Part shown: positions 1-41,930 of the stretch, in pieces
How positions within the stretch are numbered: position 1 is the first letter of the stretch
Layout: the number at the start of each line of letters is the position of its first letter
NCBI RefSeq assembly: GCF_030532915.1
Contig: NZ_JAUNKD010000008.1
Span: 1 to 41,930, forward strand
Reading direction: 5' to 3'
From: Capnocytophaga sp.
Lineage (GTDB): Bacteria; Bacteroidota; Bacteroidia; Flavobacteriales; Flavobacteriaceae
Length of the DNA: 41,930 bases
Notes under the pieces: generated by a model
Databases searched by the model: none
Told to the model about the DNA's origin: nothing
The model's input: the letters and a program-made list of their open reading frames with translations, nothing else
Translations under genes and position numbers: made by a program

Positions 1-2
1 AC

Positions 3-773
3 CGATATGGCTATGTGCTGAACAACCCGTTACTATACACCGACCCGAGTGGGGAGTTTATATGGACAGTTGTTGCTGCAGTATGGGAAACCGTAGCAAA
101 TATTTTCGACAAGGGGATTAACTTTCACAATTATACCTATAGAAAAACAGAGTTAGCTTGGCAAATTGATAAGGGATTAACAACAGGTTCTGTATTTCAA
201 GTTTTATCTAAATGGACGTGGCAATCCACTCAAACTTTTTTAGGAAATACCATTAATCAAATTATCAATTTAGCAGGAAATGTGAGCGAGGTAACCCATT
301 TAGAAGGAGCAGTTGTTGTGGCTACACGAGATGGAGATATGGGGGCTTTCACTATGGGAAATTATATTACAGGTCCTCGAAATTTTAGAGCTGATTGGCG
401 TGATCATTTATTTGTACACGAGTATGGACATTATATACAAAGCCAATATATGGGACCTCTGTATCTTTCCGCAGTTGCTATACCAAGTGTAATGGACTTT
501 TGGATAGAACCGGACAAACACGATACACGTTGGTATGAAGCTATGGCAAGTAGTTTAGGAGGTAAACACTTTGATAAACATTATGGGTCTGGAGCAAGTG
601 GTTATACTTCCGGTAATGCTAATTTTTTTGATATAAACTCATATAGAAATGAAAATGTACTATCTCCATATAGAAATCCAAGAACAGGTTTGAATAATAG
701 TGGGGCGCATTCCTCCTCTTTCTTACTTCGCCTGTCAGACATATCTTATTTTTCATTCGGTAGAATTTTTTAA
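3..773 (+). CDS. RHS-family polymorphic toxin, C-terminal end with metallopeptidase-like tip (5' truncated)
   Basis: The reading frame is already open at base 3, so only the last 256 residues are visible. It opens with RYGYVLNNPLLYTDPSGEF, the usual end of the RHS core, after which a variable toxin domain normally begins. The toxin part carries VHEYGHYIQSQ at bases 414-446. This fits the HExxH zinc-peptidase signature, and a Glu in TRWYE 36 residues later could be a third zinc ligand, as in gluzincins. In RHS proteins the core forms a shell holding the toxin, which is released into a neighbouring cell. A lipoprotein gene follows after 12 bases and is the probable immunity gene. A second copy of the tip lies at 1215-1637. 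Peptidase activity is inferred from the motif only; the RHS assignment is firm. Confidence 0.8.
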   Translation, partial: RYGYVLNNPLLYTDPSGEFIWTVVAAVWETVANIFDKGINFHNYTYRKTELAWQIDKGLTTGSVFQVLSKWTWQSTQTFLGNTINQIINLAGNVSEVTHLEGAVVVATRDGDMGAFTMGNYITGPRNFRADWRDHLFVHEYGHYIQSQYMGPLYLSAVAIPSVMDFWIEPDKHDTRWYEAMASSLGGKHFDKHYGSGASGYTSGNANFFDINSYRNENVLSPYRNPRTGLNNSGAHSSSFLLRLSDISYFSFGRIF

Positions 774-785
774 ATTTAAAATAGT

Positions 786-1187
786 ATGAAATTTTTAAAA
801 ATTGTATTTTTGGGGTACATATTGTGTTTATTTACAAACTGTGTGCCTGATAGTGATTATTACAAAAAAGATACTTTAAGAATTGTAAATAACAGTAATA
901 AAGATATTTATTTCAGTATGCGAGGTAAAGAACCTATATTTTATGATTATCCTCCAAGTATGGATAATTTAATTTCTGCTAATGGTTTCATAGAAGGTAG
1001 AGATACTTTTAGGAGAAGTTTTTTAAAAGGTGCTACGCCTCTTTATCTGTGGATATTTGATCGAGAGGTCATAGAAACTATCCCTTGGGAACAAGTAAAA
1101 CAAAATAATATGTACCTAAGAAGATATGATCTTACCTTGGAATATCTAGATGCTATAAACTGGAAAATTGTGTATGATGGAAATTAA
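786..1187 (+). CDS. Small lipoprotein, probable immunity protein to the RHS tip
   Basis: A 133-residue protein with a lipoprotein signal peptide: a short basic start, a hydrophobic stretch and a Cys at about residue 19 in LFTNC. It starts 12 bases after the toxin stop and so is probably co-transcribed. Its C-terminal half resembles the protein at 1653-2102: IPWEQVKQNN...LRRYDLTLEYLDAINWKI here against YPWKEVRNGY...LKRYDLSLQDIEKLNYKV there. Each of the two relatives directly follows an HExxH tip, which is the arrangement of toxin-immunity pairs. A lipoprotein would protect against a toxin acting in the periplasm or at the envelope. I do not recognise a named family; the immunity role is inferred from position and pairing. 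The gene is AT-rich, consistent with accessory DNA. Confidence 0.7.
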   Translation: MKFLKIVFLGYILCLFTNCVPDSDYYKKDTLRIVNNSNKDIYFSMRGKEPIFYDYPPSMDNLISANGFIEGRDTFRRSFLKGATPLYLWIFDREVIETIPWEQVKQNNMYLRRYDLTLEYLDAINWKIVYDGN

Positions 1188-1214
1188 TAATAACTTTTCA
1201 AGTACTCACAACTT

Positions 1215-1637
1215 ATGAACGCCATAAAAACCATTGATAGAGTGGACTATTTAGGCGGAGCCACCTTTGTCACCAACGAAAACGCACAAACCAACAGAGG
1301 CGTTTCAATAGGAAATTTTATGAATATTGAAATAACCGGACAAATAAACAATAATTTTACAGATTACGTAACACGTACACCTCTGTATATGCACGAATAC
1401 GGGCATTACATTGACAGCCAAATATTTGGACTGACTTATATTTTCAATATAGGCATACCAAGTCTTATAAGTGCTGGTATATCCTCACAAATAGACGGAG
1501 AACCACAAGGAGTTACTCAACACGATTTCAGATGGTATGAAATGAGTGCAAATAAAAATGCAGCCCGCTATTTTGGAAAACATTACGGAGTAAATTGGGA
1601 CAATAATGAGGTTAGATTTCCAAGAAGAACACGGTAA
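1215..1637 (+). CDS. Orphan HExxH toxin tip, paralogue of the RHS C-terminus
   Basis: A 140-residue reading frame whose sequence parallels the toxin part of the first gene but has no RHS core. Shared blocks, in order, are a GNF/GNY block, MHEYGHYIDSQ (HExxH, bases 1389-1421), GIPS, HDFRWYEM (possible third ligand Glu about 45 residues after the motif) and ARYFGKHYG. An in-frame stop lies at 1191, only eight codons before the ATG, so it is not fused to anything upstream. It is either a displaced RHS tip kept as a cassette for recombination, as seen in polymorphic toxin loci, or a degraded remnant. It ends earlier than the first tip, in a basic FPRRTR. The second lipoprotein follows after 15 bases. 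Expression as a free protein is uncertain because no signal peptide is visible. Confidence 0.6.
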   Translation: MNAIKTIDRVDYLGGATFVTNENAQTNRGVSIGNFMNIEITGQINNNFTDYVTRTPLYMHEYGHYIDSQIFGLTYIFNIGIPSLISAGISSQIDGEPQGVTQHDFRWYEMSANKNAARYFGKHYGVNWDNNEVRFPRRTR

Positions 1638-1652
1638 TAAAAAATATAATAT

Positions 1653-2102
1653 ATGAAAAATAGTATCTTTTTATTTATAAGTTTATTAATTTTTACTCAA
1701 TGTGATGGTATATATATGGATGAAAAATATATTATCAATGTGGTAAATAATGAAAAATATTCCATTGGAGGATATTTTGCATTAGGAGGAAAACACGGTA
1801 CATTCTATCCTGACACAATAATTCCTCTTAGAAAAGATTATGTGACATCAGAAATTAACTCGTACGAAAGCAATATAGAGTGGGGAAAAATATTCAAACA
1901 GCTACCCAAGGACACACTATCTATTTTTATTTTCCATACGGATACACTCAACAAATACCCTTGGAAAGAGGTGCGTAACGGTTATAAAATACTAAAACGC
2001 TATGATTTGAGTTTGCAAGACATCGAAAAACTAAACTATAAAGTTCCCTATTCGCCAAGTCGTGAAATGGAAGAAATGAAAATGTACCCGAAATATCCGT
2101 AG
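1653..2102 (+). CDS. Small lipoprotein, second probable immunity protein
   Basis: A 149-residue protein with an N-terminal signal ending in IFTQC, so probably a lipoprotein. It shares with the protein at 786-1187 an early INVVNN/RIVNN strand, a YPWKEV/IPWEQV block and an LKRYDLSLQDIEKLNYKV/LRRYDLTLEYLDAINWKI block near the C-terminus. It starts 15 bases after the orphan HExxH tip, so the locus reads tip-lipoprotein-tip-lipoprotein. The paired divergence of tips and partners supports specific immunity, but function is inferred. About 160 bases without any recognisable feature separate it from the convergent pbp gene. Confidence 0.65.
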   Translation: MKNSIFLFISLLIFTQCDGIYMDEKYIINVVNNEKYSIGGYFALGGKHGTFYPDTIIPLRKDYVTSEINSYESNIEWGKIFKQLPKDTLSIFIFHTDTLNKYPWKEVRNGYKILKRYDLSLQDIEKLNYKVPYSPSREMEEMKMYPKYP

Positions 2103-2260
2103 CCTACCGACACGCAAAGCCACCATCACATCATACAAATTAAATTTCTATATTTAAAAACGTAACTATCTGTTTTTGAATTTGTTTACTATTATTTTGA
2201 AATGCCTAAGTAATAGCAAACAATTTTAGTTTTTTAATTAACTTATTGAAAATAAAATAA

Positions 2261-4852
2261 TTATTCTTCTTTTTTACCAAAAATACGCTCAAAAAGATTT
2301 CGTTTTTTGGGTTGCTCAAAAAATATTCTGTCGGGGTTTTCGGTTTCTAATTCGGTTGTAATATTCTGATTATCAAAATAATTAATACTATCCAACTTGT
2401 AAATTCGCAATAAATCACTGCCCGAAACCGTGTCTTTTCTAGGTTTTGAAAATACCCGCTGGAAAAAATTTTCCTGCACCACGGCATTGCATTGCGCCAC
2501 TTCACTGCGTATTTCATCAGCAATTACAAATGTTCCACGCGTAACCTTATCGTATTTTTTATTTTTATTAAGTTGTTGTAAAAACAATGCCGAAATGGGC
2601 AATGCCGAGCTGGCTCCCTGCCCTAAAGAGGTTGTTTTAAAACCGATTTGCCGGTCGTTGCCCACCCAAGTAAGCATCACAAGCTCCGGAAGCATCACGG
2701 CAAACCAACCGTCTTTATTTTCTTGCGTGGTTCCGGTTTTTCCGGCAAGGTCATTGGTAATTCCGTATTGCCCGCGCAAACGCCAAGCCGTGCCGTGATT
2801 GACCGTGCCACGCATCAGTTCAAGCATCGTATGCGCCGTGTTTTTTGACAAAGCAGGCTTGTTTTCTTTTCGGGTGTGTTTCCACAGCACTTTTCCGTTA
2901 TTGTCGGTTATTTTATCAATAAAATACGGATTTACGGGCGTTCCGTTATTGGCAAAAGCGGTGTAGGCTTTCGCCAGTTCAATCAGCGGAAGTTCGGCAG
3001 TACCCAAAACAATGGAAGGTTCACGCGGAATTTTACTTTCAATGCCCATTTGCTTGGCTTTCTGAACAACGTTATCCAAACCTGCGTAAAAAAGCGTTTG
3101 CACGGCTATGGTGTTAATCGACTCGCGCAAAGCCTTTCCCACCGAAAAATAAGTGTGGTCATCAACCTCAATTTTTGAAGCATTGGTGGGCGTCCAGAAT
3201 TTATAATCGCTGTACGTAAGCACTTTGGGTGAAAAATGCGTACAAATCGGCATTCCCGCTTCAAGCGCCGTGGCATAAACAATGGGCTTAAAAGTAGAAC
3301 CTACTTGCCGCCGACTTTGCACCACGTGGTCGTATTTTACCCATCGGAAATCAGCCCCGCCAACATACGAGCGCACGGCTCCCGATTTGGGGTCAAGCGC
3401 CACAAAGCCCGCATTGAGCAAACGCACATAATGCGATAAACTATCAAGCGTACTATGGTTCAGAATCGTGTCTTTTTGGTAGAATGACAATTCCATCGGC
3501 TTTTTTTCACTCAATTTTTTCCGGATTTCTTCTTGTGAAAAACCCGCTTCTTTCAGTTTTTTGTAGGCAGGAAGTTTGGTAACCTGTTGCCAAAACCAAT
3601 CGTTATGCAAATGCCACGGAGCATTTTTTCCGTAAGAAGTTTCAAAGGCTTTTTGCAATTTTTCGAGGTGTTTTTTGGTAGCATTTTCGGCATAAAGTTG
3701 CATTGTTTTGTCAAGCGTGGTGTAAATACGAAGTCCGTCTCGATAAATATTGTAAGGCGTTCCGTCGGGTTTGGTAACGTTTTTCAAAAGCTCCGGAACG
3801 CTCAAACGGATTTGCTCACGGAAGTAAGCCGCCACGCCTTCATCGCCCGAAAAATGATTATAAGAAACGGCAACTGAATCGCTTTTCTTTTCGTTAAAAT
3901 CATCATCTGAAAGCAAGTCATATTTTTTCATTTGTGCAAGAACCACATTGCGGCGCTCACGGCTTTTTTCGGGTGCCGTTCGCGGGTTGTAATGATTCGT
4001 GGCTTTGAGCGAACCTATCAAAGTAGCGGCTTCATTCAACGACAATTCACGAACCGATTTTCCGAAAAACCGCTGTGCGGCGCTTTCAATGCCATACGTA
4101 TTATCACTAAACGGAACGGTGTTCAAATAGAGCGTCAAGATTTCGTCTTTTGAATAGACTTTTTCGATGCGCTTGGCAATGAACATTTCTTTGATTTTAT
4201 GAATAGGAACGGAGATTTTTCCATAGCGACGTTCACGCCCAAAAATGTTTTTCGCCAATTGCATAGTGATGGTGCTTCCGCCACCCGATGAATCATCTTG
4301 CAGTAAAAGTGTTTTAAAAAACACACGCATCAAACTTTGATTATCGATACCGCTATGCGAACGAAAACGCACATCTTCTGTAGCAATCAGAGCGTTTATC
4401 AAATAAGGCGGAAAATCGTTATAGGCAACATTGGTACGATCAAAAATATAAAACTTACCGATGAGTTGCTCGTTGGTGTCGTAGAGCAAACTGGCTTCGG
4501 CTTGTTTGAGTTCTTTAAGCGAATTTTCAGTAGGAAGTTTGCCAAATGCACCAAAATAAACCAGCAATATCAGCAGACACAAAACCGAAAAGCCCGTTAA
4601 AAACAAAATTCCGAGCCATTTTAAATAAAACCTGTACGATTGTTTGCGCAAGAAAACCCAAACCGATTTGATTTTAAAACCCACTTTTGACAGAAAAGGC
4701 AAACCGCTTGTATCGGCATTTGATTCTTCGGGCTTCTCCCCTACTCCATCAGCATTTGACGATTTGAGTTTATTGATTTTCCTGCGTAAAAACGCCAAAA
4801 AGGAATTGGATTTTTCATTTATCCAATTCAGTAATAATTTTATTTTTTTCAT
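2261..4852 (-). CDS. Penicillin-binding protein 1A, bifunctional transglycosylase/transpeptidase
   Basis: An 863-residue class A PBP that polymerises glycan strands from lipid II and cross-links the peptides on the outer face of the inner membrane. Domain order: a basic cytoplasmic tail, one membrane segment (WLGILFLTGFSVLCLLILLVYF), then a GT51 transglycosylase with EDVRFRSHSG (catalytic Glu) and GGSTITMQLAKN, and finally a transpeptidase with SxxK in GSTFKP, SxN in SINT and KTG in GKTGTT. All active-site motifs are present. I chose the ATG at 4852 over an upstream TTG at 4876 because it begins a normal MKKIK start. The cytoplasmic tail of about 75 residues is long, and the C-terminus ends in a charged ERIFGKKEE tail. 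It is transcribed alone, divergent from the small gene at 5004. Confidence 0.95.
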   Translation of the reverse strand: MKKIKLLLNWINEKSNSFLAFLRRKINKLKSSNADGVGEKPEESNADTSGLPFLSKVGFKIKSVWVFLRKQSYRFYLKWLGILFLTGFSVLCLLILLVYFGAFGKLPTENSLKELKQAEASLLYDTNEQLIGKFYIFDRTNVAYNDFPPYLINALIATEDVRFRSHSGIDNQSLMRVFFKTLLLQDDSSGGGSTITMQLAKNIFGRERRYGKISVPIHKIKEMFIAKRIEKVYSKDEILTLYLNTVPFSDNTYGIESAAQRFFGKSVRELSLNEAATLIGSLKATNHYNPRTAPEKSRERRNVVLAQMKKYDLLSDDDFNEKKSDSVAVSYNHFSGDEGVAAYFREQIRLSVPELLKNVTKPDGTPYNIYRDGLRIYTTLDKTMQLYAENATKKHLEKLQKAFETSYGKNAPWHLHNDWFWQQVTKLPAYKKLKEAGFSQEEIRKKLSEKKPMELSFYQKDTILNHSTLDSLSHYVRLLNAGFVALDPKSGAVRSYVGGADFRWVKYDHVVQSRRQVGSTFKPIVYATALEAGMPICTHFSPKVLTYSDYKFWTPTNASKIEVDDHTYFSVGKALRESINTIAVQTLFYAGLDNVVQKAKQMGIESKIPREPSIVLGTAELPLIELAKAYTAFANNGTPVNPYFIDKITDNNGKVLWKHTRKENKPALSKNTAHTMLELMRGTVNHGTAWRLRGQYGITNDLAGKTGTTQENKDGWFAVMLPELVMLTWVGNDRQIGFKTTSLGQGASSALPISALFLQQLNKNKKYDKVTRGTFVIADEIRSEVAQCNAVVQENFFQRVFSKPRKDTVSGSDLLRIYKLDSINYFDNQNITTELETENPDRIFFEQPKKRNLFERIFGKKEE

Positions 4853-4977
4853 TTTTTGTTTTAATTTCAAGTGCAAAGTAATTCTATTTTTTCAAAAGAA
4901 CAAACTCCTGTTTTAAATTTTAACAAATGATTAGCGTTGTTTTAAAAATTATCCTTCGCAATTTAAAAGCATTCCAC

Positions 4978-4985
4978 TACCTTTG
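4978..4985 (+). promoter_or_regulatory. Bacteroidota -7 promoter element (TACCTTTG)
   Basis: TACCTTTG matches the Bacteroidota -7 consensus TAnnTTTG and lies 18 bases before the ATG at 5004. Confidence 0.55.
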
Positions 4986-5003
4986 CACTTTGCGCAACTT
5001 ACA

Positions 5004-5327
5004 ATGAAAATCATCATCAATCGACACATCGTTCCGAGGGGTTATTCAGGCATTACGCTTTTTCCGTTTATTTTTGCCAAAAACAAGGCTCTTGCAAAAA
5101 ATCCGGTTTTCATCAATCACGAAAAAATTCATCTGCAACAACAGAAAGAACTTTTGGTGATTTTCTTCTATTTTTGGTACGCCATTGATTTTTTGGTTAA
5201 ACTTTTCATACATAAAAACTGGAACACAGCCTACCAAAACATCATTTTTGAACGTGAAGCCTACAACAACGACCACAATTTAAACTACCTCAAAACACGA
5301 AAACGATTTGCTTTTTTAAAGAACTAA
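5004..5327 (+). CDS. Small HExxH-containing protein of unknown function
   Basis: A 107-residue protein. I chose the ATG at 5004 rather than the TTG at 4983 because a TAnnTTTG promoter element at 4978-4985 would lie on top of the earlier start. It contains INHEKIHLQQQKE, a perfect HExxH, followed by a hydrophobic stretch (LLVIFFYFWYAIDFLVKLF) and then FEREAYNN, whose Glu residues could complete a zinc site. The layout resembles a minimal version of the membrane-embedded M56/M48 peptidase core, but at this length it may be a non-catalytic relative. No named family is recognised. It lies between pbp and the first parS site, and 112 bases separate it from ogt. Confidence 0.65.
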   Translation: MKIIINRHIVPRGYSGITLFPFIFAKNKALAKNPVFINHEKIHLQQQKELLVIFFYFWYAIDFLVKLFIHKNWNTAYQNIIFEREAYNNDHNLNYLKTRKRFAFLKN

Positions 5328-5335
5328 ACACAGAA

Positions 5336-5351
5336 TGTTCCACGTGGAACA
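5336..5351. promoter_or_regulatory. parS: parS site 1 (ParB binding)
   Basis: TGTTCCACGTGGAACA is a perfect 16-bp palindrome and fits the widespread bacterial parS consensus TGTTnCACGTGnAACA exactly. It lies between the HExxH gene and ogt. Confidence 0.85.
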
Positions 5352-5439
5352 TTTTATGACTTCAAAAACTCATACAACGAACACTAAAAACACAGCAGAT
5401 TTTTAATAAATCTGTACTTTTACAAATAATAATAATAAT

Positions 5440-5961
5440 ATGCCAAGCCAATTAACAGCCAAATACATTCAAACGCCCTTAGGCGAAGTAATCGCCGTGT
5501 TTTCAAAAAACGGACTCCAACTTTTGGATTACACCGACAAACCTATGCTCGAAAAAGAACTCAACGCACTCAAAAGCGATTTAATCTTCACGGAAAATTG
5601 CCTCACTTCACTTTTAGAAAACGAACTCGACCAATATTTCAACAAGCAATTAACGCAGTTTTCGGTTCCGTTAGATAGTATTGGTACGCCTTTTCAGCAG
5701 AAAGTTTGGCAACTTTTGCTGCAAATCCCCTACGGAAAAACCATCAGTTATAAAGAACAATCCGAAAGATATAGCGACCCAAAAGCCATACGTGCCATTG
5801 CTTCGGCTAACGGAAAAAACAAAATTTCCATCTTGATTCCGTGTCATCGCGTCATAGGCAACAACGGAAAGCTCACCGGATACGCAGGAGGCATCTGGCG
5901 TAAAAAAGCCCTACTTGAATTAGAACAAAGCAACCTACAAAAACAATTAAAACTTTTTTAA
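5440..5961 (+). CDS. ogt: Methylated-DNA-protein-cysteine S-methyltransferase
   Basis: A 173-residue suicide repair protein that transfers the methyl group from O6-methylguanine in DNA to its own cysteine. The active-site motif PCHRV is present (ILIPCHRVIG, Cys135), with the usual preceding GTPFQQKVWQLLLQIPYGKTISY helix-turn-helix region and the following GxLxGYAGGxxRKxxLLxLE tail. The length matches the Ogt type without an Ada N-domain. The start ATG follows a (TAA)n run, and an upstream TACTTTTA at about 5415 resembles a promoter element. It stands alone, with parS site 1 at 88 bases upstream and parS site 2 beginning 11 bases after the stop. Confidence 0.93.
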   Translation: MPSQLTAKYIQTPLGEVIAVFSKNGLQLLDYTDKPMLEKELNALKSDLIFTENCLTSLLENELDQYFNKQLTQFSVPLDSIGTPFQQKVWQLLLQIPYGKTISYKEQSERYSDPKAIRAIASANGKNKISILIPCHRVIGNNGKLTGYAGGIWRKKALLELEQSNLQKQLKLF

Positions 5962-5971
5962 AAATCATAAA

Positions 5972-5987
5972 TGTTCCACGTGGAACA
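5972..5987. promoter_or_regulatory. parS: parS site 2 (ParB binding)
   Basis: Identical 16-bp palindrome TGTTCCACGTGGAACA, with the same flanks (AA before, TTTT after) as sites 1 and 3. The T-run after it might also help terminate ogt, but a perfect palindrome without a loop is a poor terminator, so the parS reading is preferred. Confidence 0.85.
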
Positions 5988-6004
5988 TTTTTTTGTTTAA
6001 AGAT

Positions 6005-6081
6005 TTGAATATTGTGATAATCATGGATGAATAGTGATTGAATAGTGTTTGAATTTTCTTTGAATATTGTTTGAATAAAAA
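6005..6081. repeat. Tandem 11-bp array, seven units, between parS sites 2 and 3
   Basis: Seven consecutive 11-bp units, consensus TTGAATAKTGT, begin at 6005, 6016, 6027, 6038, 6049, 6060 and 6071. The GAAT core recurs exactly 11 bases apart from 6029 to 6073 and is degenerate only in the second unit. The gap from 5988 to 6298 has no gene. Nearly one helical turn per unit would place the cores roughly along one face of the DNA. Confidence 0.8.
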
Positions 6082-6165
6082 ATATTCTTTAAATAATAAT
6101 TAAAATACAAAATCAATGCAGATAGCTTTATTAAAAATAAAAATCCGTTTAAAAACACCTAAAAA

Positions 6166-6181
6166 TGTTCCACGTGGAACA
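6166..6181. promoter_or_regulatory. parS: parS site 3 (ParB binding)
   Basis: Third identical TGTTCCACGTGGAACA, 178 bases after site 2 and 117 bases before the methyltransferase ATG. Confidence 0.85.
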
Positions 6182-6268
6182 TTTTATTTCAAAATAGCGT
6201 TAATAAACTGATTTTCAATCCAAAAAAGGTAAATATTACAAAATAAATGGTATTTCTGCAAAAAATAG

Positions 6269-6276
6269 TATCTTTG
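6269..6276 (+). promoter_or_regulatory. Bacteroidota -7 promoter element (TATCTTTG)
   Basis: TATCTTTG fits TAnnTTTG and lies 22 bases before the ATG at 6299. Confidence 0.55.
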
Positions 6277-6298
6277 CCTGATAAGCATCTATTTTAGA

Positions 6299-7129
6299 AT
6301 GAAAATTAAAGATTACAGCGTTTCACAAGAAGAATTTGAATTGGTGTACGACCCCAATTTGGAACTTTTTCAAACCCGTCCCCTACCCCAAAACTTGGAA
6401 AAATACTACGAAAGCGAGGAATATATTTCGCATACCGATAGCAAAAAAACGCTTTTCGATAGGCTCTATCAACTCGTGAAAAGCATCAATTTGAAAAGCA
6501 AAATCCGTGTGATTGAGAAATACAAACACGGAAAAGTTAATCTGCTCGACATCGGTGCAGGCACAGGCGACTTTGTAAACAGCTGCAAAATCACAAAAAA
6601 ATGGACAGCCATCGGCATCGAACCCAACCCAAAAGCACGGAAATTAGCCCAAAATAAAGGCATCGAAATCGTGGAAAATTACGAGCAATTACCGCAAAAA
6701 TCATTCGACGTTATCACGCTTTGGCACGTGCTGGAACACCTCCCCGACCTCGAAAATCAAATTCGGAAAATCAATTCGCTCCTAACCGAAAACGGAATTT
6801 TAATCGTTGCCGTGCCGAATTTCAAATCGTGGGACGCACAGCATTACAAACAATTTTGGGCAGCGTACGACGTGCCTCGACATCTTTGGCATTTTTCAAA
6901 AACCAGCATCAAGAAAATTTTCACCGAAAAAGGATTCCAACTTTTAGAAACCAAACCGATGTGGTTTGACGCTTTTTACGTATCGATTCTCTCGGAAAGT
7001 TACAAAAGCGGAAAAAAGAATTTCATCAAAGGATTTTTAAGCGGAATGCGTTCCAACCTCTACGGAATACAAAAAAATGAGTTTTCATCACATATTTACG
7101 TGCTTAAAAAACTAAAAAACGATTTTTAG
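6299..7129 (+). CDS. Class I SAM-dependent methyltransferase
   Basis: A 276-residue protein with a methyltransferase type-11/23 Rossmann core. Motif I is LLDIGAGTGDF at about residues 81-91, the acidic end of strand 2 is IGIEPN, and motif IV is FDVITLWHVLEHLPD. The N-terminal 70 residues (YDPNLELFQTRPLP...YYESEEYISHTD) match the leader seen in methyltransferases of glycan or lipid modification clusters in this phylum. Substrate is unknown. It has its own promoter and no operon partner; the next gene on this strand starts more than 800 bases downstream. Confidence 0.85.
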   Translation: MKIKDYSVSQEEFELVYDPNLELFQTRPLPQNLEKYYESEEYISHTDSKKTLFDRLYQLVKSINLKSKIRVIEKYKHGKVNLLDIGAGTGDFVNSCKITKKWTAIGIEPNPKARKLAQNKGIEIVENYEQLPQKSFDVITLWHVLEHLPDLENQIRKINSLLTENGILIVAVPNFKSWDAQHYKQFWAAYDVPRHLWHFSKTSIKKIFTEKGFQLLETKPMWFDAFYVSILSESYKSGKKNFIKGFLSGMRSNLYGIQKNEFSSHIYVLKKLKNDF

Positions 7130-7326
7130 CCTCATTTTTCAATCATCACAACGGAAAATGTAACTTTATACGGAAAATTTTTAAAAATCGAAAAATACCC
7201 CATTTCTGAAACTCGATTTTTATAAGATTTTTTTATAATTACAACAATTGGAATAGTTTTTATTGATAATTCTATATTTTCACTTCCGTAGTAATATTTT
7301 TTAGAAAACTAAAAAAAAAGTAAAAA

Positions 7327-7346
7327 GGCTCAGAAAATACTGAGCC
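7327..7346 (-). terminator. Intrinsic terminator, minus strand
   Basis: GGCTCAG (7327-7333) pairs with CTGAGCC (7340-7346) around a 6-base loop. On the minus strand it is followed by T5, AC and a long T run. It would end transcription coming from the 7.4-7.65 kb region. No T-run follows on the plus strand. Confidence 0.6.
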
Positions 7347-7464
7347 TCGTTAAAGAACGCAATAATTTGGATTTTCCTTTTCAATCATCTCTCCTCTTAC
7401 CAAATCATCCGTCCTTTTATTTAACAATGTTTATAACAAAAAGGAAATGCAAAACTTTATAAAA

Positions 7465-7655
7465 TAAAAAAAGCGAGGACTTTCTTAACTCTTACTTATT
7501 TTTAGGAAGCCTCTGGTAAGCCATAACATAATAAATAAGAGAAAAAAGCCCACGCATATAGCGTGAGCGTTTTTGCTACTTATTCCACTTGTTATGTTGA
7601 ATTTACCAGATTCTCCTAAAATAGAATAGTAAGCTAACGCTTTTATGTGCCGTAA
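7465..7655 (-). ncRNA. Candidate rod-shaped non-coding RNA 1 (6S RNA-like)
   Basis: The segment folds end to end into one long imperfect hairpin. In plus coordinates, AGCG 7472-7475 pairs with CGCT 7638-7641, CTTACT 7491-7496 with AGTAAG 7628-7633, TCTGGTAA at about 7512-7519 with TTACCAGA at about 7603-7610, CATAACA with TGTTATG, and CCCACGC with GCGTGAG at the tip. On the minus strand the closing stem is followed directly by seven T. Upstream lie TTTG and, 20 bases on, TACCTATG, close to a Bacteroidota promoter. The second candidate at 10.7 kb has the same design. The 6S-like reading rests on shape and length only. A plus-strand transcript is possible, because a plus-strand terminator follows at 7649-7682. 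The 83-residue frame covering it looks spurious. Confidence 0.5.
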
Positions 7656-7682
7656 ATAAAGGTGCATAGGTACGGCTTTTTT
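7649..7682 (+). terminator. Intrinsic terminator, plus strand
   Basis: GCCGTA (7649-7654) pairs with TACGGC (7671-7676) and is followed by six T. It would stop plus-strand transcription before the Skp-like gene, or end a plus-strand RNA from 7.47 kb. Confidence 0.5.
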
Positions 7683-7736
7683 GGAAAATACGCAAATTTT
7701 TGAAGTAGATTTCACGAAATTTTGACTATTCTTCAA

Positions 7737-7802
7737 AAAAGATAACTACGTTTCTTCAAAAACATAGCTATGTTTTTCATAAAAGATAGCTATGTTTTTA
7801 AA
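7737..7802. repeat. Three 22-bp tandem units with internal dyad
   Basis: Units at 7737-7758, 7759-7780 and 7781-7802 each read AAAA(G/C)ATA(A/G)CTA(C/T)GTTT then a variable tail. The middle unit contains the palindrome AACATAGCTATGTT. The array lies about 160 bases before the Skp-like gene. Confidence 0.65.
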
Positions 7803-7927
7803 ACTCGTTGCCCCTGTTACAAAAGATTTTACAACTTCCTGTTTAAAAATTTTTCGTCATAAGCAACTAACAAAAAGTTTCTTTCAAAAAAATCCGAAAA
7901 AAATTCCTGACAAAAGCAAAACTTTAT

Positions 7928-7935
7928 TATTTTTG
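7928..7935 (+). promoter_or_regulatory. Bacteroidota -7 promoter element (TATTTTTG)
   Basis: TATTTTTG fits TAnnTTTG, 27 bases before the ATG at 7963. This favours that start over an in-frame ATG at 7792. Confidence 0.5.
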
Positions 7936-7962
7936 CGACAAATTAAAAATCAGAAGTTTAAA

Positions 7963-8469
7963 ATGAAGAAAATCATCATCGGAGGTTTCGCAATCATTAC
8001 GCTCACAGCCTGCCAAGACAAAATCGCATTTGTTGATAACAGCAAATTACTCAATGAATATCAAGAGAAAAAAGACATTGAAAGCAAGCTGAAAGAGCAA
8101 ATCAGTAAGTACGAAAAAAAACGCGACAGCATCTCGCAAGCCTTTCAGTTAGAGGCGAAAAACTTTGAAGCACAGGCACAAAATTTGGCTCAGAACGTAG
8201 CTCAGAAAAAATACAACGAACTGATGCAAAAAAGCCAAATCCTCCAACAACATTTGCAACAAGAAGAACAAAAAATTCAGTTGGAAAGCCAAACGCAAAT
8301 GGATTCATTGCTTACCAAAGTGAAAAAATCTGTGAAAGAATACGGCAAACAAAAAGGATACACTTTCATCTTAGGAGCCAATGACGGCGGAAGCGTTCTG
8401 TACGGAAACGAGAAGAAAGATATTACAAATGAGGTAGTTAAATATCTGAATGATACTTATAAAAAGTAA
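7963..8469 (+). CDS. OmpH/Skp-family periplasmic chaperone-like lipoprotein
   Basis: A 168-residue protein. The in-frame extension back to 7792 is rejected because MKKIIIGGFAIITLTAC at 7963 is a clean lipoprotein signal and a promoter element lies just upstream. The mature part starts with IAFVDNSKLLNEYQ, the beta-strand typical of OmpH/Skp, then has a long charged, Gln-rich coiled coil at about residues 45-125 (the Skp arms), and ends with YTFILGANDGGSVLYGNEKKDITNEVVKYLN, the second conserved Skp block. Skp binds unfolded outer-membrane proteins. The lipobox Cys would tether this version to a membrane, unlike soluble E. coli Skp. It is monocistronic, with a strong terminator downstream. Confidence 0.88.
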   Translation: MKKIIIGGFAIITLTACQDKIAFVDNSKLLNEYQEKKDIESKLKEQISKYEKKRDSISQAFQLEAKNFEAQAQNLAQNVAQKKYNELMQKSQILQQHLQQEEQKIQLESQTQMDSLLTKVKKSVKEYGKQKGYTFILGANDGGSVLYGNEKKDITNEVVKYLNDTYKK

Positions 8470-8495
8470 TTTTCACTTTTTTCAAAAATAAAAAA

Positions 8496-8525
8496 TGCTG
8501 TCAAAATCTTGAATTTTTGACAGCA
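8496..8525. terminator. Bidirectional intrinsic terminator
   Basis: TGCTGTCAAAA (8496-8506) pairs with TTTTGACAGCA (8515-8525), an 11-bp stem with an 8-base loop, T-rich on both strands. It separates the convergent Skp-like and lysE genes. Confidence 0.9.
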
Positions 8526-8534
8526 TTTTTTGTT

Positions 8535-8567
8535 TCACTCCTCACCCATCACTATTTCACAAATCAC
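8535..8567. repeat. Short heptamer repeat tract overlapping the lysE stop
   Basis: TCAC recurs at 8535, 8542, 8549, 8557 and 8564, a 7-bp period with one extra base. The last copy supplies the stop codon of the LysE gene on the minus strand. It appears to belong to the same class as the heptamer arrays in rnr and around the S23 gene. Confidence 0.5.
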
Positions 8568-9250
8568 TGATTTTCAGTAAATATTTCGTTTAATTTTTCT
8601 TTTCCGCCAGGAACGATGCCTTGTGCCAGCAAAAACAATCCAAAAACGAGAAGAATAATACTTATCGTTCGTTTTATTTTATAAATGTGAAAAGCCGTAA
8701 GTTTGTTTTTTAACTGTTTGGCTATCAATATTTTTATAATATCAACCAGAAAATAAATCAGCACGATGGCGGCGAAAAACACCAAAATGCGATTCGTATC
8801 CATATTGAGTTGCGGTGCGAAAACGATGATAATTCCTATCCAAAAACCAAGCACACCGATGTTTATGAAATTGAGCAAAAATCCTTTCATAAAAAGGGCT
8901 AAATAATTTACTCGATTCATATACAACTGGTTATCCGAACCTTCAATTCGGCTTTGCTGATTGAAATCTTTTTTGAGTTTTATGAATGAAATCAGTCCGT
9001 AACCAATCATAATCACCCCACCGATGATGAACAGAAGCGGGTCGTCTTTTACTTTTTGAAGCAGCCCACTTGTGGTAAAATACGCCACTAAAATAAAAAC
9101 CACATCGGCTAAAATCACGCCCACATCAAACACAATTGCTGCCCTAAACCCCTTAGTAATAGCGGTTTCGAGCAATACAAAAAATACCGGACCGATGGTA
9201 AAAGCCAATATCACGCCCAAAGGCAAAGCAAGTAATACGTCTGCAAACAT
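8564..9250 (-). CDS. LysE/RhtB-family amino acid exporter
   Basis: A 228-residue inner-membrane protein with about six hydrophobic helices. The N-terminal signature LPLGVILAFTIGPVFFVLLETAITKGFRAAIVFDVGVILAD matches the LysE family, which exports amino acids and related metabolites by proton antiport. The central loop (IKLKKDFNQQSRIEGSDNQLY) is hydrophilic, as in the family. The substrate cannot be told from sequence. It is monocistronic, convergent with the Skp-like gene, and its stop codon lies in a heptamer repeat tract. Confidence 0.88.
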   Translation of the reverse strand: MFADVLLALPLGVILAFTIGPVFFVLLETAITKGFRAAIVFDVGVILADVVFILVAYFTTSGLLQKVKDDPLLFIIGGVIMIGYGLISFIKLKKDFNQQSRIEGSDNQLYMNRVNYLALFMKGFLLNFINIGVLGFWIGIIIVFAPQLNMDTNRILVFFAAIVLIYFLVDIIKILIAKQLKNKLTAFHIYKIKRTISIILLVFGLFLLAQGIVPGGKEKLNEIFTENQ

Positions 9251-9443
9251 TTTATTTTTTTGAAAACTGTTATACTATTGTTCTGAAAATCAGAAATATA
9301 TTTTTTAGATTAAATCAACTAACAAAAATAAATAAAAATTTAAGAAAACCAAAAAAATAGGAAAAAGTTTTTTGCCTCTACCCTATTCTATTATTTTCGG
9401 ACTAAAAATCACCCAAAAACTTGCATAAACAGAAAAAACATCG

Positions 9444-9451
9444 TACTTTTG
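9444..9451 (+). promoter_or_regulatory. Promoter of the tRNA gene (TACTTTTG)
   Basis: TACTTTTG at 9444-9451 with TTG at 9421-9423, 20 bases upstream, fits the Bacteroidota -33/-7 promoter. It lies 18 bases before the tRNA. Confidence 0.7.
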
Positions 9452-9469
9452 CAACGTCTAATATTGGCA

Positions 9470-9543
9470 GGTCTTGTAGCTCAGCTGGTTAGAGCACCTG
9501 ACTCATAATCAGGGGGTCCTTGGTTCGAGCCCAAGCTGGACCA
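9470..9543 (+). tRNA. tRNA with CAU anticodon (elongator Met, or Ile2 read by lysidine)
   Basis: A 74-nt cloverleaf: acceptor GGTCTTG/CTGGACC with one mismatch, D-arm GCTCAGCTGGTTAGAGC, anticodon stem CCTGA/TCAGG with loop CTCATAA (anticodon CAU), T-arm CTTGG/CCAAG with loop TTCGAGC. The initiator type is unlikely because no run of three G-C pairs flanks the anticodon loop. Elongator Met and Ile2 cannot be separated with certainty by eye. CCA is not fully encoded. Confidence 0.9.
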
Positions 9544-9550
9544 CAAAAAA

Positions 9551-9580
9551 ACGCTTACAAATTTTGTAGGCGTTTTTTTT
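9551..9580 (+). terminator. Intrinsic terminator after the tRNA
   Basis: ACGCTTACAA (9551-9560) pairs with TTGTAGGCGT (9564-9573), including one G-T pair, and is followed by a T run. Confidence 0.85.
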
Positions 9581-9992
9581 ATATCTAATTATCAAATAAT
9601 TACGGAGTTGTTAAATCTGATAAAGTTTCAGAGAGGTAAAACGTTTTCACTTCCGAAAATTTCTTCGGGTATAGTTTTCAAATTTTGTATTTAAATAAAA
9701 GTCATTTACAAAACAAAAATACTAAAAATTGCGAGATTTTGCGATAATCTCACAATTTTGCTATAACATTTCTCAAAAACAAAAAACCTCGGAGCAAGTC
9801 CGAGGTTATGAAAATCTTTTTTTAAAGTGCAGCATTAAAGCAGTATAAACTGAATAATGGGACACTGTGTGAATAGTTAAGTACTTAAATCTAACACTAT
9901 ATCTAATTGATTTTATGAACATTATAATACCAGTCTTTCAAAAGGTCGTGAGTTGAATCTAGCATTTAACAAATCACAATAATTACAATTCA
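9574..9992. other. Gene-free stretch between tRNA and nuclease gene
   Basis: About 420 AT-rich bases without a convincing reading frame. The only clear structure is the hairpin at 9785-9807. A phrase at about 9943-9965 faintly recalls a tRNA T-arm but does not pair. Confidence 0.6.
9785..9807 (-). terminator. Intrinsic terminator, minus strand
   Basis: AACCTCGGA (9785-9793) and TCCGAGGTT (9799-9807) form a perfect 9-bp stem with a 5-base loop, followed on the minus strand by TTTTTT. It would end the transcript of the nuclease gene at 9993-10664. Confidence 0.8.
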
Positions 9993-10664
9993 CTAAAAAT
10001 CAACTAATTCTATTTTTAATAAATAGGTTTTCAGAGAAACATCTGGGTTGTTTCTGCAAGCGTATTCCAAAGACCTATCGATAGTATTACCTATAATACA
10101 GCCTTTTACAACATTATTAGGAAATTTCTCTTTCAAAAGCCCCATATACATAGAAATTTGACCAAAAGTTGCATATTTAGCTTCGCCTTTTTTAAGTTCT
10201 ACAACTAATAATTCATCTCCTTTTTCGAGCAAAACATCAATTTCCTTTCCTCCTATTTGATATTTTTCTTCAACTAAATTATATTCAGGAAAAAGAGTAT
10301 CTATCTGATAAACAAGTGATGATTGCAAATTTTGTTCGCTATCAAAACCACTTTCTTTTTGAAATTTTTTTACCAATTCTGCATAATTTTCAGGATTTGA
10401 TATAAACTTCAAATAAGCATTAATTGCAGCTCTGTTTGTACCTTTGCTCAAATCTCCAAAATCGGCGTATTTACCTTGCTTATTGTATAATTCTGCAATT
10501 GGACGTAATACCTCTGTCGAAGTTATTTTGTAAATATTTACGCTTTTTCCCTCATTTTCTTGATAATGTTTACTGATTCTGTTGATGGAAGTAGCATAAC
10601 CATAAGCCGTTCTTTCAGATTTTTTTTCTTTGATTTCCAGCCAGTTTTGAAATGTTGATTGCAT
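9993..10664 (-). CDS. NucS/DUF91-like PD-(D/E)xK nuclease domain protein
   Basis: A 223-residue protein with two parts. Residues 1-115 form a helical region (FQNWLEIKEKKSERTAYGYATSINRISKHY) that recalls the DNA-binding half of tyrosine recombinases. Residues 125-205 carry a PD-(D/E)xK nuclease core: GGKEIDVLLEKGDELLVVELKKGEAKYATFGQISMYM, in which Asp of EIDVLL, Glu and Lys of VELKK, and the later Gln fit the catalytic set. This order resembles the C-terminal domain of NucS/EndoMS and DUF91 proteins. Substrate and role (repair, mismatch processing or defence) are unknown. It stands alone, downstream of ncRNA candidate 2 on the same strand, and ends before a clear terminator. Confidence 0.7.
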   Translation of the reverse strand: MQSTFQNWLEIKEKKSERTAYGYATSINRISKHYQENEGKSVNIYKITSTEVLRPIAELYNKQGKYADFGDLSKGTNRAAINAYLKFISNPENYAELVKKFQKESGFDSEQNLQSSLVYQIDTLFPEYNLVEEKYQIGGKEIDVLLEKGDELLVVELKKGEAKYATFGQISMYMGLLKEKFPNNVVKGCIIGNTIDRSLEYACRNNPDVSLKTYLLKIELVDF

Positions 10665-10699
10665 AATTTAATTATTTAAAATATTGATGATTTTTTTGC

Positions 10700-10860
10700 A
10701 CAAAAAAACGTGAACCTATGCTTTTACTTGTAAGTGAGGGAGTCCAAGCCCTGAGAACAAAGTAAAGCAAAAGCTCACGTTATAAAAACGCGAGCGTTAT
10801 GCTTAAACCTCCCTGTTCTCATTGAAACTTTGGACTTTTCACTTACAGGTTCGTTAGCAA
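10700..10860 (-). ncRNA. Candidate rod-shaped non-coding RNA 2 (6S RNA-like)
   Basis: Most of this gap folds into one long helix with small internal loops. In plus coordinates, AACG 10707-10710 and GAACCT 10712-10717 pair with AGGTTC 10847-10852 and CGTT 10852-10855, TGTAAGTGA 10729-10737 with TCACTTACA 10839-10847, AGTCCAA 10741-10747 with TTGGACT 10830-10836, TGAGAACA 10752-10759 with TGTTCTCA 10814-10821, and GCTCACGTT 10773-10781 with AACGCGAGC 10787-10795 at the tip. On the minus strand the closing stem is followed by T7. A TACTTTTG promoter element lies upstream. Length and shape resemble 6S RNA. It shares apex and end design with candidate 1. Confidence 0.55.
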
Positions 10861-10929
10861 ACGCAATATCGTTATGTTAGTTTAAAAATTTATATAATTT
10901 CTGCCTTAAATTTTATATGTTTTGAACTG

Positions 10930-10937
10930 CAAAAGTA
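10930..10937 (-). promoter_or_regulatory. Bacteroidota -7 promoter element, minus strand (TACTTTTG)
   Basis: The plus strand reads CAAAAGTA. On the minus strand this is TACTTTTG, pointing at ncRNA candidate 2 and the nuclease gene. No clear -33 TTG is visible. Confidence 0.45.
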
Positions 10938-10956
10938 ATAAAAATTTCTATTCATT

Positions 10957-13137
10957 TCACTGCACCAACTCAAAATCCAGTTGTTTTTTGATTAAATCGG
11001 TGTTTTTTACACGTACAAAAACTTCATCACCAAGCTGATACATATTTTTCGTAACCTCGCCCACCAAGGCGTATAGCTTCTCATCGAAAATATAATAATC
11101 GTCTTTAATGTCGCGGGTTCTGACCAAGCCTTCGCATTTGTTTTCAATGATTTCCACGTAAATTCCCCATTCAGTAACACCCGAAATTACGCCCTTAAAC
11201 ACTTGATTCTTATGGTTTTCCATAAATTTTACCTGCATATACTTCACCGAATCGCGTTCCGCCGAAGCCGCCAAGTTTTCCATTTGAGACGAATGCTTGC
11301 ATTTCACTTCGTAAACTTCCTGTTTTTCAGTGGGTTGATTGTCCAAATACTTCTGCAACAAACGGTGTACCATCACATCGGGATAACGACGAATGGGCGA
11401 CGTAAAATGCGTGTAAAAATCAAATGCCAATCCGTAATGACCGATGTTATTGGTTGAATATGAGGCTTTTGCCATCGAACGAATGGCGAGCGTATCCACC
11501 AAATGTTGTTCCTTCTTGCCTTTAACTTCCTCTAACAGCGCATTTAACGAAGTGGTTATCGTCTTTTTGTCCTTCATATTGATGCCGTAACCGAAACGCG
11601 AAATCACGCCGTTGAGCTGCATCAATTTTTCGTCATCAGGCTCATCGTGAACGCGATAGACAAACGTTTTCTGCTGTTTGGCGATAAATTCCGCCACTTT
11701 TCGGTTCGCCAACAACATAAATTCCTCAATAAGTTTGTGGGCTTCCTTGCTTTCCTTGAAATACACCTGCGTTGGATTATCGTTTTCGTCCAACTCAAAT
11801 TTTACTTCAATTTTATCGAACGAAATCGCTCCCAATCGCATTCGTTTGTAACGAAGTTTTTGAGCTAAATTATTGAAAATTAAAATGGTTTCTTGTAGTG
11901 AATAGTGATTAGTGGTCAGTGAATAGTGGTCAGTGTTACTAATTGCTAATTGCTCATCACTAACCGCTGCTTCAATAACTTCCTGTGCTTCTTCATACGT
12001 CAATCGGTAATCGGATTTAATAACGGTGCGTCCTATCCAGGTGTTGAGGATTTCGGCTTTTTTGTTCATTTCGAAAACAGCTGAAAATGTGTACTTTTCC
12101 TCGTTCGGACGAAGCGAACACGCAAAATTCGACAGCACTTCGGGGAGCATCGGCACTACCCTATCCACCAAATAAACGGACGTGGCTCGGTTGTACGCCT
12201 CTTCGTCCAAAATCGTTCCCTCCTGAACATAGTGCGACACGTCGGCGATATGCACCCCGATTTCGTAATTTCCGTTTTCGAGAATTTCAAACGAAAGGGC
12301 ATCGTCAAAATCTTTGGCATCTTTCGGGTCGATGGTGAAAGTCAGCACGTTACGCATATCGCGGCGTTTGGCAATTTCTTCGGAAGTGATGGACGTATCA
12401 AGCTCTTTTGCAAATACTTCCACTTCCTCAGGAAAGGCGTACGGCAGTCCGTATTCCGCCAAAATGGAGTGCATTTCGGTGGTTTGCTCGCCGGGTTTTC
12501 CGAGTATTTTTTCAATCACCCCGAAAGGCGAATTGGATTTTCCTTCCCATTTTTCAATCCGCACGATGACTTTATCGCCGTGTTCCGCCCCGTTAATGTC
12601 GTTTTTCGATACGAAAATATCGGTGTACATTCGGTGGTCGGTGGGCAAAACAAACGCGAAATTTTTCTGCATTTGCACCACGCCCACGAAACGCATTTTT
12701 TTGCGTTCGATGATTTTGGTAACCTCGCCTTCCAATTTTTTCCCGTTGCGAAAACGCGGGAAAATATACACTTCCACCAAATCGCCGTGTAGGGCTTTAT
12801 TGAGCATATTTGAGGGTACAAATACATCAGTATCTAACTCATCTACAATTACATAGGCATTTCCACGGGAAGTGATTTCCACCACACCCGTGTAGTAATT
12901 CTGTGACGGAATGGCTTTGTATTTGCCGCGTTCGGGTTCCAAAATTTTCTTTTTTTCTTTGAGTTGTACGAGCCTTTTAATGAGCAGATTACGCCCTGCG
13001 GCATCGGTAATGTGGAGTTTTGCGGCTATTTGTTTGTAGTTAAACGTCTCATTCTGATGGGCTTCCAACACCGAGAAAATACCTTTGGTAAGTTCGTATT
13101 TTTTAGCCTTCGCGGATTTCTTTTTTTGTTTTGACAT
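10957..13137 (-). CDS. rnr: Ribonuclease R
   Basis: A 726-residue 3'-5' exoribonuclease that degrades structured RNA. It has an N-terminal winged-helix region (YKQIAAKLHITDAAGRNLLIKRLVQL), cold-shock/OB domains, and the RNB catalytic domain with TIDPKDAKDFDDALSFE (Asp cluster binding metal) and HYGLAFDFYTHFTSPIRRYPDVMVHRLL. A C-terminal S1 domain (FKGVISGVTEWGIYVEI) ends the protein. The start at 13137 is chosen because MSKQKKK is the normal basic start; an upstream in-frame start at 13161 is less likely. Unusually, residues about 391-414, in a linker inside the RNB domain, are encoded by a 7-bp tandem repeat. A TACTTTTG promoter element lies on the minus strand at 13297-13290. Confidence 0.95.
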   Translation of the reverse strand: MSKQKKKSAKAKKYELTKGIFSVLEAHQNETFNYKQIAAKLHITDAAGRNLLIKRLVQLKEKKKILEPERGKYKAIPSQNYYTGVVEITSRGNAYVIVDELDTDVFVPSNMLNKALHGDLVEVYIFPRFRNGKKLEGEVTKIIERKKMRFVGVVQMQKNFAFVLPTDHRMYTDIFVSKNDINGAEHGDKVIVRIEKWEGKSNSPFGVIEKILGKPGEQTTEMHSILAEYGLPYAFPEEVEVFAKELDTSITSEEIAKRRDMRNVLTFTIDPKDAKDFDDALSFEILENGNYEIGVHIADVSHYVQEGTILDEEAYNRATSVYLVDRVVPMLPEVLSNFACSLRPNEEKYTFSAVFEMNKKAEILNTWIGRTVIKSDYRLTYEEAQEVIEAAVSDEQLAISNTDHYSLTTNHYSLQETILIFNNLAQKLRYKRMRLGAISFDKIEVKFELDENDNPTQVYFKESKEAHKLIEEFMLLANRKVAEFIAKQQKTFVYRVHDEPDDEKLMQLNGVISRFGYGINMKDKKTITTSLNALLEEVKGKKEQHLVDTLAIRSMAKASYSTNNIGHYGLAFDFYTHFTSPIRRYPDVMVHRLLQKYLDNQPTEKQEVYEVKCKHSSQMENLAASAERDSVKYMQVKFMENHKNQVFKGVISGVTEWGIYVEIIENKCEGLVRTRDIKDDYYIFDEKLYALVGEVTKNMYQLGDEVFVRVKNTDLIKKQLDFELVQ
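11897..11966. repeat. In-frame heptamer repeat inside rnr
   Basis: Ten consecutive 7-bp units run from 11897 to 11966, starting AGTGAAT, AGTGATT, AGTGGTC, AGTGAAT, AGTGGTC, AGTGTTA and then CTAATTG twice. On the coding (minus) strand they read as a low-complexity linker containing DHYSLTTNHYSLQ. Confidence 0.85.
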
Positions 13138-13289
13138 AATTTTTGTATCCGTAAACAGCACGGACGGGCTTTTATTTTCACAAATCGTTAAAAAAATAGT
13201 GTCATTTGTGAATAATTATCATCTGGAAAATAGTTCTTTTTGGAAAAAATCGACTTACTTTTATCGAAGTGATTTCAATTCCTAAAAAT

Positions 13290-13297
13290 CAAAAGTA
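13290..13297 (-). promoter_or_regulatory. rnr promoter element (TACTTTTG, minus strand)
   Basis: The plus strand reads CAAAAGTA. It gives rnr a leader of about 150 bases. Confidence 0.45.
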
Positions 13298-13829
13298 CGT
13301 AAAAAAATAAAAACCGCCAAAATGATTTTTTTTTCGGAAGCTCTGAAAATGGTTTTCAACAATTGAAATTAAAAATAAAAAAATTTTTTTTTAAATAAAA
13401 AAGAAGGGTTATTATTATTACATTGTTGAAATGTTGGAAAAAATAAATGCTTAAAATTTGCTTTTTTGATTATCACTTAGTTATTAACAATTTTAAAAAA
13501 ATTATAAAGTTGATTTTTAATTATTTATATGTAATTGTTAATAATTTGATTCGGCTTTCAACAACTATTTTTTAATAAGTTTTTCATCGGAATATTGTTA
13601 ATAACATTACTGTAAAATCGGGTATTTTTCATAAAAATAAATTTGCTTTTTTTCACGGCGGATTTGTATGTACGAATTTTTGAAAAGCACAAATTTTTAA
13701 TTTATTTTTCATCGAAAAGTTATTAACAATTCGTCGTTTTTTTACCGATTTCAGTTTCAGTATTTTGAAAAAAGATATTTACAACGTTGTTAATAGTTTT
13801 AAAATTCTGATTTCAGTTTCTAAAAAATA

Positions 13830-13854
13830 GGGGAAGAAGTGATCCTTCTCCCCC
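13830..13854 (-). terminator. Intrinsic terminator of the LRR lipoprotein gene
   Basis: GGGGAAGAAG (13830-13839) pairs with CTTCTCCCCC (13845-13854) as a continuous 10-bp stem with one G-T pair. On the minus strand TATTTTTT follows. Confidence 0.8.
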
Positions 13855-13888
13855 GCTTTTAATAATTTAAATTTTAACTTTTTGATAA

Positions 13889-14884
13889 TTAATGTTTTGC
13901 AACAATTCTTGAAGCATATTTTTTCCAAACGTTTGCTTGTTTGTAAGCTGCTACGCTAGTTTTCGGAACATAAAACGTGATGTTTGTATTGTTACTTTCA
14001 AAAGTATTATCGGTTATGACAGGAGGTGTGGTTGCTTCAACGGTAAATGAATTGATTTTTTCACAACCAAAAAATGCATAATTTCCAATGCTTTTAATGC
14101 CTGTACCAACGGTTACGGAAGTGAGTTCCTTACAGCTATTAAATGCTTGATTTTCAATAACTGCAATAGAATTGGGTATTAAAACGGTTTTTAGTCCGCA
14201 AGCCAAAAATGCGTTTACTGAAATTTTGGTTAGTGAATTTGGTATGATAACACTTTCCAAATGTTGGCACGCTTCAAAGGCATTTGCTTCCAATGTTTGT
14301 AATCCTTCCGGAAGAATGATACTCTTAATTTTGACGTTGTTAAAAGCTCCTGAACTGATTTTTTTCAATCCCTTTGGCAATACGATTGATTCTAAATTTT
14401 GCATACCCGAAAACACACCTACACCAAGGTCAGTAATTTTACTTAATTCTGTATTTGATTGCATATCAATGTGTTTAAGCTCTTTAAGATTCCATCGTTG
14501 CAATTCTCCAAAATAGATTTCATAAGGTTTTTGTTTTGAAACATAAATTACGATTCGGATCGTTTTTTTTGATTTTACGTCCGTTACGGTAGTAGAAACG
14601 TCTCCTTCGGCAATTCCGGTTATTTGAAAAGCTTTTTTATCCTCAGAAACAATTATTTGAACTCTTTTTTGAGCTTCTGATGATAGATTGGGTACATATT
14701 CACCGTTACCTGATGTGATTTCAACAAGAACGGATTTTCCTTTTTCAAGATAAATTTCCGTTTCCTTTAATGAAAATTCATTCAATTCAGCCGGTGGCAT
14801 TGGTTCGGGTTGGTTGTCTTTTTTGTTACAACTCACTGTTACCGCAAAAGTTAGCAAAGTAACATACATAAAAATTTTTTTCAT
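13889..14884 (-). CDS. BspA-type leucine-rich-repeat surface lipoprotein
   Basis: A 331-residue lipoprotein: the signal peptide ends in AVTVSCNKK (lipobox Cys about residue 19). Residues about 35-115 look like a bacterial Ig-like strand-rich domain (FSLKETEIYLEKGKSVLVEI...ITGIAEGDVSTTVTD). Residues about 145-300 hold LRR_5 (Treponema/BspA type) repeats such as LPKGLKKISSGAFNN, LPEGLQTLEANAFEAC, IPNSLTKISVNAFLAC and IPNSIAVIENQAFNSC, each about 23 residues. The end, VPKTSVAAYKQANVWKKYASRI, is the usual cap of these proteins. Relatives are surface proteins, some acting as adhesins; binding partner unknown. The promoter element is on the minus strand at 14921-14914, and a strong terminator lies 35 bases downstream. 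Confidence 0.88.
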   Translation of the reverse strand: MKKIFMYVTLLTFAVTVSCNKKDNQPEPMPPAELNEFSLKETEIYLEKGKSVLVEITSGNGEYVPNLSSEAQKRVQIIVSEDKKAFQITGIAEGDVSTTVTDVKSKKTIRIVIYVSKQKPYEIYFGELQRWNLKELKHIDMQSNTELSKITDLGVGVFSGMQNLESIVLPKGLKKISSGAFNNVKIKSIILPEGLQTLEANAFEACQHLESVIIPNSLTKISVNAFLACGLKTVLIPNSIAVIENQAFNSCKELTSVTVGTGIKSIGNYAFFGCEKINSFTVEATTPPVITDNTFESNNTNITFYVPKTSVAAYKQANVWKKYASRIVAKH

Positions 14885-15209
14885 TTCTGTAAATATTTTT
14901 AAATTATCTCCTGCAAAGGTAGTAAGAAAATGTATGTTTTACTAAAATTAAATTCTATTGTTTTGTTAAAAAAATAAATATTTATATCTATTTTATTTTC
15001 AGTATTTTAATTAATAAATTTATTTATAAAAAGATTAATTAGAAGTAAATAAAATCAATATTACCCTATTTTGATATAAATTTGGTTCATAATTGTATTT
15101 TTTCAAAAAAAATTCTTAATTTTAACCTCTGAAAATAAGAAAATTTTAACTAAAATTTTTCTGAAAAATCAATTTTTACCATTTATAAACCATTCAAAAC
15201 CAACTGCCT
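14885..15209. other. Divergent AT-rich intergenic region
   Basis: Very AT-rich spacer between the LRR gene and glgB. Besides the minus-strand promoter element, TAAATTTG at 15077-15084 is a weak plus-strand candidate for glgB. No gene is seen. Confidence 0.5.
14914..14921 (-). promoter_or_regulatory. Promoter element of the LRR lipoprotein gene (TACCTTTG, minus strand)
   Basis: The plus strand reads CAAAGGTA. On the minus strand TACCTTTG fits TAnnTTTG about 30 bases before the start. Confidence 0.6.
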
Positions 15210-17186
15210 ATGCTTCCTATTTTGAAAACCGATTCGTTATTACAACCATTTTCCAACGAAATTCAGGCTCGTTATGCTCATTTTCTGCAAACGGAAAAAA
15301 TGATGCGGGGCGACTGCGTACGACTCTCCGATAACCTGAATTCGCATTTGTTTTACGGATTGCATTTTACTGATAATCAATGGATTTTAAGAGAATGGAC
15401 GCCGAATGCCACGAAAATATATCTTCTGTTTGATAAAAACGATTGGCAACCCGATGAAAAATACGCTTTCCGAAAGATAGACAATGAAAATTGGGAAATC
15501 CGCTTGCCTGCTTCGGAACTTTCGCACGGCGATTTGTACAAATTATATGTGGAATGGCAGGGCGGAGCGGCAGAACGAATCCCTTCGCACGTGCAACGAG
15601 TGGTGCAAGATGAATACACCAAGGTTTTTTCGGCACAAGTCTGGAAGCCAACTCCTTATAAATGGAAAAATGCCCGTCCGAGCCACAACGAACCGCCTTT
15701 GATTTACGAAGCCCACATTGGGATGTCGTCCGAACTTCGCAAAGTGGCGACCTTCACCGAGTTTCGGTTTTTTGTCCTGCCACGCATCGCCCGTTTGGGC
15801 TACAACACCATTCAACTGATGGCAATTCAGGAGCATCCGTACTACGGTTCGTTTGGTTATCAGGTGGCGAATTTCTTTGCGGTGAGTTCGCGTTTCGGTA
15901 CGCCCGAAGAACTTAAAGAGTTGATAGACAGCGCTCACGGACTCGGAATACGCGTCATTCTCGACATCGTGCATTCGCATTCGGTGAGCAACGAGTCGGA
16001 AGGTTTGGGCTTTTTCGACGGCACGGATTACCTCTATTTCCATTCGGGAGAACGCGGAAAACATCCGCAGTGGGATTCGCGTTTGTTCGACTACGGAAAA
16101 CCGCAAGTGCTTAATTTTCTGCTTTCTAACTGCAAATATTGGTTGGAAGAATTTCAGTTCGACGGCTTCCGTTTCGATGGCGTTACCAGTATGATTTATT
16201 TTGACCACGGATTGGGCAAGGCTTTCACCAATTATTCGTTGTATTACGATGGAAATCAAGATGTTGATGCGATAACGTATCTTACGCTGGCAAATCGGGT
16301 CGTTCACGAAATTTATCCGCAGGCCATCACGGTTGCCGAAGAAATGAGCGGGCTTCCGGGCTTGGCGTTTCCCATTGAAGGCGGCGGCATCGGTTTCGAC
16401 TATAAAATGAGTATGGGCGTGCCTGATTATTGGATAAAATTGTTGGAAGATTACAAGGACGAAGATTGGCACGTGGGCGATATTTTTTACGAGCTGACCA
16501 ACAAACGAGCCGAAGAACGCACCATCAGTTATGCCGAAAGCCACGACCAAGCTTTGGTGGGTGACAAAACGATTTTTTTCCGATTGGCGGATAAGGAAAT
16601 TTATACGGGGATGAGCGTTTTTGACCGTAATTTGGTCATTGACAGGGCTATATCGCTTCATAAAATGATTCGTTTGGTAACGATTGCCACGGCGGGAGGC
16701 GGATATTTGGCGTTTATGGGCAACGAATGGGGGCATCCCGAATGGATTGATTTTCCGCGTGAAGGCAACAATTGGAGCTACGACCATGCGCGTCGGCTGT
16801 GGAGTTTGCTTGATGATGAAAACCTGAAATTCAAATACTTAAATAATTTTGACGGAGCGATGATTCATTTCGTAAAGAAAAATCGATTGCTTGAAAAAGA
16901 GCCTTCGGTTTTGGTACGCGACAACGAACGTCAGATTTTGGCTTTTGAGCGGGGCGGATTTTTATTTGTGTTTAATTTCAATCCGTCGGCATCGTTTAGC
17001 GATTACGAATTTGAGGTGGAAGCGGGCAAATACACGTACGCCTTATGCTCTGATAATCGGAACTTTGGCGGACAAAATCGCATTGACGAAACCATTGAGC
17101 ATTTTACGCAATACAAACACAAAAAGAATTTAATTAGTTTGTATCTGCCGTCAAGGTCGGCGATTGTTTTGAAAATGAACAAATAA
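15210..17186 (+). CDS. glgB: 1,4-alpha-glucan (glycogen) branching enzyme
   Basis: A 658-residue GH13 enzyme that cuts alpha-1,4 chains and rejoins them by alpha-1,6 bonds. Residues about 30-130 form a CBM48-like domain (FYGLHFTDNQWILREWTPNATKIYLLFDKNDW). The catalytic barrel follows with YEAHIGMSSE, nucleophile Asp323 in DGFRFDGVTSM, acid/base Glu377 in VAEEMSGLPG and transition-state Asp446 in ESHDQALVGDKT. A beta-rich C-terminal domain ends the protein. The SGLPGLAFP and ESHDQALVGDKT wording resembles the eukaryote-like branching enzymes found in Bacteroidota rather than E. coli GlgB. It opens a stretch of glycogen genes continued at 17867, 24505 and 26748. An S23 gene with repeats now sits between it and the debranching enzyme. 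Confidence 0.93.
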   Translation: MLPILKTDSLLQPFSNEIQARYAHFLQTEKMMRGDCVRLSDNLNSHLFYGLHFTDNQWILREWTPNATKIYLLFDKNDWQPDEKYAFRKIDNENWEIRLPASELSHGDLYKLYVEWQGGAAERIPSHVQRVVQDEYTKVFSAQVWKPTPYKWKNARPSHNEPPLIYEAHIGMSSELRKVATFTEFRFFVLPRIARLGYNTIQLMAIQEHPYYGSFGYQVANFFAVSSRFGTPEELKELIDSAHGLGIRVILDIVHSHSVSNESEGLGFFDGTDYLYFHSGERGKHPQWDSRLFDYGKPQVLNFLLSNCKYWLEEFQFDGFRFDGVTSMIYFDHGLGKAFTNYSLYYDGNQDVDAITYLTLANRVVHEIYPQAITVAEEMSGLPGLAFPIEGGGIGFDYKMSMGVPDYWIKLLEDYKDEDWHVGDIFYELTNKRAEERTISYAESHDQALVGDKTIFFRLADKEIYTGMSVFDRNLVIDRAISLHKMIRLVTIATAGGGYLAFMGNEWGHPEWIDFPREGNNWSYDHARRLWSLLDDENLKFKYLNNFDGAMIHFVKKNRLLEKEPSVLVRDNERQILAFERGGFLFVFNFNPSASFSDYEFEVEAGKYTYALCSDNRNFGGQNRIDETIEHFTQYKHKKNLISLYLPSRSAIVLKMNK

Positions 17187-17189
17187 TTG

Positions 17190-17335
17190 ATAATGAATAA
17201 TTTTTCAATTAACAAATAACAATGAGAGGAATGAACAAATATTCAATGAACAAATAATAATGAGGATTAATTGCGCTATTCCAAAAATTGTTAATTGATA
17301 ATTGTTCATTGTTAATTACCCTCGTTGTTAATTTT
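17190..17335. repeat. Repeat element L: heptamer arms around a 31-bp core
   Basis: A 31-bp core at 17263-17293 (AGGATTAATTGCGCTATTCC then AAAAATTGTTA) has on its left AATGAAC/AACAAAT-type heptamers and on its right the reverse complements (TTGTTAA, TTGATAA, TTGTTCA). It therefore forms a large imperfect palindrome. The same element recurs at 17718-17866 beyond the S23 gene. Confidence 0.8.
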
Positions 17336-17339
17336 AAAA

Positions 17340-17717
17340 ATGCGTTTTGTGAAGAGAGAAAACATATTGAAAATAAGGACTTTTGATTTTTCTTTACGGA
17401 TCATCAAACTTACAAAGTTGTTGATGGACGCCCGAAAGGAATACGTTCTGACTAAGCAGTTATTACGCAGCGGAACAGCCATAGGGGCTTTGGTAAGAGA
17501 AGCGGAATATGCCGAAAGTAAGAAAGATTTTGTTCATAAATTGCACATCGCTCTTAAAGAAGCAAATGAAACCGAATATTGGATTGAGCTTTTGTACAAA
17601 TCCGATTATATTAACACAACGGAATTTGATTCCATTGCAACAGATTTAAAAGATATTTTGAAATTATTAATATCAAGCATAAAAACAATGAAAAAGAATG
17701 AACAATTCTTCAATTAA
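17340..17717 (+). CDS. Four-helix-bundle protein of the S23/IVP family
   Basis: A 125-residue, all-helical protein of the S23 family, named after proteins encoded in 23S rRNA intervening sequences. Family features seen here are FDFSLRIIKLTKLL near the start, KQLLRSGTAIGALVREAEYAESKKDFVHKL in the middle and KEANETEYWIELLYKSDYI, then a helix with LKDILKLLISSIKTMKK. ATG at 17340 is chosen over TTG at 17325, which lies in repeat DNA. Members are often found stand-alone in Bacteroidota. Their role is unclear; the related Avd protein of diversity-generating retroelements binds nucleic acid. Here the gene sits between two copies of the same repeat element and interrupts the glgB-debranching enzyme pair, suggesting insertion. 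Confidence 0.88.
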   Translation: MRFVKRENILKIRTFDFSLRIIKLTKLLMDARKEYVLTKQLLRSGTAIGALVREAEYAESKKDFVHKLHIALKEANETEYWIELLYKSDYINTTEFDSIATDLKDILKLLISSIKTMKKNEQFFN

Positions 17718-17866
17718 CAAATAACAATTTGATAATGAATAAATAACAAATTTACAATTAACAATAAGGATTAATTGCTCTATTCCAAAAATTGTTATTT
17801 GTTCATTGCTCATTGAATCATTGTTATTTGTTCATTGATAACTGTTAATTAAAATAATAAAATAAT
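17718..17866. repeat. Repeat element R: heptamer arms around the 31-bp core
   Basis: The core at 17767-17797 is identical to that at 17263-17293 except one base (GCGC against GCTC). The left arm has AACAAAT/AATGAAT-type heptamers; the right arm has TTGTTAT, TTGTTCA, TTGCTCA and again TTGTTAT, TTGTTCA. It ends directly before the debranching enzyme ATG. Confidence 0.8.
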
Positions 17867-19816
17867 ATGAGTTATTTAACATTCAAAAAGAAAGAATTAA
17901 TCAATTTGGAGTATTCTCTTGACAGAGAGTTCCTTGGAACCAATCGAGGGGGCGGATACAGCTCTTCGACCCTCGTTTTTTGCAACACCCGAAAATATCA
18001 CGGACTTTTGGTGGTTCCGCTTGAAAATTTCAGAGGACAAAACCACGTCTTGCTTTCCTCGCTCGATGAAACCATTATTCAGCACGGACGCGATTTCAAC
18101 TTCGCTGTGCATCAGTATCCCGAAACGTACGAACCGCGCGGACACAAGTACATCGTTGATGTTTCCTACGAAAAAGCCTTTACGGTCATCTATCAGGTGG
18201 GCGGCGTTACGCTCAAAAAAGAAATCTTGATGGTGCATAACGAACCTCAGGTTTTGGTGCGTTACACCCTGCTCGAAGCCCACTCCCCTACCAAATTGAG
18301 GCTCAATCCGTTGTTAGCGTTTCGCGATATCCATTCGTTGAGCAAAGCCAATGATTTGGCAAATAAAAACATTGAAAAAATTGATTGCGGAATCAAAACC
18401 AAACTCTATCCCGATTTTCCGTATTTGCATTTGCAATTAAGCCAAGATGCTGATTTTGAATACAATCCGAATTGGAACAAAAATATCTTCTATAAGAAAG
18501 AAAAAGAACGTGGCTACGATTATACGGAAGATTTGCTCACGCTCGGTTATTTTGAATTGAGCATCAAAAAGGGCGAAAGCGTTGTATTTTCGGCAAGTAC
18601 GGAGGAAAACAACAGCAAGCAACTCAAACAGAAATTTACCCGATTGATGAACCAACGTAGCGAGCGAAATTCGTTCGAGGAATGCCTGAATTATTCCGCT
18701 TCGCAGTTTTTAATCCACAAAGCGGGCGAAATTCGCGTCAAAGAAGGCTATCATTGGTACAACAGCAACACGCGGGATACGTTCATCGCCCTTCCGGGGA
18801 TTGCCTTGGCGGAAAATACGCAAAAGACGTTTGATGAGGTACTTACGTCGGTTAAAAAATATTTTTCTAACGGACTTTTTGAAAAGACGATAAGCACGCA
18901 CGTGGCTGAACCTCAATACGATGCCGATACGTCATTGTGGTTTTTCTGGACGATTCAGCAGTATGAAAAATACACCAAAAAAACACCCAAACAGCTTTGG
19001 AAAGAATTCGGCGAGATGATGCAAACCATTTTGGAAAGCTACAAAACGGCACGACACAAATCGCTGCGAATGGACGATAACGGACTGATTTGGTCAGAAG
19101 ATATTAGCCGTCCGCTCACGTGGGTCGATGCCCAATTTGACGGCGGTGCGATTGTCCCCCGAAACGGCTACGTGGTGGAGGTTAATGCACTGTGGTACAA
19201 TGCTGTATGTTATGCCATTGCCTTGGCGGAAAGTGCAAAAGACAAAGATTTTCTGAAAGAATGGAAGTCGTTGCCCGAGCAAATTGCCAAAAGTTTCGTG
19301 GAAACCTTCTGGATTGACGATAAAAAATACTTGGCGGATTACGTGAGTTATGCCCACCAAAACCACGATGTTCGTCCGAATCAGCTGATTGCGTGTGCGT
19401 TGGATTATTCGCCGTTGAGTGAACGAAGCAAAAAGAAAGTGTTGGATATTGTCCGACAAGAATTGCTCACACCCAGAGGGTTACGTTCGTTATCGCCGAA
19501 AAACAAAAACTACGAAAGTGTGAGTATCGGCAATGTGTTTGACCGCGACCGTGCGACCTTCAACGGTTCGGTACACCCTTGGTTTGTAGGGTTTTACATC
19601 GAAGCGAATTTAAAATTATACGGAGCGACCTACACGGCGGAAGCCCAAAACATTTTATCGGATTTTGAACAAGAAATGAGCGACCACGGGGTTTGTGCCA
19701 TTTCGGCGATTTACGATGGCAATCCGCCGTTTCATTCGCGGGGTTGTATTTCCAAAGCCCGAAACGTTGCCGAGTTGTTACGTGCCAAACAGCTTACGAA
19801 TGAATTTAAAAGATAA
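17867..19816 (+). CDS. Amylo-alpha-1,6-glucosidase / glycogen debranching enzyme
   Basis: A 649-residue enzyme that hydrolyses the alpha-1,6 branch stub of glycogen. The N-terminal half (residues about 20-230) has LGTNRGGGYSSSTLVFCNTRKYHGLLV, the conserved start of the bacterial GDE N-domain. The C-terminal half is the (alpha/alpha)6 barrel of the GH133 type, with LIWSEDISRPLTWVDAQFDG, PRNGYVVEVNALWYNAVCYA and NVFDRDRATFNGSVHPWFVGFY. The last about 50 codons are duplicated 0.4 kb downstream (20178-20324) with the VOC gene between the copies. It stands in the glycogen gene group, with the VOC gene starting five bases after its stop. Confidence 0.92.
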   Translation: MSYLTFKKKELINLEYSLDREFLGTNRGGGYSSSTLVFCNTRKYHGLLVVPLENFRGQNHVLLSSLDETIIQHGRDFNFAVHQYPETYEPRGHKYIVDVSYEKAFTVIYQVGGVTLKKEILMVHNEPQVLVRYTLLEAHSPTKLRLNPLLAFRDIHSLSKANDLANKNIEKIDCGIKTKLYPDFPYLHLQLSQDADFEYNPNWNKNIFYKKEKERGYDYTEDLLTLGYFELSIKKGESVVFSASTEENNSKQLKQKFTRLMNQRSERNSFEECLNYSASQFLIHKAGEIRVKEGYHWYNSNTRDTFIALPGIALAENTQKTFDEVLTSVKKYFSNGLFEKTISTHVAEPQYDADTSLWFFWTIQQYEKYTKKTPKQLWKEFGEMMQTILESYKTARHKSLRMDDNGLIWSEDISRPLTWVDAQFDGGAIVPRNGYVVEVNALWYNAVCYAIALAESAKDKDFLKEWKSLPEQIAKSFVETFWIDDKKYLADYVSYAHQNHDVRPNQLIACALDYSPLSERSKKKVLDIVRQELLTPRGLRSLSPKNKNYESVSIGNVFDRDRATFNGSVHPWFVGFYIEANLKLYGATYTAEAQNILSDFEQEMSDHGVCAISAIYDGNPPFHSRGCISKARNVAELLRAKQLTNEFKR

Positions 19817-19820
19817 AAAT

Positions 19821-20174
19821 ATGAATTACGATAATTTTTTTCTTCCAGCGGAGGATTTTCAAAAAAGTAAACAATTTTTTGCTGAAGTTTTAGGGTTAGA
19901 AACCAAATTCGATTTTTCACAAATGGGAATGATAGCATTTAAAGTTGGTAATGAAGAACCTGCAATTATTTTGAAAGATAGAAGTAAATTCCCTAATGTG
20001 AAACCAACAATTTGGATTGAAGTAGATGATGTAAAAAAAACTTATGAGGAATTACATAAAAAAGGAGTAGAGTTTTTAACTCCTCCTTTTCCGATAAAAA
20101 CAGGTTGGGCAGTTGAATTTTTAGACCCATCGGGTAATATGTTGGGTTTTACGGATTATCGTTCAGAACATTGA
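19821..20174 (+). CDS. VOC-superfamily (glyoxalase/bleomycin-resistance-like) protein
   Basis: A 117-residue single-module VOC protein. It starts DNFFLPAEDFQKSKQFFAEVLGLETKFDF, has IWIEVDDVKKTYEELHKKGVEFL in the middle and ends VEFLDPSGNMLGFTDY, the usual second half of the fold with its metal-site Glu/Asp region. Members are metal-dependent lyases, dioxygenases or drug-binding proteins; the substrate here is unknown. The start at 19821 follows the upstream stop by four bases. Its base composition is more AT-rich than the neighbouring glycogen genes. The flanking duplicated fragments of the debranching gene indicate that it was inserted. Confidence 0.88.
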   Translation: MNYDNFFLPAEDFQKSKQFFAEVLGLETKFDFSQMGMIAFKVGNEEPAIILKDRSKFPNVKPTIWIEVDDVKKTYEELHKKGVEFLTPPFPIKTGWAVEFLDPSGNMLGFTDYRSEH

Positions 20175-20177
20175 TAA

Positions 20178-20324
20178 TTTAGAAAAGAATTAAGCGGATA
20201 CGATGTAAGTACCATTTCGGCGATTTACGATGGCAATCCGCCGTTTCATTCGCGGGGTTGTATTTCCAAAGCCCGAAATGTTGCCGAATTGTTACGTGCC
20301 AAACAGCTTACCAACGAATTGTAG
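20178..20324 (+). pseudogene. Duplicated 3' fragment of the glycogen debranching enzyme gene
   Basis: In frame 3 bases after the VOC stop, 48 codons read ELSGYDVSTISAIYDGNPPF and on to AKQLTNEL, parallel to the end of the debranching enzyme at 17867-19816. Bases 20212-20311 match 19698-19797 with two differences in 100, while the 30 bases before are clearly diverged. No start codon or upstream part exists, so it is a remnant. Confidence 0.9.
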
Positions 20325-20369
20325 GGAAGGGATATATCCCTTCCGCTGTCATAAATCAGAACATAAAGT

Positions 20370-20798
20370 ATGAAGAAAAATATCATTTTTTTAGTTTTCG
20401 GACTTATTTTGTTGCAGAGCTGTACCACATACCAAATCCCTGTACAAAGTTTTAAGGAGCAATTTCAGAATATTGATTCAGCAAGTTTAAAAACGGTTCA
20501 GGTGCGTATGCCGTTGGGTAATGTGGCTGATTTTTTGGTAAATCCGGTGGATAGCATAATATGTATTGATAAGAATAACAGGAAGATAATGTTAGAAAAA
20601 ACACCTTCGATTGAAATTCGGTTTACGGAAAAAGATGGTAACAAAACGATATTTTATTTCGATGGTATTTATTTACAGAACGGAAACGTTGTGGGAAATC
20701 AGTCAAGGTTTATCAACGCTCCAAAAAGTATTTCCTTAGATGAGGTCAAACGGATTGAAATACAAGATGGTCGCAAAAAATTCCGATATGTAAAATAG
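20370..20798 (+). CDS. Hypothetical lipoprotein
   Basis: A 142-residue protein with a lipoprotein signal (LVFGLILLQSCTTYQ, Cys about residue 18). The mature part is strand-rich: VQVRMPLGNVADFLVNPVDSIICIDKNNRKIMLEKTPSIEIRF and KTIFYFDGIYLQNGNVVG, ending in ISLDEVKRIEIQDGRKKFRYV. The Ile-Glu-Ile-Gln ending recalls small Bacteroidota lipoproteins that report on membrane stress, but no family is recognised. It follows the debranching-enzyme remnant and precedes a repeat-rich stretch. Confidence 0.7.
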   Translation: MKKNIIFLVFGLILLQSCTTYQIPVQSFKEQFQNIDSASLKTVQVRMPLGNVADFLVNPVDSIICIDKNNRKIMLEKTPSIEIRFTEKDGNKTIFYFDGIYLQNGNVVGNQSRFINAPKSISLDEVKRIEIQDGRKKFRYVK

Positions 20799-20828
20799 CA
20801 TTTTTATTGTTTATATATCCGTCACGTC

Positions 20829-20893
20829 GTAGGGGCGAAAAATTTTTCGCCCTCATTGGTCGATTGTCAGGGCAAAAAATGTTTTGCCCCTAC
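20829..20893. mobile_element. Palindromic MITE-like element, GTAGGGGC family, copy 1
   Basis: Terminal inverted repeats GTAGGGGC (20829-20836) and GCCCCTAC (20886-20893). The left inner arm reads CGAAAAATTTTTCGCCC and the right one GGGCAAAAAATGTTTTGCCC, each a hairpin itself. No coding capacity. Same family at 21506-21560 and 21585-21647. Confidence 0.75.
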
Positions 20894-20919
20894 ACAAACC
20901 GAACAGATGAATATAAATA

Positions 20920-21072
20920 TTCTTCTTATGTAGAAAACAATTCTTCAAGTGAAGAAGAATATTCTCTATATGTAGAATTAAATTCTTCGTATGAAGAGAT
21001 AAATTCTACTAATGAAGAACAGCTATCTTCATCAGTAGATAAAAATTCTACGGGTGTAGAATAGAATTCTAT
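20920..21072. repeat. 21-bp tandem array A of palindromic units
   Basis: Seven units of exactly 21 bp begin at 20920, 20941, 20962, 20983, 21004, 21025 and 21046, with a partial eighth at 21067. Each is a dyad of the form TTCTWC-4 bases-GWAGAA plus a 5-base linker. The second unit holds the perfect palindrome TTCTTCAAGTGAAGAA. In one frame the array reads as a Ser/Glu/Asn heptapeptide repeat, but that frame starts inside the MITE. Confidence 0.85.
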
Positions 21073-21133
21073 ATCTGTTTTATTTATGAAATAGTAATTT
21101 TATTGAATTTATTAACCTAAAAATCAATTTACG

Positions 21134-21445
21134 ATGAGAAAAAAATCATTCGCCGAGGTTATAGCATCGGCACAGTTATTAGTAAAAGCCTTGACAGAAC
21201 GAGGCGAGAGCCTGCCCGCAGGCGTTACGGTTCAAATGCGTGATAAGTTGGACGCTGCCCACAAAAAGGCGGTCGAAACCAATGCCGAACAGGAAAAACT
21301 CAAAGCCCAGCTCAAAGAAAAAACCGCCGAGTTGGAAAAACACCTTTCCAAGACCGAAGAAACCTATGCGATGTTAAAAAAATACATCAAAATAGGGGAG
21401 CCTCAGGAGCGTTGGCGTGAATTCGGTTTTGAGGATAAACGATAA
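21134..21445 (+). CDS. Small coiled-coil protein of unknown function
   Basis: A 103-residue soluble protein. Residues about 38-85 form a charged coiled coil (AHKKAVETNAEQEKLKAQLKEKTAELEKHLSKTEETYAMLKKY). The N-terminus is SFAEVIASAQLLVKALTERG and the C-terminus KIGEPQERWREFGFEDKR. I do not recognise a family. Codon use and a plausible ATG after an AT-rich leader support a real gene. It lies between 21-bp array A and a cluster of palindromic repeats, so expression context is unclear. Confidence 0.65.
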   Translation: MRKKSFAEVIASAQLLVKALTERGESLPAGVTVQMRDKLDAAHKKAVETNAEQEKLKAQLKEKTAELEKHLSKTEETYAMLKKYIKIGEPQERWREFGFEDKR

Positions 21446-21453
21446 CCCGTAAA

Positions 21454-21473
21454 TACGCAATTTATTGCGTATC
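21454..21473. repeat. Palindrome of the ACGCAATTTATTGCGT type
   Basis: ATACGCAATTTATTGCGTAT is a 20-bp near-perfect palindrome 9 bases after the coiled-coil gene. It shares its centre with the GTAGAGACGCAAT repeats at 23404 and 24098, and could also act as a transcription end. Confidence 0.6.
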
Positions 21474-21505
21474 ATCACGTTGCATTAATGAATATCCATC
21501 ACGTT

Positions 21506-21560
21506 GTAGGGGCGACCCGAGCGTAAGCGAATAGGCGAAGCAATTGCAATACGCCCTTAC
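21506..21560. mobile_element. MITE-like element, GTAGGGGC family, diverged copy 2
   Basis: GTAGGGGCG (21506-21514) and CGCCCTTAC (21552-21560) are inverted with one mismatch. The interior (GACCCGAGCGTAAGCG) differs from the other copies. Confidence 0.6.
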
Positions 21561-21584
21561 ACAAAGGGAATGAATACCGCCATT

Positions 21585-21647
21585 GTAGGGGCGAAAAATC
21601 TTTCGCCCTCTGGTCGATTATCAGGGCAAAAAATATTTTGCCCCTAC
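21585..21647. mobile_element. MITE-like element, GTAGGGGC family, copy 3
   Basis: GTAGGGGC (21585-21592) and GCCCCTAC (21640-21647) flank arms nearly identical to copy 1, including the internal GGTCGATT and CAGGGCAAAAAAT. Confidence 0.75.
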
Positions 21648-21690
21648 ATTCGCAGCAAATCGCATATTAACTGAAAACGACATAAAAACA

Positions 21691-22152
21691 ATGAAACTTT
21701 TAACCGACAAAACCTATACGATTGAAAAATTTGAGGGCAAAGGAGGTTGGTCGTTTGTGCAACTTCCTGAAATAAAGCCCGATAAAAATGCTCCTTTCGG
21801 GTGGGTACGGGTTTTCGGAACGATTGACGGATATGCCATCGAAAAGTATCACCTCCAATCGATGGGAAACGGAAAATTGTTTCTGCCCCTGAAAGCCGAA
21901 ATCCGAAAGAAAATAGGAAAACAGACGGGTGATAGCGTGCATATTGTTCTGTATGAGGATAATACGCCTTCGGAAATTGCTCACGAACTTAAAATGTGTC
22001 TGCAAGACGAACCGCATTTACTGAAAGCGTTCGAATCGTACTCCGAAGCGAAACAGAAAAAACTCATTGATTGGATATATCAGTCTAAAAATGAAGATGA
22101 TAAAGCCCAACGGATTGTGGAAATTATTAACAAAATAAGTGATGAATTATGA
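21691..22152 (+). CDS. DUF1905 and YdeI/OmpD-associated domain protein
   Basis: A 153-residue protein with a DUF1905 beta-barrel (residues 1-90: GGWSFVQLPE, FGWVRVFGTIDGYAIEKYHLQSMGNGKLFLPLKAEIRKKIGKQTGDSVHIVL) followed by a short helical YdeI/OmdA-type domain (HLLKAFESYSEAKQKKLIDWIYQSKNEDDKAQRIVEIINKI). Such proteins are common and poorly characterised. The stop overlaps the next start (ATGA at 22149), indicating an operon with the GNAT and HXXEE genes. Confidence 0.85.
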   Translation: MKLLTDKTYTIEKFEGKGGWSFVQLPEIKPDKNAPFGWVRVFGTIDGYAIEKYHLQSMGNGKLFLPLKAEIRKKIGKQTGDSVHIVLYEDNTPSEIAHELKMCLQDEPHLLKAFESYSEAKQKKLIDWIYQSKNEDDKAQRIVEIINKISDEL

Positions 22153-22643
22153 AAGAAGCAACTGTCATACGCCCGATGCAACCCGCTGAATATCCGCTGT
22201 TAGAAGATTTTTTGTATGAGGCTATTTTTCTGCCCGAAGGTACGCAACCGCCTCCGCGTGATATTGTTTTGTTGCCCGAATTGCAACTTTACATCGCCGA
22301 TTTCGGGACAAAAAAAGCCGATTTTGCGATGGTGGCTGAGGTAAATGGAAAAATCGTCGGGGCGGCGTGGTCTCGTATCGTTAAAGATTACGGACACGTG
22401 GATGAGCAAACGCCCTCGCTGTCCGTTTCGTTGTACGCCCCGTATCGCAGGCAAGGTATCGGAACGCGATTATTCAGGCAATTGCTTGATAATCTTTCCG
22501 ATAAAGGATATGAAAAAGCATCGCTTTCCGTGCAAAAAGCCAATTATGCCGCACAGATGTACTTGAAAATGGGGTTTCACATCGTTAAGGAAAACGAGTA
22601 CGATTATGTAATGGTAATCCATTTGAAAAACAATAATTTATAA
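22149..22643 (+). CDS. GNAT-family N-acetyltransferase
   Basis: A 164-residue acetyltransferase. The acetyl-CoA binding segment is SVSLYAPYRRQGIGTRLFRQLLDNL (R/Q-x-x-G-x-G/A pattern, residues about 96-122), followed by ASLSVQKANYAAQMYLKMGFHIVKE, the conserved C-terminal strand and helix. The acceptor is unknown. It overlaps the DUF1905 gene by four bases and is followed after 6 bases by the HXXEE gene, so the three are probably translated from one message. Confidence 0.9.
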   Translation: MKEATVIRPMQPAEYPLLEDFLYEAIFLPEGTQPPPRDIVLLPELQLYIADFGTKKADFAMVAEVNGKIVGAAWSRIVKDYGHVDEQTPSLSVSLYAPYRRQGIGTRLFRQLLDNLSDKGYEKASLSVQKANYAAQMYLKMGFHIVKENEYDYVMVIHLKNNNL

Positions 22644-22649
22644 TTACCA

Positions 22650-23183
22650 ATGACCGAATTGCAATTACTGATGGCGTTGCTTCCCGTGGTGTTTATGATT
22701 CACGATTTTGAGGAAATTGTGATGTTTGAGGCGTGGCTTTCCAAAAACAGGAACAAATTGAAGCAACGTTTCCCGAAGTTCGAAGCCTTTTTAACCCGAA
22801 ACGGACTTTTCGCATATTCCACAGCGGATTTTGCCGTTGCGGTGGCTCACGAATTCGTACTGCTTTCGGTGGTTTGTTACGGAGCGATGATGACAGAAAA
22901 TTATGGTTGGTGGTTTGCGGCGTTTATGGCGTTTTTTATCCATTTGTTGGTGTATATCGGGCAATGGGTGGCATACGGAGCTTACATTCCGATGATTATC
23001 ACCACGTTGCTGTCAATTCCTTATTGCGGATATACGTTTTTCGTCTTTTTAAAAGCTGATTTACTTTCTGTTACGCAAGTATGGTGGTGGACAATCATTG
23101 GGTTGGCGTTGATGGTATTGTCTTTTCCGTTGGCATTTTTCTGGGCTTCGAAGTTTCAGAAATTCAGAAAAAGCCGATTTTGA
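22650..23183 (+). CDS. HXXEE-domain membrane protein
   Basis: A 177-residue inner-membrane protein with about four hydrophobic helices. The family-defining motif is HDFEE at about residues 18-22 (VVFMIHDFEEIVMFEAWL), with a second conserved His-Glu in VAVAHEFVLLS at about residue 71. These residues suggest a metal site or an in-membrane enzyme, but no reaction is known to me. It is the last gene of the DUF1905-GNAT-HXXEE group. Confidence 0.85.
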   Translation: MTELQLLMALLPVVFMIHDFEEIVMFEAWLSKNRNKLKQRFPKFEAFLTRNGLFAYSTADFAVAVAHEFVLLSVVCYGAMMTENYGWWFAAFMAFFIHLLVYIGQWVAYGAYIPMIITTLLSIPYCGYTFFVFLKADLLSVTQVWWWTIIGLALMVLSFPLAFFWASKFQKFRKSRF

Positions 23184-23403
23184 TGTGTATCAGGATAGAG
23201 TTATTAAAAATTTCTTAAAAAAATTAACAATTAGCTTGTAAAAGAATAAAAAAAGAAGTATCTTTACAGACAAATAAAGGTTCTATTAGGAAAGAATTTA
23301 ATTCGTTGTATTTCAGTGGTGTATATGCAATGTGTTTTCAGCCGAAAACAGATTGAATGAAGGTTGTTTTTAAGTGCGATTTAAAAAGGTATGTATTGCC
23401 CTT

Positions 23404-23427
23404 GTAGAGACGCAATTTATTGCGTCT
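23404..23427. repeat. GTAGAGACGCAAT repeat, half element
   Basis: GTAGAGACGCAATTTATTGC plus GTCT: a palindromic arm identical to the left end of the element at 24098-24167, but without the right end. Confidence 0.65.
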
Positions 23428-23452
23428 GTTGTAAAAGAATTAGAAAAAGCAT

Positions 23453-24070
23453 ATGAAAAATATATTTTTATGTTCGTCTTTTAAAGATGTTGCTTCGATT
23501 TTTGAAGAGTTTATAGGTTTGGGAAACGATGGCAAGAGGGTTACCTTTATCCCTACGGGGAGCCTTACGGAAAAAGTGACTTTTTATGTGAAAGCAGGGA
23601 AAAAAGCTCTTGAAAAAATGGGACTTATTGTTGATGAACTGGAAATTTCCACTGCAACATCTGATGAAATTAAGCAGAAACTGCAAACCAATGATTTTAT
23701 TTATGTTACGGGTGGAAATACTTTTTTCCTGCTTCAAGAAATGAAAAAATCAGGAGCGGATAAAATCATCACGGAGGAAATTTTAAAAGGAAAAACGTAC
23801 ATCGGTGAGTCGGCGGGGTCAATGATTCTTTCTCCTAATATTGAATATGTTACAAAAATGGATAGCACCAAAGAAGCCCCTGAATTGCAATCGTTTTCAG
23901 CCTTGAATGTGATTGATTTTTGTCCCGTCCCGCATTATACTAATTTTCCGTTTGTGAAGGCGGTTGAAAAAATTATAGTAACTTATGGCGATACACTTGA
24001 TTTATACCCGATTACCAATTCACAGGCAATTTGTATTCGCGGGGAGAAAATTGAAGTTAAATCGAAATAA
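23453..24070 (+). CDS. Peptidase E-like (S51) protease
   Basis: A 205-residue protein of the S51 family, which shares the class I glutamine amidotransferase fold. The nucleophile elbow is YIGESAGSMIL (Ser at about residue 123), preceded by IYVTGGNTFFLLQEM and followed by FCPVPHYTNFP with the expected His. Classical members hydrolyse Asp-X dipeptides in the cytoplasm. No signal peptide is seen. It is monocistronic; TATCTTTA at about 23257 is a weak promoter candidate, and GTAGAGACGCAAT repeats lie on both sides. Confidence 0.88.
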   Translation: MKNIFLCSSFKDVASIFEEFIGLGNDGKRVTFIPTGSLTEKVTFYVKAGKKALEKMGLIVDELEISTATSDEIKQKLQTNDFIYVTGGNTFFLLQEMKKSGADKIITEEILKGKTYIGESAGSMILSPNIEYVTKMDSTKEAPELQSFSALNVIDFCPVPHYTNFPFVKAVEKIIVTYGDTLDLYPITNSQAICIRGEKIEVKSK

Positions 24071-24097
24071 CATCATTAAAGTTATTTTATTTCACGA

Positions 24098-24167
24098 GTA
24101 GAGACGCAATTTATTGCATCTAATATAAAATTTATTAGATTTGAGATGTAATAAATTACATCTCTAC
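24098..24167. mobile_element. MITE-like element, GTAGAGACG family, copy 1
   Basis: GTAGAG (24098) and CTCTAC (24162-24167) are inverted ends. Inside are the sub-palindromes ACGCAATTTATTGCATC and GATGTAATAAATTACATC. Confidence 0.7.
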
Positions 24168-24171
24168 GGAG

Positions 24172-24276
24172 GGAAAGATTTCCTGAATGTTAGGAAAGGT
24201 TTCCTAAGTCTTGGGAAAACTTTCCGATGGCTTGGGAAAGGTCGCCCAAAGCTTGGGAAAGATAATTTCTTACAGA
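24172..24276. repeat. 21-bp tandem array B of palindromic units
   Basis: Five units of exactly 21 bp begin at 24172, 24193, 24214, 24235 and 24256. The first three each start with a 12-bp dyad GGAAA-2 bases-TTTCC; the last two keep GGAAA and partly lose the right arm. The linker has the form CTNNNNNCTTG. It contains stop codons in the frames checked, so it is not coding. Confidence 0.85.
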
Positions 24277-24360
24277 AAATAGATTAAAAATAGCTAAAAT
24301 AAGCAAGAACAATGTATAAAAGACAACGACAAAAATACAGGCAGGTTTAACATTTCACCG

Positions 24361-24461
24361 GTAGAGACGCAATGTATTGTATCCGGTGTGGATTTTATTA
24401 TATTTAAGATGTAATTTGTTATATTTGATATGATTTATAACATAGTTTATTACATCTCTAC
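24361..24461. mobile_element. MITE-like element, GTAGAGACG family, copy 2
   Basis: GTAGAG (24361-24366) and CTCTAC (24456-24461) are inverted ends. The interior is longer than in copy 1 and partly diverged (TAAGATGTAATTTGTTATA). It ends about 40 bases before the glycosyltransferase ATG, so it lies in that gene's leader. Confidence 0.65.
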
Positions 24462-24504
24462 GAAAGATTAACAAAACCAAAAACTAATTAAATCAGACTA
24501 TTAA

Positions 24505-25809
24505 ATGAGCAAGCAAGATATGAATATAAAAGTACTAATGTTCGGTTGGGAATTTCCGCCCCACATCAGCGGCGGGCTTGGCACGGCTTGTTACGGCATC
24601 GCCAAGGGTTTGGCAAAGCACGACGTAAACGTTTTGTTTGTGATGCCAAAAGCGGGCGGTGATGAAGATAGTTCGGTTGCCGACATCATCAACGCAAGCG
24701 ATGTGGAAATGCTTCAAAATATGGAAAACATTGAAGAATTCTGGAAGAACATTAACTTTATGGAGATTGGCTCGAACTTGGTTCCGTATTTAGACCCCGA
24801 AACCTTTGCCCGCGAGCGGGAAGCCTATCTGAAAACGGGCGAAAACAAGGAGAAAATTTCCTTCAAAAACAAATTCCAATTCTCGGGCAAGTACGGCGCA
24901 AACCTGATGGAGGAAGTCTATCGATATGCATTGGTTGCCGGAACGGTGGCGAAGAATCACGACTTTGATGTCATTCACGCCCACGATTGGCTCACGTACA
25001 GCGCAGGGATTGTCGCCAAGAAATTATCGGGAAAACCGTTGGTCGTTCACGTGCACGCCACCGAATACGATAGGGGAGGGGAACACAACCGCAATACATT
25101 GGTGTACGACATCGAAAAACGCGGAATGGAAGCCGCCGACATCGTTGTCACGGTGAGTAACTGGACGCGCAACATCGTGGTGGAGAAGTACGGAATCGAT
25201 GCCGAGAAAGTCATAACGGTGCACAATGCCGTCGATTTCTCTGCCGAGACTTCCGAAAAGGAAGAACGAGGCATCAAGGATAAAATCGTTACCTTCTTAG
25301 GAAGAATCACGCTGCAAAAAGGACCGGAATACTTTGTCGAAGCTGCCGCCAAGGTACTCAAAAAGGTTCCGAACGTTCGCTTTGTGATGGCGGGCAGTGG
25401 CGAGAAGATGAATCCGCTTGTCCGTCGTGTGGCACAGTTGGGCATCGGTACGCGGTTTCATTTCACGGGCTTTCTTCGGGGCGGCGAAGTGCAGCGAATG
25501 TTCCGTTACAGCGATGTGTACGTGATGCCTTCGGTGTCAGAGCCTTTCGGGATTTCGCCTTTGGAAGCGATGCGTTCGGGTGTGCCTACCATCATCTCGA
25601 AACAGTCGGGCGTGGCTGAGGTTTTGGACCACGCCATTAAGGTTGATTATTGGGACATTGATGCGTTAGCCGACGCCATTTACGGCATCATTTCCTACCC
25701 CACGCTCGCCGATTATATGTCGCGCGAGGGCTATGACGAAGTAAACCAACTCAAATGGGAAAACGCTTCCTTAAAACTCAAAACCATTTATGAAATGGTT
25801 GTGGGGTAG
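24505..25809 (+). CDS. Glycosyltransferase, glycogen synthase-like (GT4/GT5 fold)
   Basis: A 434-residue GT-B enzyme. The N-terminal domain begins with VLMFGWEFPPHISGGLGTACYGIAKGLAKHDVNVLFVMP, the donor-loop GGLG pattern of glycogen/starch synthases, then HAHDWLTYSAGIVAKKLSGKPLVVHVHATEYDR. The C-terminal domain has FLGRITLQKGPEYFVEAAAKV and SVSEPFGISPLEAMRSGVPTIISKQSGVAEVL, the nucleotide-sugar binding E-x7-E motif. In Bacteroidota this protein usually accompanies GH57 and debranching enzymes, as here (26748 and 17867), so glycogen chain elongation is the likely role. Donor specificity (ADP- or UDP-glucose) is not evident. Confidence 0.88.
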   Translation: MSKQDMNIKVLMFGWEFPPHISGGLGTACYGIAKGLAKHDVNVLFVMPKAGGDEDSSVADIINASDVEMLQNMENIEEFWKNINFMEIGSNLVPYLDPETFAREREAYLKTGENKEKISFKNKFQFSGKYGANLMEEVYRYALVAGTVAKNHDFDVIHAHDWLTYSAGIVAKKLSGKPLVVHVHATEYDRGGEHNRNTLVYDIEKRGMEAADIVVTVSNWTRNIVVEKYGIDAEKVITVHNAVDFSAETSEKEERGIKDKIVTFLGRITLQKGPEYFVEAAAKVLKKVPNVRFVMAGSGEKMNPLVRRVAQLGIGTRFHFTGFLRGGEVQRMFRYSDVYVMPSVSEPFGISPLEAMRSGVPTIISKQSGVAEVLDHAIKVDYWDIDALADAIYGIISYPTLADYMSREGYDEVNQLKWENASLKLKTIYEMVVG

Positions 25810-25907
25810 GGAAAAAACAGCCGGATGATTGACACTCAAAACGAATGGAAGATATACGATATTTTGCGTTAAGTTCAACTTTTTTATAAAAATATATATT
25901 TTTCCTT

Positions 25908-26507
25908 ATGAAAAGAATTATTTTTATCGTAATTTTATGCCATTATTTTGCTTTGGGGTTTGCCCAAACTGGAAACGTTCAACAATTCAAGTGGGAAGGC
26001 GATATTTCTATCGGTTTGGGAATGGCAGATTTGAAAAGTGAACATTTTGGAATTTCAGGAAGTTCGGCAAATGTTAGTATGGCTATAAGTCGTTATTTTT
26101 CAGATAGAATACGGTTGCAATTAGGATTAGGAGCGTCACATTTTGCCAGTGGTTCTTTATACGGAAGTGGTTATTCCAATGTGAAAGCCACATTTTTGGA
26201 AATTCCGTTAAAAATGCGTTTTTACGTTTGGAAGTCCGAGCAATTTAAAAATAAAATTGCTTTTGGTATAGGCGTTCAAGGAAATAAATCCGTAGCGTAT
26301 TCTTGGAATAACAATGGTAATACTTTGAAAGACAATAACGGAGCTTGGTTTTTTAATATGCCTTTGGAAGTTGGGGTAGAGCTTCCCATAAGTTTGCAAA
26401 ATAGTTTAGGGATTTATCTAAACGCTGTTTATGGCAACAGAGCTTCCAAAAATTATGTTTTGAACAACCAAAGTATCTTAAAACTATCGCTCTTGTACCA
26501 TTTTTGA
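25908..26507 (+). CDS. Outer-membrane beta-barrel protein
   Basis: A 199-residue protein with a signal peptide (MKRIIFIVILCHYFALGFAQ) and alternating strands typical of small outer-membrane barrels of the OMP_b-brl type: WEGDISIGLGMADL, SANVSMAISRYFSDRIRLQLGLGASHF, ATFLEIPLKMRFYVW, KIAFGIGVQGN, FFNMPLEVGVELP and LKLSLLYHF at the C-terminus, ending in Phe as barrels often do. Function unknown. It lies between the glycosyltransferase and GH57 genes but does not look like a glycogen enzyme. Two hairpins follow its stop. Confidence 0.82.
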   Translation: MKRIIFIVILCHYFALGFAQTGNVQQFKWEGDISIGLGMADLKSEHFGISGSSANVSMAISRYFSDRIRLQLGLGASHFASGSLYGSGYSNVKATFLEIPLKMRFYVWKSEQFKNKIAFGIGVQGNKSVAYSWNNNGNTLKDNNGAWFFNMPLEVGVELPISLQNSLGIYLNAVYGNRASKNYVLNNQSILKLSLLYHF

Positions 26508-26583
26508 TGATGTAAGTAGTTTTTAAGACAGGATATTAAATTATTTATGGAATATAACACATTTTATTTTTTGGATTTTAATT

Positions 26584-26610
26584 TACTCACTTTCAACTGT
26601 AAAGTGAGTA
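26584..26610. terminator. Hairpin after the beta-barrel gene
   Basis: TACTCACTTT (26584-26593) pairs perfectly with AAAGTGAGTA (26601-26610) around CAACTGT. No strong T-run follows, so it may be a 3'-end stabiliser or regulatory hairpin rather than the stop. Confidence 0.5.
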
Positions 26611-26622
26611 CATAACCAATAA

Positions 26623-26655
26623 AAACACAGCCAGAGTTTTGCTTTGGCTGTGTTT
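26623..26655. terminator. Intrinsic terminator after the beta-barrel gene
   Basis: AAACACAGCCA (26623-26633) pairs with TGGCTGTGTTT (26645-26655), an 11-bp stem with T-rich ends on both strands. Confidence 0.8.
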
Positions 26656-26747
26656 ATATATGAAATTAGATATAAAACATAACCACGCGAAAATCAGATA
26701 ACTATTATTTAAAAAGATTTATAATGAATAGAAAAACAGACAGCAAT

Positions 26748-27938
26748 ATGAAAAAATCAGTTTGCATTTATTTCCAAATTCACCACCCCGAACGCCTCAG
26801 AAAATACCAATTTTTTGACATCGGGAAGAAACACAATTATTTTGACAATTACGCCAATCGCTCCGAATTGGAAGACCTTGCCGAAAATTGTTACCTCCCC
26901 GCCAATGAACTGTTGCTCAGCTTGATAAAAAAGTACAACGGCAAATTTAAGGTGGCTTTTTCCATTTCGGGTTCGGCAATCGACCAACTCAGTATGCACA
27001 CACCCGAGGTTATCCGTTCGTTTCAAGAGCTTGCCAAAACCGATGCGGTGGAATTTCTGGCGGAAACATATTCGCACTCATTGGCTTCACTTTCAGAGGA
27101 TTCCGACGAGTTTGAGCAACAGGTAAAACGCCACATCGCCACGGTGAAAAATCTTTTTGGCAAGAAGCCCGTAACTTTCCGCAACACGTCGTTGATTTAT
27201 TCGGACAAAATCGGGGAGCGGGTGGCGAAACTCGGCTTCAAAACGATGCTGACCGACGGGGCGAAACACGTTTTGGGTTGGAAAAGTCCGAATTTCGTGT
27301 ATAAAAATCCGATAAACGAAAACTTGAATTTATTGCTAAAAAACAGTAAGTTAAGTGATGATATTGCGGTTCGGTTTTCTGACGTTCGTTGGGGCGAATA
27401 TCCGCTAACGTCTGAAAAATATGCCGATTGGGTGAAATACAGTTTGGCAGAAACCGAAGTGTTAAATTTGTTTATGAATTACGACGTGATTGGCTATTAC
27501 AATCGTAAGGAAAGCGGGATTTTTGACTTTTTGGAATATTTTGTGAAAAATATGATGGAAGATGTTGATTATCAGTTTCTTCTTCCGAAAGAAGTCGTAA
27601 AAAAACACCAACCGAAAGACGTGCTGAACGTGCCTTTCCCCATTTCGTGGACGGACGAAGAGCGTGACACCACCTCGTGGCTCGGAAACGAATTACAGCG
27701 AGAAGCCTTTGAGCAACTCTTTAAGGTTCAGTCGGTTGTGAAGAAGAAAAAAAGTACTGAGCTTTTAGAGGATTACAGCCGTTTGCAAGCCAGCGAGCAT
27801 TTTTATCATATGCGTACCAAACTGTTTTCCACCTCGGATTATCATAAATATTTCTCGCCCTACGAATCTCCGTATGAGGCATTTATCAATTATATGAATA
27901 TTTTGAGTGATTTCATTACACGTTTGGAAGCGAAGTGA
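26748..27938 (+). CDS. GH57 alpha-amylase-family glycoside hydrolase
   Basis: A 396-residue GH57 enzyme acting on alpha-glucans. Conserved region 1 is IYFQIHHPERLRKY (His near the catalytic pocket), region 2 KVAFSISGSAIDQL and region 3 VEFLAETYSHSLAS, whose Glu is the expected nucleophile; VRFSDVRW...YPLTSEKYADW covers the region of the acid/base Asp. ATG at 26748 is preferred to the one at 26724 because GH57 proteins normally begin a few residues before the YFQIHHP strand. It is a usual partner of the GT at 24505 and the debranching enzyme at 17867 in intracellular glycogen turnover. No signal peptide is seen, so it is cytoplasmic. Confidence 0.9.
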   Translation: MKKSVCIYFQIHHPERLRKYQFFDIGKKHNYFDNYANRSELEDLAENCYLPANELLLSLIKKYNGKFKVAFSISGSAIDQLSMHTPEVIRSFQELAKTDAVEFLAETYSHSLASLSEDSDEFEQQVKRHIATVKNLFGKKPVTFRNTSLIYSDKIGERVAKLGFKTMLTDGAKHVLGWKSPNFVYKNPINENLNLLLKNSKLSDDIAVRFSDVRWGEYPLTSEKYADWVKYSLAETEVLNLFMNYDVIGYYNRKESGIFDFLEYFVKNMMEDVDYQFLLPKEVVKKHQPKDVLNVPFPISWTDEERDTTSWLGNELQREAFEQLFKVQSVVKKKKSTELLEDYSRLQASEHFYHMRTKLFSTSDYHKYFSPYESPYEAFINYMNILSDFITRLEAK

Positions 27939-28037
27939 TTTTAAGAAATAGACTGCTATGGTTCTGAGGTGAACTATGACAGTTTTCATTTTTAAAACAC
28001 TTTTATTTTATATTGAATTTAATTAAAAGATAATTTT

Positions 28038-31000
28038 ATGAAGGTAAAAATTTTAACACTTTTTCTGTTTGTGTTTGGTTGTTGTACATCGTTGTTAGCA
28101 CAAACAGTATCAGTAAAAGGAACAGTTACTGATGAAAACAAAGTACCGTTACCGGGAGTAAATGTTTTGGTTAAAAACACAACTCGCGGGGTTAGTACGG
28201 ATTTTGATGGTAACTATGAAATTAAAGTACAACAAGGTGAGGTACTGACATTTAGTTACATTGGTTTTCTTCCACAAGATAAAAAAGTAGTGGGGGGGGT
28301 AAAACGTTAATTATCAATGTTTTACTAAAAGAAGATGCACAGCATCTTGATGAAGTTGTTGTTACGGCACTCGGTATTAAACGCGAAACCAAAAAGTTGG
28401 GTTATGCAATGACCGAAGTAAAAGGAGAAGAGCTTGCCAAAACAAATACGGTTAATCCCGTATCGGCTTTGCAGGGCGAGTCGGCCGGAGTGAGTATTGG
28501 AGCTTCTGACGGAGGACTTTTTGGGAATGCTAAAATTCAGGTGCGAGGGGTTTCTTCATTAAATTCCAGCAACAATCAGCCTATTTTTGTGGTAGATGGT
28601 GTAATTTTAGAAAACAACATTTCAGGAAAAAGTGCTGATTGGGAAACAAGTGCCGATGATTTTGGTAATATTTTAAAAAATTTAAATCCAGATGATTACA
28701 AAAGTGTTTCTGTTTTAAAAGGAGCTGCCGCAACGGCACTTTACGGTTCGCGAGGTATCAACGGAGTGGTTTTGATTGAAACCAAAAACGGTGCAGGAGC
28801 AAAAGGTTTGGGAGTTTCCGTAAAGCATTCGTTAGGAGTTGATCACGTATATGCTACGCCTGAATTACAAACCGAATACGGACAGGGGATTATGGCAGGA
28901 TTTATAGGTTATGGAAAAACGAATGCCAATGGGCAATATTTTCGTTTTGACACGGAGCAATTTTATTATGATGCCAACGGAAATCCGACCCGAATAAATC
29001 ATCCTCGCGGAAGTTTTGGTTATGGTCCCAAATTCAATGAAAATACAATGATTGTGGATTATGACGGTAATTTGGTGCCTTATGTTCCGTATAAAAATAA
29101 TGTTCTGAAAGTTTATAATTTGGGTGTAAGTAACACTACTTCCGTTTCCTTAACAGGAGGTAATGAAAAAGGAAACTTTTATCTTTCCGATTCGTATAAT
29201 CAGCGTACAGGCGTGCTTCCCAATAACGGATTTACCCGAAATTCTCTTTTATTTTCAGGAGCTTATAATTTGGCAACTTGGTTAAAAGCTGAGGCTTCAA
29301 TTTCTTACACTTTTTCTGAGGGAAAAAATCCGAGAAATGATTTGGCGGCTAATTTTTTAGACGGAACTTGGACAAATCAGTATGACGTAGCCAAGTACAA
29401 GCAAAATCAGTATTGGCAAGCCAAACACGGAGGGCTCCCGAATGCCAACTACGGAGATGAGTATGCTTATGTTCCCGGTAAAGGCATTTGGTTTACGTAT
29501 AATCACCACAATCAAGTTCGCAATGAAAATGTGGTTCGCCCTATTGTTAAATTATCTGCTGAAATTCTGAAAAATTTGAATCTTCGTTTGGAAGGAAATG
29601 TTAATTATTACACTATAAAACAGGAAGATAAACAATTAGGTAGTGGATATGCCAATGATGGAGGTTATTATTCGATTTATCATTATCGTGATGTGAGCCA
29701 AACCGGAAAAATTTCATTGGATTACACCAAAAATATTATTGATGGGCTTTCGGCTTATGCGGTTATCGGAGGAGAAATTTGGACGCAAGAAAAATCAGAT
29801 ACGCGTGTAAGAACTGACGGAGGATTGATTGTTCCGGGACGATTTTACTTAAAAAACTCTAAAAAAACACCCGTAGCCGATACAGGGGGTGTTTTTGGAA
29901 CCAAACAAATCAATTCGCTTTACTTTTTAACTTCATTTTCATTAAAAGACCAATTATTTTTAGATGTAACGGGTCGTAATGACTGGTCATCGGCATTGGT
30001 TTACACTGACGGAACCGGAAATTACTCATATTTTTATCCATCGGTGAGTTCTTCCTGGATTTTTAGTCAAACTCTTGGGCTTCCATCGTGGGTTTCTTTC
30101 GGAAAATTGCGAGCTTCGTGGGCTCAGGTAGGTAGTGACACCGACCCTTATTCCATAAACAAGGGATATGCACTTGGTTCTTACGAAATGAGCAACGGAA
30201 ACAATATCTATTTGAATGAAATTTCAACTACATTGGTTGATAAAAGTATTAAACCTGAACGTAAAAATTCGTATGAAATAGGTCTTGATGCACGTTTTTT
30301 CAATAATCGATTAGGTTTTGACATTGCTTATTACGATGAATATATTACCAATCAAATTGGAGATATTCCGCTTCCGAATGCTTCCGGATTCAAAAGTTTG
30401 CTTACCAATATTGGTACATTACGGAATTATGGATTTGAATTGAAGGTAGATGCTAAGCCAATTCGGACTGATAATTTCGTGTGGGATATAGCGTTTAATT
30501 ATTGGCGAAACAGAACACAAGTTACTGATTTACACGAAGATTATGGAGCTTACAAAGTGTTGGGAGGAACGCCAACATATGGTAATTTCCGTATAGCTTC
30601 AGTTGCTTTTGAGGGTGGTGAATACGGCGTTTTGATGTCAGATAGTGCTCCGAAAAAATTTCAAGCCAAAGATGCCAATGGAAATAATATCGATGACCCA
30701 AGAAACGGAATGCCTATCTTGAAATGGACTAACAACGGAAGGTCAGCTTATTACGAAAGAAGTGGTGAAGTGGAAGAAATCGGTAAAATACAACCTGATT
30801 TTGAAGGTTCTTTAAAAAATACATTTACCTATAAAGGGATTTCATTATCCGTAATGTTAGATGCTCGTTTTGGTGGGTATATGGCTTCTTTTTCAAATAG
30901 ATACGGAACAGCCAACGGATTTTTGAACACATCATTAAAAGGGCGTGATGCTCATCACGGTGGCATTACGTGGACATCACAATATCCTGATAGAAAAGGA

Positions 31001-31459
31001 CAAACATTTTCAGATGGTGTAATTGTTGAAGGCGTTTTTGCTCCCGGTACAAATGTACAAACTCCCGCAGGAGCAACCCAAGATATAAGCGGATTAACCT
31101 ACAAAGAAGCAATGGATAAAGGTTACATTGAGCCTTCACACGCAAGTACATATAATTATTTTAAAAATTCGTGGGCACAAGGAGTAGTAAATGATGATTG
31201 GTTCCACGAGGTAAATTATGTGGCTCTTCGTAACATATCGTTAGGATATACATTACCAAGTGAAGTTAGCAAGAGGTTGAAAATGAGAAATTTGTATTTA
31301 GGAGTTAATTTACGTAATCTTGGATATTTATATAACTCATTGCCTAACAAATTGAATCCTGAAAGTTTTAGAGGAACCACCAGCTCCGAATCTTTCTTGG
31401 AGAGAAGTTTTGTGCCATACACCGCATCTTATACTTTTAGCGTAGCAATTGATTTTTAA
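28038..31459 (+). pseudogene. SusC/RagA TonB-linked outer-membrane transporter, frameshifted at a poly-G tract
   Basis: The gene is whole except for one frame break. Codons from 28038 give a signal peptide ending in SLLAQ and a CarboxypepD_reg-like domain (VKGTVTDENKVPLPGVNVLVKNTTRGVSTDFDGNYEI), then stop at 28308-28310 after VVGGVKR. From 28317 another frame continues INVLLKEDAQHLDEVVVTALGIKRE, then a plug with SALQGESAGVSI and VRGVSSLNS, SVLKGAAATALYGSRGINGVVLIET, and a 22-strand-type barrel ending YTFSVAIDF. The break is at eight G (28292-28299). Six or nine G would give a continuous protein of about 1140 residues. It is either phase-variable or an assembly error. The SusD partner starts 11 bases downstream. 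The transported substrate is unknown. Confidence 0.9.
28292..28299 (+). repeat. Poly-G tract (G8) causing the susC frame break
   Basis: A run of eight G within the codons of the VVGG turn. The sequence on both sides is in different frames of one SusC protein. Confidence 0.9.
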
Positions 31460-31470
31460 ATTTGAAAGAA

Positions 31471-33312
31471 ATGAAAAAGATAATATTATTAATAACAACT
31501 GTGTTGGCTATGAGTTGCAGTCGTGAGGATTTCGCCGAAAAAAACACCAATCCTTCCACGCTTTCAACTCCTGATTTGCGTTTTTCAACAGCGAAGGTAA
31601 TCGAAACAATGTACACTGATGATTATACCATTTGGTTTTACGATAATTTTGATTACATATTTCCGTGGAGCCAATTAACGACATCTGGTTTGGGTAACGG
31701 ATTAAGAATGAATGAAATGGAAAATACAGGCGGACATAACCTATACGGAGCTTTGTTCCCTAATGCTCGTGACATTCGTGCCCGAATTGATGCAATGCCC
31801 GCCGCTGAAAAGGAAAAATACAGAGCTTTACGTGCCATTACTTTTCCGGCTGTTATTCATCCTGCACTAAGTATTACGGATAAGTATGGTTCGTTAGTGT
31901 ACTCACAAGCTGCTTTGGCTCCGTACACCACGCCACCCTTGCTTACGCCTGAATACGATACTCAGGAACAGCTCTTTAACACGTGGCTTCAAGAACTTGA
32001 TGAGGCTATTGCAGAGCTTTCTGTAAGTGGGCAATTGCAATTAGGAGTACAAGACGTTGTTTTCAATGGAGATTATAAAAAATGGGCTAAATTTTGTAAT
32101 TTATTGAAATTGAAGATAGCGGCTCGTTTAATTCATACAGATTTAAACAAAGCTATCAAAATAGCTGAAGAAGTAGCAAGTTCGCCTGTGGGTTATATGA
32201 ATGAGTTGGCTGATGATTTTATTTACAGACGAAGCATCAAATATTACGGTACAGGCAACGGAACTCAGCCCGGTTCTGCTGCCGAACCTATCGTTGATTT
32301 TATGGTAACAAATAAAGACCCTCGCCTTCGGTTTATTTTTACTAAAAATCATTTTAACAGTGAAGTAATTGATGCTTTTGCCCAAGTAGGGAAAGAACTT
32401 CCGCCACACGTGAAAAAATACGTAAATTTAACTCCGGATAATAAGTTTCAAAGTTGGAAAGCTCCTGGTGAACCTTGGGTACGTTATGTGGGCGTTCCGA
32501 TTTCTCCCGATAAAATAAATGATACCGCTTATGACGAATATTTCAAACAAGGAGAGCGTAATAAAATCAGTTTGGGTGGAGTTGAAAAAATCTATGCTTC
32601 AACATCTTCCTATTCCGAAAGAAATACACGCACAGGATATAATTATTCCTATCCGACTAAACCCGGAGGACGTGTCATTGAAGTGAAAGATAATTATCCA
32701 CCGATTAACATCGTTTTAGGTTCGGCTGGCGAAACCAATTTATTTTTGGCAGAATTCAAACTCTTAGGAGCAAATTTGCCTCAATCAGCTCAAGATTATT
32801 TCAATCAAGGAGTTCGTTTATCGGTTGAACGTATGGATGCTGTTGCCAAAAACAATCAATTGCCTTATTATGAGGAAGATCCGGTATACACAACCGAAGC
32901 AGACAAACAATCAGGAAGTATCAAACTAAAATCAGGGGAAATTGATGCCCTGTTAATGCAACCTGCTTGTAACTTAACTACTGACGGTTTGGAGAAAGTA
33001 TATATCCAACAGTATATCAATTATGCTACAACAGCTTCGGGTGATATTTGGACTACCGTTCGTCGTTCGGGATATCCCAAAAAGAATAGTGCGTATTTGG
33101 CTTGGGGCGAATTAAAGTCTGCCGGAAATGATTTGGTACTTCCGCGCCGTTTTATGGTGCGTACACCAACCGAAGATGATAAAAATTATCAAAACACTAA
33201 AAAATCAATTGATGAACAAGGTTTTACCTCAGGAGTAAATGACCCACAGTTGCTCAATAATCAGCGATTGTGGTTCGACAAACAAAATCCGAATTACGGA
33301 GAAGGAAAATAG
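31471..33312 (+). CDS. SusD/RagB-family nutrient-binding lipoprotein
   Basis: A 613-residue surface lipoprotein that caps the SusC barrel and captures substrate. The signal peptide is KKIILLITTVLAMSC (lipobox Cys), then SREDFAEKNTNPSTLSTPDLRF, the usual SusD-like_2 start. Helical TPR-like segments follow (LFNTWLQELDEAIAEL, WAKFCNLLKLKIAARLIHTDLNKAIKIAEEV), and QSAQDYFNQGVRLSVERM and WGELKSAGNDLVLPRRF match the C-terminal part. ATG at 31471 is preferred over TTG at 31462. It is 11 bases after susC and surely co-transcribed. No polysaccharide-degrading enzyme is next to the pair, so peptides or another nutrient are as likely as glycans. Confidence 0.93.
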   Translation: MKKIILLITTVLAMSCSREDFAEKNTNPSTLSTPDLRFSTAKVIETMYTDDYTIWFYDNFDYIFPWSQLTTSGLGNGLRMNEMENTGGHNLYGALFPNARDIRARIDAMPAAEKEKYRALRAITFPAVIHPALSITDKYGSLVYSQAALAPYTTPPLLTPEYDTQEQLFNTWLQELDEAIAELSVSGQLQLGVQDVVFNGDYKKWAKFCNLLKLKIAARLIHTDLNKAIKIAEEVASSPVGYMNELADDFIYRRSIKYYGTGNGTQPGSAAEPIVDFMVTNKDPRLRFIFTKNHFNSEVIDAFAQVGKELPPHVKKYVNLTPDNKFQSWKAPGEPWVRYVGVPISPDKINDTAYDEYFKQGERNKISLGGVEKIYASTSSYSERNTRTGYNYSYPTKPGGRVIEVKDNYPPINIVLGSAGETNLFLAEFKLLGANLPQSAQDYFNQGVRLSVERMDAVAKNNQLPYYEEDPVYTTEADKQSGSIKLKSGEIDALLMQPACNLTTDGLEKVYIQQYINYATTASGDIWTTVRRSGYPKKNSAYLAWGELKSAGNDLVLPRRFMVRTPTEDDKNYQNTKKSIDEQGFTSGVNDPQLLNNQRLWFDKQNPNYGEGK

Positions 33313-33352
33313 CTTTGTTTGCAATCAAATAGTTAGTGTATAAATACTTGTT

Positions 33353-33397
33353 AAACAACGGAGTATCTTTAATCAAAAAAAGGATATTCCGTTGTTT
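33353..33397 (+). terminator. Intrinsic terminator after susCD
   Basis: AAACAACGGA (33353-33362) pairs with TCCGTTGTTT (33388-33397), with further pairing GTATC/GATAT inside. Confidence 0.75.
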
Positions 33398-33419
33398 TGT
33401 ACTTTTATGTACTTTTCTG

Positions 33420-33427
33420 TATTTTTG
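33420..33427 (+). promoter_or_regulatory. rpiB promoter element (TATTTTTG)
   Basis: TATTTTTG fits TAnnTTTG and lies 20 bases before the rpiB ATG. Confidence 0.55.
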
Positions 33428-33447
33428 CCCTTCAAAAAATATCAAAA

Positions 33448-33879
33448 ATGAAAATAGCTATCGGAAATGACCACGCCGGTCCGGATTACAAAAAAGCCAT
33501 CGTAACGTATTTGGAAAGCCAAAATATTGAAGTGTTAAACGTTGGAACAGACACCTTTGACAGTGTTGATTACCCCGATTTCGGACACAAAGTAGCCCAA
33601 GCGGTTACTTCCAAAAAGGCTGATTTGGGCATTGTCATCTGCGGAAGCGGTAACGGAATCGCCATTACTGCCAATAAACATCAGGGCGTGCGTTGTGCCT
33701 TGTGCTGGACAAAAGAAATTGCCGCGCTGGCACGCCAACACAACGATGCCAACGTGCTGAGCCTTCCCGCGCGATTTACCGCCATTGAGCAAGCCGTTGA
33801 AATCGTTAAAACGTTTTTAAACACTGATTTTGAAGGCGGAAGACACGCCAATCGTGTTAATAAAATAAGTTGTGCATAG
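33448..33879 (+). CDS. rpiB: Ribose 5-phosphate isomerase B
   Basis: A 143-residue LacAB/RpiB-family enzyme that interconverts ribose 5-phosphate and ribulose 5-phosphate in the pentose phosphate pathway. Motifs seen: MKIAIGNDHAGPDYK at the start, SVDYPDFGHKVAQAV, the active-site GIVICGSGNGIAITANKHQGVRCALCWT with the catalytic Cys, and ARQHNDANVLSLPARF. The ATG at 33448 follows the promoter element at 33420; the longer frame from 33397 covers the terminator and is rejected. The next gene starts one base after its stop. Confidence 0.95.
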   Translation: MKIAIGNDHAGPDYKKAIVTYLESQNIEVLNVGTDTFDSVDYPDFGHKVAQAVTSKKADLGIVICGSGNGIAITANKHQGVRCALCWTKEIAALARQHNDANVLSLPARFTAIEQAVEIVKTFLNTDFEGGRHANRVNKISCA

Positions 33880-33880
33880 G

Positions 33881-34348
33881 ATGAAAGAGAAACAAGGTTT
33901 TTTCAAATCAATAAAAATCATTCATTTAGCGTTGTTTTTGGGACAGGCATTTTTTGGTGCCATTGTCTATTTTTTAAATAAAGATAGCTGGAAGTATGAA
34001 TTTTCTACTTCAAATCATCTTTTACTTGTTCCAGCAATCGCAACGCTTGTGGCGCTTTTCGCTCATAGAATAGTATACAAAAAAGTGCTTTCGCAAGCAA
34101 AGTCCAAAGCAACGCTTGCCGAAAAACTGGGTGATTTTCAAGGAGCTTGCATTATACAATTCGCTTTGATTGAAGGAACTTCAATTTTGTGTATTATTTT
34201 TGCAATGAAAACTCAAAACATATATTCGCTTTTGTTGGCGGTAGCTTTGTTACTGTATTTCACTACGTTAAAACCCACGAAAGAAAAAGCAATAACCGAT
34301 TTGGAACTCAACAAAGAAGAACGGGAAGCACTTAACCGAAATTATTAA
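33881..34348 (+). CDS. Small four-helix membrane protein, unknown function
   Basis: A 155-residue inner-membrane protein with four hydrophobic helices: SIKIIHLALFLGQAFFGAIVYF, HLLLVPAIATLVALFAHRIVY, GACIIQFALIEGTSILCIIFAM and SLLLAVALLLYFTTL. It ends in a charged cytoplasmic tail (LELNKEEREALNRNY). I do not recall a functional name for this family. ATG at 33881 is used because MKEKQGFFKS is one base after rpiB's stop. One base separates it from tcdA, so rpiB, this gene and tcdA are one transcription unit. Confidence 0.8.
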   Translation: MKEKQGFFKSIKIIHLALFLGQAFFGAIVYFLNKDSWKYEFSTSNHLLLVPAIATLVALFAHRIVYKKVLSQAKSKATLAEKLGDFQGACIIQFALIEGTSILCIIFAMKTQNIYSLLLAVALLLYFTTLKPTKEKAITDLELNKEEREALNRNY

Positions 34349-34349
34349 T

Positions 34350-35081
34350 ATGGAAAAAAACTGGCTGGAACGCACCGAACTTCTTATAAAAGAGGAAGGA
34401 ATCAAAAAACTCAAATCGGCAAACGTGCTGGTGGTAGGATTGGGAGGCGTAGGCTCATTTGCAGCGGAATTTATCGCCCGAAGTGGTGTCGGGAAGATGA
34501 CAATCGTTGATGGCGATGTGTTTGACCTTACCAACCTGAACCGCCAACTTCCTGCCTTGCAAAGTACCGTAGGAAAACCCAAAGCGGAAGTGCTTGCGTT
34601 GCGGTTGAAAGACATTAACCCGAACTTGGAACTCACCGTTTTGACCGAATTCCTTTCCCCCGAGCGGGCTTTTGAGTTGGTTTCGACCGAATTTGATTAT
34701 GTACTGGACTGCATCGACAGCATTACGCCAAAATTAAATCTTATCATCGCCGCACGCCGAAAAAAAGTCAAACTTATCAGCAGTATGGGCGCGGGAGGCG
34801 TGTTAGACCCCTCGAAAGTAAAGGTTTCCGACATTAAAAACACCCGCGACTGCCCGCTGGCACGAAATATCCGCAAGCGACTCAAAAAAGAAGGCATTAC
34901 TTCGGGGTTTAAAGCCGTATTTTCAACCGAAATCGCCCCGAAAGACACAATGCAACAAACTGACGGCACGAATTACAAGAAATCCTTCTACGGAACCATC
35001 AGTTATATGCCTGCCGCCTTCGGGTTGCACGCCGCCGCCACCGTGATTAATCATCTTATCAACATTCCTGAAGCGCAATAA
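34350..35081 (+). CDS. tcdA: tRNA threonylcarbamoyladenosine dehydratase (TcdA/CsdL)
   Basis: A 243-residue E1-like (ThiF/MoeB/HesA fold) enzyme that uses ATP to cyclise t6A at tRNA position 37 to ct6A. It has the nucleotide-binding VLVVGLGGVGSFAAEFIARSGVGKMTIVDGDVFDLTNLNRQ, VLDCIDSITPKLNLI, SSMGAGGVLDPSKVKV and DTMQQTDGTNYKKSFYGTISYMPAAFGLHAA, the usual order for TcdA. Length matches. It is the last gene of the rpiB unit and is followed by a strong bidirectional terminator. Confidence 0.93.
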   Translation: MEKNWLERTELLIKEEGIKKLKSANVLVVGLGGVGSFAAEFIARSGVGKMTIVDGDVFDLTNLNRQLPALQSTVGKPKAEVLALRLKDINPNLELTVLTEFLSPERAFELVSTEFDYVLDCIDSITPKLNLIIAARRKKVKLISSMGAGGVLDPSKVKVSDIKNTRDCPLARNIRKRLKKEGITSGFKAVFSTEIAPKDTMQQTDGTNYKKSFYGTISYMPAAFGLHAAATVINHLINIPEAQ

Positions 35082-35156
35082 AGCAGGTAATTTTAATTTC
35101 TGAGCAAAGAAAAATCAATAGACATCAAGGAAATGGTTTTTTCCATCAAAAAAACG

Positions 35157-35186
35157 AAAAGGGAATGCACGCACATTCCCTTTTTT
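35157..35186. terminator. Bidirectional intrinsic terminator
   Basis: AAAAGGGAATG (35157-35167) pairs with CATTCCCTTTT (35174-35184) around CACGCA, with T-runs on both strands, between convergent tcdA and the BIG2 lipoprotein gene. Confidence 0.92.
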
Positions 35187-35206
35187 GTTTTTCCCGATAG
35201 GTTCTC

Positions 35207-36421
35207 TTACTCTACAATAACGATAAACGACAGTGTATTGTCATTGTATTGAGAGTTTTCGTCGTATGTTTCATCGGCAATCACTACGGAAACCTCGCCG
35301 GCTTGCAATCCTGTAATGGTAACTAAAAGCGGATTGGCAGCATCTTTCTTAATTGAAATAATACCCTCATCTCCTTCCACAATCCATCTTACTTTATTGG
35401 CGTCTTCTGCTTTTACGTTCGTCAATAAAACAGTTAAGCTATTGTTATTGCTTATTACTTGCTCGCTTGCCAGAATATCCTCACCGTTTAAGGTAATGGC
35501 AACGTCTTTTGAGAACTGAAACTTCGGGGTATCTTCCTTAACGGTCACTTTACAGCTTGTTGAATGCTTGCCGTCTTCGGTAGTTGCGGTAATTACGGCT
35601 TCGCCTGCTCCCACGGCGGTAATTCTTCCGTTAGTTACGGTTGCTACACTTGTTTTGTTGGAACTCCAAGTTATGTTTTTGTTGGTGGCGTTTTCAGGAA
35701 CTAAAATTGCCAGTAAATCTTTTGTTCCGCCTTTTTTCAAAACAACTTCTGATTCAGTTAGGATAATTCCTTCTACATTGATTACTTTTTGGTTGACTGT
35801 AAGCTCGCATTTTGCTGCTTTGCCATTGCTTGACTGGGCGGTAATGGTTGCGGTTCCTGCTTTGAGCGCCGTTACGATACCGTTTTGCACGGTTGCCACT
35901 TCGGTATTGGAGCTTGTCCAAGTTAGGTTTTTGTCGGTGGCATCAGCCGGAAGAATGGTTACCGCTAATTTTTCAAAAGTGCCTTCGGTTAGGGTAAGGG
36001 TTGTTTTGGTCAGCGAAATTTCAGAAACTTCAATTACTTTTGGGGTAACGGTAACTTCACATTTGGCTGTTTTCCCGTTTGTTGATTTGGCAGTAATGGT
36101 TGTTTTTCCGGCTTTGCGCGCGGTTATTTTTCCGTTTTCAACCTGGGCTACTTCCGTTTGGGAGCTTGTCCAAGCAATACTTTTGTCGGTTGCATTTTCA
36201 GGAAGAATACTTACCGCAATGGTTTTTTCACTTCCTGCAACCAGACTCAGTGTCGTTTCACTGAATTTAACTTCGCTTACGGCAACAGTGGTTTGAACAT
36301 CATCTTTTTTACAACCGACGAGTGTCAAAAATCCCATTACCAGCACTAAACTTAATTTGATTGCATTGCGTAGCCCTTTGGTTTCTTGCCAAGAAGCTAC
36401 TTCATTTACTTGTTTAATCAT
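35207..36421 (-). CDS. Lipoprotein with three BIG2 Ig-like repeats
   Basis: A 404-residue surface lipoprotein. The signal region is IKLSLVLVMGFLTLVGCKKDD (lipobox Cys about residue 37), preceded by an unusually long polar N-terminus of about 20 residues. Three bacterial Ig-like (BIG2) domains of about 80-85 residues follow, each with a variant of LPENATDKSIAWTSSQTEVA and GKITARKAGKTTITAKS. A fourth, unrelated strand-rich domain (residues about 300-404) ends the protein. BIG2 domains act as surface stalks or adhesion modules; target unknown. The promoter is on the minus strand at 36553-36546. It is transcribed alone, between two terminators or promoters. Confidence 0.88.
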   Translation of the reverse strand: MIKQVNEVASWQETKGLRNAIKLSLVLVMGFLTLVGCKKDDVQTTVAVSEVKFSETTLSLVAGSEKTIAVSILPENATDKSIAWTSSQTEVAQVENGKITARKAGKTTITAKSTNGKTAKCEVTVTPKVIEVSEISLTKTTLTLTEGTFEKLAVTILPADATDKNLTWTSSNTEVATVQNGIVTALKAGTATITAQSSNGKAAKCELTVNQKVINVEGIILTESEVVLKKGGTKDLLAILVPENATNKNITWSSNKTSVATVTNGRITAVGAGEAVITATTEDGKHSTSCKVTVKEDTPKFQFSKDVAITLNGEDILASEQVISNNNSLTVLLTNVKAEDANKVRWIVEGDEGIISIKKDAANPLLVTITGLQAGEVSVVIADETYDENSQYNDNTLSFIVIVE

Positions 36422-36723
36422 TATTGTTAAATTTTTAATTTATATGCAAAAACATAAAGTAATTTCAGTTAGTTGTTTTAATGAATGATTAACAGAACGA
36501 TGCAATTAAGGAAGAAATTGGGTTGGTTATCCTTGATTGGTCTTACAAAAGTATAAATTATCTGTCAAACCACCAATAAAAAAGCATTTTTTGTTCGGAT
36601 ATTTTTTTGTGGCATTTCTTTTTGCCTATATTTGCACTTGATTTTCCGTTTAGGATGAGAAATAATAACGTTTGATTAACTAAAAATCATTCTTTTTTGA
36701 TTTAAAATTTAAAAATAGAGCTT
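36422..36723. other. Divergent intergenic region with two promoters
   Basis: About 300 bases. The minus-strand element TACTTTTG (plus CAAAAGTA, 36546-36553) serves the BIG2 gene; the plus-strand element at 36627-36634 serves the MazG-like gene. Nothing else is seen. Confidence 0.6.
36627..36634 (+). promoter_or_regulatory. Promoter of the MazG-like gene (TATATTTG)
   Basis: TATATTTG with TTTG at 36606-36609, 17 bases upstream, gives a leader of about 85 bases. Confidence 0.6.
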
Positions 36724-37050
36724 ATGAACATCAAAAATGCGCAATTAGAAGTAGATAACTGGATAAAACAACACGGAGTCAGGTATTTTAATGAGCTTAC
36801 CAATATGGCACAACTCACCGAAGAGGTGGGGGAGGTTGCCCGCATCATTGCCCGCCGTTACGGCGAGCAGTCCGAAAAGGAAAGCGATAAGGATAAAGAC
36901 TTGGGCGAGGAGCTTGCCGATGTTGTCTTCGTGGTTTTGTGTCTTGCCAATCAAACGGGAATCGATTTGCAAGCGGCTTTTGACCGTAAAATGGATAAAA
37001 AAACCAAGCGCGACCACGACCGCCATCACAACAACGAGAAATTAAAGTAA
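36724..37050 (+). CDS. MazG-like nucleotide pyrophosphohydrolase
   Basis: A 108-residue all-helical NTP pyrophosphatase with one MazG domain. The metal-binding motif ExxE is in AQLTEEVGEVARIIARRYGE and the second acidic set in LGEELADVVFVVLCLANQTGIDL. The C-terminus is very polar (KTKRDHDRHHNNEKLK). Such enzymes hydrolyse non-canonical or excess NTPs to NMP and PPi; substrate unknown. It is monocistronic, and a 0.4-kb tandem array begins 24 bases after its stop. Confidence 0.88.
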   Translation: MNIKNAQLEVDNWIKQHGVRYFNELTNMAQLTEEVGEVARIIARRYGEQSEKESDKDKDLGEELADVVFVVLCLANQTGIDLQAAFDRKMDKKTKRDHDRHHNNEKLK

Positions 37051-37074
37051 TCCGTTGTGGTTTTTCTTTTTAGG

Positions 37075-37473
37075 AAGCTGTAAAATACAATTATATAGCC
37101 ATAAAAACGATTCAGCAAGGTGTAAAATGACATATTACAGCTTGCTGAATTTGTTTTATAGCTTGTTTATTGTTTTTTCTACCAGTAAAATAAAATTTTC
37201 TTGATAGAAAATGTAATTATACTGCTTGATTATTGAATTTTCTATCAGTAAAATAGAATTTTCTTGATAAAAAATATAATTATATTGCTTGATTATTGAT
37301 TTTTCTATCAGTAAAATAAAGTTTTAGTACTAAAAAATATAATTTTACTGCTGGGTTATTCTGTTTTCTATCTAAAAAAGAATAGTTACTTGCTGTTTTA
37401 TTACATTTTTAATCAGTAAAAAATAATTTCCTTGCTTGAAAATTTAATTTTACTGCTATTTTATTAAAAAGTT
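37075..37473. repeat. 21-bp tandem array C, 19 units
   Basis: Nineteen consecutive units of exactly 21 bp run from 37075 to 37473 without a length change. Most carry AAAAT-3 bases-ATTTT or a close variant (for example 37187-37199) preceded by a TWGCTTG/TATCAGT-type linker. Units also match better every third unit, giving a 63-bp higher-order period (37180, 37243, 37306). Stop codons are frequent, so it is not coding. It fills the gap between convergent mazG-like and M28 genes. Confidence 0.9.
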
Positions 37474-37522
37474 TTCAACGGAAATCTTTTTCGATTGCCG
37501 GTTTTGGCAGTAATCCATCTAT

Positions 37523-38983
37523 TTATAAAAATTTATAGGTAATCGAAAGATATGTTCCGGATTGGAAAATTGTTTCTGATGGTAAGATGGAAGAAAAAGA
37601 ACGTCGGTAGGTGAGGGTAAGCGCTACATTTAAGGCTTCGAGACCACAACCGAGGCTATATCCCCATTCATTAGCTTTAAAATCAGCAGTATTTAAAGAA
37701 ACACTTGCATCTTTTGCACTGAAATTATGTCGGAAATAAGGTCCGGCAAATAGAAAAAACCGATCGCTTTTGCCCGAAAGGGAAGGGGTTCCCAGTTCAA
37801 TGTTTAGGGGAAGTGTCAGCGAGTGTCTTTTAAAGGTTCCGTTTGCTGATTTACTTGTTGTATAATCATATAATGCTTCCAAACTCAAATGGGCAGCACG
37901 CGAGAGCTTATAATTTAAATGTAAACCGCTTGCATAAGCAAATGAAGTCTTTGCATTGTAGTGTTTTTCTTTATAAAGATGATTGCCAACGCCCAAATCA
38001 AGCACAAAACCCATTCGGAAGCGATGGCTGAGCACGTTTTCACGCCGGCGAAGTTTGTTCAGATGCCGTATTGCTTTTATTTCGTGCGGTTGATTGGCAA
38101 GTTCGGTCAGTATGTTTGTCATAAACTGATTTATTGTAACCATTCCTTGATAGTCAAGTAAATCTGCCTTGTCAGAATGTTGATGATAGGGTGATTTTGT
38201 TCCGGTAAATACGTGTACGGCGGGGATTCCTTTCGCTCCGAAGGGCTGGGTGTCTGTGCGTTGTTCAATTTCGTTGTTAATTTTAAAGAGTTGCAGGTTG
38301 CCTGAATGTTTTTCAGCCAGTTGTTTTCCGTTTTCAAGGGTTTGAATTCCTTTTAATTCCAGTCCGTTATTGGCTTGAAGCATCCCGACCATATCAAAAC
38401 CGAACATTGCCTTTATGCTTTTCAGTTTTTCGTTGCCTAACTGCTTCACAAAATGATTTGACCCCCGTAAACCGCTTTCTTCGGCATCAAAAGCGATGAA
38501 AATAAGGCTTCGTTTGGGATTATTTTCAGGTTTTGCAAAATATTTTGCCAGTTCAATAAGCATTGCTACTCCCGAAGCGTTATCGTCAGCACCCGGATAG
38601 ATATTTTTTTCATCATTTTCAGATAAATTATATCCTAAATGATCATAATGAGCACCCAAAACGATGTATTCATCTTTTAAAATAGGGTCTGTACCTTCCA
38701 CAAGCCCGATTACGTTGGTGGCATTTACTCTTGCCAGATAAAATTGCAAAGGGAATGCTTGCAGATAGTTTTCAACGAAAGGTTTTAGCCCTGCGAGGGC
38801 AAATTGTTCTTTGATGTAGGCGGTGGCTAAGTTTTTTCCGTCAGTGCCTAAACCTCTTCCTTCAAGGGCTTCGGATGTAAGATAATCCACGTGGTTTTTG
38901 AAATCATCAGGATTGGAAGTTTGAGCAGTAATAAAACAAAAACCGGCAGTAAAAAACAAAAATAATGCAAGATACGGTTTCAT
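37523..38983 (-). CDS. M28 zinc aminopeptidase-like protein with C-terminal beta-barrel-like domain
   Basis: A 486-residue secreted protein. A signal peptide (KPYLALFLFFTAGFCFITAQ) leads into an M28 peptidase at residues about 25-300: metal ligands in LGAHYDHLG (His112), PGADDNASG, AFDAEESG (catalytic Glu-Glu) and FGFDMVG, and a final His in YHQHSD. After a linker rich in Arg/Lys (about 305-322), residues 325-486 form amphipathic strands ending GTYLSITYKFL, as in small outer-membrane barrels. M28 proteins normally end near residue 300, so this is a fusion; the barrel may anchor the peptidase to the outer membrane. ATG at 38983 is chosen because it starts the signal peptide. Confidence 0.85.
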   Translation of the reverse strand: MKPYLALFLFFTAGFCFITAQTSNPDDFKNHVDYLTSEALEGRGLGTDGKNLATAYIKEQFALAGLKPFVENYLQAFPLQFYLARVNATNVIGLVEGTDPILKDEYIVLGAHYDHLGYNLSENDEKNIYPGADDNASGVAMLIELAKYFAKPENNPKRSLIFIAFDAEESGLRGSNHFVKQLGNEKLKSIKAMFGFDMVGMLQANNGLELKGIQTLENGKQLAEKHSGNLQLFKINNEIEQRTDTQPFGAKGIPAVHVFTGTKSPYHQHSDKADLLDYQGMVTINQFMTNILTELANQPHEIKAIRHLNKLRRRENVLSHRFRMGFVLDLGVGNHLYKEKHYNAKTSFAYASGLHLNYKLSRAAHLSLEALYDYTTSKSANGTFKRHSLTLPLNIELGTPSLSGKSDRFFLFAGPYFRHNFSAKDASVSLNTADFKANEWGYSLGCGLEALNVALTLTYRRSFSSILPSETIFQSGTYLSITYKFL

Positions 38984-39145
38984 ACGATAAAGTTTATTAA
39001 AAAATATGGCAAATTTACGTGTAAATTCAGCAAAAAACAATACGGATTTATTAAAATGTTTTTTGTAATTTTGTGGCTTTGTAAAGTATTGAAGGGTTTG
39101 TGCTAATTTTTCGTGCTAAAATTTTTAGTTGCCGAAAAAAATACG

Positions 39146-39153
39146 TACTTTTG
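39146..39153 (+). promoter_or_regulatory. pgk promoter element (TACTTTTG)
   Basis: TACTTTTG fits TAnnTTTG, 45 bases before the pgk ATG. Confidence 0.6.
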
Positions 39154-39198
39154 AAGCCTGAAAAAAATAGATAACAATTCAAATTCATTAATATTAAG

Positions 39199-40389
39199 AT
39201 GAAAACCATTGACAATTTTAATTTTAAGAACAAAAAAGCATTAATCCGTGTGGATTTTAACGTTCCGTTGGACGAAAACTTTAAAGTAACCGACAACACC
39301 CGTATCGAAGCTGCCAAGCCCACGATTGACAAGGTGCTTGCCGATGGCGGAACAGCCGTTTTGATGAGCCATTTGGGTCGCCCTAAGGGAGAAAAGAACC
39401 AAAAATACTCGCTTAAACACATCGTTGAGCAGGTTTCAAAAGTGTTGGGCAAACCCGTAATCTTTGTAGAGGATTGTGTGGGCGAAGTTGCCGAAAAAGC
39501 AGTGGCTGCCGCTCCAAACGGAAGCGTAGTTTTGTTGGAAAACCTTCGTTTTTATGCCGAAGAAGAAAAAGGCAACGAAGAATTCTCTTCAAAATTGGCA
39601 AAATTGGGCGATGTGTACGTAAATGATGCCTTCGGAACGGCACATCGGGCACACGCTTCAACAACTATCGTAGCGAAATTCTTCCCTAACGACAAATGTT
39701 TTGGATATTTGCTTGCCAAAGAGATTGAAAGTATTGATAAAGTGATGAAATCGGGCGAGAAACCGGTTACCGCTATTTTGGGAGGCTCAAAAGTGTCATC
39801 AAAAATCACTATTATTGAAAATATTCTGGATAAAGTAAATCACTTAATCATCGGAGGCGGAATGGCTTACACCTTTGTGAAAGCCCAAGGAGGCAAAATT
39901 GGTGATTCTATCTGCGAAGATGATAAATTACAGCTTGCTTTGGACATTTTAGCCCAAGCCAAGAGCAAAGGCGTGGAAGTTCATTTGCCGGTAGACGTGG
40001 TTGCTGCCGATGATTTCAGCAACGATGCCAAAATCCAAGTGGTTGATATTAAAAACATTCCTGACGGATGGCAAGGATTGGATGCCGGACCTAAAAGTTT
40101 GGCAAATTACAAAGAAGTTATCCTAAAATCGAAAACCATTTTGTGGAACGGGCCTGTAGGCGTGTTTGAAATGCCGACTTTTGCCAAAGGAACCATTGAA
40201 GTGGGGAATTTCATTGCCGAAGCTACCCAAAACGGAGCTTTTTCACTCGTAGGAGGAGGCGACTCGGTGGCTGCCGTGAAGCAATTCGGCTTTGAAAATA
40301 AAGTAAGTTACGTTTCAACAGGTGGCGGAGCGATGCTCGAAAGCCTTGAAGGAAGAGTCCTTCCCGGAATTCAGGCTATTTATGAGTAA
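39199..40389 (+). CDS. pgk: Phosphoglycerate kinase
   Basis: A 396-residue glycolytic enzyme that transfers phosphate from 1,3-bisphosphoglycerate to ADP. Present are the substrate-binding [11 protein letters not shown] and [47 protein letters not shown], the hinge [34 protein letters not shown] and the nucleotide-binding [12 protein letters not shown] with STGGGAMLE near the end. The length is standard. It has its own promoter, and a terminator lies about 40 bases after the stop. Confidence 0.97.
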
Positions 40390-40431
40390 ATAAAGCACAT
40401 AATGTAAATTTTTTAGTTAAACAACGGGAAG

Positions 40432-40458
40432 TGTCACCCAGCATTGGGTGACATTTTT
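40432..40458. terminator. Intrinsic terminator after pgk
   Basis: TGTCACCCA (40432-40440) pairs with TGGGTGACA (40445-40453) around GCAT, then TTTTT. It may also end the small minus-strand gene at 40463. Confidence 0.88.
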
Positions 40459-40462
40459 CGTT

Positions 40463-40612
40463 TTATTGGGTTTTGGAGCAGTGGCAATTCACCGAGTTCC
40501 AGCCTTTCATAAATCGTTCGGCGGCATCAATTGCTTTTACGATGCAGAAAACGTATATCAAAATGATAAAAATGGTTTTAGTGATGGTTTTTTTCTGTTT
40601 GCTTCTGTTCAT
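40463..40612 (-). CDS. Small membrane-associated protein, 49 residues
   Basis: A short frame on the minus strand: MNRSKQKKTITKTIFIILIY, then VFCIVKAIDAAERFMKGWNS and VNCHCSKTQ. A basic start, one hydrophobic helix of about 17 residues and a polar tail with two Cys are the usual build of small single-pass proteins. It fills a gap of about 375 bases between pgk and the lipocalin gene, and its stop lies 10 bases from the shared terminator. No homologue is recalled; coding status rests on composition and placement. Confidence 0.5.
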   Translation of the reverse strand: MNRSKQKKTITKTIFIILIYVFCIVKAIDAAERFMKGWNSVNCHCSKTQ

Positions 40613-40740
40613 CTTTTCTGAAAATTAATCGGTTGAAATAAAACACGTGTAAAACGTTGGCAAGGTCAGAAAAATTTTTCATAAAAGCAAATTTGCGCTC
40701 AATTAAAACGAATATTGTTTTAGGTATTTAAAATAAAAGC

Positions 40741-40748
40741 TATCTTTG
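40741..40748 (+). promoter_or_regulatory. Promoter element (TATCTTTG) of the lipocalin-like gene
   Basis: TATCTTTG fits TAnnTTTG, 17 bases before the ATG at 40766. Confidence 0.6.
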
Positions 40749-40765
40749 CCAAAAAAATAAAAGCA

Positions 40766-41254
40766 ATGAAAAAAATCGTAATTTTACTGTTTAGTGTGTT
40801 TTTGGCGGCGTGTTCAACCACGTCAAAGGTTTCAAAACCCCGTGAAACTACCGTTGCCAATAAAAGTATCAAAGGGGAATGGACTTTAAAGAGCATCAGT
40901 TACAATCAATCGGGTAAGTTTGATGTTACTCTTTTGAATGACACCTCAAAAGAATGTTTTGAAGGAAGCGTATGGAAATTTGTTCCGAATAATTTTCGAG
41001 GCACATACACCATCACCCAAAACGGATGTGCCACCGGTGAGCGGTATTTCATTTTTGTGGTTCAAGAAATTGACAAACAATCAGGCTATTATGATTTTTT
41101 GCTCAAACCCACAGACCAAAAATACAAATCGGAAACCAACAAAGGTGTTCGCCTGAATTTGTCATACCTCTCTGATGACCGTATGGTTTGGAAACAAAGT
41201 TTACAAGTGGATGGAGCGCCTTTTGTAATTTCAATGGAATTCACTAAAAATTAA
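40766..41254 (+). CDS. Lipocalin-like lipoprotein
   Basis: A 162-residue lipoprotein with signal VILLFSVFLAACSTTSK (lipobox Cys). The mature part begins KSIKGEWTLKSISYNQSGKFDVTLLND, with the GxW near the first strand that marks lipocalin-like proteins, then SVWKFVPNNFRGTYTIT, ERYFIFVVQEI, GVRLNLSYLSDDRMVWKQSL and FVISMEFTKN, consistent with an eight-stranded barrel. The ligand is unknown. The OmpA-family gene starts 20 bases downstream and is likely in the same operon. Confidence 0.85.
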   Translation: MKKIVILLFSVFLAACSTTSKVSKPRETTVANKSIKGEWTLKSISYNQSGKFDVTLLNDTSKECFEGSVWKFVPNNFRGTYTITQNGCATGERYFIFVVQEIDKQSGYYDFLLKPTDQKYKSETNKGVRLNLSYLSDDRMVWKQSLQVDGAPFVISMEFTKN

Positions 41255-41274
41255 TAAGTTAAAAATAAAAAGCA

Positions 41275-41930
41275 ATGAAAAAAATAATTGTTATGCTGCT
41301 GATTTCGGTGGCGTTGGTAGGTTGTCAGGCCTATAATAATTCAAACAAATCACAGCGGGGTGCCGTTATTGGGGCAGCCGGCGGGGCGTTATTAGGCGCT
41401 ATTTTAGGAAATAATTTAGGCGATGGAGGCAATAGTGAACTCGGCGCCGTTTTAGGGGCTGCCGTGGGTGGAGCCGCCGGTGCCATCATTGGGAATGAAA
41501 TGGACAAACAGGCCAAAAAAATCGAAGAAGAAATTCCGGGTGCCGAAGTAAAACGCGTTGATGAGGGCATTATCGTAACTTTTGACGAAAACAGCGGTGT
41601 TTATTTTGATACGAATAAAGCCGATGTGAATGCGGCTTCGCAAGAAACGCTTAACAAATTGGCAAAAATTTTAGCCGAATATCCCGAAACAAACGTTGTT
41701 ATTGTGGGGCATACCGATAGTTCGGGGAGCAATGCCTACAATATGAAATTATCAGAGCGAAGAGCCAAATCGGTAACTCAGTTTTTTATCGGTCAGGGCT
41801 TGGCATCGGGGCGCTTCAATACGCAATGGTTTGGTGAAGAAAAACCCGAATATGACAACGCCACACCTGAGGGGCGCGCCAAAAACCGCCGTGTGAATGT
41901 GGTTATCGTTCCGAATGAAACAATGAAAGC
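41275..41930 (+). CDS. OmpA-family peptidoglycan-binding lipoprotein (3' truncated by the window)
   Basis: At least 218 residues; the frame is open at the window end. The signal peptide IVMLLISVALVGCQAY carries a lipobox Cys. A glycine-zipper segment follows (GAVIGAAGGALLGAILGNNLG and GAVLGAAVGGAAGAIIGNEM), probably membrane-inserted, then an OmpA C-terminal domain with VYFDTNKADVNAASQETLNKLAKIL, VVIVGHTDSSGSNAYNMKLSERRAKSV and EGRAKNRRVNVVIVP, which contains the peptidoglycan-binding TD..G...N..LS..RA..V and NRRV signatures. It anchors the outer membrane to the cell wall. It follows the lipocalin-like gene by 20 bases. Confidence 0.9.
   Translation, partial: MKKIIVMLLISVALVGCQAYNNSNKSQRGAVIGAAGGALLGAILGNNLGDGGNSELGAVLGAAVGGAAGAIIGNEMDKQAKKIEEEIPGAEVKRVDEGIIVTFDENSGVYFDTNKADVNAASQETLNKLAKILAEYPETNVVIVGHTDSSGSNAYNMKLSERRAKSVTQFFIGQGLASGRFNTQWFGEEKPEYDNATPEGRAKNRRVNVVIVPNETMK

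Follow-up and report, generated by a model that had tools for sequence, protein, structure and literature searches.

In the window (the whole stretch of DNA that was analysed, 41,930 nucleotides), a non-coding tandem array of 21-bp units lies between a MazG-type nucleotide pyrophosphohydrolase gene, which ends 24 bp before the array starts, and a convergent gene for an M28-family peptidase (Table 1). The units of this focal array run head to tail outside genes, in agreement with the definition of a non-coding minisatellite (a tandem repeat with a unit of 10–60 bp). Two further arrays are found in the same window. In the M28 ORF (37523–39040), the N-terminal half is Peptidase_M28, and the C-terminal part resembles outer-membrane beta-barrel families at scores slightly short of the Pfam cut-offs (PF13505, E 3.7e-6); M28 and a beta-barrel in one ORF would, if real, be an unusual fusion.

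Table 1. Features of the window discussed in the text, with positions counted from the first letter of the window.
Feature	Position	Strand	Remarks
Second window array, period 21/42	20904..21078	.	Sequence unlike that of the focal array; dyadic units TTCTWC-N4-GWAGAA (by eye)
Third window array, 21 bp	24108..24263	.	Other sequence (GGAAAGGTTTCC type); adjoins a long nested palindrome
MazG-type nucleotide pyrophosphohydrolase gene, left neighbour	36724..37050	+	Pfam PF03819, E 4.6e-16
Focal array, 19 units of 21 bp, super-period 63 bp	37075..37473	.	Non-coding
Left part of the focal array, imperfect palindrome	37082..37178	.	Two 48-nt arms, 77% complementary, including a local hairpin
Most regular part of the focal array, 63-bp block (3 units), 3.4 copies	37161..37372	.	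TRF: 85% matches, 0% indels
Peptidase_M28 gene, right neighbour, convergent	37523..39040	-	Pfam PF04389, E 1.5e-42

The original prediction had described 37075–37473 as an array of strict 21-bp spacing with a 63-bp super-period, and autocorrelation confirms both periods. Identity within the array is 0.489 at lag 21, 0.499 at lag 42 and 0.646 at lag 63, and the autocorrelation exceeds 0.45 at 21 and its multiples only. The shuffled-sequence control that had been proposed as a refutation fails to reproduce the lag-21 signal: 1,000 dinucleotide-preserving shuffles gave a lag-21 identity of 0.332 ± 0.023 with a maximum of 0.410, and across lags 5 to 99 the top identity among the first 300 shuffles was 0.429. 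When each 21-bp unit was scored against the profile of the remaining units, 18 of the 18 core units of 37091–37468 were at offset 0, that is, in phase. Compared with the array consensus, the units mismatch at 127 of 378 positions, an agreement of 66%. Besides the 63-bp block of Table 1, TRF reported a second row within the array (period 21, 37187–37281, 64% matches, 10% indels). The focal array is thus a real, diverged 21-bp repeat, and it is one member of a class of arrays usually spaced by multiples of two helical turns. The claim that length is held better than sequence, with a period of two helical turns, is supported, and gains strength from the 21-bp quantum that seemingly unrelated arrays have in common.

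The consensus unit consists of an AAAAT-N3-ATTTT dyad followed by an 8-bp stretch, and is nearly palindromic, each unit having two dyad centres, since the array is a direct repeat that carries one dyad. The dyad is exact in four of the 19 units, has at most one mismatch of 10 in nine and at most two in 11. The units average 2.21 mismatches, and 300 shuffles, taken in their best register, average 5.42 with a minimum of 4.83. A dyad in most units, as originally proposed, is therefore a fair description at the looser threshold, whereas a strict version of the claim fails. The suggestion that one face of the DNA carries all the dyads likewise stands in part: the common face follows from the 21-bp period, but a good dyad is missing from some units. 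A CRISPR array was rejected for the focal array, whose diverged units are contiguous and without spacers.

The wider class was surveyed in the genome of the window (G000), from which 61 stretches with 1,027,970 bases (13,603 N) were sampled, or 1.03 Mb of 2.66 Mb (39%). This sample is non-random: contig C75 and the window, both known beforehand to contain arrays, are part of it. Intergenic regions (IGRs) were defined as everything outside ORFs of at least 100 codons, so that the gene calls are long-ORF calls rather than annotation; an IGR passed with a local repeat score of at least 25 at any period from 8 to 130. A strong local repeat was found in 40 of the 460 IGRs. The best period was exactly a multiple of 21 (21, 42, 63, 84 or 126) in 24 of these 40 and at most 1 bp from a multiple in 33, the remaining seven having best periods of 11, 38, 44, 45, 59, 77 and 128 (one each). 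Counted by period, score 25 was reached by 13 IGRs at 21, 19 at 42, 10 at 63, 13 at 84, four at 105 and nine at 126; the other tested periods with at least two IGRs were 22 (2), 43 (4), 44 (2), 62 (2), 64 (2) and 85 (6), and shuffled IGRs gave 0.02 per period at this score. When intergenic identity was pooled over 382 kb of the sample, the peaks fell at lags 42, 84 and 21 (z 7.9, 7.7 and 6.0 against shuffles). An odd multiple of one turn (31–32, 52–53, 73–74) was the best period in none of the 40 IGRs, and the monomer is therefore two turns rather than one.

Several of these numbers depend on how the arrays were detected. A list of 36 arrays used for other comparisons was selected with periods 21, 22, 42, 43, 44, 63, 84 and 85, some members being best elsewhere (59 in L038); only the IGR scans over many periods therefore bear on the choice of period. 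Fixed-lag identity favours indel-free arrays, and one array (L141) drifts out of phase along its length. TRF gives no support for the 21-bp quantum, because weak two-copy repeats cluster near 20–22 bp everywhere: the share of non-coding repeats with a period of at least 20 that lie no more than 1 bp from a multiple of 21 is 32/43 in G000 and 3/5, 5/8, 10/15 and 7/10 in other samples, and 10/12 in the ORFs of G000. Within ORFs, most repeats of about 21 bp are weak and comprise two copies, and the strong ones occur in short ORFs (112 and 128 codons), which resemble arrays in which one frame is free of stops. At the start of contig C10 of G000 (L042, 80–487), an 84-bp block of 21-bp units with complementary arms is present in 4.9 copies with 94% matches; this array is recently expanded. 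In neighbouring IGRs of contig C76 (L156, 881–1010 and 1667–1791), a palindromic block occurs in two copies 84 bp apart with non-repeated filler, a helical spacing without contiguous units.

Most arrays look unrelated to each other in sequence. Dyad symmetry exceeds that of column-permuted copies, which preserve direct repetition and composition, in 13 of 36 G000 arrays (no more than 5 of 200 permutations doing equally well); the other 23, and all three G017 arrays tested (0/3), have no dyad beyond this control. When 26 arrays were aligned by rotation and strand, a weak common 21-bp consensus emerged, with an A-tract and a T-tract ~8 bases apart (score 1.606 vs. 1.327 ± 0.059 in 40 column-permuted sets, maximum 1.410). 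A clear motif, AAAATTNAATTTTACTGATA or CTGC, is common to a few arrays: the focal array and L030 in G000, and L047 and L057 in the sister Capnocytophaga genome G017. One exact 15-mer is common to the focal array (37115) and L030 (15651), where it lies 93 bp past another array. This 15-mer aside, a limited pattern scan revealed no leader, tail or terminal inverted repeat common to the arrays. A candidate leader, TTGTTTTATAGC, was rejected: of its 33 matches at no more than one mismatch in the G000 sample, only three are close to arrays.

Both neighbouring genes are known for 24 arrays; 21 of these are flanked by same-strand genes and three by convergent genes, and no array is flanked by a divergent pair. 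Divergent IGRs make up 43 of 206 among IGRs of at least 200 bp, and the absence of all 24 arrays from them would arise by chance with a probability of ~0.004 (hand calculation). On the sense strand, AT skew is 0.175 in the 21 tandem-gene arrays versus 0.008 in 165 other tandem IGRs (p 0.0005); their GC content is also lower (0.261 vs. 0.315, p 0.002), and GC skew does not differ between the two sets (p 0.27).

The site downstream of mazG was examined in 19 of the 34 matching genomes, and the array is absent in all 19 (17 congeneric, one from the same family and one from the same order). In G008, the mazG and M28 genes are adjacent with ~120 bp and no array between them; for a comparison of element ends and target duplication, made by eye, this array-free site is too diverged. 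For a second array (L132), the 420 bp upstream of the homologous gene are without an array in 15 of 15 genomes, the gene order there being unchecked. Any role would therefore be lineage-specific or loose. The five best lag-21 scores downstream of mazG in relatives (11.6 to 19.4) stay under the threshold of 25 and sit in genes, four in the acidic tail of a minus-strand gene that we take to be recA and the fifth in another ORF. The sequence TTTTACTGATGAAAAAA, conserved in four relatives, resembled a single-copy array unit; it was rejected, as it spans the start of a gene, presumably receptor-like.

The search for similar arrays elsewhere, also suggested at the outset, found them in the same genome and, in smaller number, in one sister genome. 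In 400-kb samples of three sister Capnocytophaga genomes (G003, G017 and G018), G017 has two IGRs per period at 21, 42, 63, 84, 105 and 126, and G003 has no period with at least two IGRs, its pooled lag-21 signal reaching z 4.7 nonetheless. In the G018 sample, 11-bp arrays predominate (23 IGRs at period 11, eight at 22, two at 21). No period was represented by at least two IGRs in 200 kb of either of two order-level relatives, and none of 52 IGRs in a 150-kb E. coli control scored 20 or more. Pairs of AAAAT-N3-ATTTT at spacings of 21, 20 and 22 bp number 20, 13 and 7 in G000 (focal array included) and 13, 4 and 6 in G017, with no consistent excess at 21 bp in 18 further genomes. Among 79 other loci beyond Capnocytophaga, mostly of Flavobacteriaceae, eight IGRs reached score 20 at period 21. 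Clear two-turn (21-bp) dyad arrays, each with its own sequence, are those of Flavobacterium dankookense (L189) and F. silvisoli (L190); the others are heptamer-type (L233, L240, L256) or weak (L213, L225, L229), and period 14 is as common as 21 among these loci (nine IGRs).

The sister Capnocytophaga genomes thus contrast a one-turn quantum (G018) with a two-turn quantum. The 11-bp intergenic arrays of G018, such as AGTGGCTCTAC, extend to 11.5 copies (L086 15295–15383, L091 101–222, L103 13216–13342). In G003, 4.6 kb (L084, 13212–17791) are occupied by a diverged 77-bp repeat with ~59 copies and 71% matches, mostly outside ORFs of at least 70 codons.

Curvature was predicted with a wedge model. 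The predicted ratio of end-to-end distance to contour length is 0.609 for the focal array and 0.841 ± 0.078 for column-permuted copies (z −2.96), and the array is predicted to be more curved than shuffles (z −3.1). Removing one base from each unit, or adding one, weakens the predicted bend (ratio 0.72). By prediction, the focal array is intrinsically curved DNA, having phased tracts and more curvature than composition-matched DNA. Across 36 arrays (33 of G000 and three of G017), nine are predicted to be more curved than 95% of their column-permuted copies, and the arrays at 20904 and 24108 are predicted to be straighter than their controls. In 27 arrays, predicted curvature drops when the units are shortened to 20 bp and does not drop when they are lengthened to 22 bp (p 0.68). 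The common denominator of the arrays is thus, on these predictions, two-turn length and not curvature, because few pass, two of the window arrays are straighter and a 22-bp unit bends equally well.

The original prediction had offered a transcript with regular small hairpins as one reading of the focal array. An RNA-level element, in which transcribed arrays fold into serial or long hairpins and act in 3′ regions through termination or mRNA stability, would agree with folding energies below those of shuffles (z −4.7 and −6.2 for the two focal strands, −5.6 and −5.1 for the other two window arrays) and with the A-richness of tandem-gene arrays on the sense strand. Both strands fold, though, as any dyad would make them do. 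Regular small hairpins are opposed by the pairs within units of the focal array, which do not covary (z −1.2), so that the dyad is a property of the consensus; within-unit covariation exceeds z 3 in just two of 19 stretches tested (3.8 and 3.3). Neighbouring units of the focal array do covary (z 3.6), a signal confounded by the duplication of 63-bp blocks, from which it could arise, and the other seven of eight selected arrays stay below z 2. An Rfam search of the window at gathering score found no match in the array (its sole match was a tRNA elsewhere), and RNA hairpins would have no need of a 21-nt quantum. We regard an RNA-level role as unlikely. A decayed coding repeat, with 21 bp as seven codons, would explain a period divisible by three, and a 112-codon ORF in G017 does span a 21-bp array. 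A coding origin of the focal array was nevertheless rejected on account of stops in all six reading frames (longest open stretch 55 codons, minus strand), which also uphold the claim that the array is non-coding; best periods of 22, 43 and 85 occur in the class as well, and this origin is very improbable. A MITE-like mobile element that carries a minisatellite, comparable to BrickBuilt of Porphyromonas gingivalis, could account for an array that is present in G000 and missing between the same two genes in G008, for similar motif-A arrays at further loci of G000 and G017, and for the 15-mer shared with L030. Against it, the limited scan found no common leader, tail or terminal inverted repeat, the shared 15-mer falls in the 21-bp register within the focal array, and most arrays look unlike one another. 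A plasmid search gave no match, and the five phage records that matched all did so through a single segment of 58 bp (Bacillus phages AR9 and PBS1), probably by chance. Such an element is considerably less probable than an RNA-level role.

Our leading explanation, held tentatively, is that the arrays form a two-turn intergenic minisatellite class, amplified in blocks, whose phase is kept by a constraint at the level of DNA. Period, phase and block structure, multiplicity in the sampled 39% of the genome, and absence between divergent genes (24 cases) and from the relatives examined are observations; from them we infer a possible function in protein binding, bending in the cell or an effect on neighbouring genes. 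The monomer would be 21 bp, or two turns of B-DNA. Arrays would grow as whole blocks (42, 63, 84 or 126 bp) duplicate in tandem; sequence would then drift and come to differ from array to array, with the two-turn phase retained, most likely for a role that the DNA itself plays in the spaces behind genes. The dyads and phased AT tracts may bend the DNA in one direction or, alternatively, present repeated low-specificity sites on one face to a putative oligomeric protein of the nucleoid type; either would result in a local bend or barrier. Nearly as likely, and a close second, is neutral or selfish satellite turnover, in which slippage or unequal exchange, homogenisation of blocks and decay shape the arrays, and the 21-bp quantum reflects how duplications form rather than a function. 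Turnover would fit the higher-order repeats (63, 84 and 126 bp), of which several are near-identical (94% in L042), the arrays missing at the corresponding sites examined in relatives and an abundance that varies strongly among the 400-kb samples of G003, G017 and G018. Weak repeats of ~21 bp are, moreover, common in ORFs too (10/12 in G000, 7/9 in G003), and the detection of arrays at fixed lags is biased towards those free of indels. Slippage alone, however, explains no single quantum across arrays of differing sequence, and the ORF repeats are mostly weak and two-copy, although selection against genic repeats could explain this too; the absence of arrays from divergent IGRs (0/24) also speaks against turnover. 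The interpretation put forward in the original prediction, binding by a nucleoid protein or regulator or else a hairpin transcript, is thus partly supported.

If selection keeps the 21-bp quantum, many non-coding loci would conserve DNA geometry over sequence and be missed by motif searches and alignments, and the array class would allow one to test directly whether the helical phase of intergenic DNA serves a function in bacteria. Should the quantum be mutational, tandem duplications in this lineage would form in two-turn steps, and a mechanism for this would itself be needed. A bolder proposal, which we consider rather doubtful, is that dozens of intergenic arrays are maintained in some Flavobacteriaceae through selection on geometry instead of sequence, that they expose bent or dyadic DNA on one face in the spaces behind genes, and that a shape-recognising oligomeric protein reads them. 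Such arrays would constitute a sequence-agnostic, phase-coded chromosomal element built of two-turn units, with length fixed and sequence free.

The nearest described element is BrickBuilt of P. gingivalis, which consists of imperfect tandem 23-nt units at many intergenic loci, with predicted long stem-loops; it is one sequence family with a leader and a tail whose inverted-repeat ends resemble those of insertion sequences (PMC4596501). The arrays described here are likewise imperfect tandem repeats of ~two-turn units at many intergenic loci, and long stem-loops are predicted for them too. They differ in having a 21-bp unit, in differing among themselves in sequence (a minority with motif A, and a weak common pattern) and in that shared ends were not seen in our limited scan (PMC4596501). 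Heptamer direct repeats such as TAACTGA are described from intergenic DNA of Beggiatoaceae, Cyanobacteria and Bacteroidetes, in their main host mostly just upstream of start codons (PMC4679880). They resemble the present arrays as intergenic direct repeats that are absent from close relatives sharing gene order, and differ in their 7-bp unit, the focal array having a period of 21 and its multiples (PMC4679880). The 10–11 bp A-tract periodicity of bacterial intergenic DNA is, as the abstracts of two papers describe it, a statistical signal across whole genomes whose period is one turn (PMC516772, PMC3940949). Helical phase is borne by AA/TT or A-tracts in both cases, but ours are discrete arrays with a two-turn monomer and a repeated sequence (PMC516772, PMC3940949).

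The original prediction knew of no comparable repeat in Flavobacteriaceae, and this fits our literature search, in which no description of 21-bp arrays in Capnocytophaga was found among the open-licence papers searched. Iterons and operator or centromere arrays (parC, plasmid iterons) also place dyadic or direct sites at helical spacing on one face of the DNA, with one sequence bound by one known protein that is often encoded alongside. The present arrays differ from these in that their sequences vary and no protein is linked to them.

Other repeats were observed in the window. Two long imperfect palindromes (24098–24168 and 24361–24462), which start with GTAGAGACGCAAT and end with ATTACATCTCTACG, overlap and follow the array at 24108 within one IGR and resemble a dispersed palindromic element distinct from the array. 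A short run of period 7 (17286–17317) lies apart from the 21-bp arrays. Finally, TGTTCCACGTGGAACA is present in two copies in one IGR (5972–5987 and 6166–6181), which look like parS sites of the ParB chromosome-segregation system.
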